Shown here piece by piece: positions 1 through 64,000 of a stretch of DNA of 64,000 nt. Positions within the stretch are counted from its first letter, which is position 1. The number at the start of each line of letters is the position of its first letter. This DNA comes from Natrialba sp. SSL1. Its GTDB lineage: Archaea > Halobacteriota > Halobacteria > Halobacteriales > Natrialbaceae. The notes beneath the pieces were generated by a model that saw only the letters and a program-made list of their open reading frames with translations, searched no databases and was not told the DNA's origin. The position numbers were made by a program, and so were the translations under genes. The DNA is taken from contig NZ_MASN01000029.1 in assembly GCF_001861355.1 (NCBI RefSeq), positions 124,001 to 188,000 of the forward strand. Direction: 5' to 3'.

Positions 1-398
1 TGAATGTCGGCGTCGAGCAGTCCGACCATCGCGCCGCGTTTCTCGAGTCCGGCCGCGAGGTTCGCAGCGACGGTCGTCTTCCCGACACCGCCCTTTCCGG
101 AGGCGACGGCGATGACGTTGCGAACGCGGGGGAGGACCTCGTCGTCGAAGCCGTGTTCCGCACCGGCGTGCGCACGCAGGTCGGCCTCGAGACCGGCTTC
201 GTCACAGACCTCTCGAATGCGGTTGCCAAGCTCCATTTCGGAGGGCGCGTACGGCGTGTTGAACGCGAGTGAGATGCGAGCGGTTTCGTCCTCGATGGTG
301 ACGTCGTTGACGAGTCCGAGCGAGATGATATCCTCGCCGATGTCCGGGTCCTCGATCCCCTCGAGCTTGATCTTGAGTTCGTGTTCTGTAATGCTCAT
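1..398 (-). CDS. Mrp/NBP35-family Fe-S carrier P-loop ATPase (5' part only)
   Basis: Only the first 132 codons are present; the gene runs off the left edge. Residues 1-75 look like a MIP18/DUF59-type Fe-S assembly domain, and the ParA-like deviant Walker A loop SGKGGVGKTT is at residues 100-109, followed by the start of the switch region (LLDADIH). Members of this family bind a 4Fe-4S cluster and deliver it to apoproteins in the cytoplasm, but the C-terminal CxxC that would carry the cluster lies outside the window. The start at 398 gives a typical archaeal Mrp N-terminus. ParA/MinD proteins share the loop, but the DUF59 domain favours Mrp. Confidence 0.88.
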   Translation of the reverse strand, partial: MSITEHELKIKLEGIEDPDIGEDIISLGLVNDVTIEDETARISLAFNTPYAPSEMELGNRIREVCDEAGLEADLRAHAGAEHGFDDEVLPRVRNVIAVASGKGGVGKTTVAANLAAGLEKRGAMVGLLDADI

Positions 399-740
399 AC
401 TGAGTCTGTGTGTTACCTAGCGTACGGTTGCGAAGCGGGATACGTGTGATGGTTCGGATGTGAAACGAGGTGCAGCACGTGACGATCCGCCCGGCTGTCA
501 CTGGTACAATGCGGTCGTGGAACGCCGTGAAGCAGAAGCGGAAGCGGAAGCGGATGGAACCGCAGTGACCCACAGAGCCAGCGATCCCGCTGTCAGCTGT
601 GGTGTCGTCAAGAAATGGTGTGTCGTCATTGTCAATGCCGATTGCGGTTCGTGTGAACCGCATCGGTACCGGAGCCGGCATCGGCATCAGTACCAGTACC
701 GGCACCGGGGCCGGTACCGGAACCGGCACTCGAGTGGTCC
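399..740. other. Gene-free spacer with short repeats
   Basis: I see no credible gene between the Mrp start codon and the end of the NrfCD-like operon. It holds a GAAGCG-type hexamer run at 529-554 and a longer GGTACCGG/GGCACCGG run at 661-730. At the right end, GGTCC-TTAC-GGACC (736-749) can form a short hairpin whose loop contains the stop codon of the next gene. The spacer should carry the Mrp promoter, but no clear TATA box stands out. Confidence 0.5.
661..730. repeat. Degenerate hexamer repeat (GGTACC/GGCACC/GGAGCC units)
   Basis: About 70 bp of near-period-6 sequence built from variants of ACCGGn and GCATCG units. It lies just downstream (minus strand) of the stop codon of the small membrane gene at 741-1049. 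Similar runs follow the stop codons of hisF and of the acidic coiled-coil gene, so it looks like one case of a window-wide tendency. Function unknown. Confidence 0.6.
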
Positions 741-1049
741 TTACGGACCGGGTGCCGCGAGTGGTTCCGGCAGGCCGCCGTAGAAGACGACGCCGATGAT
801 GACGGTCAGGATGAACATCCCGATCCACATCTGGGCCGTAATCCCGACGAGGTAGGAGACGCCGAGCAGGCCGGTCTTGCTATCGCGGGGCTGTCCGAGG
901 AACCACGCTGCAACCATCACGTAGACGGGGACGAGAATGACCCCGAAGATAAGGTAGGTCCCGATGTTCGGGAAGCCCGTCACACCCTCGGTCCCATCGT
1001 AGCCGTGATAGAGGATGAACGAGAGCGCGGTGGTGAGCGCTGGAATCAT
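741..1049 (-). CDS. Small membrane protein, third gene of the NrfCD-like operon
   Basis: A 102-residue protein with three hydrophobic helices (about residues 28-50, 60-80 and 78-98) and no recognisable catalytic motif. Its ATG overlaps the stop codon of the upstream NrfD-like gene in an ATGA arrangement, which suggests translational coupling and a role as an accessory membrane subunit. It is last in the operon and followed by a repeat-bearing spacer. I do not recognise a named family. Confidence 0.75.
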   Translation of the reverse strand: MIPALTTALSFILYHGYDGTEGVTGFPNIGTYLIFGVILVPVYVMVAAWFLGQPRDSKTGLLGVSYLVGITAQMWIGMFILTVIIGVVFYGGLPEPLAAPGP

Positions 1050-2461
1050 GCTTCAACCTCCGGCTGCTCTGCACTTTCCTCTACCGGTTCGTGGTCGTGT
1101 TCGTGGCCGTGACCGTGGTCGCCACGAAGGTGTTCGACCGCGTGGAGCTCGACCACGGGGACGAGCTTCGACAGCACGAGGAAGAACAGCGTCACCATGC
1201 CGATCGTTCCGGCGATCGACAGCAGTTCGATTACGCTTGGGAAGTATTCTCCCGGCGAGCCGTCGTAGATGTTGAACGACGGATACCAGAAGCCAGAGAG
1301 GACGAAGTACGTCTTCTCGACCAGCGTCGCGGTCAGCACGAGCAGGCCAGCAGCGATCGCGCGGCCCTTACTGAACAACGACGGGCGGATCGTCTGTGCG
1401 AAGATGTACACAAGCACACCGAGCACCATTAGCATCGGACCGACGTACATTGGGTGCGAGAGCTTTGACGCAGTTGCGTACGAGTGGGTCGTCGTCGAGT
1501 GGAAGCTGCCCGTGGCGAGCTGCTGGAGCTGCAACCAGAGGAACAGCAGGCAGAAGAATCCAAGCCACAGGAGCAGGCCACGGAAGATGTCGTCAGTGAT
1601 GATGTGGTCCCAGTCGTACGCGCGACGGAATGCGTAGGACAGGAGGATCACGCCACTGATTGCCGACGTGAGTGCGATGGTCAGGAACTGTGGTCCCTGA
1701 ATGCCACCGAACCAGCTTGGGTAGTTCGGCAGGACGGCGAACAGCCACGGAATGACACCGCCGTGAAGCAGCAGTGGTGCCATGATGATGATCGCGAGTG
1801 CGACCCACCAGACCATCCGGTCGATGACCTTGTCTTCGGCCTTGGTGTAGCCGAGGGTCAGCACGTCGTAGACCGGTGCGAGAAGGTCTGGCAGCTGTTT
1901 TCCGCCCACGTTGGGCGAGAACGACGGCAGGTCATCACGCAGTCGTGCGATGTCGTATCGGAGCGTGAGTCCGAGATACGTCGCCGTCAGCACGAAGTAG
2001 GCCGTAATGACAGTAACGTCCCACACCAGTGGCGAGTTGTTGACCGTGATGTGGTAGTGACCGATGACGCTCGTGACCATGCGGTCCGGGCGGCCCATGT
2101 GCACCAGAATGTAGAATCCTGCCGCGGAGAGGCCGGCGAGCGTCAGCATCTCTGCGAGGCGGGCGACCGGCATGTATCGATCCATGCCGAGCAGTCGGAC
2201 CGCAGCGGAGAGGATAATCCCGCCGTGTGCGATCCCGACCCACCAGATGAACGCGCCGATGTACAGTCCCCAGGTGACACCGCCACCGCTACCCCAGTCG
2301 GAGAGGCCGGTAACGGCCATCCCCTGCTGCAGCTGGTACATCCAGCCGACGAGGAAGGCACCGAGTGCCAGCGCCGCGATGGCGAACAGGAGGACGTACT
2401 TCTTCGTGAACGTATGCATCGGCCGCAGGATGTCGTCCTCAGACGGCGTCTTGGTGCTCAT
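1046..2461 (-). CDS. NrfD/PsrC-like integral membrane quinol-interacting subunit
   Basis: A 471-residue protein with about ten membrane segments and the overall pattern of the NrfD/PsrC family, which exchanges electrons between the quinone pool and a partner Fe-S protein. Conserved-looking polar features include an early GxHGG-like WVGIAHGG segment and a late HSYATASKLSHPMY stretch. The C-terminus carries a His/Asp/Glu-rich tail after the last helix. Start and stop both overlap their neighbours by ATGA, so the three genes form one tight unit. The partner is the four-cluster Fe-S protein encoded just upstream. Confidence 0.85.
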   Translation of the reverse strand: MSTKTPSEDDILRPMHTFTKKYVLLFAIAALALGAFLVGWMYQLQQGMAVTGLSDWGSGGGVTWGLYIGAFIWWVGIAHGGIILSAAVRLLGMDRYMPVARLAEMLTLAGLSAAGFYILVHMGRPDRMVTSVIGHYHITVNNSPLVWDVTVITAYFVLTATYLGLTLRYDIARLRDDLPSFSPNVGGKQLPDLLAPVYDVLTLGYTKAEDKVIDRMVWWVALAIIIMAPLLLHGGVIPWLFAVLPNYPSWFGGIQGPQFLTIALTSAISGVILLSYAFRRAYDWDHIITDDIFRGLLLWLGFFCLLFLWLQLQQLATGSFHSTTTHSYATASKLSHPMYVGPMLMVLGVLVYIFAQTIRPSLFSKGRAIAAGLLVLTATLVEKTYFVLSGFWYPSFNIYDGSPGEYFPSVIELLSIAGTIGMVTLFFLVLSKLVPVVELHAVEHLRGDHGHGHEHDHEPVEESAEQPEVEA

Positions 2462-4113
2462 AAGGACACCCCAGCGTCACCGACCGTCATCTCGTCAAGG
2501 ACGTCCTTGCGGTTGTCTGCGAGCGGCACGGAGCTACCGTCGGCGAGGTCGGCTTCCACGTCTTCGTAGGCAACCGGACCCTCGACCTGCTCTGCCTGCG
2601 GGCCTGGCTCGTTGCCCAGGTAGATGATGTTCGGGTTGGTACCCATGTCCTCGAGCAGTTGGAAGTTCGAGTCCGGTTCTCCGGCCTCGTTCACGAGAAC
2701 GGTCTGTGCCGCGCTCTCGTCTGGACCGTCGAACTCCTCGTCCTCGTCCGGTTCGTCGGCGAGATCGAGTCCGACGAGGACCTCCTCGCTGTCGAGATCG
2801 AGACCGTGTGCTTCGAGTGCATCGAAGGCGTCGACGATGTTCTGCTCGTATTCGGTGTGGCTGGCGTCGCCCTCACCGAAGTCCTCGGAGACGATTTCGA
2901 TCGCCTTCATGATTCGGAGCGTCTCCTCGTCGAGGTCTTCGGACGCTTCCAGAACGGACTCCAGGTCGTCGTCTGCGCCGTCGAGGTCGTCCTCGAGTGC
3001 GTCCGCCGACGGGACGCTCATGTCGATGTCGGAGAGTGCGCGACCACGGGCCGGGTTGTCGGCGTAGGTCTGCGGGTCACTGTTGTCGTCGAACATGTTG
3101 CCGAACTGGATCGCGTCCGGCGGACAGGCGTCCTCACAGGCGGTCGTTCCGACAGCGTCCTCGCCCATGCCGCCGTCCTGGCGGGTTGGGCACATCGTAC
3201 ACTTGCTCATGACGCCACGTGGGGCACGACTGTCGACCCAGCGACCGCGCTCGTCGCTCATGTGGTCGTGTGGGACATCGCTGTCGTGATCGTGGTCGCC
3301 CATTTCTTCCTGTGCCTGTGCCTCGATGTCTTCCGTGGTGATGTCAGGTTCGTCCCACTGGAAGTAGTTGACACCGTACGGACAGGCAACCTGGCAGTAT
3401 CGGCAGCCGATACAGACGTCGTAGTCGGTCAGGACGAGGCCGTCGTTGTCACGCGTGTGACGCGCGGTCGTCGGACAGACCTTCTCACACGGTGCGTCGG
3501 TACAGTGCTGGCACGGTCGAACGAGTCGGTTGCGACTCGTGTCGACACCGTTGTCCTCGTAGTCGAGGACGTACATCCAGTTGACACCGCGGTCCAGGTT
3601 GTTCTCCTCTGCACAGGCCTCGACACAGGAGAGACAGCCGTCACAGCGCTCGAGATCGATCGCCATACCCCACTGAACGTCCTGCTCAGTGTCGTCGCCC
3701 TCCTGGGCGGCGGCGACGTTCGGCTCGCTCTCGCTGCCTCCTTCCGAGGCACCGAAGGCACCGAGACCGACGAAGGCTGCACCGGCACCCATCTTCTTCA
3801 TCATGCCGCGGCGACTCTCTTCGCCGTCGCTGTCGACACTCTTCAGCATCTCGGCGAAGCCGCCAGCGTTCTTTTGGGCCTCTTCGTAGGCCTCCTCGGT
3901 TGGGCGGTCGTCGACGCCGAACTCCTCCATCACGTCGTCGTGATACTTCTCGTGGAAGTCGGCTTCGGAGAGTTCGCCCTTCGTGACGCGCATGGCGTCT
4001 TCGGCCATCTGCATCCCGAGGTCGCTGTCGTACTCGGTATCGTCGAGCATCGTCTCGAGCTCATTTTCCCACTCTTGACCGAGTGGATGGAACGATTCGT
4101 CTTCCGTACTCAT
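2458..4113 (-). CDS. NrfC/PsrB-like 4Fe-4S ferredoxin with an internal Tat-like motif
   Basis: A 551-residue acidic protein. Cysteine groups resembling four 4Fe-4S sites are seen: CDGCLSC at about 157, CQHC at 201, CIGCRYC at 234, and a later CTMC with a distant CEDAC. This is the pattern of the electron-transfer subunit of molybdoenzyme-type complexes. A twin-arginine-like motif SRRGMMKK followed by a Gly/Ala-rich hydrophobic stretch lies at residues 100-122, after a roughly 100-residue acidic N-terminal region, which is unusual. The C-terminal 230 residues are acidic with no cysteine cluster. No catalytic molybdopterin subunit is encoded beside it. Confidence 0.85.
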   Translation of the reverse strand: MSTEDESFHPLGQEWENELETMLDDTEYDSDLGMQMAEDAMRVTKGELSEADFHEKYHDDVMEEFGVDDRPTEEAYEEAQKNAGGFAEMLKSVDSDGEESRRGMMKKMGAGAAFVGLGAFGASEGGSESEPNVAAAQEGDDTEQDVQWGMAIDLERCDGCLSCVEACAEENNLDRGVNWMYVLDYEDNGVDTSRNRLVRPCQHCTDAPCEKVCPTTARHTRDNDGLVLTDYDVCIGCRYCQVACPYGVNYFQWDEPDITTEDIEAQAQEEMGDHDHDSDVPHDHMSDERGRWVDSRAPRGVMSKCTMCPTRQDGGMGEDAVGTTACEDACPPDAIQFGNMFDDNSDPQTYADNPARGRALSDIDMSVPSADALEDDLDGADDDLESVLEASEDLDEETLRIMKAIEIVSEDFGEGDASHTEYEQNIVDAFDALEAHGLDLDSEEVLVGLDLADEPDEDEEFDGPDESAAQTVLVNEAGEPDSNFQLLEDMGTNPNIIYLGNEPGPQAEQVEGPVAYEDVEADLADGSSVPLADNRKDVLDEMTVGDAGVSL

Positions 4114-4242
4114 CGCGTTAGAACACCTCTTGACATGCGGTTCCAGTCACAACGTGAGTACGCAACGGCACCCACTTGAATACGTTCATTTGCGGTTCCT
4201 CTAAAGCGCACTCACCGCTACTAATCGAAGAAAGACACAGTC

Positions 4243-4263
4243 GATTTCCACACCGTGGGAATG
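4243..4263. promoter_or_regulatory. Imperfect palindrome between regulator and Fe-S operon
   Basis: The 21-mer GATTTCCACACCGTGGGAATG has seven of ten pairs complementary. It resembles the palindrome at 5022-5042, sharing the right half GTGGGAATG. It lies 130 bp before the Fe-S gene start, with a TTTAGA-like minus-strand box near 4203-4208. It may be an upstream activating or operator site for the neighbouring regulator; that is inference. Confidence 0.45.
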
Positions 4264-4296
4264 GGTGCGAACAGGTTCGGGTGTATAAATGAGATC

Positions 4297-4971
4297 TCAG
4301 CTCTGAACGAGTTGGTCCTCGAGCGGAGACTCGGGATCGGTATCGGGTACGCGGTCGAGGAATTGCTTGATGATCGCCTCCTCCGCACGGTGAAGCGTTT
4401 CACTGCACGTTGATTTCGCAATTCCCAGATGGTCGGCGAGTTCAGTTAACGAACTTCGGCGCGGCGTATCGTAGTATCCCTGCTCGACGGCAGCAGTGAG
4501 CACCTCAAACTGGCGATCCGAGAGGAGTTGGCTGTCGTGAAGCTGCTCGGTGACAGTCTCGATGCGATATTGCAGTCCGAGCCGTTCGAACTGCGCCGCG
4601 AGTTCACCCAGTCGTTCGCGCGACCCGGTCACCTCGACCGTCGCGCGTCCGTCCTGAATCGTCACCGGCAACTCGATCGGCATCCCGGAATTCCGCGAGG
4701 AGAACAGCAACAACGGTTTCGTCGTCTCGAAGTGCACCGTCGCTTCCCCGTCGCTTCGCTGTGTGAGCGTCACCTCCGTTAGCTGAGGGTGGTCGTTCAT
4801 CGTCTCGAGTACCTGCTCGACGTTCGACCCGGTAATCTGGACGAGGGCAAAGCCGGTGTTTGCACCAGGAACCGCGGCGAGCACCCGGAACGTCGCGTCC
4901 GGGTTCGCCGTCGACACCTGCTGAATCCAGACGTGGTCGGGCAGCGTGATAGTGAGGGTTGCCTGCGCCAT
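4297..4971 (-). CDS. Bacterio-opsin-activator-type (HTH_10) transcriptional regulator
   Basis: A 224-residue protein. The first 145 residues form a mixed alpha/beta sensor-like region. Residues 150-205 carry the HTH_10 signature: LSDRQ, a YYDTPR turn and a TLTELAD-like helix (here SLTELADHLGI), then a basic recognition helix. This haloarchaeal family includes Bat and DmsR, the latter controlling an anaerobic respiration operon in Halobacterium. The gene is upstream of, and codirectional with, the NrfCD-like operon, with a 183-bp gap. Related palindromes lie before this gene and before that operon, so local control is likely. Confidence 0.85.
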   Translation of the reverse strand: MAQATLTITLPDHVWIQQVSTANPDATFRVLAAVPGANTGFALVQITGSNVEQVLETMNDHPQLTEVTLTQRSDGEATVHFETTKPLLLFSSRNSGMPIELPVTIQDGRATVEVTGSRERLGELAAQFERLGLQYRIETVTEQLHDSQLLSDRQFEVLTAAVEQGYYDTPRRSSLTELADHLGIAKSTCSETLHRAEEAIIKQFLDRVPDTDPESPLEDQLVQS

Positions 4972-5021
4972 GGCAATCGTTCACTCAAGTGTTGGGACTG
5001 GACAACCAATAGGCTCCGTCA

Positions 5022-5042
5022 CATTCCTACCGCGTGGGAATG
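5022..5042. promoter_or_regulatory. Palindrome upstream of the HTH_10 regulator
   Basis: CATTCCTACCGCGTGGGAATG has six-base perfect outer arms (CATTCC/GGAATG) and eight of ten pairs overall. It ends 51 nt before the regulator start; a weak TATTGG box lies between on the minus strand. Position and similarity to 4243-4263 suggest an autoregulatory site. Confidence 0.5.
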
Positions 5043-5145
5043 ACTGATCTGACCAGTCAAGACGGCGAAGTTCACCGAGGGAGTCCAGACCCAAGACGGT
5101 CATAGCTATCGTGTAGATTCACTCCCGAGAACCGCAACCACTGCC

Positions 5146-6132
5146 TCACGACGAACAGTGCGCTACCAACTCCTCGGCAACCAGCGCTGGCCGCTCGTGT
5201 TGAACCCAGTGGCTCGCTCCCGAGACCTGCACGAACCGGCTTCGGACACACTGTGCGACACTTCTGTGAGCGAGATCCATCGTCAACGCAGCATCCTCGT
5301 CACCCCAGATGAGAAGCGTCGGCGTCTCGAGTTGGTCGTCGGCCGCGGGCATCGAGGTTCCGAGTCTGACCGGCGGGTACCGACCACTCGCCCGATACCA
5401 GTTGAGCATGCCGGTGAGCGCATCCGGCTGTCGCCAGGCGTGACGGTACAGCGCCAGCTCCGCCGACGAAAACGTCCCAGTCGGCGCAGTCTCCGTCAAC
5501 GCCCGCTCGAGTCGATCGTACCCCTTCGCCCCGAGCAGCCGTTCTGGAAGCCGGGGGAGCTGGAATAGGTACGCATACCAGCTCCGGCCCTGTTGTTCGA
5601 GCGACGAGCGCAACACACGCTGAAACACTGTTGGATGCGGCGCGTTGATGACCGCCAGTCGGTCGACCACGTCGGGATAGCGGGTGGCGAGATCCCACGC
5701 GACGATGCCGCCCCAGTCGTGGCCGACGACGTGTGCGCGCTCGCGGCCTTCCGCGTCAATCAGGTCGACGATATCCCGTGTCAGGTATCGCAGCCGGTAT
5801 GCACCGACACCCGCGGGCTTCTCGCTGCGGTTGTAGCCCCGCTGGTCCGGCACCACGACACGGTAGCCTGCCTCAAGTAGCGGTTCGATCTGGTGTCGCC
5901 AGCCGTACCAGAACTCGGGGAAGCCGTGAAGCAAGACGACCAGTGGGCCCGACTCGTCGCCACCGGCAACCATGTGGAGACGAACTGTTGAGAGATCCAG
6001 GGTACTCGAGTCCACGCCGATCTCGGGACAGGCTGCTGCGTCGGGGGCGGTTGCGTCGTCAGCGAGTGGCAGGGAGGGCACTAGAGGTGTCTGTCTCGGC
6101 CCAGCCCTGTAAGTCAAACTGGGAGCGAACAT
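5146..6132 (-). CDS. Alpha/beta hydrolase, epoxide hydrolase/dehalogenase-like
   Basis: A 328-residue alpha/beta hydrolase. The oxyanion-hole motif HGFPEFWYGWR is at residues 69-79 and the nucleophile elbow GHDWGG at 137-142, with Asp139 as nucleophile, typical of soluble epoxide hydrolases and haloalkane dehalogenases. The acid is probably within GDED (277-280) and the base His308 in ASHW. The cap region has the epoxide-hydrolase look, but the substrate cannot be read. Residues 1-45 are poorly conserved-looking, so a later start is possible. It is divergent from nirK with 83 bp between start codons. Confidence 0.82.
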   Translation of the reverse strand: MFAPSLTYRAGPRQTPLVPSLPLADDATAPDAAACPEIGVDSSTLDLSTVRLHMVAGGDESGPLVVLLHGFPEFWYGWRHQIEPLLEAGYRVVVPDQRGYNRSEKPAGVGAYRLRYLTRDIVDLIDAEGRERAHVVGHDWGGIVAWDLATRYPDVVDRLAVINAPHPTVFQRVLRSSLEQQGRSWYAYLFQLPRLPERLLGAKGYDRLERALTETAPTGTFSSAELALYRHAWRQPDALTGMLNWYRASGRYPPVRLGTSMPAADDQLETPTLLIWGDEDAALTMDLAHRSVAQCVRSRFVQVSGASHWVQHERPALVAEELVAHCSS

Positions 6133-6201
6133 ATTCGCCCATATTCTTTCGCCTCAGGAATCATCGCTGGAGGTGACAGGCTAGGTCGTGTGTGTATAAC
6201 T

Positions 6202-6208
6202 GAGGAGG
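6202..6208 (+). promoter_or_regulatory. Shine-Dalgarno site of nirK
   Basis: GAGGAGG lies 7 nt before the nirK ATG. This stands out because many starts in this window look leaderless. It implies a 5' leader, with a possible TATA-like CATATTC near 6140-6146. Confidence 0.6.
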
Positions 6209-6215
6209 AAGGCCA

Positions 6216-7346
6216 ATGCCCCAGACCACGATACTCACCAACCGACGACAGTTCGTTCAGGGAATCGGCGCAGCCGGGGCGATCGCCGTTGCTGGCTGTC
6301 TCGACGACAGCGTGTGGCGGCCCGACGCCTCCGATGCAGGACCGGCTGCTGCCGACCGAGAGGACGAGGACGAAAACGGGCACGAAGACGAGGAACTCCC
6401 ACCAACAGAACCGCCCGACGTAGAACACATCGCAGCCGACCCGGCGGTCATTCCGCCACCAGTCGACTGGGACGAACCCCGGACGCACGAGTTGACACTC
6501 GAGTCGATCGAGGCAACGGTCGAGATCGAACCGGGCGTGACGATCGACCTAATGACCTACGAGGGCCAGATTCCGGGGCCGATGATCCGCGTCCGCGAGG
6601 GTGATACGGTCGAACTCACCTTCGAGGTGCCCGACGAGCACAACGTCGATGTCCACAACATCGACCTCCACGCGGTGTACGGACCGGGCGGCGGTGCCGA
6701 GGCGACGACGATTGCACCCGGTGACGAACCGGCCACGCTCACGTTCGCCGCGACGTACCCCGGCATCCACATCTACCACTGTGCGGTGCCGGCGATGGAC
6801 CAGCACATCAGCCTGGGGATGTTCGGAGCGATTCTCGTCGAACCCGCGGATGGCCTCCCCGAGGTCGACCGCGAGTTCTACGTCGGCCAGCACGAACTCT
6901 ACACCAACGGCGAGACCGGCGAAGAAGGCCACCACCAGTTCGACTTCGACGCCTCGGCGGACGAAGACCCGACCTACGTCCTGCTGAACGGAGAGGTCGG
7001 CGCGGTCAGTGACGACGGCCCACACGGCGCACCCGAGGCCGAGGTCGGCGAAACCGTTCGTATCTACTTCGCGAACGGTGGCCCCAACTTCACCAGTGCA
7101 CTCCATCCGATCGGCAACGTCTGGTCGCGTTTCTACCGGGACGGCGACCTGCTCACGGAGCCCGCACAGAACGTCGAGACGACGCCGGTCGCACCCGGGA
7201 CCAGCGTTGCAGGAGAGATGGAGATGGTCGTTCCCGGCCCGATCAAACTCGTCGACCACGCGCTCTCGCGGGTTGTCCACAAGGGCGCGCTCGGCGTCAT
7301 CGAGGTCAGCGGTGACCCCGATCCGGAGATTTACGACGAGTCCTGA
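6216..7346 (+). CDS. nirK: Copper-containing nitrite reductase (NO-forming), Tat lipoprotein
   Basis: A 376-residue two-cupredoxin nitrite reductase that reduces nitrite to nitric oxide outside the membrane. The N-terminus has a twin-arginine motif (NRRQFVQ) and a lipobox-like AGCL with Cys28. Copper ligands are visible: type 1 His147, Cys189, His197 and Met202 (YHC and QHISLGM); type 2 His152, His188 and His297 (SALHPIG). Catalytic Asp150 (HNIDLH) and probable His270 are present. The acidic, Asp/Glu-rich linker at residues 30-65 is a halophilic trait. An unusual strong ribosome site precedes it. Confidence 0.93.
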   Translation: MPQTTILTNRRQFVQGIGAAGAIAVAGCLDDSVWRPDASDAGPAAADREDEDENGHEDEELPPTEPPDVEHIAADPAVIPPPVDWDEPRTHELTLESIEATVEIEPGVTIDLMTYEGQIPGPMIRVREGDTVELTFEVPDEHNVDVHNIDLHAVYGPGGGAEATTIAPGDEPATLTFAATYPGIHIYHCAVPAMDQHISLGMFGAILVEPADGLPEVDREFYVGQHELYTNGETGEEGHHQFDFDASADEDPTYVLLNGEVGAVSDDGPHGAPEAEVGETVRIYFANGGPNFTSALHPIGNVWSRFYRDGDLLTEPAQNVETTPVAPGTSVAGEMEMVVPGPIKLVDHALSRVVHKGALGVIEVSGDPDPEIYDES

Positions 7347-7413
7347 TCAGCCCGGCTACCACACAGTCTTTTCTGGCGGCCAGCACCCTCAGCACAACCG
7401 CCTGCAACTACAA

Positions 7414-7551
7414 CTACGTCCACACCCGCAAACACTCACTCGAACAGAAGTGCAAGTCAATCTCTTCCCCGTCGGTCCCTGCGTCGTGCGTCGTCAACGT
7501 GTACGCAACGTCTGGTTCTCGACAGTTGTCGCACTCGAGTACAGCAGCCAT
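7414..7551 (-). CDS. 45-residue treble-clef-like zinc protein
   Basis: A tiny protein with a CDNC pair near the N-terminus and a CSSEC pair near the C-terminus, the spacing of small haloarchaeal zinc-finger proteins. I place the start at 7551 rather than further upstream because a TATA-like CATACTC lies about 32-38 nt before it on the minus strand, and the longer frame would overlap the TFB stop. It might bind nucleic acid or protein; nothing shows which. Confidence 0.6.
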   Translation of the reverse strand: MAAVLECDNCREPDVAYTLTTHDAGTDGEEIDLHFCSSECLRVWT

Positions 7552-7681
7552 AGTCGGGTCGACCGGACAAACGGGCTTGAGTATGCACTCGTTAGCGATG
7601 CAGTCCCGCGAGCAGAACAGTCTGGCGCAGCGACGAACGACGGTAAATCTCTCGTTGAACGCGCTGTGATCGCAACGCGGA

Positions 7682-8752
7682 CTACGCCGGTGCACCGCCC
7701 TCGGCTTCGAGCAGTTCGTGATACCGGTTGCGGATCGTCACTTCGGAGATGCTCGCGACCTCGCTGACGTCGTTCTGGGTCACCTTCTCGTTCGTGAGCA
7801 GCGCGCCGGCGTACACCGCTGCGGCCGCGAGTCCGACCGGGGACTTGCCGCTGTGGATGCCCGACTCTTTGGCCGTCTCGAGGAGCTGTCGAGCGCGACG
7901 CTCGGTCTCGTCGGAGAGGTCGAGATCGCTGGCAAAGCGCGGGACGTAGCTCACCGGGTCCGCGGGCTGAACTTCGAGGCCGAGTTCCCGAATCACGTAC
8001 CGGTAGGTGCGCGCGATTTCGTCCTTCTCGACGCGGCTGACGCCCGCGATTTCGTCGAGGCTGCGCGGTGTGCCGGCCTGCCGGGCCGACGCGTACAGCG
8101 AGGCGGTCGAAACGCCCTCGATGGAGCGGCCCGGAAGCAGGTCCTCCTCGAGTGCCCGCCGATAGATGACGCTCGCGGTCTCGCGGACGTTGTCAGGGAG
8201 GCCGAGCGCGCTCGCCATGCGGTCGATTTCGCCGAGCGCCTGCTTCAGGTTGCGCTCCTTCGAGTCGCGGGTGCGAAAGCGCTCGTTCCAGGTGCGAAGC
8301 CGCTGCATCTTCTGGCGCTGGCGGCTCGAGAGCGACCGGCCGTAGGCGTCTTTGTCCTGCCAGCCGATGTTCGTCGAGAGCCCCTGGTCGTGCATCATGT
8401 TCGTCGTCGGGGCACCGACGCGGCTTTTTTCGTCCTTTTCGGCGGCGTCGAACGCGCGCCACTCGGGGCCGCGGTCGATCTCGCCTTCCTGGACGACGAG
8501 GCCGCAGTCAGCACAGACGGTTTCGGCGTGTTCCGCGTCGGACATGAGACGGCCGTCACACTCTGGGCACTGTTCTTGTTCTCGGTCTTGCTCCTGTTCC
8601 TGGTCTTGTGCTCGCTCCCGTTCCGCACCGCGTTCGCGCTGTCGCTGTCGTTCGTCTGTCTGCTCGTCCTGCTCGTCCGTCCGCTCGCTGGACTCCGCCC
8701 GCTCAGTCGTGCGTCGCTCGTCACTGTGCGTTCGAATACTGGAGTCAGTCAT
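7682..8752 (-). CDS. tfb: Transcription initiation factor IIB (TFB)
   Basis: A 356-residue archaeal TFB that bridges TBP/TATA DNA and RNA polymerase. The zinc ribbon has Cys62, Cys65, Cys80 and Cys83 (CPEC, CADC); the B-reader/linker spans about 90-130; two cyclin folds follow, with HTH-like C-terminal helices. Residues 10-60 are an unusual low-complexity Glu/Arg/Gln/Asp region absent from standard TFBs. The start at 8752 is chosen over an in-frame start at 8800 because the TATA box (8801-8807, minus strand) lies directly on that upstream codon. Haloarchaea carry several TFB paralogues, so the number cannot be assigned. Confidence 0.95.
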   Translation of the reverse strand: MTDSSIRTHSDERRTTERAESSERTDEQDEQTDERQRQRERGAERERAQDQEQEQDREQEQCPECDGRLMSDAEHAETVCADCGLVVQEGEIDRGPEWRAFDAAEKDEKSRVGAPTTNMMHDQGLSTNIGWQDKDAYGRSLSSRQRQKMQRLRTWNERFRTRDSKERNLKQALGEIDRMASALGLPDNVRETASVIYRRALEEDLLPGRSIEGVSTASLYASARQAGTPRSLDEIAGVSRVEKDEIARTYRYVIRELGLEVQPADPVSYVPRFASDLDLSDETERRARQLLETAKESGIHSGKSPVGLAAAAVYAGALLTNEKVTQNDVSEVASISEVTIRNRYHELLEAEGGAPA

Positions 8753-9063
8753 TGGTAGTGAAGCCAATCGAATCGTCGCTGAAAACGCCCTGTCAGTCAC
8801 AGTATAACGCCCTGCCGCGACTTAAACACTGTGATCGTACGGATATTTGAACGCGTGCCTGCGAGCGTAATCACTGCTTCAGCCCGCCGTTTCAGACGGA
8901 TCGCTGGCGTGTTTTGCCAGCCATCTCCCCGTCCGGCGATCAGCGCTACCGAACGACACCCGACCGTCTCAGTTGGGCCGCCCGATACTCAACACCGCCA
9001 GCACGCACCCGCAGCTGTCGCCGTATCGAAACGCTTACTCCCGACAGGGCGATTCGAACACGT
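8753..9063. other. Divergent promoter region of tfb and gatC
   Basis: A 311-bp gene-free spacer. It contains the tfb TATA box at its left end and a GCTTACTC element about 25-30 nt before the gatC start at its right end. No other feature seen. Confidence 0.5.
8801..8807 (-). promoter_or_regulatory. TATA box of tfb
   Basis: Minus strand reads TTATACT, about 50 nt before the chosen ATG, giving a short leader of roughly 24 nt. It excludes the in-frame start at 8800. Confidence 0.6.
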
Positions 9064-9342
9064 ATGAGCGACGACGCCGTCAACCCCGAGGCAGTCCGCC
9101 ACGTTGCGGAGCTGGCCCGCGTCGACCTCGACGACGAGGAGGTCGAGGCGTTCACCGGCCAGTTCGCGGACATACTCGAGTACTTCGAAACCTTAGACGA
9201 GGTCCCGGAGGTCGAGCGCGAGGCTGCCCTGACGAACGTGATGCGCCCGGACGAGGAGCGCGACTCGCTGGACCGCGAGAAGGCGCTTCGGAACGCGCCG
9301 GAAACAGAGGACGGCTACTTCAAGGGGCCAAACGTCTCCTGA
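9064..9342 (+). CDS. gatC: Asp-tRNA(Asn)/Glu-tRNA(Gln) amidotransferase subunit C
   Basis: A 92-residue GatC. It starts with the typical VRHVAELARVDL helix, then an FAD...ILEYFETLDEV segment, and ends with the GYFKGPNV C-terminus. GatC stabilises GatA in the GatCAB complex that amidates misacylated Glu-tRNA(Gln) and/or Asp-tRNA(Asn). ATG at 9064 is where the family begins, and a TATA-like element is 25-30 nt upstream. gatA follows after 11 bp; gatB is not in the window. Confidence 0.95.
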   Translation: MSDDAVNPEAVRHVAELARVDLDDEEVEAFTGQFADILEYFETLDEVPEVEREAALTNVMRPDEERDSLDREKALRNAPETEDGYFKGPNVS

Positions 9343-9353
9343 GCTGACTGTAC

Positions 9354-10649
9354 ATGGCTGATAATATCTTCATTTCGGACGAGCGAATCGAGGGCGACGG
9401 AAGCGCAGACGGCCCGCTCACGGGCCGCACCGTCGCCGTCAAGGACAACATCTCGACGAAGGGCGTCGCAACGACCTGCGGGTCGGCGATGCTCGAAGAG
9501 TACGTGCCGCCGTACGACGCGACGGTCATCTCGCGGCTCAAGGAAGCCGGTGCGACCATCGTCGGCAAGGCCAACATGGACGAGTTCGGCATGGGGTCGA
9601 CCACCGAAACCTCGGCGTTCGGCCCGACGGATAACCCCGCTGCACCGGGTCACGTCCCGGGTGGCTCTTCGGGTGGCTCCGCCGCTGCCGTCGCCGCCGG
9701 CGAGGCCGACCTCGCGCTCGGCTCGGACACGGGTGGCTCGATCCGTTGTCCGGCCGCCTTCTGTGGCGTCGTCGGGATCAAGCCGACGTACGGTCTCGTC
9801 TCGCGCTACGGACTGGTCGCCTACGGCAACAGTCTCGAACAGATCGGTCCGTTCGGCGAGACCGTCGAGGACGCGGCCGCGCTGCTCGACGTCATCGCGG
9901 GACCGGATGAACGGGACGCAACGACGCGTGACGCTGCTCCCGAGGGTGAGAGCTACGCCGACGCCGCAACCGGCGACGTCGACGGCCTCACCATCGGTGT
10001 CCCCACCGAACTCCTCGAGGGTGCCGACGAGGATGTCGTCGACACCTTCTGGGACGCCATCGCAGACCTCGAAGACCAGGGCGCAGAGTACCACGAGGTC
10101 TCCCTGCCGTCCGTCGAACACGCTGTCGAGGCCTACTACGTGATCGCGATGTCCGAAGCCTCCTCGAACCTCGCCCGGTTCGACGGCGTCCGCTACGGGC
10201 CCGAGACCGAGGGCGAAGGCGATGCCGGGAGCAACTGGAACGAGACGTTCTCCCAGGTCCGCAAGGACGGCTTCGGCGACGAGGTCAAGCGCCGCATCCT
10301 CCTCGGCACTTACGCGCTCTCTGCGGGCTACCACGACAAGTACTACAAGAAGGCTCAGGACGCTCGCGCCTGGGTCAAGCAGGACTTCGACGAGGCGCTC
10401 TCGGAGGCCGACGTGCTCGCCTCGCCGACGATGCCGGTCACCCCGTTCGAGCAGGGCGAGAGTCTCGACGACCCGCTCCAGATGTACCTCGCCGACGCCA
10501 ACACCGTCCCCGTGAACCTCGCAGATCTGCCCGCAATCTCGGTCCCGGCCGGCGAGAGCGACACCGACGGCCTCCCCGTCGGCCTCCAGCTGGTCGGCCC
10601 TGCCTTCGGTGAAGAGCGGTTGATTCGTGCGGCAAGTGCACTCGAGTGA
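9354..10649 (+). CDS. gatA: Asp-tRNA(Asn)/Glu-tRNA(Gln) amidotransferase subunit A
   Basis: A 431-residue amidase-signature protein that hydrolyses glutamine and channels ammonia to GatB. Catalytic Lys30 is in VAVKDN; the Gly/Ser-rich GGSSGGS and SDTGGSIRCPA motifs carry the cis-Ser and nucleophile Ser. It is somewhat shorter than many bacterial GatA proteins (about 480), as usual for haloarchaea. It is cotranscribed with gatC. Confidence 0.95.
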   Translation: MADNIFISDERIEGDGSADGPLTGRTVAVKDNISTKGVATTCGSAMLEEYVPPYDATVISRLKEAGATIVGKANMDEFGMGSTTETSAFGPTDNPAAPGHVPGGSSGGSAAAVAAGEADLALGSDTGGSIRCPAAFCGVVGIKPTYGLVSRYGLVAYGNSLEQIGPFGETVEDAAALLDVIAGPDERDATTRDAAPEGESYADAATGDVDGLTIGVPTELLEGADEDVVDTFWDAIADLEDQGAEYHEVSLPSVEHAVEAYYVIAMSEASSNLARFDGVRYGPETEGEGDAGSNWNETFSQVRKDGFGDEVKRRILLGTYALSAGYHDKYYKKAQDARAWVKQDFDEALSEADVLASPTMPVTPFEQGESLDDPLQMYLADANTVPVNLADLPAISVPAGESDTDGLPVGLQLVGPAFGEERLIRAASALE

Positions 10650-10835
10650 CATCCTCCCCGCCCTGAACAGTAGACGTCGAACCTAATTTGCGCCGACTCG
10701 TGGAGTATTTGAGAGCGTCGATTGCTGGGGCGATGTCGCTGGGACTGGTCACAGATCTCGTCTCTCCCTCGAAACCGGTCGTTGAACCGATCATTGGACT
10801 GTATACTTAAGCTCACAGCTGCTGACGGACGTGCT

Positions 10836-11186
10836 ATGATCGGGGTTGGATCGACGCAGATCGTCGTCGCGTGTTTTGCGGGGACGATGATCGTCGTAAG
10901 TGCGATCGGGCTGCTAGAGCAGGCATTCTCACTGGAGACGGTTGCCGAACGCTACGGTCCGGCGATCGTCGTCGCGGGCTGGGTGCTGCTCGGAACGCTC
11001 GGAGTGGCGATGGCCGGGCAGTTGCTGGCCGGCGAGGTCGTCTCCGTCAGCGTGGCGTTTACCGGCTTCGCGGCGACGCTCGCCTGGGTGTTCGTCGAAC
11101 AGAGCGTGACGCAGTCGCCCGAGAATCCGACGACGCCGCTCGGGCGCTGGCTACTGAGACGGCTCTCTCCGAGTTCAAACGAGTGA
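10836..11186 (+). CDS. Small membrane protein of unknown function
   Basis: A 116-residue protein with three or four hydrophobic helices and a short polar C-terminus. ATG at 10836 is preferred because GTATACTTAA at 10801-10810 is a good TATA box about 27 nt before it, and upstream in-frame residues are not hydrophobic or conserved-looking. No family recognised. Confidence 0.65.
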   Translation: MIGVGSTQIVVACFAGTMIVVSAIGLLEQAFSLETVAERYGPAIVVAGWVLLGTLGVAMAGQLLAGEVVSVSVAFTGFAATLAWVFVEQSVTQSPENPTTPLGRWLLRRLSPSSNE

Positions 11187-11243
11187 GAAACCGGGCGGCT
11201 GCTTGCTGTTTTCGTCCGCAGTTCAGTTGGTGCTGCCCGCTCG

Positions 11244-11603
11244 TTACTCCTCGTAGGCGAGGTTCATAATCCACTGCGAGAAGGCGTCGCTGTTCGGGTC
11301 GACCTCCTCCTCACCGATGAACGGCGAGAGCATGTCACCGGCCATCAACAGTGTAAAGTCCAGATCGCGTGCGGTCGGCGTGATGTAGTAGGTGTTGTGT
11401 CCGTTGTACACCGTATCCTCGCGGTTGACGAGGTCGTACTCGACGAGCGACTCGACGATTCGACTGCCCTTGCGTGAGGAGACGTCGAGTTCCTTCCAGA
11501 AGTCGCTCTGGTGGATACCGCCGGTCTCTCGAACGAGTTCGAGACCGGCCCGTTCGTCCTCCGTGAGCTCCGATTCGGCCGCAGAGACGCTCACGGCGAC
11601 CAC
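11244..11603 (-). CDS. Winged helix-turn-helix regulator
   Basis: A 119-residue protein. Residues 12-70 have the helix pattern of a MarR/Lrp-like winged helix (LVRETGGIHQSDFWKEL, then SSRKGSRIVESL and a wing with TYYITPTA). The C-terminal 40 residues are acidic with a hydrophobic helix and could mediate dimerisation. The start is a GTG at 11603 (a second in-frame GTG follows). A minus-strand CATTTAAG box sits about 70 nt upstream, so a leader is likely. Ligand and targets unknown. Confidence 0.75.
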   Translation of the reverse strand: MVAVSVSAAESELTEDERAGLELVRETGGIHQSDFWKELDVSSRKGSRIVESLVEYDLVNREDTVYNGHNTYYITPTARDLDFTLLMAGDMLSPFIGEEEVDPNSDAFSQWIMNLAYEE

Positions 11604-11697
11604 CCCTTCGTGCTCGTACTCGTCGCGACAGCCAGGTGTGCGTCCATGTGCGTATGAGAGGCAGGGAGCCGCTTAAATGTGCCTTTCGACGCCAGTG

Positions 11698-12636
11698 TCA
11701 TTCGTTTCGACGAGTCCATTCTTCGAACGTGAACTCGGCCCCCGTCACGGATTCGGTTGGCCCGTTCGAGTCTGACCCGGACCCGAACACAAACTCGGAT
11801 GCAGGCCCGGAGTCAGAGTCTGAGTCTGATTCAGGCACGGACCCGGGCACAGACTCGGACTTGGACTCGGACTGCGGTGCAAGCGTAACCGGTTGATACG
11901 CCGTCTCGCAGGGCGGACCGGGCGCGAACCAGTAGGTCGCACCGACGAGTCCGTTCGCCTCGTCCGAATCCGGGGCGAGCGCGAGCAGTGAGGACGACCG
12001 CGTGCCGTAGCCGTCGCCGTGGATACAGACGCCGAACTCGTGGTCGCCGAGGACAGTGCCGGCACGTGCGAGCCAATCGGGAGCGGATTCGTCCGCCTCG
12101 GCTGCGAGTTCGGTGCGAACCGCTCGTGCGTTCTCGGCCTGTGCGCTCGCAACCTCGGTCCGGAACGACGGCAGATCCACATCGTCGTCGACCGCGACGT
12201 TGACCACGACGTGGACGCCAGGATCGAACTCCGTCACCGAAAGCTCGCCGTCCCACTGGTAGCAGGCTGCGTCGTCTGCGTCCGCGACCACGAGCGAGAA
12301 GCCGTCGTACTCGGCAGCAGCCGTCGCGTCCTCGACGACCGCGGCAGCCTCGGTGACCGAGGGGGACTCGAGTACGTCCGCGACGAGCAGTCCCCGCGAA
12401 CGGTCACCGGCGAGGTCGGCGTCGGTCCACTTGTTCGTGATGCCGACGAAAAGGCCGTGTTCGTTGAAGCCGATCCAGGTGCCGCCGGCCGCCGCATCTC
12501 GCGGGGCGACGACGAGCGGATCCTCACTGTAGATGGCGGGTGGCTGCGAATCGCGGTAGACGGCTTCGTCCCTATTCGCTGCGACAGCGACGGGCACGTC
12601 CTCGAAGACCTGCCAGGCGAGCATCAGTGTGCACAC
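11698..12636 (-). CDS. NRDE-family protein (Ntn-hydrolase-like)
   Basis: A 312-residue protein starting MCTL, with the ANRDE motif at residues 19-23 and the GGTWIGFNEHGLF block of the NRDE (DUF833/T10) family; Cys2 would be the N-terminal nucleophile after Met removal. Biochemical role is unknown. The C-terminal 70 residues contain an Asp/Ser/Glu-rich insert made from TCnGAn hexamers (DNA about 11770-11875), which looks like repeat expansion. The gene is alone, with an AT-rich TTAAAC element just upstream. Confidence 0.8.
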   Translation of the reverse strand: MCTLMLAWQVFEDVPVAVAANRDEAVYRDSQPPAIYSEDPLVVAPRDAAAGGTWIGFNEHGLFVGITNKWTDADLAGDRSRGLLVADVLESPSVTEAAAVVEDATAAAEYDGFSLVVADADDAACYQWDGELSVTEFDPGVHVVVNVAVDDDVDLPSFRTEVASAQAENARAVRTELAAEADESAPDWLARAGTVLGDHEFGVCIHGDGYGTRSSSLLALAPDSDEANGLVGATYWFAPGPPCETAYQPVTLAPQSESKSESVPGSVPESDSDSDSGPASEFVFGSGSDSNGPTESVTGAEFTFEEWTRRNE

Positions 12637-12729
12637 GGCTCATGATAGGAGTTTAATCGTCTTAAGTGGCAGTCCACCGCTGGCGCGCAGCGGTCACGGA
12701 CGGACAACAAATACAGCCGCGCACTCCCG

Positions 12730-12885
12730 CTACTCGACTGACTTCGCCCGATTCTGAAAGTCGCCGCCGCACTCCGCACACGCTCCCGGATTCGTCTCAG
12801 CTTCGACGATTCGACCGCACTGGAGACACTCGTATTCCGATGTCAATTCCGAGGTATCGTCTTCGACATCTTGCCCGTGTGGCAT
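12730..12885 (-). CDS. 51-residue rubredoxin/rubrerythrin-like zinc-ribbon protein
   Basis: A tiny acidic protein with two CxxC knuckles (CLQC and CAEC) 15-16 residues apart, as in the rubrerythrin-like small proteins common in haloarchaea. The start at 12885 is supported by a minus-strand TATTTATG box at about 12910-12917, 25-32 nt upstream, giving a leaderless mRNA. A longer in-frame start at 12960 lies upstream of that box and is rejected. It may bind zinc or iron. Confidence 0.7.
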   Translation of the reverse strand: MPHGQDVEDDTSELTSEYECLQCGRIVEAETNPGACAECGGDFQNRAKSVE

Positions 12886-12984
12886 ACAGTAGCATTTGAA
12901 TTCAGTGCATAAATATCGTCTGTGAGATGTTCCAACTGACATGTTTCGGCGACGGTCCACGCTACCGCTGCGCGTCCATCAAAA

Positions 12985-14655
12985 TCACTGGGATCGCGTC
13001 ATGTCGATGCCGACCTCGAGCAACCGCTCGCGAGCCACCGCTCGGTCGACCGTTCCCGAGTGCGTCCGCGGGAGTGCATCGACCACGCCGATCGTCTTCG
13101 GACACTTGAATCCCGCCAGATTGTCGTCGCAGTGAGCGCGAACGGACTCGAGTAGGTCCGAATCCGAGTCTGCATCCGTGTCGATGCCCGAATCCGAGTC
13201 CAATTTAGACCCGCTCGCCTCGACGGGCACGACCAGCGCGCTCACGCGCTCGCCCCAGTCTGGGTCCTCGAGGCCGACGACGGCGGCTGCCTCGACGGCC
13301 GGGTGAGCGCACAAGACGTCGATCACCTCACCGGGGTCGACGTTCTCGCCGCCGGTGACGATGCGGTCGCTCCGTCGGTTGAGTATCCACAGTCGGCCTC
13401 CCTCGTCCCGGTAGCCCACGTCGCCGGTCCGAAGGCCGCGGTCGCAGAACGCGTCCGCCGTGCGCGCCTCGTCGAGGTAGCCGGGCGTCACAGTTGGCCC
13501 GGAGACGACGATTTCGCCTGCCTCGCCGGCTGGTACTGGCTCGCCGTCGTCACCCACAATCGACACGTCGGTGACGACGAGCGGCTGGCCGACCGTCCCC
13601 TCGTATCGCGCTGCCTCCGCCGGCGTCGCGGTCGTAATCTGGGAGGACGTCTCCGTCATGCCGTAGGTCGGGTAGGCCGGCACACCAGCGTCACGACAGC
13701 GCGCCAGAAACTCCGTCGACGCGGGCGCGCCACCGAGGAGAACGAACCGGAGCGCGTCGTCGGGTTCCCAGCCGGCGTCGAGCAGGCGCTTGCACATCGT
13801 GGGGACCAGCGAGACGCCCGAAATATCGTACTCGTCCAGCACGCGGGCTGTCTCGCGCTCGTCGAAGGTCCGCTGGATTACCGTCGTCGTCCCGTACAAC
13901 GTCGATCGAATGACCGGCGCGATGCCGCCCATGTGATACATCGGGAGGCAACAGAGCCACCGATCCGAGGGCGCGATGCCCAGTCGGAACGCAGAGGCCG
14001 TCGCGCTCGCGACCAGATTGCCGACCGTCACCTGGACGATCTTCGGCTCGCCGGAGGTCCCCGACGTGAACATGAGCAGTTGGACGTGGTCGGACTCGAG
14101 TGCGACTGGGTCGACGCCCCGTTCAGCGCCCGGTTCGGCGGCGGTTTCTGTGCCGGTTTCGTGGCTGGCGTCCAGACCAACAGTTGACGAGAGTGAGGAG
14201 AGCGACACGACGCGCTCACCCTCACTCGTCGGCTCGTCGACCGAGTAAACCGGAACGGCGCCATTGCCGGTTGCACAATTCACCGCGACCGCTTCGGTAT
14301 CGCGCTCACAGAGCAACACGTCGAGGTCGAGTCGGTCCACCTTCAGGGTCAACTCACTCGTCGTCTCACGAACGTTCAACGGCGCAACCGTCACTCCGAG
14401 CCGCATTGCGGCGAAAAATAGCGTTGCGAAGGCGGGTCGGGTGTCCATCAGAACCCCAATGCGGTCGCCGCGATCGATGGCGGAGTCGGACTCGAGTACC
14501 CCCGCGAGTCGATCCGCCCGCCGGTCGAACTCGGCGTAGGTCCATTTGGTGTCGGTCTCGATGTCGATCAGTGCGGTCTGCTGGGGCGTTGCGGCCGCGC
14601 GATGGGAAAGGAGGTCTCGTGTCGGCCATTCGTGCGTGCCGATCATTCGTGCCAC
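12985..14655 (-). CDS. menE: 2-succinylbenzoate-CoA ligase
   Basis: A 556-residue adenylate-forming enzyme that activates o-succinylbenzoate with CoA in menaquinone synthesis. The AMP-binding P-loop MFTSGTSGEPK is at 195-205; the YPTYGMTETSSQ and LRTGDVGY motifs follow. Assignment to MenE rests on the adjacent menC and menA. Two low-complexity inserts are seen: a Glu/Ala/Gly stretch before the P-loop and an Asp/Ser-rich stretch near residue 505, the latter from GAATCC-type hexamers. Its start overlaps the menC end by 13 bp. Confidence 0.9.
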   Translation of the reverse strand: MARMIGTHEWPTRDLLSHRAAATPQQTALIDIETDTKWTYAEFDRRADRLAGVLESDSAIDRGDRIGVLMDTRPAFATLFFAAMRLGVTVAPLNVRETTSELTLKVDRLDLDVLLCERDTEAVAVNCATGNGAVPVYSVDEPTSEGERVVSLSSLSSTVGLDASHETGTETAAEPGAERGVDPVALESDHVQLLMFTSGTSGEPKIVQVTVGNLVASATASAFRLGIAPSDRWLCCLPMYHMGGIAPVIRSTLYGTTTVIQRTFDERETARVLDEYDISGVSLVPTMCKRLLDAGWEPDDALRFVLLGGAPASTEFLARCRDAGVPAYPTYGMTETSSQITTATPAEAARYEGTVGQPLVVTDVSIVGDDGEPVPAGEAGEIVVSGPTVTPGYLDEARTADAFCDRGLRTGDVGYRDEGGRLWILNRRSDRIVTGGENVDPGEVIDVLCAHPAVEAAAVVGLEDPDWGERVSALVVPVEASGSKLDSDSGIDTDADSDSDLLESVRAHCDDNLAGFKCPKTIGVVDALPRTHSGTVDRAVARERLLEVGIDMTRSQ

Positions 14656-15734
14656 ACCCCCTCGATGCCGAGCCCCTTCGCCTGCGGGACGACGGCAGCA
14701 CCGTTCTCGAGCAGAACGGGGTCGCGTCCCAGATCATCGGCGAGCAGGTCCCCCGTCGCGAGACCGCACGCGGGGAGGTTCGGGATGGCCGCGGCGAGGT
14801 GGACGGCGCCGGTCCGGGCGACAACGCCGTCGATCGTCGTCGTCACGAGCGGTCTGACTCCGAGTTCCGTCACCCAGGCGGCGATCTTGCGCGCGATGTC
14901 GATTCCGCCGAGTGCCATCGGCTTCAGGACGAGCACGTCGGCGGCCTGTGCCTCACAAATCGCGTCGACACCGTGCTCGAGTAGACCCTCGTCGATCGCG
15001 ATGGAGAGCTCGCCCGCCGCGCGCTCGCGAAGATCGGCGTGGCCCTCGAGTGCCCCCGCCGGCAGCGGCTGCTCCACGATGGATACGCCGAACTCGCCGT
15101 CGACGAATGCGTCGATCGCCTGTGCGGCCTCATCGAACGTCCACGCCTCGTTCGCGTCGACGCGCAACTCGACCTCGGGGCCGACGACCTCGCGGGTTCG
15201 CCGAATCCGTTCGATGTCCGCCGAGACGGGACGGCGACCGACTTTGAGTTTACAGCAGTCGAAGCCGCGCTGGACGGCGCTTGCGGTCCGGTGTGCCGTC
15301 TCCCTGGGATCGCCGTCACCGATCGTCGCGTTCACCGGCACGCGGCCGACCATCGGCCCCTGCCCGATGTACCGATACAGCGGCGTCGCCTCGCCCGTCG
15401 CTCGGCAGTCCGTGATCGCCAGCGAAACGCCGTGTCTGGCCGCCGCAGTGCCCGCGGCTTCTTCGAGTGCATCCTCCAGATTCCCGCCATCGCGAAGTGC
15501 CCGACTGGCGCGCTCGAGTGCATCCTTACAGTCAGCAACCGGCTCCGTCCAGCCCGAAAGCGGCGTCGCCTCGCCGTAGCCAACCGTTGCGTCGCCGCCC
15601 GTTCGATCGACGAGTCGGAGCAGAAAGCCCTCGCGCGCATCGATCGAGCCTGACGCCGTCTCGAGTGGCTCTCTGAGTGGGAGCGAAAACCGTCGGTACT
15701 CGAGTTCGAACCGTGGGGCGTCGCCACCGGACAC
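14643..15734 (-). CDS. menC: o-Succinylbenzoate synthase
   Basis: A 363-residue enolase-superfamily protein that dehydrates SHCHC to o-succinylbenzoate. The barrel Lys is in CCKLKVG; metal ligands fit Asp in RVDANEAW, Glu in SIVEQPL and Asp in AIDEG, and a late Lys is in LKPMALGG. It begins immediately after the menA stop codon and overlaps menE, so menA-menC-menE are one operon. Confidence 0.93.
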   Translation of the reverse strand: MSGGDAPRFELEYRRFSLPLREPLETASGSIDAREGFLLRLVDRTGGDATVGYGEATPLSGWTEPVADCKDALERASRALRDGGNLEDALEEAAGTAAARHGVSLAITDCRATGEATPLYRYIGQGPMVGRVPVNATIGDGDPRETAHRTASAVQRGFDCCKLKVGRRPVSADIERIRRTREVVGPEVELRVDANEAWTFDEAAQAIDAFVDGEFGVSIVEQPLPAGALEGHADLRERAAGELSIAIDEGLLEHGVDAICEAQAADVLVLKPMALGGIDIARKIAAWVTELGVRPLVTTTIDGVVARTGAVHLAAAIPNLPACGLATGDLLADDLGRDPVLLENGAAVVPQAKGLGIEGVWHE

Positions 15735-16673
15735 TTAGATCACCAGCCCTGCGGCGAACAGCGCCGCGTACAGTGCGAGCAGTTTGCCGGTCGCCTCGAG
15801 CGCCGGATTGAGCGCCTCGCCGTCGGTTCTGGTCCAGATCGTCTGTGCGGTGATGACGGCATAGGGAATCGTGGCGAGCGGGAGCAGGACGCTCACTGGG
15901 AACCCCTCGCCGAGCCAGAGCCAGACGGGGACGAGGTACGCGAGCGCGAGCATAGCGGTGTACTCGATGCGACTCCCGCGATACCCGATGCGGACCGCGA
16001 GCGTTCGTTTGCCGGTCTCGGCGTCGGTCTCGAGGTCGCGGACGTTGTTGACGATGATGATCGCTGTCGAGAGCGCGGCGACGGGGAGACTAACGAGGAA
16101 CGCGTCCCAGGTAATCGTGCCGGCGGGAATCGTCGTGATGAACGACTCGACCGCCGCGGCGGCCTGCACGTAGTAGGTGCCGACGACGGCGACGATACCG
16201 AAGAAGACGAACACGAAGAGATCACCGAGCCCGTGGTAGCCGAGCGGGTAGGGGCCGCCGGTGTAGGCCCAGCCGCAGAAGACGCTCACGAGGCCGATAA
16301 CGAGAATCGGGAGGCCGCCGATGTAGACGAGATAGGTTCCAGAGAGAATCGCCAGGGCGAACGTCACGGCGGTCGCGAGTTTGACCTGTTCAGGAGGGAT
16401 GATTCCCGCCTGCGTGACGCGGGTGAACCCCTCCCGGTCGTCGGTGTCTGCGCCCTTGATCGCGTCGTAGTAGTCGTTCGCGAAGTTCGTCCCGATCTGG
16501 ATCAACGCAGCGCCGACGAACGCCATCAGCGCCGGCCCGGGTGCGAAAACGCCGTCGTGGACCGCGAGACCCACGGCGACGATGATCGGGGCTGCGGCCG
16601 CGGGCAAGGTCTGGGGGCGGGCGGCCAACAGCCACGCCTTCGTCCGCGACATATCGACCTCAGCCGTACTCAT
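15735..16673 (-). CDS. menA: 1,4-Dihydroxy-2-naphthoate polyprenyltransferase
   Basis: A 312-residue UbiA-family membrane protein with eight or nine helices. The first Asp-rich motif is NFANDYYDAIKG at 63-74 and the second is NNVRDLETD. It attaches the isoprenoid tail to the naphthoate ring in the membrane. It heads the menA-C-E operon; a 111-bp gap separates it from the exported protein upstream. Confidence 0.93.
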   Translation of the reverse strand: MSTAEVDMSRTKAWLLAARPQTLPAAAAPIIVAVGLAVHDGVFAPGPALMAFVGAALIQIGTNFANDYYDAIKGADTDDREGFTRVTQAGIIPPEQVKLATAVTFALAILSGTYLVYIGGLPILVIGLVSVFCGWAYTGGPYPLGYHGLGDLFVFVFFGIVAVVGTYYVQAAAAVESFITTIPAGTITWDAFLVSLPVAALSTAIIIVNNVRDLETDAETGKRTLAVRIGYRGSRIEYTAMLALAYLVPVWLWLGEGFPVSVLLPLATIPYAVITAQTIWTRTDGEALNPALEATGKLLALYAALFAAGLVI

Positions 16674-16784
16674 GCGTCGAGTGTCCGACTCGAAAGAGTG
16701 TCAACGTTGGCATTGCAGCCGACCTCGTGGGAGTGGCGCATACCGTGATTGTCGGCCGCGACACTGCTCAACACGTCAACTCCG

Positions 16785-17534
16785 TCAGTCGCGGCGTCTC
16801 GCAACCGCCGCGAACGCAAGTGCGGCCAGTACACTGCCGAGTGCCGTGACAGCAGTGAATCCGGGAACGCCGTCTGCCAGACTCTCATCCGAGTCCGAGT
16901 CCGAGTCCGCGTCCGACGCAGCTGCCGAGCCGTCGATCTGCACGTGTGCGTCACGGTCGAACGTCCCCTGCGGATAATCGCTGATCAGAATCGCTTCCGA
17001 ATCGGCGATCTCGATCGTCTCGTTGCCACTCGGCGCGTCCGACGCAACCTCGAACGTAATCGTCGCCATCGGCTCCGTTGTCTTCGCACCGTCACCCGAC
17101 GGCTCGCGCTCCTGCTCGAGCGTCAGCGTCCCCGCATCCTCATCGATTGCCTCAGAGCCGTGTATCTCAACGTCCGAATCGCCGTCGGCCAGCATCCGCT
17201 CGTGCTCGATATCGGCGACCGTGAAGATTGCAGCGTCGTACTCGAGTGTCACCGCCAGTTCGTCGACGCCGTCACCCACGAGGTCGCCGTGGGTACTCGC
17301 GACGAGTTCGAGTTCGAGGGAGTCGCCGGCGGCGGCTTCGGTGTCCTCCGGATCGAACCAGAAGCTGGCGATGTTGTCGCCGGCACCGACGGGTGCGGGG
17401 ACGAACGCGACGGCGACGAGCGCGAGACAGCACGCGCCGACGAGTGTGGCGACTCGAAGTCTGCGCCGTTTGTCATTGTCGTTGTCGTCGTCGCCGTCGC
17501 CGTCAGTCACTGCACTCGAGTGTGGCACCGTCAT
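16785..17534 (-). CDS. Exported cohesin-like domain protein with PGF-CTERM anchor
   Basis: A 249-residue secreted protein. A charged N-terminus precedes a hydrophobic signal (about residues 27-50). Residues 55-200 have the beta-rich cohesin/dockerin-partner look: AAAGDSLELEL, VTLEYDAAIF and ATITFEVASDAPSG. An Asp/Ser spacer leads to VPGF, a hydrophobic helix and RRR, a PGF-CTERM tail recognised by an archaeosortase. Its ATG overlaps the stop of the FetP-like gene (ATGA), so the two are coupled. A surface-tethered partner is plausible. Confidence 0.78.
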   Translation of the reverse strand: MTVPHSSAVTDGDGDDDNDNDKRRRLRVATLVGACCLALVAVAFVPAPVGAGDNIASFWFDPEDTEAAAGDSLELELVASTHGDLVGDGVDELAVTLEYDAAIFTVADIEHERMLADGDSDVEIHGSEAIDEDAGTLTLEQEREPSGDGAKTTEPMATITFEVASDAPSGNETIEIADSEAILISDYPQGTFDRDAHVQIDGSAAASDADSDSDSDESLADGVPGFTAVTALGSVLAALAFAAVARRRD

Positions 17535-18994
17535 TGCTCTGGAACGGTGAACTCGATTGGGGGCATCTCGAGGAAGGCCGTGTCATACCCCTGGTGGCGC
17601 GCGACCTGCGGTGGTGAGTCGATCGTGACCGTCACTGAATCACCGGGTTCGATCTGTGTGTCGTCGATCACCAGTCCGTAGTGGATGCCGTACTCGCTAT
17701 CGAGGGTTTCCGCGAGCGCCGCGTCGGGGCCAACGATGGTGTCGTCGTCGCGCTCGACGGTGACGCTGAGCGCGGCGTCGGCGAGTGGGACGCGGTTGTA
17801 CGGCGTTCGCGGGGAGACAAGGAGGTACTGCCCAGCAGTAACGTCTCCCTCTCCGTCGTCAGCGAGCCGTTCCGCGTCCGCGGATCCGTCCTCGAACAGC
17901 GCTGCGAGGATCGCCGCGTCGTCGCTCCGCGGGAGCGAGTCGTGGTCGGTCGGAACGCCATCGGCACCAGACTCGTCGTCGGCGGTAGCGAGGATCGCGC
18001 CGTCGTACTCATCGATCCGGGGGAGAGCGGAGTAGGGGACGTGTGCGTGGTCGTCGTGGCCGTTGTGGCCGTTCTCACTGTCGTGATCGTGTTCATCCCC
18101 GTGGTCGTGTTCGTGGTCCCCGTCGTCGTGGCTGTCGTGATCGCCATGTTCGTGGTCGTCGTGTTCATCTTCGTGGGCATGGTCGTCGTGACCATCGTGG
18201 CCTCCATGCTCACCGTGATCACCGTGATCCATCGGCTCCAGCGCGCCACGGTCTCCCCACTCCGCTTCGTCGAGGTACTGGACGCCGCCGATAACCTCGT
18301 GGCGGAACTCGTCGTCGTACTCGAACTCGAAGGTCGCGCTCACGCGCTCGTCAAGTCGGTCCACAAGGTCGCCAGTCTTTCGGACTGAGACTGGTGGAAT
18401 CGTGACTTCGACGGTGTACGTACCGTCTTCGGGAAGGGTGACGTTATCGCCGAAGTGAAAGCCCATCTCCTGGGAGATCATCGACCACGGCGAGACCGGC
18501 GACCCAACCTGCTCGTCGCCGTCGTAGACGCGAATCTGGACGCCGTCGTCGACTGGCAACACAGTCCCCGTCTGCTGATCCCAGAGCGTGAACATCATGT
18601 GGACGCCACGGCCGCTATCTGGGCTCTCGCGTTCGACGGCGTCCTCGCCGCTGCCAGCGATGGTCCAGAAATCGTGTGGGTACGAGAGCATCGGCCCGAG
18701 CATCATGTCGCCGGCTTCGATCGGATCGAGCATCCGCATGGCCTCGCGGTGGGTCGGGAGGTAGACCGCGTTCGGCGGGTCCTCTACCTCGATCGTCGGC
18801 CGGCCGTCGCCGTAGTCCTCGCCGGAACCGTTCTCGTCGCCGTTTTCGGCGTCCGGATCGTCTCCGTCCTCCTCATCGTCGTCACCGCTGAGACAGCCGG
18901 CGAGTGCGAGCACTCCCGTCGCTGCGCCCGTCTGGGCGACGAACGTTCGGCGGTCGATCTCGGTTTCGTCTGTGGTCCGCGTGAAGTCCTGCAT
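17531..18994 (-). CDS. Tat lipoprotein with FetP/P19-like domain and His-rich linker
   Basis: A 487-residue protein. The twin-arginine motif DRRTFVAQ (residues 14-21) and lipobox LAGC with Cys34 suggest export and lipid anchoring. Residues 70-245 resemble the Fe/Cu-binding P19/FetP family (VHMMFTLWD, QEMGFHFGDNVTLP, TIPPVS). Residues 254-317 are almost entirely His, Asp, Glu and Gly, a likely metal-binding or buffering segment. The C-terminal 170 residues form a second beta-rich domain I do not recognise. ATG at 18994 is chosen because it places the Tat motif at the N-terminus. The trio has no permease gene beside it. Confidence 0.75.
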   Translation of the reverse strand: MQDFTRTTDETEIDRRTFVAQTGAATGVLALAGCLSGDDDEEDGDDPDAENGDENGSGEDYGDGRPTIEVEDPPNAVYLPTHREAMRMLDPIEAGDMMLGPMLSYPHDFWTIAGSGEDAVERESPDSGRGVHMMFTLWDQQTGTVLPVDDGVQIRVYDGDEQVGSPVSPWSMISQEMGFHFGDNVTLPEDGTYTVEVTIPPVSVRKTGDLVDRLDERVSATFEFEYDDEFRHEVIGGVQYLDEAEWGDRGALEPMDHGDHGEHGGHDGHDDHAHEDEHDDHEHGDHDSHDDGDHEHDHGDEHDHDSENGHNGHDDHAHVPYSALPRIDEYDGAILATADDESGADGVPTDHDSLPRSDDAAILAALFEDGSADAERLADDGEGDVTAGQYLLVSPRTPYNRVPLADAALSVTVERDDDTIVGPDAALAETLDSEYGIHYGLVIDDTQIEPGDSVTVTIDSPPQVARHQGYDTAFLEMPPIEFTVPEQ

Positions 18995-19064
18995 GGTGTA
19001 TCTGTCGTGTCTGTTGGTTCGTGTCTCGTGTCTCGCTTCTCGTCTTTCAGAGCGATTGTGCTGA

Positions 19065-20381
19065 TCAGGCGTCCGGATTCGCCGCCGGCAACGCGCGCAA
19101 CCCCCGCGGCGGGAGCAGGTAATTCCCCCGCCGGTTGACGAAGATGTAGTGGAGGATCCCGTTATTCGCCGAGGGCACGTCGAGATCCGCACCCGTCATC
19201 GCCTCACGAACTCGGACGAAGTCCTCGATGTCGTGCTGGAGTGAGACGAAGTGCAGTCCCGGCCGGTCGCCGTCAATCGTGTTGAAATCGCGGCGCAAGA
19301 GCGGCGGGTCACCGTCCTCGCGCCCGCGTGCTGCCTTCTGGGCGTGGCCGACGACTCCTTCCTGTCTGGCGTCGGCAGCCGTCGCCTCGATCCGCTCGTC
19401 GCTTAGTCCGCTGTCAGCCCCAAGTTCCTCGCCGACGTCACCGACGAGTTCCTCCGCGGCGTGTTCCGGGCTGAACATTTTCGAGACGCGCTGGTAGTGG
19501 TTTTCCTGTTCGAACCAGACCTCGAGCTGGATGTCCATCGAGGAGACGTGCTGTGTCGTCCCGTCGGCGAACGGCCCGGAGTCGATGGTCACCCGGTCCT
19601 CGCTCGCCTGCGTGCGGTCGAATCCCGAGCGAAAGCCCATAAAAAACGGCGCATCTTTGGGGACCGCGTCGGGAACCCCAGAAACGTCCGTGTGCTCTGT
19701 AGGGAGTCCCGCACCTACGAACCCTGTCCGACGGTTCTCGTCGACGCGTTCGAAGACTTCTATAAGGTTGGACTCGAGTACAACGCCGTTGCGTTCCGGC
19801 TCCTCCTGGTCGCCGAACAGTCCCTCCTCGACTTCGAGGACGACCTCGGGGTGGTTGCTCGCGAGGTGGAGCAAGGCGTCGAATTCGTCGAATGCGGGGT
19901 CCTCGCGGGACGTGAGCGCCGCTGGTTCGGGAAGGTCGACCCCTTCGGGGAGGTCCTCGTCGAACCGCTCGAAGTACGACGGCGTGTAGCCGAGCGTGAA
20001 CAGCAGTCCGTCAGTGCTCCACTCGTAGGCACGCTCGAGCGTTCGGAGGGTAGACTCGGTAGTCTCGCGGGCGTCAGCAGTCGGTTCTCCGTCGGCGGTC
20101 GCACGTTCAGTCAGCGCCAGCGGGAGCAAGACGTGGTGTGCTGGCGGCTCGACGTTCCCTTTGTCGTCGCGTGTCGCGAACTCGTTCCAGGCGTACTGGC
20201 GAGCGGGCAACGAGTCAGGGTCGTCGGTTCCCGAGGGAACGGTGTTTTCCGCGCCGTTTTCGCCACTACTCATGTCGAGACACGCACTGAGTGCAGTCGC
20301 GCCGCCAACGGCGACGAGCGCGCGGGCGTACTCCCGGCGGGACAGCGTGGACCGATCGGGGAGCGTCACTAGTATCACCAC
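19065..20381 (-). CDS. Tat-exported DyP-type peroxidase-like protein with altered GXXDG motif
   Basis: A 438-residue protein starting with GTG. A Tat motif LSRREYAR is at 13-20 and a lipobox-like LSAC at 31-34. The C-terminal half follows the dye-decolorising peroxidase pattern: a DIQLEVWFEQENHYQR helix, the proximal-heme His in VGHAQKA, the distal-type Arg in LLRRDFN, and GLHFVSLQHD. The catalytic GXXDG motif appears as GFRSGF, without the Asp. EfeB proteins of iron uptake systems are Tat-exported DyPs, and a FetP-like gene follows after 70 bp. Peroxidase activity is uncertain; heme binding or iron extraction is possible. Confidence 0.7.
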   Translation of the reverse strand: MVILVTLPDRSTLSRREYARALVAVGGATALSACLDMSSGENGAENTVPSGTDDPDSLPARQYAWNEFATRDDKGNVEPPAHHVLLPLALTERATADGEPTADARETTESTLRTLERAYEWSTDGLLFTLGYTPSYFERFDEDLPEGVDLPEPAALTSREDPAFDEFDALLHLASNHPEVVLEVEEGLFGDQEEPERNGVVLESNLIEVFERVDENRRTGFVGAGLPTEHTDVSGVPDAVPKDAPFFMGFRSGFDRTQASEDRVTIDSGPFADGTTQHVSSMDIQLEVWFEQENHYQRVSKMFSPEHAAEELVGDVGEELGADSGLSDERIEATAADARQEGVVGHAQKAARGREDGDPPLLRRDFNTIDGDRPGLHFVSLQHDIEDFVRVREAMTGADLDVPSANNGILHYIFVNRRGNYLLPPRGLRALPAANPDA

Positions 20382-20580
20382 GGGACCGGATAGCCCAAAG
20401 CGTTACTCTTCGTGACGAGTCTACCGTTATCGTCGACAGAACGTGTTCGGCACTCAGCGAGACCAGGTGCAGAAACGCGACGGACTGCCATCGTTTTGAG
20501 GGAAGGGGCGGGTACCCACGGTTCGTAGCTCGCGGCAAGAATTGTGGCTGGCGGGAAGTCGCCAGTGCCGACTTACTCAG

Positions 20581-21483
20581 TCAGTAGTGCCACGGATAGT
20601 CGTCGAACTCAGGATCGCGACCCTCGACAAATGCGTCGCGACCCTCCTTCGCCTCGTCAGTCATGTAGCCAAGCCGGGTCGCCTCGCCGGCGAACACCTG
20701 TTGGCCGACCATGCCGTCGTCGGTCATGTTGAACGCGTACTTCAGCATCCGCATCGCCGTTGGACTCTTGGAATTGATGCGTTCGCCCCACTCCAGCGCG
20801 GTCTCCTCGAGTTCGTCGTGGGGGACGGCTTCGTTGACCATGCCCATCTCGGCGGCCTCCTCGGCGCTGTAGGTCTTTCCGAGGAAGAACACCTCGCGCG
20901 CTTTCTTTTGGCCGATCTGTTTGGCGAGGTAGGCCGAGCCGAAGCCGGCGTCGTAGCTTGCGACATCGGGGTCGGTCTGGAGGAACTTCGCGTGCTCCTC
21001 GCTGGCGAGCGTCATGTCACAGACGACGTGCAGCGAGTGACCGCCGCCGACGGCCCAGCCGGGGACGACGCAGACGACAACCTTCGGAATGTGTCGGATG
21101 AGGCGCTGGACTTCGAGAATGTGGAGTCGCCCCTGCTCGGATGCGCGGGCTGTCTCGCTCTCCTCGTCCTCGCCGGTGTACTGGTAGCCATCGTCGCCGC
21201 GGACCGTCTGATCGCCGCCGGAACAGAACGCCCAGCCACCGTCTTTCGAAGAGGGGCCGTTGCCGGTGAGCAGGATACAGCCTACGTCGGTCTGGCGCTT
21301 TGCGTGATCCAGCGCGTCGTACAGTTCGTCGACCGTCCCCGGGCGGAAGGCGTTGCGAACGTCGGGGCGGTCGAACGCGATGCGGACCGTCCCGGAGTCG
21401 ACCGCGCGGTGATAGGTGAGATCGCGAAAGTCGAACTCGTCGACCGGCTCCCACCGGTCTGCGTCGAAGCATTCCGAAACCAT
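20581..21483 (-). CDS. menB: 1,4-Dihydroxy-2-naphthoyl-CoA synthase
   Basis: A 300-residue crotonase-fold enzyme that closes the naphthoate ring. The CSGGDQ motif, the oxyanion segment GWAVGGGHSLH and the DPDVASYDAGFGS block are typical of MenB. A minus-strand TATATC box at about 21505-21510 gives a leaderless start at 21483. It is separated from menA-C-E by three exported proteins on the same strand. Confidence 0.95.
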   Translation of the reverse strand: MVSECFDADRWEPVDEFDFRDLTYHRAVDSGTVRIAFDRPDVRNAFRPGTVDELYDALDHAKRQTDVGCILLTGNGPSSKDGGWAFCSGGDQTVRGDDGYQYTGEDEESETARASEQGRLHILEVQRLIRHIPKVVVCVVPGWAVGGGHSLHVVCDMTLASEEHAKFLQTDPDVASYDAGFGSAYLAKQIGQKKAREVFFLGKTYSAEEAAEMGMVNEAVPHDELEETALEWGERINSKSPTAMRMLKYAFNMTDDGMVGQQVFAGEATRLGYMTDEAKEGRDAFVEGRDPEFDDYPWHY

Positions 21484-21667
21484 TGGCCGACTGTCGGGGG
21501 CGAATCCTGATATAGGTTCTCGTCGCCAGTAGCTCGATTCTGTATAGCACTAGTCGATTTATTAGGACGAAATCGGACAGCGCTGGACAGCCACCGACCA
21601 CCAGACAGTTCATATCAGTAATACTTACCAACCAGTATACTGTGCCTCCGATAGGCTACTGGAACCG

Positions 21668-22669
21668 ATGGGTGAGACCTACTACGACGTGCTCGGCGTC
21701 GAGCCAACCGCCACGCAGGACGAACTCGAGTCCGCCTACCGCGAGTGTGTCCTCGAGACCCATCCGGATCACAACGATGCCCCCGACGCGACCGAGCAGT
21801 TCCAGCGCGTCTCGACCGCCCGCGAGGTACTGACGGACGAGGCCGAACGAGCGAGGTACGACCGCCTCGGGCACGAGGCCTACGTCCAGGCGGAGAGTGG
21901 CGAGCCAACGGCGCAGGCGGGATACTCGAGTACCAATGCCACTGCAACCACAGAGCAACAAACGCGACGGGAGACGAATCGCAACGGTCGAGCGAGGCAG
22001 CGGCGGAATCGCGACTGGTCGTTCGAGGAGATTCGACAGGAGGCTGAGCGGGAACGGGCGCGGTCGCAGTCTGGGTCGCGGTCCAGTTCCCGCTCTGGTT
22101 CTGGTTCCGGTTCCCGCTCTCGTTCTCGCTCTCAGACCCAGCGGACGAAACACACTCGGCACACCAGACAGACACAGCAACACGACCACACCCAGACCAG
22201 CACAAACACGACGAACACTGAACCCGGGTCAACCGCGTCCGCAGATCAGACAGACAGCACAACCGACACCACGACCAGCGACGACTTCCAGTACGCCGTC
22301 CACGACTGGAACGACGAGGTGGAACTCGAGTGGCAGGGACGAGCACTCGACCACCAGACTATCGTCGGGCTCGCCTGTATCTGGCTGCTCTACCCGGTGT
22401 TCATCTATGCGAGCCTGACACCGGTGTTTCCCACGAGCGCCAATGCGGTCGTCGCCGTCTGCACCCTCGGACTCGTCGCCTATCTGCTGACACTGCCCCG
22501 AATCGCTGCCGGCATCTTCGGCTCCTGGAGTCTGCTCGTTTCAGTTGCGCTTCTCACGATCGAGGCGATTCCGATCGCCGTGCTGTCGGTCTACGGCTTT
22601 CTCACGCTCGCAGGCGTCTGGGTGCCGTTTGGCTATGCACTCGCGGTCTGGTGGGTGCTACGGCCCTGA
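21668..22669 (+). CDS. Membrane-anchored J-domain protein
   Basis: A 333-residue protein. Residues 4-68 are a J domain with the HPD tripeptide at 32-34, which would stimulate a DnaK/Hsp70 ATPase. Residues 100-215 are a disordered Arg/Ser/Gly then Thr/Gln/His-rich segment from hexamer-like DNA. Residues 232-333 contain three or four membrane helices. This is not DnaJ: there is no zinc domain or C-terminal client domain. A TATA box GTATACT at about 21634-21640 supports the start. It is opposite in strand to the men genes on both sides. Confidence 0.82.
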   Translation: MGETYYDVLGVEPTATQDELESAYRECVLETHPDHNDAPDATEQFQRVSTAREVLTDEAERARYDRLGHEAYVQAESGEPTAQAGYSSTNATATTEQQTRRETNRNGRARQRRNRDWSFEEIRQEAERERARSQSGSRSSSRSGSGSGSRSRSRSQTQRTKHTRHTRQTQQHDHTQTSTNTTNTEPGSTASADQTDSTTDTTTSDDFQYAVHDWNDEVELEWQGRALDHQTIVGLACIWLLYPVFIYASLTPVFPTSANAVVAVCTLGLVAYLLTLPRIAAGIFGSWSLLVSVALLTIEAIPIAVLSVYGFLTLAGVWVPFGYALAVWWVLRP

Positions 22670-22700
22670 TCCTGCACGCCAGGCAATACAAAACCGCGCG

Positions 22701-24515
22701 TTAGTCGTCATCTGCGCCGACTGCAGTCCGAACCGTCTCGTCCAGTTCCTCGCGTCGCCGGTGGCTCGCCGCCGAGTCGAACGCGACCGAAAGCACCTGC
22801 GTTCCCTCACTCGCGAGCGATTGTCGGTATGCGTCCTCAAATTCTGTCGGGCCGACGTGTTGAAGGTCGAAGTCGTACAGTTCTGCGAGCGCATCGAACT
22901 CGAGTCCGTGGGGCGTCTTGAACTGCGACGTAAACGGCGGGTCGAACGCCTCGACGGGGAGTTTGTGGAAGATTCCGCCGCCGTCGTTGTCCAGCAGGAC
23001 GATGGTCGCGTCGACGCCGCAACGCTCCAGCGCCAGCAGGCCGTTCGAATCGTGGTAGAACGCGAGGTCGCCGGTGACGAGCACGAGCGGCTCCTCGGTC
23101 GCGCTGCCGGCTCCGAGCGCCGAACTCGTGATGCCGTCGATACCGCTCGCACCGCGGTTCGCGAGCACCGTGAGATCGGCCTCGCGTGGGCGACCGAAGC
23201 GGTCGCCGTCCCGGATCGGCATGCTGTTCGAGACGAAAATCGTCGCCGGGTCCGGGACCGCCTCGAAGACGGCGGCGAGAATCGCGCCCTCGAACGGGGT
23301 GGACTCGAGTACCTCGTCCGTGCGCGCGTCGTCGCAGTGAGTCCAGTGGGTGTGTTCGGCCTCGGCGAAGCGGGTTCGCCAGCCGCTGTCTGAATCGGTG
23401 TTCGCGAGTTCGTCGGCCAGCGTCTCGAAGACCGCACCGGGTTCGGCAGCGACCAGATCCGTCGCGGTGAACGTCGCCTCGCGCCACGCGCCGACGGGAT
23501 CGAGCAGGAACTGCCGCGCGGCGGCGTCCCGGAGGAAGTGACGCAGCCGTTTCGAGGTTGGTGAAGCACCGAATCTGAGGACGGCGTCGGGCGCCGGCAG
23601 CGCGTCGATGTAGCCGTCGTAGCCGCCGTAGATGGTCTGTGTGTCCGAAGTGGAGCGGTCAGCGGCGATGTGCGGACCAAACCGGAGATTCGAGAGCGGA
23701 TCTGCGAGCACTGGCGCACCGACCGCATCCGCGACGGCGATGACGTCGGTGGGATCCAGCTGGGATGGCGACAGCGTCGCCGGATCCGCAGGCCCCGCGA
23801 CGATGAGCGGGCGCGCGGCCGACTCGAGTACCGCCCGAAGCGAGTCGACATCGTCGGCATCGACCGCCCCCCGCTCCGGTTCGCGCGTCCCGACGAACGC
23901 GCCGTCGCGCCCGCGTCCAGCGAGCGTCTCGGAGAACTCGTCGGGAACGGATTCGAGTCCGTCCGTTTCGATCGGCTCGAGTGGCTTCCGGAACGGGCAG
24001 TTGAGGTGGACGGGGCCGGGCTCGGAGACGGTGGTCTCCAGCAGCGCGCGTGCGGCGCTCGTTCGGAGGCTGCGAACGGTTCGTTCGCTCGCCTCGGGAA
24101 CGGGAAGTTCGGCGTGCCAGCGGACGGCGTCGCCGTAGAGGTCGAGCTGGTCGACGGTCTGGTTGGCCCCGCTATCGCGCAGCTCTGGCGGGCGGTCGGC
24201 CGTGAGCACGAGCATCGGGACGCGGGCCTGGGCGGCCTCGATGACGGCGGGATGGAAGTTCGCCGCCGCCGTGCCCGAGGTGCAGACGAGCGCCGTTGGC
24301 TCGCCGGTTCGGCGCGCGCGTCCGAGTGCGAAGAAGGCTGCCGAGCGTTCGTCTAAGTGCGAGAAGACTTCGATTTCCGGATGCTTGGCGAACGCGATGG
24401 TCAGCGGCGTCGACCGGCTGCCGGGTGCGAGACAGACCGCCTCGAGCCCGCCCGCTGCGAGTTCGTCCGCGAGGACGCGACCCCAGAGCGTCGCGCGATT
24501 TGGGGCGGTCGTCAT
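22701..24515 (-). CDS. menD: SEPHCHC synthase
   Basis: A 604-residue ThDP enzyme that adds succinic semialdehyde to isochorismate. The N-terminal LAPGSRSTPL, the SNSMPIRDGD block, and the ThDP/Mg motif GDLAFYHD...LLDNDGGGIFH are diagnostic. The start at 24515 overlaps the menF stop codon (ATGA); a longer frame reaching 24641 lies inside menF and is not used. Confidence 0.95.
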   Translation of the reverse strand: MTTAPNRATLWGRVLADELAAGGLEAVCLAPGSRSTPLTIAFAKHPEIEVFSHLDERSAAFFALGRARRTGEPTALVCTSGTAAANFHPAVIEAAQARVPMLVLTADRPPELRDSGANQTVDQLDLYGDAVRWHAELPVPEASERTVRSLRTSAARALLETTVSEPGPVHLNCPFRKPLEPIETDGLESVPDEFSETLAGRGRDGAFVGTREPERGAVDADDVDSLRAVLESAARPLIVAGPADPATLSPSQLDPTDVIAVADAVGAPVLADPLSNLRFGPHIAADRSTSDTQTIYGGYDGYIDALPAPDAVLRFGASPTSKRLRHFLRDAAARQFLLDPVGAWREATFTATDLVAAEPGAVFETLADELANTDSDSGWRTRFAEAEHTHWTHCDDARTDEVLESTPFEGAILAAVFEAVPDPATIFVSNSMPIRDGDRFGRPREADLTVLANRGASGIDGITSSALGAGSATEEPLVLVTGDLAFYHDSNGLLALERCGVDATIVLLDNDGGGIFHKLPVEAFDPPFTSQFKTPHGLEFDALAELYDFDLQHVGPTEFEDAYRQSLASEGTQVLSVAFDSAASHRRREELDETVRTAVGADDD

Positions 24516-26167
24516 CGTGGGCGGGGCTGCTCGCCGTCGGTTTCGGGGACGGACGGCTCTGTATCGGATTGCTCCAAGCTGGCCTCCTCGGGGCGCAGCT
24601 CGTCCAGAATCGGCCGGAACTTGAGCTGTACTTCCTCCCACTCGTCGTGCGGATCGCTGTCAGCGACGAGGCCACTTCCGGCGAACAGCGTCACACGGTC
24701 GTCCGTCGCGACGCCGGACCTGAGCGCGACGGCGAACTCACCGTCGCCGTTGCCGTCGAACCAGCCGATCGGCGCGGCGTACCAGCCGCGGTCGAACGGC
24801 TCGGTTTCGTGGATCGTCTCCCAGGCCTCGTCAGGGGGCATCCCGCCAACTGCGGGCGTCGGGTGCAGCGCTTCGACGAGTTCGAGCACGTGCGTCACCT
24901 CGTCGTCGAGCGTCGCCTCGATCGGCGTCCGGACGTGCTGGATGGTCGCCAGCCGGCGAATCTGCTGGTCGTCGATCGTCAGACTGCTGGTCACCGGTGT
25001 CAACTGGTCGCGGATCGCCTCCGCGACGAGGACGTGTTCGTGCTGGACCTTCTCGCTATCCCGGAGCTGGTCGGCGAACTCCTCGTCCGCTTCGGGCGTC
25101 TCACCGCGGGGAGCAGAGCCCGCAAGCGCCTCGGTTTCGACACGCTCGCCGCGTTTCGAGACCAGTCGTTCCGGCGGCGCGCCGAAGAACGTTCCGCCGG
25201 CGTCGTCGGAGCGAGCATGGCTGTGGTCGATCAAGAACCGATAACAGTTCGGATACCGCCGTCGCAGCCGTTCGAGCGTCGCCGGCACGTCGATCTCGTC
25301 GTCGAGCCCGACCGACAGCGACTGGGCGAGCACGACCTTCCGAAGTGCCGTCGTCTCGATGCGCTCGACCGCGTCCTCGACCTGCTCGGTCCACGCCGCG
25401 CGCGAGGTCGTCCGTTCGGTCCCCGTGACGCCCGGCGGCGAGCCGCTCGGTCGCATCGAAGGGAAGCCGGAATCCGCCAACCGGTCGTGCCACGTATCCA
25501 GCCGCTCGGTCGCGGTGTCGACATCCGAGTCGACCGCCGTGAGCCACGTCGTCTCGTCACTCCGGACGACGAGCACCCGTGGGACGACGAACGAGGCGGC
25601 GGTGAAGCCGCGCCACGGCGCAGTGGTGGGTGTGGTGGCTGTGGCGGTGTCCGTCTCTATCTCTGGATTGGCACCACTCTCGAAGGAATCGTGAAACGAC
25701 AGCCCGCCAAACGCTCGTGGTCGGGCGACTGCTGGTCCATCGTACTCGAGTGCCTCGAACGTTCGGGCGGCCTGCTCGCGAACGTCGTCGAATCGGTTTG
25801 GACCGGTTGCGGTGAACTGGGCGGCGACGCCGCGGCCGACGATCTCGAGGCCGTCAGGAGTGGCCCATTGAATTCGAGCTGCGTGGTGAGTGTGGGTGTG
25901 GGCGTTCGTGTCGGTATCGGTGCCGGTGTTGCTGGCAGTGTCGCTGCCAGTGTTGGTGACGGTACCGATCTCGATATCCGCGTCCAGCAGTGCCCCAAAA
26001 GAGATGTCCGCAGCCGCGTCGGTGAGTTCGCGACTCCGACTGCAAAGGGACGATGGGGATGAGGATGAGGATGAGGATGAGGATGTGCGATTGTGATCGT
26101 GATCACGATCACGATCGTGAGACGGTCCAGTTCCCGCCAGTTCCCCCTCGCCCGACGTACGATTCAT
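24512..26167 (-). CDS. menF: Isochorismate synthase
   Basis: A 551-residue chorismate-utilising enzyme making isochorismate. The C-terminal catalytic half has [28 protein letters not shown] and [22 protein letters not shown]. The first 45 residues are low complexity (His/Asp/Arg then a Ser run) and come from a microsatellite and a 20-nt perfect palindrome at 26056-26112, so the true start may be later. It is 32 bp downstream of a sulfite-oxidase-family gene on the same strand, and menD is coupled to it. Confidence 0.93.
26056..26112. repeat. GATGAG microsatellite and GATC-rich perfect palindrome
   Basis: Five GATGAG-type hexamers run from 26056 to 26085, followed by a 20-nt perfect palindrome at 26093-26112 containing GATC four times. 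Both lie in the 5' end of menF and encode its low-complexity N-terminus. The unit is a multiple of three, so length changes would keep the frame. Confidence 0.85.
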
Positions 26168-26199
26168 CGAGCACAGTTCAGGACCGACGCGCCTTCAGC

Positions 26200-26838
26200 C
26201 TAACTATATCGCTCCTCTTGCCACGGGTTCGCCGTCTCGGAGTACCCCCGTCGTTCCCAGTAACCGAGTTCGGGTTCGGTGAGGAACTCGACGCCGTCGA
26301 CCCACTTCGCGCCCTTGTACGCGTACTTGTGTGGAGTGACGACCCGGAGCGGGCCGCCGTGGTCGGCTGGGAGGTCTTGACCGTCGTACGCCCACGCGAA
26401 GAGAACCTCCTCGCGCATGCAGTCCTCGAGTGGCAGGTCGGTCGTGTAGTTGTCGAGCGCGGAGAACAGGACGTGGACGGCGTCGTCTTCGACACCGGCC
26501 AGATCCGCGAGAGCGGGGAACGGCACCCCGGTGAATTCGCAGTCGAACTTGCTCCAGCCGGTGACGCAGTGGAAGTCCTGGCGCTGGGTTTCACTCGGCA
26601 GGTCGCGGAACTCGTCCCACGACAGCGAGAGTTCGGTCTCGACAGCACCGGTGACGGTGAACTCCCAGGTATCGGGGTCCCAGTCGGGCGTGCCGCTCTT
26701 CGACAGCACGGGGAAGGCGGTCGTTTCGCGCTGGCCGGCAGGGAGTCGGTCGTCGCCAAACTCGTGGTAGAGGTCGGTTACGTCCCGGACGGACGTGCCG
26801 GCGTCGCCGTCTGTCGTCTCGGTCGACTCCGTGGTCAT
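26200..26838 (-). CDS. Sulfite-oxidase-family molybdopterin protein (MsrP/YedY-like)
   Basis: A 212-residue protein of the oxidoreductase molybdopterin-binding family. The likely Mo-ligand Cys is in FHCVTGWSKFDC, and later GPLRVVTPHKYAYKGAKWVDGVEF is characteristic. No Tat or signal peptide is seen, so it is probably cytoplasmic, unlike periplasmic MsrP. Substrate unknown. It lies just upstream of menF in the same direction and may share its transcript. Confidence 0.85.
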   Translation of the reverse strand: MTTESTETTDGDAGTSVRDVTDLYHEFGDDRLPAGQRETTAFPVLSKSGTPDWDPDTWEFTVTGAVETELSLSWDEFRDLPSETQRQDFHCVTGWSKFDCEFTGVPFPALADLAGVEDDAVHVLFSALDNYTTDLPLEDCMREEVLFAWAYDGQDLPADHGGPLRVVTPHKYAYKGAKWVDGVEFLTEPELGYWERRGYSETANPWQEERYS

Positions 26839-27120
26839 GGCTGATTCTTCGTGGCGAGCTACGTAGGTGTGACGCCACGCGGACAGGGACCGACAGGAAA
26901 GATCGAATCAATTCGCGCTGGTGGAACGCAAACGGGGGATGATACTGTGAGTGGCGTGTACATGACAGCAGGTCGCACGAGCAGCCAGGCGAAAACAGAG
27001 ATTTCCAAGCAGGGAACGCGGTCGAAACGGTCTGAAACGACGCGCGTCGCAGGCAAGTCGGAGCCTTCCGTTCGAAACCCTCGCCAGCACTTAGTACAGT
27101 CTCGTTGAGATACCATCCGT

Positions 27121-27420
27121 ATGGCGAGCAAACAGCAGATGACAGAACGGGACATCTCCAAAGAGTCAGCAGAGGTAGTCGGCGAACAGGCCATGGGTCC
27201 CGCGTTCCTCGCGGCAGCGGCGTCCGTCGGCCTTTCGTGGTACTACTTCTTCCTACGCGGGGACCGCGAGCGAGGGCTGTTTGTCGGTCTCTGGCCACCG
27301 ACGATCCTCGCGTTCGCGAGCTACTTCAACCAGCGGAAGATGCGCCAGCAACTCGACAGCATCACGCAGCCGGGCACCACGATCAAGAACGCCCTCGATT
27401 CGATGATGGGCAACCGGTGA
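27121..27420 (+). CDS. Small two-helix membrane protein
   Basis: A 99-residue protein with a polar N-terminus, two hydrophobic segments (about residues 27-45 and 52-70) and a basic/amphipathic C-terminus. An ACTTAGTAC element about 25-33 nt before the ATG fits a leaderless promoter. It resembles conserved haloarchaeal proteins of unknown role, but I cannot name the family. Confidence 0.7.
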   Translation: MASKQQMTERDISKESAEVVGEQAMGPAFLAAAASVGLSWYYFFLRGDRERGLFVGLWPPTILAFASYFNQRKMRQQLDSITQPGTTIKNALDSMMGNR

Positions 27421-27564
27421 ACCGGTAGCTCCCGCTTCGACGGTCCTAACCACCCGTCGACTTTCTGACTTCCATACTCAAGCGCTGTTCGACCACCCGC
27501 TGACACGTTTCTTTTGCCACTCGACAGTCGTTCCAGTCGAACCGGCGCGTGTCCGCACCGTCAA

Positions 27565-27584
27565 AACAATCGAAAATCATTGTT
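27565..27584. promoter_or_regulatory. Inverted repeat upstream of the ribbon-helix-helix gene
   Basis: AACAAT and ATTGTT are perfect six-base arms separated by eight bases. The site ends 30 bp before a CTAAATA box (27615-27621) and 61 bp before the gene start, so it could be a site for the regulator itself. Confidence 0.4.
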
Positions 27585-27645
27585 GTTTCGGTTGCTGCAG
27601 AGTCCCCGTCAAACCTAAATACCCCCTCACCGAAAGCCGAATCAG

Positions 27646-27870
27646 ATGCCGAAAGTAGAGATCACAATCCCCGAACACCTCGAGATGCAGATCGCCCAGA
27701 TGGTCGAGCGCGGCGAATTCGTCAACCGTGAGGAGGCAATCGAGGACCTCCTCTCGACGGGCATCAAAGCCTACAAGACCAGCGGGCCAATGGACGAAGA
27801 GGAAACAGCCGGTGGAACCGGCCTCGAAGACGACGGAATGATGGGACACGACGACGAGTACGTCTTCTAA
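27646..27870 (+). CDS. Ribbon-helix-helix (CopG-type) DNA-binding protein
   Basis: A 74-residue protein. Residues 1-45 have the RHH pattern: a beta strand KVEITIPEHL, helix A, then NREEAIEDLLSTGIKAY. The last 25 residues are acidic and Gly/Met-rich. Such proteins bind DNA as dimers and often regulate themselves. The CTAAATA box 25-31 nt upstream gives a leaderless mRNA. No toxin gene follows, so an antitoxin role is not supported. Confidence 0.8.
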   Translation: MPKVEITIPEHLEMQIAQMVERGEFVNREEAIEDLLSTGIKAYKTSGPMDEEETAGGTGLEDDGMMGHDDEYVF

Positions 27871-28040
27871 CTGCAGTTCGATCGTCGACAGCGTATCAGA
27901 CGGCTAGTAGTTCGAGCGGTTCGGTCCGCGGCTTGCCGCCAACAGTCACCCGTCCCCTGTCTCGTCTTTCGTGTTCCGTGCGCTGTTCACGGATCCACCA
28001 ACTCACCGAGAGCTATCTCTGGGTCGGCTCAGACGCGTCC

Positions 28041-28238
28041 CTACAATCCCATCGCGACCAGCGGGATCCCGAACGAGATCGCGACGCCGACGACCATGAC
28101 GAGAAACCCGATCCCAACCGAGCGCGAGGAGTACTCGCTCATCGGCGCAGTCGTCCGATCGGCGGCGAGGTCGTGGCCGACGTCTGCAGCCGAGTCGTGG
28201 TCCGCGGCGGGCTCCGTGTCGTCCGTATCGTCTGCCAT
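28041..28238 (-). CDS. 65-residue single-pass membrane protein
   Basis: An acidic, Asp/Ala-rich N-terminal half followed by one membrane helix at about residues 42-64, ending soon after it. ATG at 28238 is preferred because a TTTAAGG box lies at about 28263-28270 on the minus strand, 25-32 nt upstream. Function unknown; similar short tail-anchored proteins are common in haloarchaea. Confidence 0.65.
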   Translation of the reverse strand: MADDTDDTEPAADHDSAADVGHDLAADRTTAPMSEYSSRSVGIGFLVMVVGVAISFGIPLVAMGL

Positions 28239-28399
28239 ACCTGCGCGTTTCCGCCTCAGTTCCTTAAAGACAGCTATCGGATTCGGCAGCTCCGTACTCT
28301 GAAGCAAACCGACCGGCTCCAGCAAATCCGAACGCGATCGCGTTGCCCGATCCAGTCTCCTTTACTACGCTGGGTGCAAAGGCTCGGACAAGACCAGCA

Positions 28400-29215
28400 A
28401 TGGCACTGACAAAGCGCATTATCCCGTGCATCGACGTCGACCTCGATGACGACGGGAATCCGGCGGTCTACACCGGCGTTCACTTCGAGGACCTCCAGTA
28501 CACCGGCGACCCCGTCGAGATGGCCAAGGCGTACAACGAGTCGGGAGCCGACGAGTTCGTCTTCCTCGACATCACCGCCTCCGCAGAGGGGCGCGAAACG
28601 ATGCTCGACGTGGTCAAACAGGTCGCAGACGAGGTGTTCATCCCGCTCACCGTCGGCGGCGGCATCCGAACCACCGAGGACATCAAAGAGACCCTCCGCG
28701 CCGGCGCGGACAAGGTCTCGATCACGACCGGTGCACTCGAGCGCCCCGAACTCATCAACGAGGGAGCGCGCGCGTTCGGCAGCCAGTGCATCGTGATCAG
28801 CGTCGACGCCAAGCGCCGCTTCGACGAGGGCGGCGAGCACTACGTCGAGGTCGACGGCGAGTCCTGCTGGTTCGAGTGCACGAAGAAGGGCGGTCGCGAG
28901 GGCACCGGGATCGACGTGATCGAGTGGGCCAAAGAAGCTGAATCCCGCGGCGCTGGCGAACTGTTCGTCAACTCGATCGACAAGGACGGCACGAAGGACG
29001 GCTACGATCTGCCGCTGACGGAGGCAGTCTGTGAGGCCGTCGACACGCCGGTGATCGCCTCATCCGGCTGTGGCGGCCCGGAAGATATGTACGACGTATT
29101 CACGGAAGCTGGCGCGGACGCCGGTCTCGCAGCATCCATCTTCCACTTCGACGAGCACTCGATCGAGGAGACGAAAGCGTACCTCGACGACCACGACGTG
29201 CCGGTTCGGTACTGA
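28400..29215 (+). CDS. hisF: Imidazole glycerol phosphate synthase cyclase subunit
   Basis: A 271-residue TIM barrel. It starts [12 protein letters not shown] with catalytic Asp, has the phosphate-binding [10 protein letters not shown], the second Asp in VISVDAKRR, and [14 protein letters not shown]. With HisH it makes IGP and AICAR in histidine synthesis. The start at 28400 follows a TTTACTA box (28361-28367). A period-6 repeat begins three bases after the stop codon. Confidence 0.96.
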
Positions 29216-29217
29216 CC

Positions 29218-29284
29218 GCCAGCGCCAGTACCAACGCCAACGCTAACACTAACGCCGACGCTAACACTAACGCCAACGCCACTC
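29218..29284. repeat. AACGCC/AACACT hexamer repeat after hisF
   Basis: About 67 bp of variants of AACGCC, AACGCT and AACACT. An 18-mer at 29239-29256 is repeated at 29257-29274 with one change. It starts just after the hisF stop and ends before the next promoter. A related sequence is at 45501-45535. Confidence 0.8.
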
Positions 29285-29327
29285 GCGTTCAATACGCTTA
29301 TACCACCGCAGTCCTGCCCTCTTACCA

Positions 29328-30179
29328 GTGAAGTGGCGGTGTACCTGGTGTGGGAAACCACACGCCGAAAACGACCCTCCCTGTGATAGCTGCGGCCACA
29401 ACACGTTTGAAGAGGCCGTCGTCCGCCAAGATGGGGACGGGCAGAGTGGACAGACCGGCCAGACCATCCAGACCGTCGACACCGGTACCACCTACGTCTG
29501 GGTCTGCTCGAACTGCGGCCGCCAGCACGTCAAGAACAATCCGCCCTGTGCTCGCTGTGGCGAACACGACCTGGAGAAAACCGAACAGAACTACGAGGAA
29601 CTCGAAACCGAACTCCAGACGCCGAGCTGGTTCGAAGTCGCCAAACCGTACCTACCGGTGTTTGGCGTCATCGGTATCGTTCTCCTCCTGTTCGGAACCG
29701 GAATCATCTCGCCGTCGGTCATCCCAGGAATCGGGTCGCCGACGCCACCCGACGCGCCCGGAGACAGCACCGAAGCCGCCGGAATCGACCTCGACGCCGT
29801 CGAGTCGCAGGTCGTCGACCAACTCGCGGCCGAGCGTGCGGATGGGAGTCCGTCCACCGACGACGCGCTCATGGCGTACGCGACCTACCACAACCGCGTC
29901 TTCATCGAGGACGAGTACGGCGACGGAAGCCATAGCCCTGAACGTCCGAGCGAGTTCGGCGTCAGTTGCCAGTCCGACCTCGTCAGTACGCCGCTGTCGC
30001 CGTTCGAGGAGGACATCAACGGCTACGCCGACGCAGGTGAGGACGAACTCGCGGCGGACGTGACCGAGGTGCTGGTCGAACTCGATTCAATGACGGAGGA
30101 GTACGGCGTGGCATCCGACGGCTTCGACCTCCACGTCGCGCCCGACGGGACGGTTTATGTCTTCTATGCGGCGTGTTAG
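29328..30179 (+). CDS. Double zinc-ribbon, single-TM protein with CAP-like domain
   Basis: A 283-residue protein. Two similar zinc ribbons (CTWC/CDSC and CSNC/CARC, each with a PPC turn) lie at residues 5-25 and 60-80. A membrane helix is at about 110-130, followed by a Pro/Gly linker. The C-terminal 130 residues resemble a divergent CAP/SCP-type domain (Asp-Ala...AYATYHNRVF), lacking clear catalytic signatures. The ribbons would be cytoplasmic and the CAP-like domain outside. No partner is evident. Confidence 0.65.
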   Translation: MKWRCTWCGKPHAENDPPCDSCGHNTFEEAVVRQDGDGQSGQTGQTIQTVDTGTTYVWVCSNCGRQHVKNNPPCARCGEHDLEKTEQNYEELETELQTPSWFEVAKPYLPVFGVIGIVLLLFGTGIISPSVIPGIGSPTPPDAPGDSTEAAGIDLDAVESQVVDQLAAERADGSPSTDDALMAYATYHNRVFIEDEYGDGSHSPERPSEFGVSCQSDLVSTPLSPFEEDINGYADAGEDELAADVTEVLVELDSMTEEYGVASDGFDLHVAPDGTVYVFYAAC

Positions 30180-30254
30180 GGTTGATCTGTACGTCCTACT
30201 GCGTCAGAAAGAGCGAGAGAGCAACGGCATAAAAGCGAGGCGAGGTCCGAGCGA

Positions 30255-30539
30255 TTACGCGGCCGCTTCGAACGACTCGCGGAACGCGACTGCCTTCTCG
30301 CGGACGTCGACCGCCGCTTCCTCGAGTGCATCGAGTGGGTCGACACCGCTTTCGGTCTTGACCGTCAGGATCGGTTCGGTCTGTCCACCCGACTGCTCGG
30401 GGTTCACGTCGTACGTTGCTGCGCTGACATCGTCGTGTTCGAGCAGTGTGCCCTTGAGGACGTTCATGAAGGTGTGATCCTCGCCGGCGATTTCGATCGA
30501 GAGTTCGGTCTCGCTGCTCTCGGTGACCCGCAGTTCCAT
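30255..30539 (-). CDS. rpo11: DNA-directed RNA polymerase subunit L (Rpo11)
   Basis: A 94-residue Rpo11/RPB11 homologue: [14 protein letters not shown] and the [10 protein letters not shown] segment correspond to the alpha-like dimerisation motif. It pairs with Rpo3 in the polymerase assembly platform. The length is normal for archaea, and its location near hisF agrees with my memory of haloarchaeal gene order. Confidence 0.95.
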
Positions 30540-30732
30540 GCCACGTCATCCGTTCGTCGGGCGCTTGTACCTTTCGAAGCCGATTTCGATTCTGGCCGTA
30601 ACGCGCCTTCGAGGGAAGCCGTGTCTCTCCGGGTCTCGTATCGCTGAGGGTGTCTAACCGACGAAAGAATGACCGAACGTGTCGAGTGACTGGGTGGCTG
30701 GTTGCTCGTAACCGCGTTTCCGGCGAGTCGTT

Positions 30733-31194
30733 TCAGGCCCGCGTCCGAGCGCGTTCGGGTGCGTCGGCGCTACTGTTCGCGTAAGCGCTGTAGGCCGACA
30801 GGCCGGCGGCGACGAGGCCGGCGATCATCGTACTCGTCGCGAGATCGGCACTTCCCATCTCGATCGCGAACGGCGAGACGAGCGCCCAGAGCCCGAGCAG
30901 GACGGCGAGTGAGGCGACGCTGACGTTCGCGAGGCGATCCTTCGTGAGCCGGTAGAAGTTGTAGCCGGCGAGCAGGAAGATCGCTGTTCCGACGAGCGTG
31001 TTGTTCCAGACCGCCGCTTCCGTGGCTTCGAAGACGAACGGCGAGGCGACGAGCCACAGGCCGACGAGTGCGGCGAGCGCGCTTACCCACTGCATCACGT
31101 CCGTATTGATTACATCCCGGTCGGTTCGGGACGCGCTACGGTCAGTACCGCTGGCATCAGTGTCTGATCGGTCGTCTGATGGTGTTGTGCTCAT
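30733..31194 (-). CDS. SPW-repeat membrane protein
   Basis: A 153-residue protein with four hydrophobic helices and two similar repeats, each with the Gly-Leu-Trp...Ser-Pro-Phe core (GLWLVASPFVF and GLWALVSPFAI). The first 30 residues are Ser/Asp/Thr-rich and polar. Function of the SPW family is unknown. It is divergent from the rhomboid gene. Confidence 0.85.
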   Translation of the reverse strand: MSTTPSDDRSDTDASGTDRSASRTDRDVINTDVMQWVSALAALVGLWLVASPFVFEATEAAVWNNTLVGTAIFLLAGYNFYRLTKDRLANVSVASLAVLLGLWALVSPFAIEMGSADLATSTMIAGLVAAGLSAYSAYANSSADAPERARTRA

Positions 31195-31313
31195 GACTCA
31201 CACCGGTTATCCGGCCGCCGAGTAAAACGGCAGTGCCTGCGCCTGTCGGGACGATCAGGTGAGTGAAATGGACGGAAGTAGGACCAGTTCCACTGTTCGC
31301 GTCGACAGAAATC

Positions 31314-31320
31314 CCTATAC
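31314..31320 (+). promoter_or_regulatory. TATA box of the rhomboid gene
   Basis: CCTATAC 23-29 nt before the ATG at 31343. It places transcription start at or near that ATG and rules out an in-frame GTG at 31259. Confidence 0.6.
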
Positions 31321-31342
31321 GCCCGCGGGCGAACCGTCGCAC

Positions 31343-33382
31343 ATGCGCCCGGTTACGGCCCTCTTTGCGGTCATTATCGTCGCGGCAATCGTCCTCTCCG
31401 CGCTCGTCGTGAGCCGCTTGCACCGACCGGGCACTCGTTGGCGTGACGTTGCACAGCAACGGCTCCTCTTTGGCGTCCCATGGGGATCGCTCGTCGTCAT
31501 CGCCATCGTCATCGCCGTCTACCTCTTCGTCCAGGACGGAGTCACGAACCTCACAGACCCCGTGACGATCCCGTACCGAGCCTGGTCGTACTTCACCCCG
31601 CTCGGCCTCGTGACCGCCTCGTTCTCCCACGCCAGTCTGAGCCACCTCACCGGCAACCTCGCCGGTGCGGCGGTCGTCGCACCGATCGCGGAGTACGCGT
31701 GGGGACACTATCCCGCGCGCGACCGGGCAGACGAACCCCGCTCGCACGATAGCGAGGGCGACAGCGACGGCGAGCGAGGCGGCGTCCGTTCCCGACTCGA
31801 GTCGCTCCGAACCACGCCCTGGGTTCGGGCGTTCGTCCTCTTCCCGCTCGCGGTCGTCGTGCTCGGGCTCGTCACGAGCCTGTTCGGACTCGGGCCAGTC
31901 ATCGGCTTCTCGAGTATCATCTTCGCGTTCGCCGGGTTCGCCATCGTCCACTACCCGATCGCGACGCTGATCGCGACGGTCGCCGTCCAGAGCGCGCTGC
32001 TGACGGTCTCGCGAGCACTGCAGGATGCGGTGAGCGTCTACGTTGCGACGCCAAGTCCGGCGACAGCGCCTTCCTGGGCGGGCATCGCTATCCAGGGGCA
32101 CGCGCTCGGGTTCTTCATCGGACTCGTACTCGGACTGCTCGTCCTCGAGCGCCGAAACGAACGCCCGAATCCGTTTCACCTCTGGCTCGCCGTCCTTCTC
32201 TACGCCTTCTCGAAGGGGCTCTGGCAGATCTACTGGTTCGGCGAGGGGAACACCTACCTGCTCTTCCGGGGTCCCGGCGTCGCCATCGTCGTCGTGCTCG
32301 CACTCCTCATTACGCTCGCGAGCGCCGCCCCGGACCGACCGCTGCCGAGACGACCGGTGCGGTGGCTCCTCCGGCGGCTGACCGGCGCTAGTAGCCGCGA
32401 TCTCCGGCCGCCCGCCAACGCGAGTTCCGAAAGCAACGGCGGCCCAGACGCAACTCACCGTTCGCGAATCGAGCGGGTACTCGAGTTGGCCGGGTTCGAA
32501 CGAGAGGACGAGTCTGGGCCCCTGTCATCGAATGGCTCGACTGACCGTGGTGACCGAATTCGAGAGCTGTCGATCGGTGTGGCTCACGATGACGGGGGTA
32601 GGCCACAGTCGCAGACGCAGAGGCAGGCACAGACCCAGACCCAGACGCAAACTCGGACGTCTGCGGAAGATACAGAATCGAGGGCGACCCAGCGCGGTGC
32701 TGCGTTTCTGGCCGTCGCGCTCGTGCTCGCAGTACTTGCCGGGATGGCGATCCCCGTCAACCTGGCAGTCGTCGAGTCCGCAAGCGACGGATCGGCACCC
32801 GGCGCGATCGAGATCGACGACTACGTGATCGAGTACGACGAGAACGCGTCGAACGAACTCGTCTCGGGGATCGGCCTCGACGTGGCGATCGACGACTCCG
32901 GGCTGGCAGGCAGCGGCGTCATCGTCTCGAACGAACGCCACAGCATCTGGCTCGAGGCGGTAACGAAAGAGCAACTCGAGGCGACTGGCTCCGAGACGGT
33001 GACTGTAGGTGGGCCCGGCTGGCGAGAGACGGTCCACGTCGAGCGAACCGGCTGGGAGCCGGTCGGCGGCGAAAGCGTCTATCAGGTCTGGCTGTGGCCC
33101 GAGGGTGACGAGGAGAACCGCCAGCTAGCACACGAGTCAGCGGAGTCGATGGCGGAGGCGATTATCAACGGCCGGACGGTGACGCTGGGGACCGACGCCG
33201 GCGAGTTCGTTCTCGAAGTCGAGGAAATAGAGACGGAAATGACGAGTACGACGGCCGTGCCGGGCGAGAACGAGGCGGTCGAAGCCGGCGGTGTGGTCTT
33301 CGAGCGAACCGAGGATGCACTCGTGGCCTCGTCGGACGGAACCGAGGTTGTGATCGCGACGATGGAGGAGCACGAGTACTGA
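31343..33382 (+). CDS. Rhomboid-family intramembrane serine protease with large C-terminal domain
   Basis: A 679-residue protein. Residues 1-360 carry the rhomboid core: FSHASLSHLTGNLAG at 94-108 (His and Asn of the oxyanion region), catalytic Ser190 in GFSS, and catalytic His253 in QGHALGFF. The Gly after Ser is replaced by Ser. A cytoplasmic low-complexity region at about 375-440 includes a Gln/Thr run. A further membrane helix near 450-475 leads to a roughly 200-residue beta-rich acidic domain ending at the C-terminus. That tail is unusual for rhomboids and may be a substrate-like or sensing domain. Confidence 0.85.
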   Translation: MRPVTALFAVIIVAAIVLSALVVSRLHRPGTRWRDVAQQRLLFGVPWGSLVVIAIVIAVYLFVQDGVTNLTDPVTIPYRAWSYFTPLGLVTASFSHASLSHLTGNLAGAAVVAPIAEYAWGHYPARDRADEPRSHDSEGDSDGERGGVRSRLESLRTTPWVRAFVLFPLAVVVLGLVTSLFGLGPVIGFSSIIFAFAGFAIVHYPIATLIATVAVQSALLTVSRALQDAVSVYVATPSPATAPSWAGIAIQGHALGFFIGLVLGLLVLERRNERPNPFHLWLAVLLYAFSKGLWQIYWFGEGNTYLLFRGPGVAIVVVLALLITLASAAPDRPLPRRPVRWLLRRLTGASSRDLRPPANASSESNGGPDATHRSRIERVLELAGFEREDESGPLSSNGSTDRGDRIRELSIGVAHDDGGRPQSQTQRQAQTQTQTQTRTSAEDTESRATQRGAAFLAVALVLAVLAGMAIPVNLAVVESASDGSAPGAIEIDDYVIEYDENASNELVSGIGLDVAIDDSGLAGSGVIVSNERHSIWLEAVTKEQLEATGSETVTVGGPGWRETVHVERTGWEPVGGESVYQVWLWPEGDEENRQLAHESAESMAEAIINGRTVTLGTDAGEFVLEVEEIETEMTSTTAVPGENEAVEAGGVVFERTEDALVASSDGTEVVIATMEEHEY

Positions 33383-33734
33383 TTGGCTTGGGGCTGTGCG
33401 TTTCGATTCTCAGACTCAGACTCATACAACGAACACAACCCGCGCCCGTGTTTCGGACTCACTGAGACTCTGTTTCGTTGAACACTCGGATCCACGGAAC
33501 ACTCGCCCGTACGTTGACGTTTCACGCTGTTGCGAGCGCCTACACTGTTCGTTTGCGGGCGGTAACTGGCACAACGAGGGCAAATACGGCAGTAGGGGGA
33601 GGTATCGTTCGGGACTGGGATGACAGCGAAACCGACGAATCGGCCACACCGTTAACCGCCACGTGGCAACTGGAAGCCGGACAGAAACAATGGCCCGGTG
33701 ACCCGTCTTCTCGACCGAGTTGAGCGCTGCACAG
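33383..33734. other. Spacer before the ABC exporter operon
   Basis: No convincing gene. After the rhomboid stop it has TTTCGATTCTC then a CAGACT repeat (33401-33425), like the sequence at 59141-59177. A 10-nt palindrome GCCACGTGGC lies at 33658-33667, with GTTAAC just before it, about 70 bp from the ATPase start. These may belong to the operon's promoter region. Confidence 0.4.
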
Positions 33735-34499
33735 ATGATCCACCGCGTACTGGGAACCCTGGCGTCGTCGGCGGCACAGCCTGCGGACGACCACCGGACA
33801 CCGCCCGCTGTCCGACTCGCGGACGTGACACACGAGTACGGGACGGGCGGGAGCCGATTTCGATCGGGCGACCGCCGAACCGTCACCGCGCTCCGGGACG
33901 TCTCGGTCGCCATCCAGCCCGGCGAAATCGTCGGCCTCGAGGGACCGAGCGGCAGCGGCAAGTCGACGATCCTCCACCTCGTTGCCGGGCTGCTCGTACC
34001 GACCAGCGGCAGCGTCGAACTCCACGGCACGGAGCTCTCTGCGCTTTCGAACCGGAAACGAACGCGCGCACGTCGCCAGCACGTCGGAATCGTCTTCCAG
34101 CATTTCCACCTCCTTCCCTCGCTCTCCGCGCGAGCGAACGTCGCACTGCCGCTCGTCCAGACCGGCGTCTCGAAACGCAAGCGCCGACGACGCGCCACGG
34201 AACTGTTAGAGCGCGTCGGTCTCGGCGACCGAACGACACACCTCCCCAGCGAACTCAGCGGCGGCGAGTGCCAGCGCGTCGCCATCGCTCGCGCGCTCGC
34301 GACCGACCCCGACGTCGTCATCGCTGACGAACCCACCGGCGAACTCGACACCGCGACCGGCGAGACCGTACTCGAGTTACTGACCGAGATTGGGCGCGAG
34401 CGGGCGGTCATCCTCGCCTCGCACGACGAGGCGACGCTCGCGGTTGCAGATCGGGTACTCACGTTGCGGGACGGACGGGTGGTTTCGGATGGTGGGTAG
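33735..34499 (+). CDS. ABC transporter ATP-binding protein (LolD/MacB type)
   Basis: A 254-residue ATPase: Walker A GPSGSGKST, Q-loop IVFQHFHLLPSL, signature LSGGECQR, Walker B VVIADEPTGELD and H-loop LASHDEA. This is the class that pairs with FtsX-type permeases and moves lipids, lipoproteins or peptides by mechanotransmission. An in-frame TTG at 33720 would add five residues. The next gene overlaps its end by 11 bp. Confidence 0.93.
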   Translation: MIHRVLGTLASSAAQPADDHRTPPAVRLADVTHEYGTGGSRFRSGDRRTVTALRDVSVAIQPGEIVGLEGPSGSGKSTILHLVAGLLVPTSGSVELHGTELSALSNRKRTRARRQHVGIVFQHFHLLPSLSARANVALPLVQTGVSKRKRRRRATELLERVGLGDRTTHLPSELSGGECQRVAIARALATDPDVVIADEPTGELDTATGETVLELLTEIGRERAVILASHDEATLAVADRVLTLRDGRVVSDGG

Positions 34500-35832
34500 T
34501 CGTGGGCCGTCGGATGAGCGGTGTAAAAACGACGAGGTCGAGGACGACCCAGTAACCGAAGCGTTCGACGCTCGCGAGACGAGCCGAACGCGCTGGATCG
34601 GCCTGGTCAGGCTCTCGGTTGCCCGGCTGTGGCGGCGGGCGACGAAGACGACCTCGGGCCGGATCGTCGCGACGCTCGCCGCCGTCGCGATGACCGTTGC
34701 GTTGCTCGTGCTCGTAACCGGTATCGCGCTCGCGCTCGCCGACGGCGGCACGACGAGCGAGAACGATGCCACCGCCCAGATCGTGCCCGAGTCGGCAGAC
34801 CTCCTTGCCTCCGTCAACGGTGTCGAAGGGGCCCGACTGGGGGAATCCAACGAGCGCGCGGCCACCATCCGCGAGGAACCCGGCGTCGACCACGCGAGCC
34901 CGGTTCTCATCGAACCGGTACGACTCGAACACGACGGCGGCGAGGACAATCCCCAGACCGTCCTCCTCGTCGGCGTCGTCCCAGACGACGAACCTCGGAC
35001 CGTCGCCGGCCTCTCGACGGGGGCACTCGAGTCCGGTGACCCACACTACGCGGATGGTTCCTACACCGGGCCACAACACGGCGAGATCGTCCTCTCGAGT
35101 GCCGCAGCCGACCGCCTCGACGCAACCCAGGACGACGACCTCGCCGTCTCGAGTTCGCAGTTCGAGGCGATGGGCGTCGAGAGTCCGGCGATAACGGTCA
35201 CGGCCGTCGAGGAGTCCGCCGGTGAGGGTGGCGACGAGGACACCCCCGTCGCGCTCGTCCACCTGAGCGAGCTCCAGACGTTCGCCGGCGCGAACGAGGG
35301 CGAACTCGCGGATCAGGTGCTCGTCTGGGGCGACGACGACGCCGCGACGGCCGCCGCGAACGGGGCCTACCCCGACGAAACCGTCGACGCACCAGACACC
35401 ACCCACCCGTCGCTCCTGTTCGACGACGGACTGGCGTTCGTCACCAGCGCGCTCGCGCTGCTCGTCGGCGTCACCATCTGCGCCGCCTTCGTCGCGACGA
35501 CCGCCGGCATGACCGTCAACGAAGATCGGCGTATGCTCGCCGTACTCGAGTCCGTCGGCTTTCCGACCCACAGCCGCCTCGCGGTCGTCGCGATTTCGAC
35601 GCAGGTGTTGACGCTGTGCGGGGCGGTGCTTGGCGGCGTGCTCGGGATCCTAGCGATTCACGGCGTTAACAGTGCTGCGGCCGCGGGCGGCGCGCCGGGT
35701 GCCGTCGCGCAGGCGCACCCGCTGTTCGTCCCCTACGCCGTCATCATCGCGTTCATCGCTGGGCTGATCGCGATTCCGTACCCGCTCGTCGTTGCGGCCC
35801 GCACATCTGTGCTCGCGGAGGTGAGCCGCTAA
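34489..35832 (+). CDS. FtsX-like ABC permease, first subunit
   Basis: A 447-residue MacB/FtsX-type permease: one membrane helix at about 65-90, a large extracellular acidic region, then three helices, with the typical EDRRMLAVLESVGFP coupling helix. ATG at 34489 is chosen because it overlaps the ATPase stop, as usual in such operons. Substrate unknown. Confidence 0.85.
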   Translation: MVGSRGPSDERCKNDEVEDDPVTEAFDARETSRTRWIGLVRLSVARLWRRATKTTSGRIVATLAAVAMTVALLVLVTGIALALADGGTTSENDATAQIVPESADLLASVNGVEGARLGESNERAATIREEPGVDHASPVLIEPVRLEHDGGEDNPQTVLLVGVVPDDEPRTVAGLSTGALESGDPHYADGSYTGPQHGEIVLSSAAADRLDATQDDDLAVSSSQFEAMGVESPAITVTAVEESAGEGGDEDTPVALVHLSELQTFAGANEGELADQVLVWGDDDAATAAANGAYPDETVDAPDTTHPSLLFDDGLAFVTSALALLVGVTICAAFVATTAGMTVNEDRRMLAVLESVGFPTHSRLAVVAISTQVLTLCGAVLGGVLGILAIHGVNSAAAAGGAPGAVAQAHPLFVPYAVIIAFIAGLIAIPYPLVVAARTSVLAEVSR

Positions 35833-37064
35833 TGGGACTGCTCTCGCCGTTCGTCCGGACGCGGGCCGTCATCGGTATCGCGCTTGCACAGCTGCGGCGG
35901 TCGCCCGGGAGAACCGTCCTCGCCGTGCTCGCGGTTACTCTCTCGGTGCTCGCGATCACCCTGCTCGCGAGTCTCGGCGTCGGCGTCGTCGAGGTCGGGG
36001 AAACCGGACTGGACAACGCCGACCGGGACATCTGGGTCTCCAGCGATCCAGTCGATCCGTCCGCGAACGGGGCCGAGAACCCGATCCCCGACGCACACGG
36101 CACGTCCGCCGCGCTCACTGAACGCGACGATATCAGTTCGGCCGCGCCGCTCGCGATGCACCAGGTGTACGTCGGGACAGAGCCGGACCAACTCGAGCGC
36201 ACCACGACGGTCGGCGTCCAGGAGACACACGACGGCTTCGACTTCGAGGCCGGTTCAGGGTTCGATCGAGCCGAACTGCCGGACGAAGGTGAACGACCGA
36301 CTGAGCCACAGACTGCCGAAATCGTTCTCGATCCGCAGGTTGCGGAGGACGCCGGCGCAGACGTCGGCGACACGGTCTACGTCGGGACGAGTCGCCAGAC
36401 CGCGCCGGAGTACGAGTTCACCGTGGTCGGCATCGCCTCTTACTACTCGCAGTTCCTCGGGACGCCCGCGGCGACCGTGCCGCTGCCGGACCTGCAGATC
36501 GTTGCCGGGACGACGGGAACGGACCGCGCGACGTTCATCACCGCCGACGTAGAGGACGGGGCCGACCAGGAAGCCGTCCGCGACGACCTGGCGACCGAGT
36601 ACCCCGAGTACGACGTGCGGACCAGCGACGAACAGATCGAAGCGATGGTCGCCGAACAGCCGCTCGTCCTCGCAAGCGGGATGACGCTGGTCGGTCTGGC
36701 CGTCGTCGGCGGCTCGGTGCTCACTATCAACCTGTTCGCGCTCATGGTCACCCAGCAGCGCCGCGAGCTCGCCGCACTCCGGGCTATCGGCCTCTCTCGC
36801 GGACTGCTCTCGGGGATGATTGCCGTACAGGGGCTCGTCATCGGCCTGCTCGGCGGTATCGTCGGCGTCGCCGCGACGCCGCTGCTCGCGGACGGACTGA
36901 ACCGCGTCGCGCTCTCGCTGGTCGGCTTCGAAAATCTGCTTCGAACGCCCGTCGAGGTCTACGTCGCCGGCTTCGCGCTCGCGCTCATCGTCGGTACCGT
37001 CGTCGCCGGCATCACCGGATGGCGCGTCGGGCGCACGCTGAAACTCGAGCATCTCGAGCAGTGA
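35832..37064 (+). CDS. FtsX-like ABC permease, second subunit
   Basis: A 410-residue permease with the same layout: a first helix near 28-48, an extracellular MacB-PCD-like domain, then three helices with QQRRELAALRAIGLSR as coupling helix. Its ATG overlaps the stop of the first permease (TAATG). Two different permeases with one ATPase suggest a heterodimeric exporter. Confidence 0.88.
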   Translation: MGLLSPFVRTRAVIGIALAQLRRSPGRTVLAVLAVTLSVLAITLLASLGVGVVEVGETGLDNADRDIWVSSDPVDPSANGAENPIPDAHGTSAALTERDDISSAAPLAMHQVYVGTEPDQLERTTTVGVQETHDGFDFEAGSGFDRAELPDEGERPTEPQTAEIVLDPQVAEDAGADVGDTVYVGTSRQTAPEYEFTVVGIASYYSQFLGTPAATVPLPDLQIVAGTTGTDRATFITADVEDGADQEAVRDDLATEYPEYDVRTSDEQIEAMVAEQPLVLASGMTLVGLAVVGGSVLTINLFALMVTQQRRELAALRAIGLSRGLLSGMIAVQGLVIGLLGGIVGVAATPLLADGLNRVALSLVGFENLLRTPVEVYVAGFALALIVGTVVAGITGWRVGRTLKLEHLEQ

Positions 37065-37094
37065 GTGTCGTCCAATCAGCGCGGTAGAGACCGC

Positions 37095-37736
37095 TTACTC
37101 CCACTCGATCCGAAAGACCTCCGCCGCGAGTTCCTCGCTCTCCGAGGTATGGAACTCGAAGCGGCGCTCGATCGGGAACGCCGCCCGAAACGCGTGGGTT
37201 ACCGTCCCGCCCTCGTCGGCCGCGTAGGACTCGACGAACTCCTGGCTCCCCTCGTTGTGAATCGTGTAGGAGACCGCCGCGACCGAGCGCGCCGCCTCGA
37301 GAAACTCCCGATCTGCGTGGCGATTACCGCGCTGTGCGCCGAACGGCGGGTTCGAGAGCACGGTTGCAGGTTGTGTAGAACGAGAGAACGAGAGCGGAAG
37401 CGATCGGCGCGAGGCATCGGCCCGAATCCAGTCCGTCTGTGAATCCACCCCGACGCGCGCCGCGTTCTCCCAGGCGAGCGCAAGTGCGTCGGGGTCGAGA
37501 TCGACACCGAGAACTTGCTCGGCACCGGCAAGTGCCGCGGCAGTTGCCAGCATCCCGGTTCCGGTACCGAGATCCACCACCGGCCGCTCGAGATCGTCCT
37601 GTAATCCGGCCAGATGCGCAATGTGGGCCGCGATCTCCGGCGGCGTGAGATACTGCTCTAACGATGGCGACGGCGCTTCAAAATCAGCGATCGACTCGAG
37701 TTCGCGCGCGAGCGTCCGCCGGGAACGACCTGCCAT
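37095..37736 (-). CDS. METTL5-like class I methyltransferase
   Basis: A 213-residue SAM-dependent methyltransferase with motif I VVDLGTGTGML and the catalytic SNPPFGAQ motif that marks N6-adenine/amino-group methyltransferases. The EQYLTPPEIAAHIAH N-terminus and length fit the METTL5 archaeal family, whose eukaryotic member methylates 18S rRNA. The target here is inference. Start codons are separated from the next minus gene by 9 bp. Confidence 0.85.
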   Translation of the reverse strand: MAGRSRRTLARELESIADFEAPSPSLEQYLTPPEIAAHIAHLAGLQDDLERPVVDLGTGTGMLATAAALAGAEQVLGVDLDPDALALAWENAARVGVDSQTDWIRADASRRSLPLSFSRSTQPATVLSNPPFGAQRGNRHADREFLEAARSVAAVSYTIHNEGSQEFVESYAADEGGTVTHAFRAAFPIERRFEFHTSESEELAAEVFRIEWE

Positions 37737-37745
37737 GCGGACAGC

Positions 37746-38165
37746 TCAGTCGTCGAGCGTGAAGGAACCCTCGGACCCGTTCTCGTGGTCGAGGTCGAAG
37801 ACGAGGCCCTCGCGCTCGGCGCGTTCGGCGCAGGCGGCGAGAGCGGGACGGACCTTCTCCGGGTTCGCAACGTCGTCGATGGCGACCGTGACGGTTCCTG
37901 CACCGAGGAACGACGCGGCGCGGACGTAGTCGCGGACGCGATTGATTTCGTCCTGGGTCGCGAGCGAGCAGTCCTCGTCGAAGCAGGCCTCAACCGTTAG
38001 CTCGACGGGCGAGACGCCTTCCGCAGCGAACTCGCGCTTGAGATCACGGAGGTGGCCGGGCGCGGTGGACTCGAGTGCACTGGCCTCGACGGAGACGGGG
38101 GTAACGTCGGCTGGTCGACAACAGTCGATCGTCGGTGAGTGGTCGGCGGACGAGGTGGTGCTCAT
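37746..38165 (-). CDS. Conserved acidic protein of unknown function
   Basis: A 139-residue protein with several cysteines in the first half (CCRP near 16, a CFDEDC pair near 63-68). An alpha/beta pattern follows: helix, TVTVAIDDV strand, helix, VFDLDHE strand. I do not recognise the fold by name. A GTATGCG element about 25 nt upstream on the minus strand supports ATG 38165 over an in-frame start at 38192. It probably shares a transcript with the methyltransferase 9 bp downstream. Confidence 0.65.
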   Translation of the reverse strand: MSTTSSADHSPTIDCCRPADVTPVSVEASALESTAPGHLRDLKREFAAEGVSPVELTVEACFDEDCSLATQDEINRVRDYVRAASFLGAGTVTVAIDDVANPEKVRPALAACAERAEREGLVFDLDHENGSEGSFTLDD

Positions 38166-38329
38166 ACAACCACATACATGAGTCGCATACAAAAACCTTT
38201 GTAAATGCTCAGTAGTAATATGCGGGTGGCAGTAGGTCGCGATTTCGGCGCTGCAGCCGGATCGGCACTTCGTGACGGGAATCAGGAAAGTTCGAATAGA
38301 GTTAAGGAGTGGCCGTGAGAGTAATCAGT

Positions 38330-38497
38330 ATGGAGTGTCCACGGTGTCAGGGCTCGCTCGAAGAACTCTCGCTGGGGGAGGTGTCGACCGTCTCCTGTCC
38401 ACACTGTTCGTACGCGGATATTCCGGTCGAGCACGAGCGCCCACCCGAGGAGCGTGAATCCTGGCGCGACGCGTTCAACCGATTTTACGACGGGTGA
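38330..38497 (+). CDS. 55-residue zinc-ribbon protein
   Basis: Two CxxC knuckles (CPRC and CPHC) about 25 residues apart, followed by an acidic helix ending FNRFYDG. ATG at 38330 is preferred to an in-frame GTG at 38309 because the zinc ribbon begins right there and an AGTTAA element sits about 25-30 nt upstream. Similar one-ribbon proteins are frequent in haloarchaea and usually uncharacterised. Confidence 0.7.
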   Translation: MECPRCQGSLEELSLGEVSTVSCPHCSYADIPVEHERPPEERESWRDAFNRFYDG

Positions 38498-38680
38498 GCG
38501 GTTCTGGCAGTTCTGACGGTCCTGCACTCGAGTGACATCACAAGCACCGAGAGCTGGGGTGCCGTCGAATGCGAACTGTACCCAGCGCTGTGACCTATCC
38601 CAGCCGCTCAAACTGGCAGTGCAGCGCCGATCGACAGGACGCGCGAAAAATCAGGTCGACGTTCGAAACGACGCCCCGGC

Positions 38681-39706
38681 TTACTCGTTTGCGGCTGCGG
38701 CTTCTGCTTCGTCGTCGTCGTGGTCGATGTCTTCGTCCGAGCGGGCTGCGACGAGGCCACCACGGGCCACGCTGTACAGCGGCTCGTTCGCGTGCGTCAC
38801 GTCGCTGATCGAGAACGGGATGCTCGCGTCCTCGAGGTGGTCACGGAACAGCGCCTCGAAGCCGCTCGGGCTCGAGGTACCGCCGGTGACGACGACGGGG
38901 ACGTCGAGACCTTCCTCGACGTCTTCCTCGTCGACTTCGGAGACGATGTTGTCGATGACGTAGTCGAGCAGGTTCTCGTAGTAGATCGAAAGCGCGCCCT
39001 CGACGCCGCCGACGTCCGTCGTGAAGTCCAATTCGAAGTCGTCCTCCTTGATGGAAGTGACCTTGTCGACGGGCGTGCCCGTCGCGCGGGCGGCCTGCTC
39101 GTCGACCCAGTCGCCACCGCGGGCGACGGAGAACTTCATGACGGGGACCGCGTAGTAGGACAGACAGACGTTCGTCATGCCGGCACCGAAGGAGATGCCC
39201 AGTCCGGTGAAGTTGTTGTCCGCGAGTTCGCTGTAGATGACGGACATCCCCTCGTTGATCGGTTCGGAGTCGTATCCCATGTCGTCTAAGAACGACTCGA
39301 TCGTCTTCTGGTGGTACAGCGTCGAGAGATCCGAGTCGATCGGATCGGCCGGCGAGGAGAAGTACAGCTTCTCGTCAGGGTAGGCCGGCTCGCCGACGAC
39401 CTGTTCGATGATGAGCTTCATCATCGGGATCGCGCTCTGCTCGTCGTTCGAGAGGATCCCGTGTTTCATCGGGCGGCGGGTCTCCTTGTTGAAGATGTTT
39501 GCAAAGTTCAGGGCGTCGTCGCCGACGACGTACACCTTGTCGTCCTTGCGGATGTGCAGGACTTCGCTCCGCGAGAGCATCTGCTCGGCCATATCCGAGT
39601 ACTCGATCTCTACGAAGGAGTTACGCTGTTGCACGAATACCGTGTCGTTCCCATCCTGTTGTGCAGACAGAATGTTCATGGTTCCGACGTCTAGGCCTTT
39701 CGCCAT
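38681..39706 (-). CDS. Actin-like ATPase, probable salactin orthologue
   Basis: A 341-residue actin/Hsp70-fold protein. N-terminal KGLDVGTMN is the phosphate-1 motif, [13 protein letters not shown] the phosphate-2 motif, and [12 protein letters not shown] the adenosine motif. The sequence, length and N-terminus match my memory of salactin of Halobacterium salinarum, a polymer-forming actin homologue; alternatively it is another MreB/ParM-like protein. The C-terminus is a short acidic tail. It has its own strong palindromic promoter and lies downstream of a membrane protein gene on the same strand. Confidence 0.8.
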
Positions 39707-39724
39707 GGTTGGGCAAGGCGGCCG

Positions 39725-39741
39725 ATAGATTATAAATCTAT
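39725..39741. promoter_or_regulatory. Perfect palindrome covering the TATA box of the actin-like gene
   Basis: ATAGATTATAAATCTAT is perfectly palindromic except for its centre and contains the minus-strand TTTATAA box. Its centre is 27 nt before the ATG, so the mRNA is leaderless and anything bound there would block TBP. Confidence 0.6.
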
Positions 39742-39801
39742 GTACCTAAAACCTACAGACCGAGATTCACAAAGAATTTAGTGTTAGAACGCTCGACACG
39801 C

Positions 39802-40743
39802 CTATTCTCGTCGAACGACGGACCGAATCCGTTCAAGTAGTGCGGTGAACGGGGACAGCAGCCGATCGCTGGACCGGCTTCCACCCGCGGCTTCGGTCGC
39901 GCTCTCGGTTTCCGCCTGCCGCTGCTCGCGCAGTTCCTTCAGCTTCGCCGTCTGATCGTCGACCGTCGATTCCGAGGTCGTCGTCTTCGTCTCGCCACCT
40001 TTCAGTCCTTTGAGGCCTTCGACCTGTGCGTCGACGCCGGTCGAGCGCGTTTTCTTCGTTCCCGCATCGGTGTCGACGGAGACGCTATCGAACTGATCCT
40101 CGGAGAAACTCAGGCGCTTATGTTCGGTCTTCTCGACGCCACCCCAGGAGAGTTCGACGCCGTCCATCGCCTCGTCGATGTCGCGTTCGATGTCCGCGTC
40201 CGTGTACTCGGGGCCAGTCTCTTCGTCTTCCTCATCTTTACCCACCTCGACCGTCTCGACCTGGCGCGCCAACTCGAGATAGTGCGCGACGAGTGCGGCC
40301 CCCGTCGAAGCGGTGATCCCGGCGAGTCCAACCGCGTAGGTCGCCGTTACCTCGACGGTGTAGTCGGTTTCACCCATGAAGTTCCAACTGTCGGGGTAGG
40401 CGTACAGGAACCCGACCGTTGCGACGACGGTAATCGCCGCGCCGGTAACTGAGACGCCGATAACGCGGCGATCTGCGGGTAAGAGGACGACGACGCCGAG
40501 GATCATCGCCGGAAGCGAGAGCATCCCGAGCGCGTACGCCGGTTGGACCCACATAAAGTACGCCGCGTCTGCTCTGCTGAACGTGCTGCTCCAGAGAAAG
40601 AGCACTAGTGCGACCACCGCCAGGCCGATCCCACCCAGGAACAGACCGAACCCGAGATAGACGTCAGTCCGGTTCTCGGGTTCGCCGATATACCGGCGGT
40701 AGAGGTCGAAGAGATAGCCGTCTGTAGACCGTTCCGCTGCCAT
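39802..40743 (-). CDS. Four-helix membrane protein with charged cytoplasmic tail
   Basis: A 313-residue protein. Residues 28-160 contain four or five membrane helices. Residues 165-313 form a highly charged, partly helical soluble tail with a KLKELREQRQAE coil and Gly-Lys-rich stretches. No transport or enzyme motif is seen. ATG at 40743 is preferred to an upstream in-frame GTG. It lies 95 bp upstream of the actin-like gene, so it might anchor or regulate that filament; that is inference. Confidence 0.7.
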   Translation of the reverse strand: MAAERSTDGYLFDLYRRYIGEPENRTDVYLGFGLFLGGIGLAVVALVLFLWSSTFSRADAAYFMWVQPAYALGMLSLPAMILGVVVLLPADRRVIGVSVTGAAITVVATVGFLYAYPDSWNFMGETDYTVEVTATYAVGLAGITASTGAALVAHYLELARQVETVEVGKDEEDEETGPEYTDADIERDIDEAMDGVELSWGGVEKTEHKRLSFSEDQFDSVSVDTDAGTKKTRSTGVDAQVEGLKGLKGGETKTTTSESTVDDQTAKLKELREQRQAETESATEAAGGSRSSDRLLSPFTALLERIRSVVRRE

Positions 40744-40922
40744 TACCACCCCGTTTAGACTCCAGTACTATGACTGTTGGGTCGGGTTCGAAGAAAGGAC
40801 AGTTCGGATGGAGACACAGTTTGGGCGGGGACAGGGACAGGTCATAGTGCGGACGGGCAACTCGAGTACGCTTCGCTCGCGCCACCCCGAACTGACCGAC
40901 GAGTGCCGGCACCGGCGAGCAC

Positions 40923-40967
40923 CCGTGTCCGAGACACGGTGACACGGAGAAGCGCCGCCGTTATACG
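40923..40967 (+). promoter_or_regulatory. dph2 promoter: inverted repeat plus TATA box
   Basis: CCGTGTC-CGA-GACACGG is a perfect seven-base inverted repeat at 40923-40939, with another GACACGG copy at 40941-40947. A TATA box TTATACG is at 40961-40967, 23-29 nt before the dph2 ATG. Confidence 0.45.
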
Positions 40968-40989
40968 TTCGTGGCCGTTAGGACGGCCA

Positions 40990-42051
40990 ATGAGTCAGGA
41001 GTCGGAGTCAGAGTCGAACTACACCGAAGGGGACCTTCGGAACACCGGAATGCAGCTCAAGCACGACCGCGAGTGGGACTACGAACTCGATCGGATCATC
41101 GACGCCATTGAGGAACGCGACGCCGAGAAGGTCGGCCTGCAGTTCCCCGAGGGCCTCAAACGCCGCGGCCCCTCCGTCGCCGACGACCTGCGCGAACTCG
41201 CCGACGACGACGTGACGTTCATGCTCTCGGGCCAGCCCTGCTACGGTGCCTGTGACTTGGACACCTACCTGATGAAACGTACCGACGTGTTCGTCCACTT
41301 CGGCCACTCGCCGATGAAGAACACGGACAAGGTCATCTACGTCCCGCTGTTCTCGAACGTCGAAGTGCTCCCGATTATGGAGGAGGCACTCGAGACGCTC
41401 GAGGATCCCGAGGAGACCGAGGGCGTTGGCCTCGTGACGACGGCCCAGCACATGAACCGCTACGAGGAGATGTCTGCGTTCCTCGAGGAACACGGCTACG
41501 AGGTTCACAGCCGCCGTGGCGACGACCGACTCACTCACGAGGGACAGGTTCTGGGCTGCAACTACGCGAGCGCGGACGTGCCCGCAGACCAGGTGCTCTA
41601 CGTCGGCGGCGGGAAGTTCCACCCGCTTGGCCTGGCCATGGAACACCCCGACAAGCACGTCGTTATCGGTGACCCGGTCAACAACGTCGTCACCGTCGCG
41701 GACACGGAGAAGTTCATGAAGCAGCGCTACGCCTCGGTTCACAAGGCGATGGACGCCCAGAAGTGGGGCGTCATCTTCTGTACCAAGATCGGTCAGGGTC
41801 GCTGGGATCAGGCCCAACAGATACTCGAGGATAACGACGACGCCTACCTCATCACGATGGACGAAGTTACCCCCGACCGGCTCCGGAACTTCGACATGGA
41901 CGCGTTCGTCAATACGGGCTGTCCGCGGATCACGACCGACGACGGCCCGCAGTTCCATAAGCCGATGCTTACGCCCGGTGAGTACGAGATTGCCGTTGGG
42001 AACAAGCCACTCGACCAACTCTCGTTCGACACGTTCCACGGGACCTGGTAG
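40990..42051 (+). CDS. dph2: Diphthamide biosynthesis enzyme Dph2
   Basis: A 353-residue non-canonical radical-SAM enzyme that transfers the aminocarboxypropyl group of SAM to a histidine of elongation factor 2. The widely spaced cluster cysteines are in GQPCYGAC (Cys84/Cys88), LGCNY (Cys190) and NTGCPRI (Cys311). The ATG at 40990 fits a leaderless start. The first 12 residues are Ser/Glu-rich. Confidence 0.95.
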   Translation: MSQESESESNYTEGDLRNTGMQLKHDREWDYELDRIIDAIEERDAEKVGLQFPEGLKRRGPSVADDLRELADDDVTFMLSGQPCYGACDLDTYLMKRTDVFVHFGHSPMKNTDKVIYVPLFSNVEVLPIMEEALETLEDPEETEGVGLVTTAQHMNRYEEMSAFLEEHGYEVHSRRGDDRLTHEGQVLGCNYASADVPADQVLYVGGGKFHPLGLAMEHPDKHVVIGDPVNNVVTVADTEKFMKQRYASVHKAMDAQKWGVIFCTKIGQGRWDQAQQILEDNDDAYLITMDEVTPDRLRNFDMDAFVNTGCPRITTDDGPQFHKPMLTPGEYEIAVGNKPLDQLSFDTFHGTW

Positions 42052-42226
42052 TCACTGCGGTTCTGGCGCTCCGCTTCGGCTCCGCTTCTTCTCGATCTGA
42101 CTGCCAGAGCTGCTGACGTGCCGACTGTTCAACGGTCCAACGGTCCAACGTGCTGACTCCCCCAGCAGCGCAGTCGCCACCGACGACACAGTAACACTTA
42201 CCCAACCAGTCCGCCCATCAGCAACT

Positions 42227-43066
42227 ATGATCCAGAGCGACTGGGGAGACTGGCTCGTGCGTGACGTCGAAGACGCCTCGCCGGACGGCGTCTCTATCTG
42301 GTATCTCGGCTGTAACGGCTTCATCCTCAAGGGGAGTGACGAGACGACGATCTACATCGATCCGTACGTCGGACTCGGCGATCCGCCGCGGACGGTCCGG
42401 ATGATCCCCGTCCCGTTCGATCCCGAGGATGTCAACGAAGCCGACGCAGTTCTCGCGACGCACGAACACACCGATCACGTCCACGGTCGGAGTCAGGCAC
42501 CGATTCTCGAGAATACGGACGCGACGTTCTACGCACCCGACGACAGCCTCGCGGTCGCGCGCGAAGAGGAATCCTGGACCGATGAGTGGGACGTGAGCGA
42601 CGACCAGTTCACCGAGATCAGCGAGGGCGACACCGTCGAGGTCGGCGAGTTCACTATCAATGTCGAAGTGGCGAACGACCCCGACGCGAGCCACCCCGTG
42701 AGCTACGTCATCGAACACGACGCCGGCACGTTCTTCCACGGCGGCGACACCAAGCCCAGCGACGAGTTCGACCGCATCGGCACGGCGTACGACATCGATC
42801 TGGGCGTGCTCGCGTTCGGTACCGTCGGTCAGATTCCCGACAAGGAAACCCGCGAACCGAAGCGGACGCGCTGGTACAACGACGAAAATCAGATCGTCGA
42901 GGCCGCTGCCGCGCTCGAACTCGACCGGCTCGCGCCGAGCCACTGGGACATGTGGAAGGGGCTCACCTCGGATCCGAAAGTGCTCCACCACCACGCACAG
43001 AGCTTCGAGTACCCACAACGGCTCGATATCATCGAAATCGGCGACCGGATCGAACTCGAGTCGTAG
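42227..43066 (+). CDS. MBL-fold metallo-hydrolase, UlaG-like
   Basis: A 279-residue metallo-beta-lactamase-fold protein with the metal motif HEHTDH at 79-84, a later YVIEHDAGTFFHGGDTK (metal Asp), and SHWDMW. It most resembles UlaG-type lactonases/phosphodiesterases. Substrate unknown. It follows dph2 with a 175-bp gap and an AACACTTACCC TATA-like element. Confidence 0.85.
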   Translation: MIQSDWGDWLVRDVEDASPDGVSIWYLGCNGFILKGSDETTIYIDPYVGLGDPPRTVRMIPVPFDPEDVNEADAVLATHEHTDHVHGRSQAPILENTDATFYAPDDSLAVAREEESWTDEWDVSDDQFTEISEGDTVEVGEFTINVEVANDPDASHPVSYVIEHDAGTFFHGGDTKPSDEFDRIGTAYDIDLGVLAFGTVGQIPDKETREPKRTRWYNDENQIVEAAAALELDRLAPSHWDMWKGLTSDPKVLHHHAQSFEYPQRLDIIEIGDRIELES

Positions 43067-43207
43067 CGACTGATCGCAGTACCCGCTGCGCTTACTGTTG
43101 GAATCTGACATCGTCAGTTCGGATATGACGAGCCGCCGCTGCAGAAACGACTGGATCGCCATGACTGTCCGTATCATTTATAGTAATGGTCTAGTAACGT
43201 TGGTCCC

Positions 43208-45487
43208 ATGAGTAACACCGCCGACACGGACGACGTGGTCGAGGTCAGTGCTGACGGGCTCACCGTCCGAAAAACGTTCGCGGCGGACGAGTTCCCCGTA
43301 CCTGCGCTTCGCTTCGAGATCGACTCGGAGCACGACGAGCAGGTCGCGTTTCGACTCTCCGAAGACATTCCCGAATCGTTCCCGATGGACAAGGTCGGAT
43401 TCCATCCCGAGTACTACAGCGACGACTGGACCGCGTTCCAGGACAATCGCGTCGAGTTCACCCACACGATCGAGCCGGGCGAACGGCTCGTAACGGTGTA
43501 CGGGATCCGAATCGACGACGAATCTGTCGTTCCCGACTTCCTCGGTGACCCCGAAATCGTCGAAGTCAGCTCCGAAGCCGACGCGAGCAGCGGCGGCGAC
43601 GAAATCGACGACGCCGTCATCGACAGCATCGTCTCGGACGAGCGCACGCAGGCGGTCAAGGACATGATCGCCGGCGACTCCGGCTCAGTGCCGGGACTCG
43701 AGAGCGAACAGACCGAAGACGCGCCGGTTGCTGATGCGGCGAGCGCAGACGCCGACACCGAGACCGAGAACGATACCGAGGACAGTCCGGACGAGAACGA
43801 AGACGAGGGAGACATCGAACTCGAACTCGAGGACGAAACCGATGCTCTCGATCTCACGCCCGACGGAGACGAGCCCGACATCGACGACTCCGGCGACCTG
43901 GATCTGGACCTCGACGACGTCGATCCGCTCTCGGCTGCAGACGTAAATGCAGACGCGGATGGAGACGCAGAGCCAGTGAACGACGAAACCGACGGAGACG
44001 CCCCCGACATCGACCTCGGATTCGACGATGACGAAATTTCGGACCTCGACGAGGACGAGACCATCTCGAGTGCCCTCGGTTCGGAAACGGCGGCCGATGC
44101 AGCGGACGAAGACGAAACACTCGAACTCGAGCCAGACGACGATGGTGACGAGCCCGGACTGGAACTCGAGCCGGAGGAGGACGACCTGGAACTGGATGCG
44201 GAAGCCGACGGCGAGTTAGCGGCCGCTGACGCTGAAATAGACGCGGATGTGCCGGAAGCGACGGACGAGCCTGTCGAAGAAGTGGACGACAGTGACGAGA
44301 GTGCAGAGAGTGGCGATATCGAAGAAGTCGACGAAGGCGAGGAAGACGACGAAACCGACAATGTCGACACTGACGCAGCCACCGAACTCGAGTCCGACAA
44401 CGAAACCGTCGACTTCGGTGGACAGGAGGAGACGGACGACGTCGCCACCGATGCTGCTGAAACCGACGATGCACCCACTTCCGAAGACGACAGCGCCGAA
44501 TTCGGCGAGGAAGACGACGGAGCGGATTCCGACGACTCTGTCGGTGGCGGTGTCGATGTCGATGTCGACGACGGCGACGACACCGACAACGCCGTAACCG
44601 CCGACGACACCGACACGGCACCCGCTACCGAACCGGCAGACAGCACGAGCCTCGCCAGCCAACTCGCAACCGAACTCCGAACCGACGACCTCGCCGACGA
44701 CGACCGCGCGGCCATCCGCGAGGCGCTCGAACTCGAGTCCGACGACGCGAGCGACGATGAGGAGACGGACACGACCGACGCGCCGCCCGCCAGCGCCCAG
44801 CAGGCAAAGCTCACCCACCTCCAGACTCGCGTCGAAGAGGTCGCCGCCTACACCGACGCACTCGAGTCCTTCCTCGGAGAGAACGGCACCGACGAACAGA
44901 TCATCGAAGAGTTCCGCGGCGAACTCGCCGCCTTCGAAGACGAACTCACCTCGATGACCGACCAACTCGAGGCCACCGACTCGCAGGTCGATGCACTCGA
45001 GACCGAAGTCGAGACGCTCACCGAGTGGACGACCGACCTCGAAGACGGCCTCGCGTCGACCACCGACGAGGTCGAAACGCTCGACACCAGAACCAAGCGT
45101 ATCGATGGCGATGTCGACGACGTGATTGCTGACCTGGAAACGGTTGACGCGGACGTCGAGCAACTCGAGGCGGATCTCACGTCGGAACTCGAGGAAGTCG
45201 ACGGTGCCGTCGACAGCGTCGATAGCCGTGTCGACGACCTCGAGTCGACGGTTGACAGTCTGGCAGCGGACCTGCAGACTTCGGTCGACGATCTCGGCGA
45301 CGATATCGACGCCGTCGAGGACGACATCGAAGCCGTCGAAACCGATGTGGAAACCGTCGCAGACGATGTTGATTCGGTCGAAGACGACGTCGACCGCGTC
45401 GAGCGCGGCCTCAACAATGTCCGTGATGACGTTACCGAGATTCAGGAGTGGCGCGACCAGCTCGGCTCGATGTTCTCCGATACCTGA
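43208..45487 (+). CDS. Large acidic protein with long C-terminal coiled coil
   Basis: A 759-residue protein. Residues 1-120 form a beta-rich domain. Residues 120-500 are extremely Asp/Glu/Ser/Thr-rich and disordered-looking. Residues 530-750 show heptad-like helices with Val-Asp-Asp repeats (VDALETEVETL, VDDLESTVDSL and so on), typical of a long coiled coil. No membrane helix or signal peptide is present, so it is probably cytoplasmic. A TTTATAG box at 43177-43183 supports the start. It could be a scaffold or structural protein; I recognise no family. Confidence 0.8.
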   Translation: MSNTADTDDVVEVSADGLTVRKTFAADEFPVPALRFEIDSEHDEQVAFRLSEDIPESFPMDKVGFHPEYYSDDWTAFQDNRVEFTHTIEPGERLVTVYGIRIDDESVVPDFLGDPEIVEVSSEADASSGGDEIDDAVIDSIVSDERTQAVKDMIAGDSGSVPGLESEQTEDAPVADAASADADTETENDTEDSPDENEDEGDIELELEDETDALDLTPDGDEPDIDDSGDLDLDLDDVDPLSAADVNADADGDAEPVNDETDGDAPDIDLGFDDDEISDLDEDETISSALGSETAADAADEDETLELEPDDDGDEPGLELEPEEDDLELDAEADGELAAADAEIDADVPEATDEPVEEVDDSDESAESGDIEEVDEGEEDDETDNVDTDAATELESDNETVDFGGQEETDDVATDAAETDDAPTSEDDSAEFGEEDDGADSDDSVGGGVDVDVDDGDDTDNAVTADDTDTAPATEPADSTSLASQLATELRTDDLADDDRAAIREALELESDDASDDEETDTTDAPPASAQQAKLTHLQTRVEEVAAYTDALESFLGENGTDEQIIEEFRGELAAFEDELTSMTDQLEATDSQVDALETEVETLTEWTTDLEDGLASTTDEVETLDTRTKRIDGDVDDVIADLETVDADVEQLEADLTSELEEVDGAVDSVDSRVDDLESTVDSLAADLQTSVDDLGDDIDAVEDDIEAVETDVETVADDVDSVEDDVDRVERGLNNVRDDVTEIQEWRDQLGSMFSDT

Positions 45488-45500
45488 ACCGAAGTGGGCA

Positions 45501-45535
45501 AACACGAACACCAGCGCCAACACCAACACTAACTA
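45501..45535. repeat. AACACC/AACACT hexamer run after the coiled-coil gene
   Basis: About 35 bp of AACACG, AACACC, AGCGCC, AACACC, AACACT units, beginning 14 bp after the stop codon at 45487. Its sequence resembles the hisF-downstream repeat at 29218-29284. Confidence 0.7.
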
Positions 45536-45631
45536 CCGACCGGCTATCGTTTCACCGAACCACAACGACACACGCGGCTATTTTTCGGCGAAACGCAACT
45601 CGTTTATCTCTCGCCGGGTGAGAACCCGTCG

Positions 45632-46579
45632 ATGGGCGAGACGATTCCGATCGCAGTTCCTCGCAAAGGACGACCACTCGAGTCGGTACTGGATCGACTC
45701 GCGAGTCGGCTCGGCGTCCCGGATCTCGCAGACGAGATCACGTCGACGCTTCGCCACGAAAAGGCCCTGACGAAGGGCTCGCTGGATCCAGACGAGGAAA
45801 ACGTCTACCATCGTCTCGCAGCGTACAGTACAGTCGACGACCCAACCGCGCCCGAGTACACGCTCGTCCGAGATACGCGCGCCGGCAAGCCGCGGCGGAT
45901 CGTCTTCGATAGCGTGACGATTCCGCTCAACGGCGCAGACGGGAGTGGGCTTGACGGGACCGGGACCAGCGACGAGGCGTCGATCCAGCTCGTCGGCCGC
46001 GAAGAGCCCTTCCGCGCACTGCGCACCCACGAGTTCGCACTCGGGTTCGACAGCGCCGACCTCGTCCTGGAGGAGGTCGTCGACCTCCGTCCGGACCCGC
46101 TTGGGCGGATCGCCGATATCAACGCCCGAATCGATCCCGCGGAGTCCGACGTTCGCGTCGTCACCGGCCTCGGCGACACGGTCTACCACACGCTAATGGG
46201 GAGTCCCGAAACCGTCCCCGCTGCGACCGCCCTCGACCGCGACTACCTCGCCGACTACGAAGGACCACTCTGTATCGAACCACGGTACGAACGTCTGGTC
46301 CGGGCCGTTCTCGGAACCAGCGTGCTCGAAGACATCGAGTTCCACTACCCCAACGAGGGCCGCGAAGAAGAAGCCGCCATCGCCGACACCGGCCTCGGCG
46401 TCTACCTCACCGTCACCGGCTCGACCGCCCGCGAGCACGGCCTCCTGCTTGGCGAACAACTGTTCCCGAGCGAAACGGTGCTACTCGAGAGCACCCCCGA
46501 AATATCGGAGGAGGTCGCGGCCGTTCGGTCGCTGTTGAACGGCGGCGATCTGGAGACGGAACTGGCCGTCGAGCAGTAG
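45632..46579 (+). CDS. HisG-like protein (ATP phosphoribosyltransferase paralogue)
   Basis: A 315-residue protein. The N-terminal IPIAVPRKGRPLE resembles the HisG start, and a later VTGSTAREHGLLLGE resembles the PRPP-binding TGxTLRENGL loop, followed by SETVLLES as in HisG. The middle differs, with an insert of about 40 residues near 105-125. It could be a HisG paralogue with a changed substrate. A GTTTATC box about 23-30 nt upstream gives a leaderless start. hisF elsewhere in the window is not linked to it. Confidence 0.6.
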   Translation: MGETIPIAVPRKGRPLESVLDRLASRLGVPDLADEITSTLRHEKALTKGSLDPDEENVYHRLAAYSTVDDPTAPEYTLVRDTRAGKPRRIVFDSVTIPLNGADGSGLDGTGTSDEASIQLVGREEPFRALRTHEFALGFDSADLVLEEVVDLRPDPLGRIADINARIDPAESDVRVVTGLGDTVYHTLMGSPETVPAATALDRDYLADYEGPLCIEPRYERLVRAVLGTSVLEDIEFHYPNEGREEEAAIADTGLGVYLTVTGSTAREHGLLLGEQLFPSETVLLESTPEISEEVAAVRSLLNGGDLETELAVEQ

Positions 46580-46701
46580 CCGACCCTTTTCTCATGCGAA
46601 CACAGCACTCGCTGAATAGCTGCATCATCCGCACACAGTTTGGAGGGCCAGTATTCGAGGGAACATACAATTCGGTCGCGTTGCCGCACGCCGGCTCTTT
46701 C

Positions 46702-46726
46702 GATATAGCGATATAGAATATATCTG
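46702..46726. repeat. Left copy of a 25-bp imperfect inverted repeat
   Basis: This AT-rich 25-mer starts GATATAGC and matches the reverse complement of 49895-49919 at 21 of 25 positions. It lies just beyond the 3' end of the recombinase gene. Confidence 0.5.
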
Positions 46727-46788
46727 TCCAGGATAAGGCGGTAGAATTGAGTACAGATATAGTAACAATAGGCCTCGGTGAGGGGAAT

Positions 46789-47850
46789 TCACACCGTATT
46801 CGGCCCAGACGTTACAGCGTAAATATGGTCCAGATACGTCTCTCGCACCCGATCCCCCCAGTTGTGGGTGTACGTATCGATCACGTCGCCCGCGACATCG
46901 CCTCGCAGATACTGTACAGTCCCTCGATCACCCGTCCGATCCCGGAGATGGGTGGTGAAGAAGTGTCGAAAGTAGTGTGGTGTAACGTTCTCGGTCGTCC
47001 CCCCGCCAGTCCGGTACCAGCCGTGCTCACGGGCGTGTTTCTCGACGATATAGCGAACGTCTGAGGGCGTAAGGCGTTCGCCCCACGAGTCTCTGGTGTC
47101 GAGAAACAGCGGCTCTGCAGGTGAAACTGCATCCGGTCGGATCGCGAGCCAGGACTCGAGTTCCCCTCGCAACTCGTCGTCGACGGGAATCACCGTCTCA
47201 CGCTTTCGCTTGTTCGACGCCGTCCGTTCCTCGCCGTTCGTGACCGCGCCGCGAGAGGGCTCGTCCGAGACGTACACCGACGAAGGTCGGCGATCGAGTT
47301 CGACGCGCGGCGTCCACTCGAGTGCAACCGCCTCGAAGTCGGCGTTGAGATCTTGCAGGTCGAGGTTACAGAGTTCACCGACACGCATCCCGGTCTTCAG
47401 CAGTGTGACGACGACCGCACGCTCTAGTGGGTGGGAGATCGAGGCGACGAACGACCGCATTTCGCCGATAGAGAGCTCTCGTCTGGTCGGATTCGTGTCG
47501 ATGGATTCGGACAGTTCCTCCATGACGAGCGCCATCGGGTTCTCCTCGAACGCGCCGACGCGGTTCATGTAGTCGTAGAATCGGTTGAGGTAGGAGGCGT
47601 AGGTAGCGATCGTGCTCGGTTCGAACTCGCCGCGCAGGGAGTGGATCCAGGCCATGCAGGCCCGTCGATCCGCGTCGGAAACCACCTCTACGGAGTCAAA
47701 CTCCTCACCGAGGAAGGTCTCGAACTGTCGAAGAACTCGCTCGTAGGCCTCGAGCGTCCGTTCGCTCTTGCCGTGATAGCGCTGGTCGTCGAGGAAGTAG
47801 GCGATCGGATCGTCGACATCCTCGACCTGCCCGGTCGCGTCAGTTGCCAT
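46789..47850 (-). CDS. Tyrosine recombinase (XerC/D-like integrase)
   Basis: A 353-residue phage-integrase-type enzyme. The N-terminal SAM-like domain spans about 10-105 (DDPIAYFLDDQRYHGKSERT). Catalytic Arg is in TGMRVGELCNLDL, the HxxR pair in HYFRHFF, and the nucleophile is probably Tyr in DTYTHNW; the usual Gly-His before it is replaced by Gly-Asp. The start at 47850 is chosen because it overlaps the end of the DUF5805-like gene by 11 bp. The two are cotranscribed. It may act in chromosome dimer resolution, integration or inversion. Confidence 0.9.
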   Translation of the reverse strand: MATDATGQVEDVDDPIAYFLDDQRYHGKSERTLEAYERVLRQFETFLGEEFDSVEVVSDADRRACMAWIHSLRGEFEPSTIATYASYLNRFYDYMNRVGAFEENPMALVMEELSESIDTNPTRRELSIGEMRSFVASISHPLERAVVVTLLKTGMRVGELCNLDLQDLNADFEAVALEWTPRVELDRRPSSVYVSDEPSRGAVTNGEERTASNKRKRETVIPVDDELRGELESWLAIRPDAVSPAEPLFLDTRDSWGERLTPSDVRYIVEKHAREHGWYRTGGGTTENVTPHYFRHFFTTHLRDRTGDRGTVQYLRGDVAGDVIDTYTHNWGDRVRETYLDHIYAVTSGPNTV

Positions 47851-48232
47851 CGCCACCACCGGTCGTCGTGTACCCACCGTGGCGACCGCTGTATCGGATC
47901 TGGTTGTCGGACTGGAGCTCCTCGAGTGTGTCATCGAGTCGCGATTCGATGTCTTCGCTGACCGCGTCCAGAAGCTCGTCCCACGAATACGTGTCAGAAG
48001 AGAGTAAGTTTAGAACCTGTGTTTCGAGGGCGTTACCCCCAGGGTCTGACCCCTGAGAAGTGGGTTCCTCTGAGGCGGGTTCGAACCCCTTCCGACCGGC
48101 TTGTACCATCGTCCGAACGAACTCGCTCTGGCTCATGTCGAGTTCGTCGGCGTGGGACTGCCATTCTGCTTTCTGATACGCCGGCACGTATGCTTTAACA
48201 GATTTCCGAGAGGTGTCCGCAGAGTCGCTCAT
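47840..48232 (-). CDS. DUF5805-like protein with ribbon-helix-helix-type N-terminus
   Basis: A 130-residue protein. Residues 8-45 (KSVKAYVPAYQKAEW, then MSQSEFVRTMVQAG) fit a ribbon-helix-helix DNA-binding fold. The C-terminal half has a helical pattern ending in a winged-helix-like RYSGRHGGY. It precedes and overlaps the recombinase, a pairing I recall as common in haloarchaea. It could be an excisionase-like or regulatory partner. A perfect inverted repeat lies 76 bp upstream. Confidence 0.75.
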   Translation of the reverse strand: MSDSADTSRKSVKAYVPAYQKAEWQSHADELDMSQSEFVRTMVQAGRKGFEPASEEPTSQGSDPGGNALETQVLNLLSSDTYSWDELLDAVSEDIESRLDDTLEELQSDNQIRYSGRHGGYTTTGGGDGN

Positions 48233-48307
48233 ACAGCATCCCTCAATCGCCGTGATATTCAAGGTTCCCATTAGTAGAGCTAAGTGAGTTTATCTCCACC
48301 TCTGTCA

Positions 48308-48329
48308 CCCATAATGTGACGATTATGGG
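48308..48329. promoter_or_regulatory. Perfect inverted repeat upstream of the DUF5805-like gene
   Basis: CCCATAAT-GTGACG-ATTATGGG has eight-base perfect arms. It is 76 bp before the start of a gene whose product looks like an RHH DNA-binding protein, so it is a candidate site for it. Confidence 0.5.
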
Positions 48330-50049
48330 GACACTTATTAAGATTAGTATCTCAAAATCACCACAAATTGAGATACAGCCCTTCCCAATGTGTTCCTACC
48401 AGTTCAGATACGTAGCTGAGAAAAACGTGGAACACAGCAGGCCACCGGTTCCTGAAGAACACACGTATTCTGATAGGATAGCAGAAAACTCACTCGAGTT
48501 CGGGAGCCAAATGCAGCGAGATTCGGCACGGATTTGTGACGGTACTCGAGTCCGATCTGGCACCCATTTCTGGTGCGTTCAGATGCGGAGAGATCGTGAT
48601 GGGAAGACTGCGATCGCGCTGACTGAGTGGACCGCGGATAGTGGAGGTTGGGATCGAAGGGTGGGTATCGAAGGTGGACTCGAGTACGGCCCCAAGTAAG
48701 CAGTCGGGTGATCGTCACGGCTGGCATTGGGGTGAAGAATGGAACAGACGGCGCATTGTCTGAGCGCGCACCAACAATCGATCAAACAGGACAGAAGGGA
48801 CTGAACGCCAGACCCGTCCGTCGAACGGGTGGGCGGGTTGGTCGAGAATTGCACAGCAACGGTGCGAAACACCAGTGAGCAGCTCCCAGCGGCGACTAGA
48901 GGAGCCACTAAGAGTCAAGACACACCTGGCAAGACAGCCACGTGACCAGTGTGTGAACCGCTTCAGTTGTTCCTATAGCGGGTCCAGTACCGTGAGAGAC
49001 ACAGACAAATCAGCACCCGTGTAGCCCAGGACGGCGAAGAACTGTGCGGAGACAGCGAACACCGTGAGTTCGCCGATCGCTGGCACAGCAAAACGCTGTC
49101 GACAGATGACGGGGGAGCGGGGCGGCCACAACAGACGGACCGCCATCGGAGATCGTGAGGGAGAGGCCGCCACACTCGCGCCAGTAGAAGCTCTTCGGAC
49201 CGGTCCCAGGCGATGAGTTGTGTAGAAGTTCCACATCTTCCGGTAGTCAGCAGGACCGTATCAGAACGCTCTGAGAGCGGCGCAGAGCAGATTTCGATGG
49301 TGTGTGTTCTGTGGGCCAGATAGTCCGTTCAACCGCGCTAACACCATCTCTCGAGTAGAATTGGGGACGGTGTACGGTTGCCGGCGGTGATGTCGCAAGC
49401 AGCCGTTCGTGGATTCGGTACCTGGGGTCTCGCGAGACTGTTTGGTCGTGGTGTACTCGAGTACACTGCCAGGACAGCGGATCAGTTGCTGAAGCGAGCG
49501 TGAAGCAGAATCGGTGTGTCTGTGTTATCGAGGGGACTGTGGAAGTGATTCGTCGACGGTACAGCGTGCAAAGAGGCTGAGTGGCGGCATTCAAGGGGCT
49601 CTCCTCTCAGCCCCGGAGCGATAGTGCCAACCGACACTCGTTTGCATACCGATCGCAGAGTCTGCAGCTCTCACTTACCGTTCTCGTTCCGAACCGCGCT
49701 TTCCACTGCAATCGGGTGCGTACTGACCGCCAGCGGCTACGATGGAGCTACTGCGATAGAGTTGATCACCAATCCGAACGACATGGTTGCAGGACTGGCT
49801 GCGACGAGGGAGGCTAGGAATAGCGGCGATACAGAGGCTGGAGTGATGAGTGTTATTTGATAACCTTGGACACGGAGTGGTGGTATACATCAACCAAATA
49901 AATTCTATAATGCTATATCCAATACCAGGCGAGTCGGCTGCGGCAATGGGACTCGAAAAACACGCTCTCAGGCGTGATAGATCCCGAAAGCAGTTGAATA
50001 CAGCTAGTAATCAGATGACAACCAAAACGAAAATTGCCTGCAAACCCAG
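48330..50049. other. Gene-poor block of about 1.7 kb
   Basis: Only short open frames interrupted by stops are present on both strands, and none has a recognisable motif. A hydrophobic stretch on the minus strand near 48975-49080 and one on the plus strand near 49690-49800 could be remnants of membrane protein genes. The block has four exact ACTCGAGT sites (48492, 48544, 48678, 49455). It looks like decayed DNA next to the recombinase genes, but I see no clear insertion sequence. Confidence 0.45.
49895..49919. repeat. Right copy of the 25-bp imperfect inverted repeat
   Basis: Reverse complement of this AT-rich segment matches 46702-46726 at 21 of 25 positions. It bounds the gene-poor block on the right. 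Confidence 0.5.
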
Positions 50050-50283
50050 TCAGTGCGTCGCCGCTCGAACGTCGTCGACGTGATAGAGGTCCTGCTGAAG
50101 CCCTTCGCCGTCACATTCCTCGCTCGGACATTCGTAGTGCCATCCGTCCTGTGTTGCGGCCGCTTCACGGAAGCGGTCGCCACAGACCTGGCAGAACAGC
50201 TGTCCCTTCTGACAGGTGTCTCGGTGAAGTTCGAGCGCGAGTTCGGTCTGGAACGACTGGTTGCAGTCGCGACAGGTGTGCAT
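50050..50283 (-). CDS. 77-residue C2H2-type zinc-finger protein
   Basis: The N-terminus has a classical finger: CRDCNQSF...LELHRDTC, that is Cys-x2-Cys, 12 residues, His, Cys. A second CxxC knuckle (FCQVCGDRF) and a later H/C group (WHYEC, EEC) may form another site. Archaeal C2H2 proteins are short and may bind DNA. A GGAATAAAAATACCC box about 40 nt upstream on the minus strand supports ATG 50283 over a frame starting at 50310. Confidence 0.75.
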
Positions 50284-50529
50284 ATTATGTCTGACGCGAG
50301 CATCCCCCAAAACTGCTTGGGTATTTTTATTCCGCTCATATCAGACGTGATACGGCACCATGGCGTCGATTTGCTCGCAAGCGTCGCGGAAGAAAAACAG
50401 ACTCGAACCGAAGAGTTCCTGCTTCCGATGGAACTGTTCGCTGTCAAGATGTGTGCAGACAGCAACCGAAAGCAACCGTCTGGAAAAGCAGTCAGCGGAG
50501 TGGTACACAGAAATCCGGACCAGAGTAGT

Positions 50530-51969
50530 CTAGTCGTCCTGGCCGAGAATGCCGCGCTGAGTCATCGCAGCGGGGTCGAGCACTTCGTCGGCTTCTTCCT
50601 CTGAGAGGTAGCCCTTCTCGAGTACGACCTCGCGAACGGTCTTGTCCTCTTTGAGCGCGGTCTTTGCGACCTCGCTGGCCTTGTCGTAGCCGATGTGGAC
50701 GTTGAGCGACGTTGCCATCGCCATCGACTGTTCGACCTGGTTTTCACAGAATTCCTCGTTGGCCTCGAGTGGGTCGACGAATCGGGTGGCGAAGACCTGA
50801 CTCGCGTTCGAGATGAGTTCGGCGGACTCGAGGAAGTTGTGCGCGAGGACGGGCTTGTAGAGGTTGAGGTCGATCTGGCCCTCGGCTGCGCCGGCGGAGA
50901 CGGCGGCGTCGTTGCCGACGACCTGCTTGTGGACCTGGTTGACGGCTTCGGCAACGACCGGGTTGATCTTGCCGGGCATAATCGAGGAGCCGGGCTGGTT
51001 CTCGGGCTGCTCGAGTTCACCGAGACCGTTGCGTGGCCCGGAGGCGAGCAGGCGCAGGTCGTTCGCGATCTTGTTCAGCGAGCCGGCGACGACGCGGAGT
51101 GCGCCGTGAGCTTCCGACATTGCGTCGTGGGCGGACTGTGCTTCGAAGTGGTTGTCCGCCTCGCGGAACTGGACGCCGGTCTCCTTTGTGATGTACTCAG
51201 CGGCGCGGCCGGGGAACTCCTCGTGCGTATTGAGACCCGTTCCGGTTGCAGTGCCGCCGAGTGCGAGTTCTGCGAGGTGCTCGCGGGCCTTGTCGACGCG
51301 GGAGAGTCCCTTCTCGACCTGCGTGCGGTAGCCGCCGAACTCCTGGCCGAGCGTGACCGGCGTTGCATCCTGCAGGTGGGTTCGACCCGTTTTGACGACA
51401 TCGTCGAACTCCTCTTCTTTCTTCTCGAGGGATTCGCGGAGCGTGTCGAGTGCGGGAATGATGTCCTTCTCGACGGCTTCGAGGCTCGCGACGTGCATTG
51501 CGGTCGGGATGACGTCGTTACTCGATTGGCCGTAGTTGACGTGGTCGTTCGGGTGGACGACGCGGTCGCCGATCTCCGCACCCATACTCTCGGCGGCGCG
51601 GTTAGCGATGACCTCGTTAGCGTTCATGTTCGAGGACGTGCCGGAACCGGTCTGGAAGACGTCGACCGGGAACTGGTCGTCGTGCTCGCCGGCGATAACC
51701 TCGTCTGCGGCCTCGATGATGGCCTCTGCAACGTCGTCTTCGACCAGTCCGAGGTCGCGATTTGCCTGCGCGGCGGCCTTTTTGACGACGCCGAGTCCGC
51801 GGACGAATCGGCGGCTGAAGGAGATTCCCGAGATTGGGAAGTTCTGGATCGCGCGCTGGGTCTGTGCGCCCCAGTAGGCGTCGGCCGGAACCTCCATCTC
51901 GCCGAGGCTGTCCTCCTCGATTCGGATCTCGCCGTCGTTGCTGTCGTCGGTACCGTCAGGTGATCCCAT
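50530..51969 (-). CDS. fumC: Fumarate hydratase, class II
   Basis: A 479-residue fumarase/aspartase-superfamily enzyme of the TCA cycle. The signature [12 protein letters not shown] is clear, with [15 protein letters not shown] and TGTGLNTH matching fumarase. Class II fumarases are homotetramers and iron-independent. The first 20 residues are an acidic extension. Just upstream on the same strand lie the PH-domain membrane genes. Confidence 0.95.
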
Positions 51970-51989
51970 ACGCTGAGCCTTGCGTCCGG

Positions 51990-53957
51990 TCAGGTAAAAT
52001 CCACCGAAACGCCGAGGTCGTCGGACTCCGCCCGCTCACGGAGTGCCGTCTGGAGTCGCTCACGGCACTCGCCGTGGACGTCTCGTGCGTCCCCGAGTTC
52101 CTCGTCGTAAATCGTCGGCGTGCCGCGAACCATCGTCCGCGAACTCGCCGTGTCGATCACGAGCGAGGCGAGGCCGAGTCGACGCTGGAAGATCGACCGG
52201 CGCGTCGACACCGTCTGAATCCGGTAGTAGGGGATCACGGTTGTCTGGCGCTTCCAGAACCCGCGCCGAACCACGAGGTGGTCCTCACCGACGTAGTAGC
52301 CGAGGTTGACGTAGCGCAGGTGTGCCGCCGGCGGAACTGCGGCGAAGACGACGGCCGCGAGATACCAGCGCTCGAGTACGGTCACCTGCGTGATCCCGAA
52401 CGCGATGGCGACGATGACGCCAGCGATGATGGAGTATCGCGCGAGATAGCGCCGGCGTGCGAGCTCGGGGAGCTGTTCGAATTTCGGCGTCTCGACGCCG
52501 GTCAGGTTCTCGGTGAACGTATAGACGCGCGCTTTCTCGGCCAGTGGGACGGCAGACTGGCTGCCGCCGTTGCTTTCGGGACCGTAGCCGGCGGTCTCGA
52601 CCCAGAGGCCAGCGTAGCCGATCAGGCGCTGGAGCGGGTTGTCCGTGACCGTTACGGACTGGACCTTCTCGGCCGGGATCGAGCCGCTGTAGCGCTGGAG
52701 CAGCCCGCGCTCGTAGACGAAGTCCTCGTCGACGCGTCCGAGCCGGAAGTCGTAGTACGTCGCGAACGTGTAGGCCACGCTCAGGACGTAGGTGATGACG
52801 ATACCGTTGAGCAGCGAGACGATCGTCAGGATGCCGTAATTGGTCGGTGTTCCGGTTCCGAGGTCCTCCGGCCCGCCGACCGGTTGTGCGACCGTCAGCA
52901 GGTAGTCGAAGACCAGATCGGTTCCCAGGAAGAAGACGAAAAGCACACCCGCAATCGCTGCGGCGCGGATCGACGTGAACGAATAGAGCAGCAACTCGCG
53001 GGCCTGCAGGTCGAACAGCGGCTGTTTCTGGGGTTGGCCGAATTCGTCGAACTCGTCGCGGTCGTCGCGGTCAGCATGCTCGTCAAATCCGTCACCGTCG
53101 TCGAATTCATCGAACGTATCGTACTCATCGTCATCGACTGCATCGACTGGTTGCGGCCCGAGCCGGTCGTGATCGGTCTCTACTCCAGCTTCGGCCGCTG
53201 GCTCTGCATCCGGTTCATCAGCTGGATCCGGACCCGACTCGAGTGGGTGATCCCAGCGGTCGTCCTGTTCGCGTTGGTCGGGTTCGTCGGGTTGGCCTTG
53301 GTCGCGTTGATCGCGCTGGTCGCGTTGACCACGGCGCTCACGCGAGTCTGGCTGTCGAGAGGCGTCGGGTGGGGCTGAAGTGGTGTCTGCGTCGGCATCG
53401 CTCGCAGTGTCATCGACCTCGTTCTCGGTCTCGGTCTCTGTGTCAGTGTCAGTGTCGACCCCACCCGTCGTACCCTTTTTCTCCGCTCTACGGCGCTCGC
53501 GCGCAGCAGCCGTTCGCCGACGGATCTCGCGCTGGAGGCGGGTTGCTTCGGCTTCACTGACGAAGTTCAGGGTTGCTTCGCTAGCTCCGCCGCCGGCAGT
53601 CTCGATCGAGACGATTGCGAGATCGAGCACCCGTTGCAGGACTCCCTGTCTGATGTCGACGTTCTGGATGCGGCCGTAGGGAATCTCGCGAGAGCGGCGG
53701 GCGAACACACCCGACGAGACATCGACGGTGTCGTCGGTGACCTCGTAGCCAAAGCGGTAGTAGTAGGCGATCCCGTAGGCGACGCCGGCGAGAAAACCGA
53801 ACGGGGCGGCGAACGGCACCCAGGCACCGCTAATCGGGTCGAAGGCCCCTGCCAGTACGAGCAGGAGGACGACCGGAATCCAGAGCCAGAGAAAGCCGTA
53901 CTGGAGGGCGTACGTGACCGCGCTGAGCGGATGGAGTCTGTTCATAGTCGGTGCCAT
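51990..53957 (-). CDS. YdbT-like PH-domain membrane protein
   Basis: A 655-residue protein with three bacterial-PH (bPH2) domains, each following membrane helices: near 75-145 (RSREIPYGRIQNVDI), near 420-490 (SGSIPAEKVQSVTV) and near 565-640 (TTVIPYYRIQTVSTRR). Between the first and second is an Arg/Asp/Gln-rich disordered stretch (about 150-310). An in-frame ATG at 53945 is an alternative start. It follows the smaller PH gene by a few bases, as in the bacterial ydbS-ydbT pair, whose role is not well defined. Confidence 0.8.
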   Translation of the reverse strand: MAPTMNRLHPLSAVTYALQYGFLWLWIPVVLLLVLAGAFDPISGAWVPFAAPFGFLAGVAYGIAYYYRFGYEVTDDTVDVSSGVFARRSREIPYGRIQNVDIRQGVLQRVLDLAIVSIETAGGGASEATLNFVSEAEATRLQREIRRRTAAARERRRAEKKGTTGGVDTDTDTETETENEVDDTASDADADTTSAPPDASRQPDSRERRGQRDQRDQRDQGQPDEPDQREQDDRWDHPLESGPDPADEPDAEPAAEAGVETDHDRLGPQPVDAVDDDEYDTFDEFDDGDGFDEHADRDDRDEFDEFGQPQKQPLFDLQARELLLYSFTSIRAAAIAGVLFVFFLGTDLVFDYLLTVAQPVGGPEDLGTGTPTNYGILTIVSLLNGIVITYVLSVAYTFATYYDFRLGRVDEDFVYERGLLQRYSGSIPAEKVQSVTVTDNPLQRLIGYAGLWVETAGYGPESNGGSQSAVPLAEKARVYTFTENLTGVETPKFEQLPELARRRYLARYSIIAGVIVAIAFGITQVTVLERWYLAAVVFAAVPPAAHLRYVNLGYYVGEDHLVVRRGFWKRQTTVIPYYRIQTVSTRRSIFQRRLGLASLVIDTASSRTMVRGTPTIYDEELGDARDVHGECRERLQTALRERAESDDLGVSVDFT

Positions 53958-53962
53958 AGCGA

Positions 53963-54424
53963 TCAGACCGCGTCGTCGGCCTCGCTCTCGACGGCGAGGT
54001 CGCGGAGGGTATCCTGTAGCTCACGCGCTCGATCCGGCGTTAGCCCCGGAATCCGAACGTCGGCATTGCGCGACCCGGCCGTGTAGACGACGACACTCGA
54101 GAGGCCGAGCGCGCGCTCGATCGGACCGAACTGGGTGTCGACGTGCTGGACGCGCACGAACGGAACGGCGGTTTCGACGAACGTGATGACGCCCCGTTCC
54201 AGATAGAGTGCGTCGGGCTGGAGTTCGAACTGCCACACCTGATACAGCCGAACGGCGTAGGCGAGCCCGAGGGCGATTCCGACAATGACGACGCCAACCT
54301 GGGCGACGGTCGGAATCTCGAGGAGCCACGGGTCGATGGCGGCGAGGACGATCCCGAGGATGATTGCCAGAATCGCGGCCTGGGCGATCCAGAGCAGTCT
54401 GATCCGGGGGTGTAGTGATTCCAT
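53963..54424 (-). CDS. YdbS-like PH-domain membrane protein
   Basis: A 153-residue protein with two membrane helices (about 12-32 and 40-60) and one bPH2 domain with the VPFVRVQHVDTQFG and VVVYTAG motifs. It begins the two-gene operon with the larger PH protein. Confidence 0.82.
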   Translation of the reverse strand: MESLHPRIRLLWIAQAAILAIILGIVLAAIDPWLLEIPTVAQVGVVIVGIALGLAYAVRLYQVWQFELQPDALYLERGVITFVETAVPFVRVQHVDTQFGPIERALGLSSVVVYTAGSRNADVRIPGLTPDRARELQDTLRDLAVESEADDAV

Positions 54425-54513
54425 AGCAGTATCCTATCAGGCGAGCAGGAGAATCCTACGGTTCTGTTCCGATCGGTGAGTGTTCACTTGAGGGAAGTCT
54501 ACTCGGCCTCGTC

Positions 54514-54771
54514 CTACTCTCCACCGTGCTCTTCGTACTCCTCCGGCGTGTACGTCGAGAGCTCGAGTGCGTGGATATCCGTCGTCATGTGGTCGTCGAG
54601 GGCGTCGTAGACCTGCTGGTGTTGCTGGACCAGCGACTGGCCCTCGAAGGCCGGCGAGATGACCGTCGCCGCGAGGTGGTCCTCGTCGTGTTTGTCCCGG
54701 GCAGGTCGCACCGTCGCGTCGGCGTCCTCGAGTTCCGATTCGATCAGGTCCGCGACGTCGTCAGGGTTCAT
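54514..54771 (-). CDS. BolA-family protein
   Basis: An 85-residue BolA-like protein: helix, SPAFEGQSLVQQHQQVYDAL and a conserved HALELSTYTPEEY C-terminus. BolA proteins work with monothiol glutaredoxins in Fe-S handling; the His residue that usually coordinates is in the conserved helix. ATG at 54771 is where the family starts; a longer frame to 54909 is rejected. It is divergent from the next gene. Confidence 0.88.
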   Translation of the reverse strand: MNPDDVADLIESELEDADATVRPARDKHDEDHLAATVISPAFEGQSLVQQHQQVYDALDDHMTTDIHALELSTYTPEEYEEHGGE

Positions 54772-54907
54772 AGGTGACAGATTGGGCGCTCGCGGCAAAA
54801 GCGCCCCGGTCGGCAGTGAGTCTGGAGTCGACTCACGGACACCAGTGTTGACTCGCGGCCACCAGTCGGCGACTTTATGCTGCCCGCGTTCCAGTGCCGT
54901 GACGAAC

Positions 54908-55456
54908 ATGTCACTGGCAGCCGAGGCGCGCCGCGCGGTCGAGGCCCATCCGTTCCTCGTGACGGCGCTTCGTGCGGGCGTCGTAAACTACACTGCCGCC
55001 GCTCGGTTCCTCTCGGGCGACGAGCGCGATGCAGCGACTGGCGAGAGCAGCGATGGAATCGGCGAGATCGACGGCGACATCGACGCCATCGCCACCGCGC
55101 TCCGACGCTACGCCGAGGAACTCCCCGCCCCAACCCACGACGCTCGCGACGTCAGCGTCCGCATGGAGAGCAGCATCGGCACCGTCGACAATCCCGACGC
55201 TGCGCTCGTCACCGTTGGCGGCACCGCCTTCGGCTCCAACGGTGGCGACCTGACCGCAATCTACGCCACCGGCGCGGTCGATGCCGCCGCGTTGGCGACC
55301 ACACTCGAGTCCCTCGCCGTCGCGGATATCGAACCGGTTGCGGCCGCCGTCGGGAACGAGACGCTGATTGTAATTGTCGAGCGCCGGGAGGGGGCGAACG
55401 CGGTGCGAACGGTGGAGGGGGCGCTGGAGCGGGTTCCCAGTGATTCAGATCAGTGA
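54908..55456 (+). CDS. Conserved haloarchaeal protein, ACT-like C-terminus
   Basis: A 182-residue protein. The N-terminal 70 residues are helical and look DNA- or protein-binding (ALRAGVVNYTAAARFL). The C-terminal 100 residues alternate strands and helices like an ACT/regulatory domain (ALVTVGGTAF, TAIYATG, LIVIVERR). No named function recognised. Confidence 0.65.
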   Translation: MSLAAEARRAVEAHPFLVTALRAGVVNYTAAARFLSGDERDAATGESSDGIGEIDGDIDAIATALRRYAEELPAPTHDARDVSVRMESSIGTVDNPDAALVTVGGTAFGSNGGDLTAIYATGAVDAAALATTLESLAVADIEPVAAAVGNETLIVIVERREGANAVRTVEGALERVPSDSDQ

Positions 55457-55648
55457 CAGCGTGTGTGATCGGTGATTTGTGACGTGCTGAGTACTGTGCT
55501 CATTCCGTGCACTCAAGCAGTGCCATTAGAGGGTTCAAGGGAATAAAACCGCTATAGCAACCACAATGGGCGTCACGAAGCAGCAAAAACCCGCTATTGC
55601 GTGGCTATTGATAAGCGCTTAACTACGGGCCACGGGTATACCTTTGCA

Positions 55649-57145
55649 ATGACCCTGCACGTGACGAACACGTTGACGGGCGAAAAGGAGCCGTTCGAGC
55701 CACAGGACCCCGAGAACGTCTTGCTCTACTACTGTGGCCTGACGGTCTCCGACCCGCCCCACCTGGGCCACGCGCGGTCGTGGGTCCACGTCGACGTCAT
55801 GCACCGCTGGCTCGAGTACCGCGGCTACGACGTGCGCCACGTCGAGAACTTCACCGACATCAACGAGAAAATCGTCGCCCGCGTCGGCGAGGATGACCTC
55901 GGAGAGGGCGAAGCCGATGTCGCGGAGACGTACATCGAGCGCACGCTCGCGGACATGCGCTCATTGAATCTCCTGCGGGCGGAGGTCTATCCGCGCGTCT
56001 CCGAGCACATCCCCGAAATCATCGACCTCGTCGAGACGCTCGTTGAGAAGGGCTACGCCTACGAATCTAACGGCTCGGTCTACTTCGACGTAACCAGTTT
56101 CGAGGAATACGGCAAGCTCTCGAACCAGGAACTCGACGAAATCGAATCCCAGGGCGACCCCGACGAGCGCTCGGAGAAGCGCAACCCCGCGGACTTCGCG
56201 CTCTGGAAGGCCGACGGGGTCGAACCCGGCGATATCGAGGAACATCGACACGAGGGCGCTGCACCCGCCGAACACGCCTGCGAGACCGCGCTGACGTGGG
56301 ACTCGCCGTGGGGTGAGGGCCGTCCCGGATGGCACATCGAGTGCTCGGCGATGAGCACGACCCATCTGGACGACACGCTCGACATCCACGTCGGCGGGCG
56401 CGACCTCGTCTTCCCACACCACGAGAACGAAGTCGCCCAGTCCGAAGCCGCGACCGGCCAGCAGTTCGCGAACTACTGGCTCCACTGCGAACTGTTCCAG
56501 ATGGCCGACGAGAAGATGTCCTCGAGTCTCGGGAACTTCGTCACCGTCGACGACGCCGTCGATCAGTGGGGAACGAACGTCATGCGAACGTTCCTGACGG
56601 CCGGTTCGTACAACAGCCAGCAGCTCTACTCGGACGAGACCATCGCCGAGGCCGAGGAGCGCTGGGAGCAACTCGAGCGCGCCCACGAGGCGGCCGTCGA
56701 AGCCGTCGACTCGCCAGCGGCACGGACGAAAGTCGAGGACGACGACCTTCGGACAGCCATCGACGAGGCCCGCGAGACGTTCACGACGGCGATGAACGAC
56801 GACTTCAACACGCGCGAGGCGCAGTCCGCGCTGCTGTCGGTCGCCTCGGCGATCAACGCCCACCGCGAGGACCGGGACGAGTACGACTACCGCGGCCTCC
56901 GCCGCGCCATCGACACACTCGAGGAACTCGGCGCGATCCTCGGCCTCTCCTTTACCGGCGACACCACGGGCAGCGCCGCTCTCGCGGGCGATGTCGTCGA
57001 TCTCGTCCTCGACGTCCGCGAGCAAGAGCGCGCGGACGGCAACTACGAGCGCGCCGACGATCTGCGCGACGAACTCGAGTCGCTCGGCGTCGAGGTACAG
57101 GATACGGACGACGGGCCGACGTACCGATTGCCCTCGAACGAGTAG
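55649..57145 (+). CDS. cysS: Cysteinyl-tRNA synthetase
   Basis: A 498-residue class I synthetase. It has zinc Cys29 in YYCGLTV, the HLGH variant of HIGH at 38-41, GWHIECSAM with a further zinc ligand, and the KMSSS motif (DEKMSSSLGN). ATG at 55649 matches the family N-terminus; a longer frame begins at 55601. A GCTTAACTACGG element lies about 30 nt upstream. Confidence 0.96.
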   Translation: MTLHVTNTLTGEKEPFEPQDPENVLLYYCGLTVSDPPHLGHARSWVHVDVMHRWLEYRGYDVRHVENFTDINEKIVARVGEDDLGEGEADVAETYIERTLADMRSLNLLRAEVYPRVSEHIPEIIDLVETLVEKGYAYESNGSVYFDVTSFEEYGKLSNQELDEIESQGDPDERSEKRNPADFALWKADGVEPGDIEEHRHEGAAPAEHACETALTWDSPWGEGRPGWHIECSAMSTTHLDDTLDIHVGGRDLVFPHHENEVAQSEAATGQQFANYWLHCELFQMADEKMSSSLGNFVTVDDAVDQWGTNVMRTFLTAGSYNSQQLYSDETIAEAEERWEQLERAHEAAVEAVDSPAARTKVEDDDLRTAIDEARETFTTAMNDDFNTREAQSALLSVASAINAHREDRDEYDYRGLRRAIDTLEELGAILGLSFTGDTTGSAALAGDVVDLVLDVREQERADGNYERADDLRDELESLGVEVQDTDDGPTYRLPSNE

Positions 57146-57247
57146 GTCAGCCTTGTCGGCTGCGGCGATGTGAGTGACAGGGAATCCACAGGTCGGCCAC
57201 GGGATGGCAAGGACCGCTCTTTTGCGGGTGCTCGTCGTTTCGCACGT

Positions 57248-57949
57248 ATGGACAGACGCGAGTTCGTCGCCGCAGGAGCGGTCTGCGGACTCGGACTCAT
57301 GGCCGGCTGTCTCGACGACGCGCTCGCAGACATCACCTCGTTCTCCGCGACACCCGCGGTCGTCTCAGACGATGCACTCGAGGAGACCGGCTACGCGTAC
57401 CAGGGGACCGAGGAGGTCGTCGAGACGCGAACGGTTGCCCGCCAGACCGTCGAGGCGACGAACTTCGCGAGCGAGTACACGCGGACGATGGGGATGCTGT
57501 CGGCCGTGTTGGGCGATGGACCGGCGGAGGCGGACGCGGGGCTGTTTGGCGTCGCGACGACGCCGCAGATAGGGCTGCTCGGCGAGGAGTTCAACCCGGT
57601 TGCCGAGATGTCGACCGCTGAGATTGCGCGACGAGTAGCGAATCAGTTCGACGATGCGACGCTCGACGACGAGACGGTCGTCGACGAACGGACCGTCGAC
57701 TCGCTCGGCGAGACGGTTGTACTCGAGACGTTCGAGGGCGAGGCGTCGATGTACGGCGCGGACGGCATCCCGGTCCGTGCCGATGTTTCGACGTTCGCCC
57801 ACGACGGCGATCTTCTCGTGGTCGCCGGTGCGTATCCGGACGCGACAGAAGTCGAGCAGTTTCAGGACGGACCGGAGAGAGAACGGATCGACACGCTGGT
57901 GGGGGGACTCGAGCACGGCTCGGACGTGACTGTGGAGATGGTTGACTGA
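57248..57949 (+). CDS. Tat-dependent lipoprotein (DUF6517-like)
   Basis: A 233-residue exported protein. MDRREFV is a Tat motif at the very N-terminus and AGCL a lipobox with Cys21. The rest is a soluble, mixed alpha/beta domain with no catalytic motif. It resembles a family of haloarchaeal lipoproteins. ATG 57248 is chosen because it places the Tat motif at residue 3; longer frames reach 57170. Confidence 0.75.
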   Translation: MDRREFVAAGAVCGLGLMAGCLDDALADITSFSATPAVVSDDALEETGYAYQGTEEVVETRTVARQTVEATNFASEYTRTMGMLSAVLGDGPAEADAGLFGVATTPQIGLLGEEFNPVAEMSTAEIARRVANQFDDATLDDETVVDERTVDSLGETVVLETFEGEASMYGADGIPVRADVSTFAHDGDLLVVAGAYPDATEVEQFQDGPERERIDTLVGGLEHGSDVTVEMVD

Positions 57950-58014
57950 CTGTGGTTGGCTGAGGGTGGGTGAGAACAGAGTGTGAAGGAAGTGCAACGA
58001 CAGTTACAGCCAGG

Positions 58015-59094
58015 CTACAGACCGAGCGCCGTCGCGATCGAGAGCCCGCTCGCGAGTGCACCGAGAAGGTAGCCACCGATTGCGCCGCCGTTGAGCAACG
58101 GGAGGCCGGCGTGTGCGCGTCCGCGGATGACCATTGCCATGAGCACAACGAGGCCGGCAATCGTGCCGACGATCGCGCCGAGTGCGGGAAGGTTGAGCGC
58201 GAGTCCGGGGACATCGATCGTGCCCGCGTCGAGGAAGTAGGCCGCGCTGACGACGAGGATGGTCGGAATTACGGCGTCGCCGAGGCCGATGAACAGGGCG
58301 TCACGCTGTGGTTCTGGTTCGGGTTCGTCGGCTGTATCTGTGCTTTTGGTCGACTCGGTCGGCTCGGTTGCGTCGGACTCGGAGGATTCGGAGGATTCGG
58401 AGGACCCGGAGGGCTCGACATCGGCGTCGGCGCCGGAGCTGTCAGGGTCGTCGGACGCAACAGGCTGCGAAGCCTCGTCAGGCGAGGACAGATAGGAGTA
58501 CGAGAGCGTCAGTGGGATCACGAGCACGACGGGAATCTTGAGATCCATGACGCCCTCCGCGAGGTCAAGCATATGCTCGGTGCCGTAGACGCTGATGGCG
58601 TCGTAGATGGCGAGCACCGCGAGCAAGAGCAGGGCGGGGAGGAGCCCGAAGCTAATCCCGAAGAGCGCGGCCGCGCCAGCGCCCATCAGGACGCCGGCGG
58701 TGTCGATGACGTACCACTCCGGATGGAACAGGAGTGCAGCGCCGACGCCGAAGGCGGCGAGCACCGCGAGGACGTTGACGCCTGCATCGCCGGCCGTCAC
58801 GACTGGCGGGACGAGTTCGGCGAAGACGAACCAGGCGACCATCACGCTCACACCGATGATCAGCGCGCGGATGAGTCCCTGCAGGTTGTACTTGAACGCG
58901 GCGAGCATGAGGGCAGTCGCGACGAGGATGATGGCGACGTAGACGACGCTGTTAGTGGGGTCTTCCGGGTTCTCGACGGCCTGGTGGCCGGACTCGTAGA
59001 ACGGCTCGGTGAGCGCCAGCGCGCCGAGCTGGACGCCGAGAAACAGCAAGACCGTCACTCCGACGGCGGCGAAGACCCGAATCCGGTCGTTCAT
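58015..59094 (-). CDS. Presenilin/SPP-type intramembrane aspartyl protease
   Basis: A 359-residue membrane protein with nine predicted helices. The two catalytic motifs are YD at 164-165 (LAIYDAISVY) and GLGD at 270-273, followed by a late PALGAI that resembles the presenilin PAL motif. Between helices 6 and 7 is a 60-residue Ser/Glu/Asp/Thr-rich loop made from TCnGAn hexamers. These proteases cut within membranes; substrates are unknown. ATG 59094 lies just downstream of a 7-mer repeat. Confidence 0.88.
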   Translation of the reverse strand: MNDRIRVFAAVGVTVLLFLGVQLGALALTEPFYESGHQAVENPEDPTNSVVYVAIILVATALMLAAFKYNLQGLIRALIIGVSVMVAWFVFAELVPPVVTAGDAGVNVLAVLAAFGVGAALLFHPEWYVIDTAGVLMGAGAAALFGISFGLLPALLLLAVLAIYDAISVYGTEHMLDLAEGVMDLKIPVVLVIPLTLSYSYLSSPDEASQPVASDDPDSSGADADVEPSGSSESSESSESDATEPTESTKSTDTADEPEPEPQRDALFIGLGDAVIPTILVVSAAYFLDAGTIDVPGLALNLPALGAIVGTIAGLVVLMAMVIRGRAHAGLPLLNGGAIGGYLLGALASGLSIATALGL

Positions 59095-59142
59095 GGCGCG
59101 GGGTTTGGCGCGCGCTCGTATGGGTGTTTTCTTCTTGGGTTT

Positions 59143-59177
59143 CGATTCTCGATTCTCGGTTCCCGGTTCCCGGTTCC
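59143..59177. repeat. Five tandem 7-mers (CGATTCT x2, CGGTTCC x3)
   Basis: Perfect seven-base units between gar1 and the protease gene. The preceding bases TTTCGATTCTC also occur after the rhomboid gene at 33401. Confidence 0.85.
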
Positions 59178-59219
59178 CAATTTCCAGATTTCCCGGAGCG
59201 ACTCTGACTCCGACGCTCG

Positions 59220-59468
59220 TCACCGCGCGTACAGCGTCGACCCCACGAGCCCCGGCAGGTGAACACCGGCATCCGGCGTGACCGCCAGATACGGCTGGTC
59301 GACCGGGCCGAAGACGTCGACGACGCGTCCCACTTCGTCTAGCGAGTCGTCCAGTACGATCGTCCCGATTTCGTTGCTGTGTGCGTCGGCTGCATCCTCG
59401 TCGGTGGCATCCGCTCGCAACACCGCGAGTCCCTGTGCCGTTCGGACGACTGTTCCGATTCGCTTCAT
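59220..59468 (-). CDS. gar1: H/ACA ribonucleoprotein subunit Gar1
   Basis: An 82-residue Gar1/Naf1 beta-barrel: VGRVVDVFGPVDQPYLAV is the core motif. With Cbf5, Nop10 and L7Ae it modifies RNA by pseudouridylation. It lies 60 bp downstream of srp19 on the same strand, a neighbourhood common in haloarchaea in my recollection. Confidence 0.9.
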   Translation of the reverse strand: MKRIGTVVRTAQGLAVLRADATDEDAADAHSNEIGTIVLDDSLDEVGRVVDVFGPVDQPYLAVTPDAGVHLPGLVGSTLYAR

Positions 59469-59528
59469 TGGTAGTTCATTGGGAATTCAGTGGCAGTGTC
59501 GGTGGTCGTGAGCAGCAAAGTGCCCCCA

Positions 59529-59810
59529 TCACTCGCGCATCGCGACGACGTACGCCGCGACGGCTTGCACGAGATCGTTCTTCGTCGAGTCCTCCGCGCC
59601 GCGCACGACGACTCGACCGCGCTGGGCCCATGGCTCACGCGAGTAGGTCTTGTCCCGCTCGATCGTCGCGTCGTAGCCGATCTGCTGGACGGCCTTCGCG
59701 ATTTCGTCGACCGATGGCTCATCGACTGCCAACTCCTCCGACACACGCCGTCCGTCGGCCCGCGAGAGCGAGGCATCGAGATAGGCGGGCCAGATAACGT
59801 TCTCGACCAT
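59529..59810 (-). CDS. srp19: Signal recognition particle protein SRP19
   Basis: A 93-residue SRP19: [19 protein letters not shown] is the RNA-binding N-terminal motif and [17 protein letters not shown] the second one. It helps 7S RNA bind SRP54. ATG 59810 fits the family start and a GGTTTACTC box about 30 nt upstream. The 7S RNA gene itself is not seen in this window. Confidence 0.95.
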
Positions 59811-59977
59811 GCCCGTTCCTGTGCGGGGAAGTGAGTAAACCTTTTTCAACTTCGTTCGTCGCCAGTCCCGAACTCGAGTAGGGCCAGCGGCGAAAAGGGT
59901 AGTCGACAGAACCGAAGAGACCGCCGCCGAGACTGCGACGAAGAAGAGTGGACGGGTAGAAAATGTGAGCGGAGAGA

Positions 59978-61171
59978 TTAGCGCAGTCGTGCGCCGAGAC
60001 CGAGCATCGCGAGCACAGCGGCGAGGGCTGCAGCAACGCCGAAGCCAGGGATCGAGTCGTCGTCGGTATCTCCGTCGTCAGTCGTCCCGTCGGCGTCGCC
60101 CGCACCATCGTCATCGCTCGCCGTCGATCCCTCGAGTTCGGCGCTCGCCCCCTCGTAGGCCTCGGGGTGGATCTCCTCGACGATCGACGTGACCGCCAGC
60201 ACGACCTGCGGTGCCGGCTGGTTCATCCGGTTCGCATCGACGGCGATCGCGTTATCCTCCTCGACAGCCGTGATCTCGGCCGCTGCATCGGGAATCGGCG
60301 GTTCTTCCCTATCGTCCGGGTAGACGACCCACTCCGGGTCCGCGTCGACGACCGTTTCGGCGTTGATCGGCTCGTACCCCGTAATGCCCGCCTCCGCGGC
60401 GACGTTCTCGAGTCCGGCCGTGGACAGAATCTCGTCGATGAACGTCTCCGTACCAGCGGTCATGCCGTCCTCACCCATCGTGTAGTAGGCGAGTGGACGG
60501 TCGGCGTCCTCGAGTGTGGTCTCGACGATCTCGAGTTGGTCGTCCATCCAGTCGATAGTGTCGTCGGCGCCATCGCATTCGTCGACGAGCGCGCCGGTCG
60601 TCTCGACGTTCTCGCGAACGTCGTCGATCGACTCGGCCTCTGAGAAGTGGTAGACGGTGAAGTCTGCCTCGTCGCGTAGCGTCTCGATATCCTCGGCCTG
60701 CGTCGTGTTCGCCGCCAGGATGAGGTCGGGATTGGTTGCAATGATCTGTTCGTGGTCGACGGTCCAGCCGTCGCCGACGTCCGCGCGGTCACCGCGGTCG
60801 AGCCCGCTCGTCGCGTCGCTATAGGGCATGCCGTCGAGGCGGTCCTCCGCGCCGATTTCGTACATCGTCTGGGCGTCGCTCGCCTGCAACGCGACGACCG
60901 AATCAGGTGCCTCCTCGAGTGTGATCGTCTCGCCCGTCGCGTCGGTCAACTCGAGTGGGTATTCACAGGAGACGTCCTCCTGTGTGAGCGTCGGCTGAGC
61001 GTCTGGAAGCGATTGCGATTGCGGTTGTGCCTGGTCTGTGCCGGCCGACTGGGCGGCGTCGGCGGAACTGCCGACTGCCACGCCGCCGGCAGCCGCAAGC
61101 GGCGCCGTCGCCGACGCGGCGACGACAGCCACGAGTATCACGAGTAGCACGAGCGTACGTTTGTGTCGCAT
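59978..61171 (-). CDS. btuF: Cobalamin-type ABC transporter substrate-binding protein, PGF-CTERM anchored
   Basis: A 397-residue exported binding protein. A Sec-type signal spans residues 5-27; the BtuF/FepB-like fold begins near [10 protein letters not shown] at 68 with [15 protein letters not shown] and a [11 protein letters not shown] motif. The C-terminus has an Asp/Gly/Ala spacer then IPGFG, a hydrophobic helix and ARLR: a PGF-CTERM signal, so it is tethered by an archaeosortase and not by a lipid. Adjacent btuCD support cobalamin, but heme or siderophore is possible. Leaderless start from a shared TATA palindrome. Confidence 0.82.
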
Positions 61172-61196
61172 CGACCGTGAGTGGGACCCACTCCAA

Positions 61197-61206
61197 CAAA
61201 TATTTG
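61197..61206. promoter_or_regulatory. Palindromic bidirectional TATA box of btuF and btuCD
   Basis: CAAATATTTG is a perfect palindrome; its centre is 30.5 bp from both the btuF ATG (61171) and the btuC ATG (61232). The same box can serve both leaderless transcripts. Confidence 0.65.
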
Positions 61207-61215
61207 GCTAAAGCA

Positions 61216-61231
61216 ACCGTGCTTGCACGGT
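61216..61231. promoter_or_regulatory. Perfect inverted repeat abutting the btuC start codon
   Basis: ACCGTGC-TT-GCACGGT has seven-base perfect arms. It lies between the TATA box and the ATG on the btuC side only, a typical position for a repressor site, and could regulate the importer. Confidence 0.5.
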
Positions 61232-62335
61232 ATGTACCAACCGGGCCGCACTGCCTCGTGGTCGGCGGGACTTCTCGTCCTGCTCGTCGCCGTCGTCCTC
61301 GTCAGTGCCGCGCTCGGCCCGGTCCGAATCGATCCGGTGACGGTCGCGATGGCTGCACTGAACGCCGTCGTCGTTCCGATCGGGGTTTCGGTGACGTCCT
61401 CGAGTGTCACCGTTCTCGGAATCGCGATTCCCGTGTTGGTTCCGGCGTTCGAGTACACCACCGTCTTCGCCTTCGACGTCGACGGTTCGCACCAGTTGAT
61501 CGTCGAAACGATCCGAATGCCCCGAATCGCGCTCGCCGCGACGGTCGGTTTCTCGCTTGCTGCCGCAGGAACTGTCATGCAGGGGTTCTTCCGGAATCCC
61601 CTTGCTGATCCGTCGATCATCGGCGTCTCATCGGGCGCTGCGGCGGGTGCGGTCGCCGCCATCGCCTTTCCCATGCTCGTCCCGTTCGGAAGCATTCACC
61701 TCTCGGCGTTCGTCGGCGCGCTCGTCACGGCGTTTCTCGTCTACGCCATCGCAACGGAAGGCGGGCGCACGCCGGTCGCAACCCTGCTACTCGCCGGCGT
61801 CGCGATTCAAGCCTTCTTGGGTGCGCTGATCTCATACATGTTGGTCCACAGCGGCGACGACCTCAGACAGGCCGTCGTCTGGATGATGGGCCACCTGAAT
61901 AACACGACCTGGAGCGACGTGGGCTTCGCCCTGCCGGTCGCGCTGCTCGGCGTCGGTGTTCTCGGCGCGTACGTGCGCGAACTGAACGTCCTCCTACTGG
62001 GCGAGGAGGACGCCCACCACCTCGGCGTCGACGTAGAACGGACCAAGATCCTCCTGCTCGCACTCGCGAGCATCGTCACGGCGGCGGGCGTCGCGGTCGC
62101 CGGCGTTATCGGCTTCGTCGGCCTCGTCGTCCCGCACATCATGCGCCTGATCGTCGGCCCGGATCACCGAATTTTGCTCCTGACGAGCGCGCTGGCCGGT
62201 GCGTCCTTCCTCGTCGCGACGGACACCATCGCCCGCGCTGGACCGGCCGAAGTCCCGGTCGGCATCGTCACCGCCTTCGTCGGCGTTCCCTTCTTCCTGT
62301 TCTTGCTCGTCCGGCGGGAGGTGCATTCGCTATGA
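61232..62335 (+). CDS. btuC: Cobalamin-type ABC transporter permease
   Basis: A 367-residue FecCD/BtuC-family permease with about ten helices: RMPRIALAATVGFSLA, GFFRNPLADPSIIGVSSGA and the cytoplasmic loop GVIGFVGLVVPHIMRL are diagnostic. A long periplasmic loop near 55-85 separates the first two helices. ATG 61232 is supported by the TATA palindrome; upstream codons overlap it. Its stop overlaps the btuD ATG (ATGA). Confidence 0.9.
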   Translation: MYQPGRTASWSAGLLVLLVAVVLVSAALGPVRIDPVTVAMAALNAVVVPIGVSVTSSSVTVLGIAIPVLVPAFEYTTVFAFDVDGSHQLIVETIRMPRIALAATVGFSLAAAGTVMQGFFRNPLADPSIIGVSSGAAAGAVAAIAFPMLVPFGSIHLSAFVGALVTAFLVYAIATEGGRTPVATLLLAGVAIQAFLGALISYMLVHSGDDLRQAVVWMMGHLNNTTWSDVGFALPVALLGVGVLGAYVRELNVLLLGEEDAHHLGVDVERTKILLLALASIVTAAGVAVAGVIGFVGLVVPHIMRLIVGPDHRILLLTSALAGASFLVATDTIARAGPAEVPVGIVTAFVGVPFFLFLLVRREVHSL

Positions 62336-63984
62336 GCAACCACACAGACCGTGACCAGACTGACGCTGACCAGAGTAGCCGAGACCAGGTGGGTTGGGGA
62401 GACACCGAGCCAGCCGGGGCACACGAGGAGACCGCACATCACGAGGAAGCCACACGCCACCTCGAGCCGGCACCGATCACCGTCACCGACCTCTCGCTGT
62501 CCTTCGGCGACCTGCGCGTACTCGAAGACGCCTCGCTCTCGATCGAGCCCGGCGAGTTCGTCGGCTTTGTCGGCCCGAACGGCGCCGGGAAGACCACCCT
62601 GCTGCGCGCCATCAGCGGCGCGATCACACCGGATTCGGGAACCGTAACGATCGACGACACCGACGTTCACGCCGTCTCCTCGCGCGCGTCGAGTCGTCTC
62701 GTCGCCGTCGTCCCGCAGGACACCTCGCTGTCGTTCTCGTTCCCCGTCCGCGACGTCGTCGAGATGGGCCGCCACCCCCACCGCTCGCGGTTTGCCGCCC
62801 CGACACACGAGGACCGCGACGCGGTCGAGCGGGCACTCGAGCGGACCCGAACGACGGAGCTCGCAGAACGTCCGATTGACGAGGTCAGCGGTGGTCAACG
62901 GCAGCGGGTTGTTCTCGCACGCGCAATCGCTCAGGAGACGCCTGCACTGTTGCTCGACGAGCCCACGGCCAGTCTGGACGTGAACCACCAGATCGAGACG
63001 CTCGAACTCGTGCGCGAGCTGGTCGATTCAGGGCGGACGGCGGTCGCGGCGATCCACGATCTGGATCTGGCGGCGCGCTACTGCGACCGGCTCGTGTTGC
63101 TCGCCGACGGCGCAGTCCACGATGTCGGCACACCAGACGAAGTGCTCACGGCCGACGCGCTCGCCGAGGCGTTCGACGCGAACGCGACGGTGACCACGAA
63201 CCCGGTGACCGGGACAGAGACGGTGACGGCGCTCCCGGACGCCGCAGCAGTGTCGGATACTGGGGGCGGGCAGTCAGGAGACAGCGCCGCCCGCATCCAC
63301 GTTCTCGGCACTGGCACGACGGCCGCGAGCGCGGTCGCGCGGCTCGCCACTGCCGGCTACGAGGTGTCGGTCGGTCCGGTCACACCCGGCGACGCGGCCG
63401 CGGAGACGGCAGCCCGCCTTTCCGAGGAGTCCCCTCCCGAAAGTGATGACAGCAACCGAGCCGTCGAAACCGTTACAGTCGAACCTTTCGCCCCACTCTC
63501 GGCCGACGACCGCGCCGAACTCGAGTCGCACATCAGACAGGCAGATTCGACCGTCTTCGCCGACCTGACACTCACTGCTGGGAACCAGCTCGTGCTCGAC
63601 CCACTCGAGTCCGTCGAGCAACCGATCCTCGTCGAAACGACGCCACTAGCAGAACGCAACGGTGCGGGTGCAGCGGCGCGGGAGCGCTACGAGGCGTGTC
63701 GCGAGCGCGGCGTCGAAGTCGGGCTTGCCGACCTGCTTGATGGTGTTGAGGGGGTACTGTCGGGTTCTGGGGTGGGGACAGTGGAGGTGAACTCGAGTAG
63801 CCCTGCGGTTGAGGTGGATGGTGCGGATGGTGCGGACAGGGCGGACAGGGCGGACGGGGTGGACAGGTTGAACGGAGCGGACAAGGCCGACGAGGCGGAC
63901 GGTGCGGACGAGGCGAACGAAGCGGACGACCGGGATGATGCAGTACCAGAGTCTCCGATGTCGCGGGACGCGTCCGACGACTGA
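62332..63984 (+). CDS. btuD: Cobalamin-type ABC transporter ATPase with C-terminal extension
   Basis: A 550-residue protein. Residues 48-290 are the ATPase: Walker A GPNGAGKTT at 81-89, signature SGGQRQR, Walker B LLLDEPTASLD, and AIHDLDLAA. Typical BtuD proteins stop near 260 residues. Here residues 310-480 form a second domain (IHVLGTGTTAASAVARL, VFADLTLTAGNQLVLD) like the haloarchaeal BtuD extension, perhaps regulatory. The last 60 residues are an Ala/Asp/Gly low-complexity tail from GCGGAC-type hexamers. The N-terminal 45 residues are His/Asp/Glu-rich. Confidence 0.88.
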   Translation: MSNHTDRDQTDADQSSRDQVGWGDTEPAGAHEETAHHEEATRHLEPAPITVTDLSLSFGDLRVLEDASLSIEPGEFVGFVGPNGAGKTTLLRAISGAITPDSGTVTIDDTDVHAVSSRASSRLVAVVPQDTSLSFSFPVRDVVEMGRHPHRSRFAAPTHEDRDAVERALERTRTTELAERPIDEVSGGQRQRVVLARAIAQETPALLLDEPTASLDVNHQIETLELVRELVDSGRTAVAAIHDLDLAARYCDRLVLLADGAVHDVGTPDEVLTADALAEAFDANATVTTNPVTGTETVTALPDAAAVSDTGGGQSGDSAARIHVLGTGTTAASAVARLATAGYEVSVGPVTPGDAAAETAARLSEESPPESDDSNRAVETVTVEPFAPLSADDRAELESHIRQADSTVFADLTLTAGNQLVLDPLESVEQPILVETTPLAERNGAGAAARERYEACRERGVEVGLADLLDGVEGVLSGSGVGTVEVNSSSPAVEVDGADGADRADRADGVDRLNGADKADEADGADEANEADDRDDAVPESPMSRDASDD

Positions 63985-64000
63985 GCGGTTACTGGGGGTC

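Follow-up and report, generated by a model that had tools for sequence, protein, structure and literature searches.

A repeat pair beside a core haloarchaeal tyrosine recombinase is one case of a widespread facing-pair motif

Described recombination sites and the repeat pair

Inverted sites near a recombinase can form invertible switches, of which fim in E. coli and the inversion system of the Natrialba virus phiCh1 are examples, and exchange by tyrosine recombinases normally needs matching middles. The available part of a study of Acinetobacter plasmids describes dif modules, in which genes are bounded by oppositely oriented short sites and two module configurations alternate; the spacers of neighboring sites differ (its Table 1), and exchange at pdif sites is with identical or nearly identical spacers (PMC13141974). 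Archaeal dif sites have been predicted in the Thermococcales and the Sulfolobales: the portion of PMC2958812 that we draw on gives one 28-bp dif site per chromosome in the Thermococcales, in the termination region, and for Sulfolobus solfataricus a predicted dif near xerA, present twice at a single chromosomal location. The main text of that paper contains none of the words halophil, Haloarcula, and Halobacterium. A review of Haloferax, in its available part, leaves the dif question open (PMC7776575), and the corresponding part of a review of archaeal tyrosine recombinases does not mention the sites that we describe here (PMC8371274). Among the matches listed in our literature search (subscription papers and preprints were outside its scope), no title or abstract start describes these sites, and the string tatagcgatat has 0 occurrences in the related papers that were text-searched.

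The locus that we analyzed lies in a 64-kb stretch of DNA from Natrialba sp. SSL1 (the window). It resembles XerA/dif of Pyrococcus abyssi in that a chromosomal Xer-like recombinase with catalytic residues is accompanied by short intergenic sites, and the placement of these sites can be likened to that of the predicted S. solfataricus dif. Unlike the single Thermococcales site, there are two facing sites beside the recombinase and more copies per haloarchaeal genome, and the motif does not have the archaeal dif layout of a 28-bp site with two 11-bp inverted arms and a 6-bp spacer. Neither is it recognizably the 11-6-11 XerC/XerD layout of dif: in the consensus, the right half does not mirror the left half, and the left arm resembles published XerC arms no better than chance (168 to 1272 of 3000 shuffled arms score as high; for XerD arms, 1405 to 2156 of 3000). 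As in the dif modules of Acinetobacter, sites occur as facing pairs, copies alternate in strand at multi-site loci, and middles are unmatched; unlike those modules, the haloarchaeal sites are chromosomal and core, and what lies between the paired sites is rio2, NifU, or the recombinase gene. The likeness to the fim and phiCh1 switches lies in having inverted sites near a recombinase; unlike in those switches, the middles of the sites are unmatched, side changes are rare, and we saw no switched promoter.

The features of the locus, and a third motif copy in the window, are:

21537–21566, plus strand: third, weaker motif copy (28.3 bits; motif learned from relatives)
45632–46579, plus strand: flanking gene P315, on the site 1 side; no Pfam match; used for scoring orientation
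46698–46727, plus strand: motif site 1 (41.8 bits; genome match E = 1.6e-4), just 3' of the recombinase stop, facing into the segment
46789–47934, minus strand: tyrosine recombinase, Xer-like (PF00589, E = 5.5e-16; PF02899)
47840–48271, minus strand: DUF5805 partner protein (PF19121, E = 2.8e-29), overlapping the recombinase gene
48272–49893, no strand: gene-poor block inside the bracket; no gene detected
49894–49923, minus strand: motif site 2 (40.8 bits; genome match E = 6.0e-4), where the gene-poor block ends on the side away from the recombinase, directed inward
50050–50310, minus strand: flanking zinc finger gene, on the site 2 side, near the HVO_2901 family (NF041915, 76.4 bits, cut-off 80)

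A preliminary description of the window reported that the 25-mer at 46702–46726 (plus strand) matches the reverse complement of 49895–49919 at 21 of 25 positions, and that the two enclose a tyrosine recombinase, its partner, and a gene-poor block. We confirmed both the match and the content, which is the recombinase, the DUF5805 partner, and a 1.6-kb block without a detected gene. The repeat pair is one case of something larger, a widespread facing-pair motif of about 30 bp, ATTNGRTATAGCGAYATRNRRTTTAYNNGT. Its core, GATATAGCNNTATAGAAT, occurs with up to 3 mismatches at just two places in the window, both of them repeat sites (the mean for shuffles is 0.02), and at 11 places in the 4.58-Mb genome, with exact matches at the two repeat sites only. 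Among 60 dinucleotide shuffles of the 3.45-kb region, none had any 25-mer inverted pair with 21 or more matches. Both sites do lie in AT-rich intergenic DNA, and the preliminary description had named chance similarity of AT-rich sequence as what might undo its proposal; the shuffles, the scarcity of the core across the window, and the conservation near the gene in relatives contradict this explanation, and we consider it extremely improbable. The window's two sites have 2 differences in the presumed middle (columns 13–19). The third copy looks single and lies between divergent genes, for an enoyl-CoA hydratase-family protein (20581–21483, minus strand) and a DnaJ-domain protein (21668–22669, plus strand).

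Two other ideas about the locus were rejected. Integration at a tRNA was dismissed, as the window has no tRNA gene, and an RNA hairpin (TATA-GCGA-TATA) was dropped, as the would-be pairs were not among the 15 strongest column dependencies across 143 sites. A scan of 46500–50400 with Rfam gave no match at E ≤ 1. The spacing on the site 1 side varies: from the recombinase end to the next conserved gene is 0.24 kb in the window and 2.7 kb in N. hulunbeirensis (L039:7116–9789; labels beginning with L and G are our own, for loci and genomes).

The recombinase is a core haloarchaeal gene, found in 57 of the 61 genomes searched and in all 50 relatives that are at least 90% complete; the window's protein is 95% identical to that of N. 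hulunbeirensis. R184, H320, R323, and Y355, which we take to be catalytic, are invariant across 21 of 21 aligned recombinases, and at the usual place of a second histidine all 21 have aspartate (D346). By sequence, its solved relatives include XerA and XerD. It scores 123 bits against the NCBIfam model for XerA (NF040815), whose curated cut-off is 220 bits; this is the best match to the model in its genome, in which no protein is above the cut-off. Translation may in fact begin at an internal ATG near 47850. When we used the recombinase as a profile (46792–47934), the top-scoring solved chain was 9i5v_14, which is named ribosome-associated translation inhibitor RaiA (401 amino acids); the best stretch covers the N-terminal part only. 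For DUF5805, the AlphaFold2 model is of low confidence (mean pLDDT 64.9) and had no match in the PDB at E ≤ 0.001; weaker fold matches include ribbon-helix-helix and winged-helix proteins. DNA binding by DUF5805 is only a suggestion.

The motif at the recombinase loci of relatives

The preliminary description had proposed comparing the locus with relatives, and this comparison identified the repeats as conserved sites tied to the recombinase. In a pattern scan, the same words adjoin the recombinase in relatives. We then scored 80 haloarchaeal recombinase loci (the window, 78 of 80 named loci after L084 and L101 were dropped for being too short, and L119) with a 30-bp profile. With a threshold of 16 bits, we found the 3' copy in 76 of 80 loci and the 5' copy in 73 of 80. 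The profile was trained on the loci that it scores; for these counts, each locus's own sites were left out and its relatives were kept. In the other four loci (L081, L082, L107, and L117), the 3' copy lies just outside the first search stretch, which brings the 3' copies to 80 of 80. No 5' copy of at least 16 bits was found in L067, L069, L078, L079, L085, L098, or L114. Shuffled sequences (1.02 Mb) had 0 matches at 16 bits. Across 79 loci (omitting L119), matches of at least 20 bits cluster close to the gene: 157 fall within 531 kb around it, whereas the remaining 476 kb of these loci have 5. Of the 162 matches, 160 were on the inward strand. The scanned loci share ancestry.

A motif-free search for 25-mer inverted pairs recovered the window's pair, as well as the motif in some relatives (for example L061, L083, L086, and L099), where it accounts for some of the highest-scoring pairs. 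We gave it up in favor of the profile: the best pairs in relatives had 17–23 matches of 25, most of them at the level of the locus's own shuffles, and in L111 it found a pair with 21 of 25 that is not the motif. The search picks shuffle-level pairs in most relatives because the sites paired at a locus frequently agree at only 15–20 of 30 positions; the conservation is visible by profile only.

The extent of the bracket varies. In Halorubrum (L104, L109, and L116), an MBL-fold gene separates the recombinase from the far copy, which is about 4.6 kb away on the 5' side; a weaker copy is found in the interval. In G045 (L264:3939–9796), the bracket also encloses genes for a presenilin-like peptidase, Gar1, and SRP19. 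Halomarina halobia has a recombinase with two motif copies on the chromosome and another on a plasmid (L080 and L092).

Copies of the motif at other genes

To describe the motif genome-wide we used a sequence-only model (R1), built from 103 sites, in which the row for the window's site 1 begins one base late. All 61 genomes have at least one match at E ≤ 1, a level at which about 1 chance match per genome is expected, and four of the 61 (G007, G037, G049, and G053) have no match better than E = 0.02. Despite the weak genome-wide matches in G007, both copies at its recombinase locus score 30 bits. The Natrialba genome has 16 matches at E ≤ 3, among which are four facing pairs besides the one at the recombinase; some of these four are weak. 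Across six genomes, there were 7 to 16 matches per genome (E ≤ 3 for Natrialba and E ≤ 5 for the others). Neighboring matches at most 6 kb apart in these genomes were convergent in 20 of 23 cases, of which the orthologous loci are not independent, and convergent pairs hold 40 of the 61 matches. (The count of 23 is based on 45 matches from the other genomes and 10 of Natrialba's 16; the unpaired ones that were omitted have no neighbor within 6 kb.) For instance, G045 has 7 matches, of which 6 form three pairs, at the recombinase, rio2, and NifU.

At rio2, we examined 30 loci: 20 had two copies of at least 20 bits, 7 had one, and 3 had none, with 0 matches in 2.3 Mb of shuffled sequence. (This count was made without binning by side, as a side-binned count misplaces L208 and L220, where the copy overlaps the stop codon.) Many of the upstream copies (13/22) begin 75–93 bp before the gene match. 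At RecJ/NifU, NifU was seen in 18 of 20 loci, and each of the 18 carries one or more copies that score 16 bits or above; in loci with two or more copies, the strands alternate in 15 of 16 cases, with L308 as the exception. Conservation of the pairs at rio2 and NifU extends across several families. In those pairs that we read gene by gene, we found no recombinase gene inside except in L148. That the same sites occur at rio2 and RecJ/NifU points to a wider function, which none of the families that we considered explains.

The motif also accompanies other tyrosine recombinases. Five of these were checked with Pfam, of which one (L148) was below the cut-off, and further ones were judged by eye. 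Among 126 matching plasmid records, we read ten loci, and nine have a copy of at least 26 bits beside a recombinase; L296 does not.

Inversion, turnover, and competing explanations

The preliminary description suggested that inverted sites around the recombinase could allow the segment to invert. This was not borne out: paired sites are hardly more alike than re-paired ones, side changes are few, and the genes inside the rio2 and NifU pairs were not found flipped at any locus scored. We compared the sites of 69 of the 80 loci, those with more than 25 bits at both ends (three of the 3' copies came from outside the first stretch). At most columns, identity within a locus was close to that of re-paired sites; columns 2, 10, 15, 26, and 29 were slightly more alike within a locus (z of 2.5 to 3.1). 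Paired sites had no common middle beyond a slight excess at column 15. These unmatched middles are evidence against easy inversion in many of these species, including that of the window.

We also scored the direction of the recombinase by its flanking genes, for the 54 loci with a scorable flank. In 41 rows it faces one flank, and in 13 the other. On a tree of these 54 rows, direction needs 5 changes, of which at least 3 are forced, versus 11.8 with shuffled labels, and direction is alike in all 29 rows of the main Natrialbaceae clade. So, side changes happened, but seldom. Both directions are seen when different genera are compared, and Halorussus alone contains both. The end of P315 is 72–73 bp from its site in both orientations (L094 and L103), and the flanking genes point into the segment in both orientations, so no switched promoter is evident. 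At rio2, a downstream gene on the same strand, which by eye we take to encode ribosomal protein L15e, is present in 11 of the 11 loci where it could be seen (of 20), and the other neighbors vary; the direction of NifU is constant in 18 of 18 loci.

The bracket of Halorussus ruber contains two opposed copies of the recombinase. The first, which is interrupted, is nearest to those of H. amylolyticus and H. marinus (84–86% over 194 residues), and the second is nearest to those of H. litoreus and H. halobius; in H. amylolyticus and H. halobius, the orientation is opposite. Where two opposed copies are present, what looks like inversion can therefore result from the replacement or loss of either. 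Copy replacement does not explain H. halobius, which has the opposite orientation and is nearest to the second copy, so this may be a true inversion. Overall, the bracket does not look like a frequently flipping switch.

The DNA inside the bracket turns over. Two records named Natrinema hispanicum (L046 and L053) are about 93–94% alike outside the bracket and 92% alike over the native gene pair, but where L046 has the gene-poor block, L053 has a second DUF5805-recombinase pair in the opposite orientation. Both retain two motif copies, in stretches without an end-to-end BLAST match. That the copies were kept while the surrounding DNA was replaced suggests that the sites matter. Adjoining the second, opposed pair in L053 is an open frame (3389–4240) with an HNH-like start, identified by eye, joined to a recombinase-like end. 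We considered a decayed second recombinase as the source of the gene-poor block and rejected it: just 2 of 74 blocks (L053 and L110) have an opposed copy, and we found no remnant of a second recombinase in the window's block. The block of L064 has a recombinase match on the same strand (33 bits, E = 7e-10), and a DUF5805 match in the block of L080 is probably that locus's own gene reaching into it.

Another recombinase module, of 1.5 kb, is present in both the Natrialba genome (L149) and G006 (L191), a genome of the same genus, where the two are 85% alike. On the left, the similarity begins 3 bp beyond the motif, with no match found in the surrounding DNA; the right end is not sharp. The surroundings of the Natrialba module are also found in G003. 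In G002, the module has kept one of its flanks, while the second is 48 kb away and carries no motif copy, so an empty site for the module (C4) was not found. The suggestion that the repeats mark the ends of an old element holds in part, in that a motif copy marks the left end of one module in two settings; as an account of the window's locus it fits poorly, because the recombinase is core and the flanking genes are common to many relatives.

Our preferred reading, which we hold tentatively at somewhat under even confidence, is that the repeats are Xer-type sites that bound a module and are bound by the recombinase machinery; the motif is probably a candidate docking site for the recombinase. 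This reading is supported by the 3' copies at 80 of 80 loci and 5' copies at 73 of 80, by the crowding of matches near the gene, by the convergence of neighboring matches in six genomes, by the sites at other tyrosine recombinases and on plasmids, by the conserved catalytic residues, by the solved relatives XerA and XerD, and by the module that occurs in two settings. Against it are the rio2 and NifU pairs without a recombinase, the unmatched middles, the lack of significant likeness to XerC arms, the score below the XerA cut-off, the copies that look single (such as 21537 in the window), and the four genomes without a good match. We rate a regulatory or architectural site nearly as probable, since the pairs also occur at core genes where there is no recombinase: the motif might instead be an operator, insulator, or loop anchor that works in convergent pairs without strand exchange and is bound by a regulator, which could be DUF5805, the recombinase as a mere binder, or another protein. 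The conservation at RecJ/NifU and at rio2, the spacing of upstream copies before rio2, the unmatched middles, and the single copy between divergent genes would all fit such a role. Yet the motif is tied to several kinds of tyrosine recombinase, chromosomal and plasmid-borne, its distance to gene starts can be as short as about 50 bp or as long as about 2 kb, and in many pairs one of the copies is 3' of the gene.

An invertible switch, with the recombinase inverting the bracketed segment, we consider unlikely. Inverted sites around a recombinase, the occurrence of both directions among genera and inside Halorussus, and the constant spacing of P315 in both states speak for a switch; however, direction changed few times over the class, the middles of paired sites differ, the flanking genes face inward in both states with no switched promoter evident, an apparent flip could also arise by way of two-copy loci, and neither rio2 nor NifU flipped at any locus scored. 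Slighter still are the chances that the sites are terminal inverted repeats of an old family of tyrosine-recombinase transposons, since domesticated along with their short derivatives. The pairs that flank recombinases or short segments with no recognized gene, along with the one module in two contexts, are suggestive of transposition, but the fixed positions at core genes over several families, and the copies that persisted while the DNA around them was replaced, are not.

If the sites are of the Xer type, the Xer-like recombinase machinery, perhaps with DUF5805, would bind both conserved sites, which face inward and would bound a module in which a variable block accompanies the genes for the recombinase and DUF5805. 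Similar pairs around other tyrosine recombinases and a few core haloarchaeal genes would be bound likewise. Strand exchange at the sites might serve dimer resolution or module exchange. By analogy to the dif modules of Acinetobacter, where the middle letters of the sites differ, the module would normally stay put and be reshuffled rarely. With less assurance than for the Xer-type sites themselves, we speculate that a small, class-wide set of facing pairs, bound by the core recombinase and DUF5805 and marking modules at rio2, at RecJ/NifU, at other recombinases, and at the core recombinase, which would thus sit between sites of its own, could represent an undescribed system of chromosome organization, either dif-like or loop-anchoring. 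In any case, deeply conserved candidate sites beside a core recombinase are now available for direct testing.

Facing pairs are also found around 0.8–1.1 kb of DNA on the 5' side of an Orc1/Cdc6-like gene, at L154:2596–3734 and L256:2538–3327. The gene was identified by its Cdc6 lid domain in L256, where another open frame lies between, and by eye in L154. These pairs are possibly near a replication origin.
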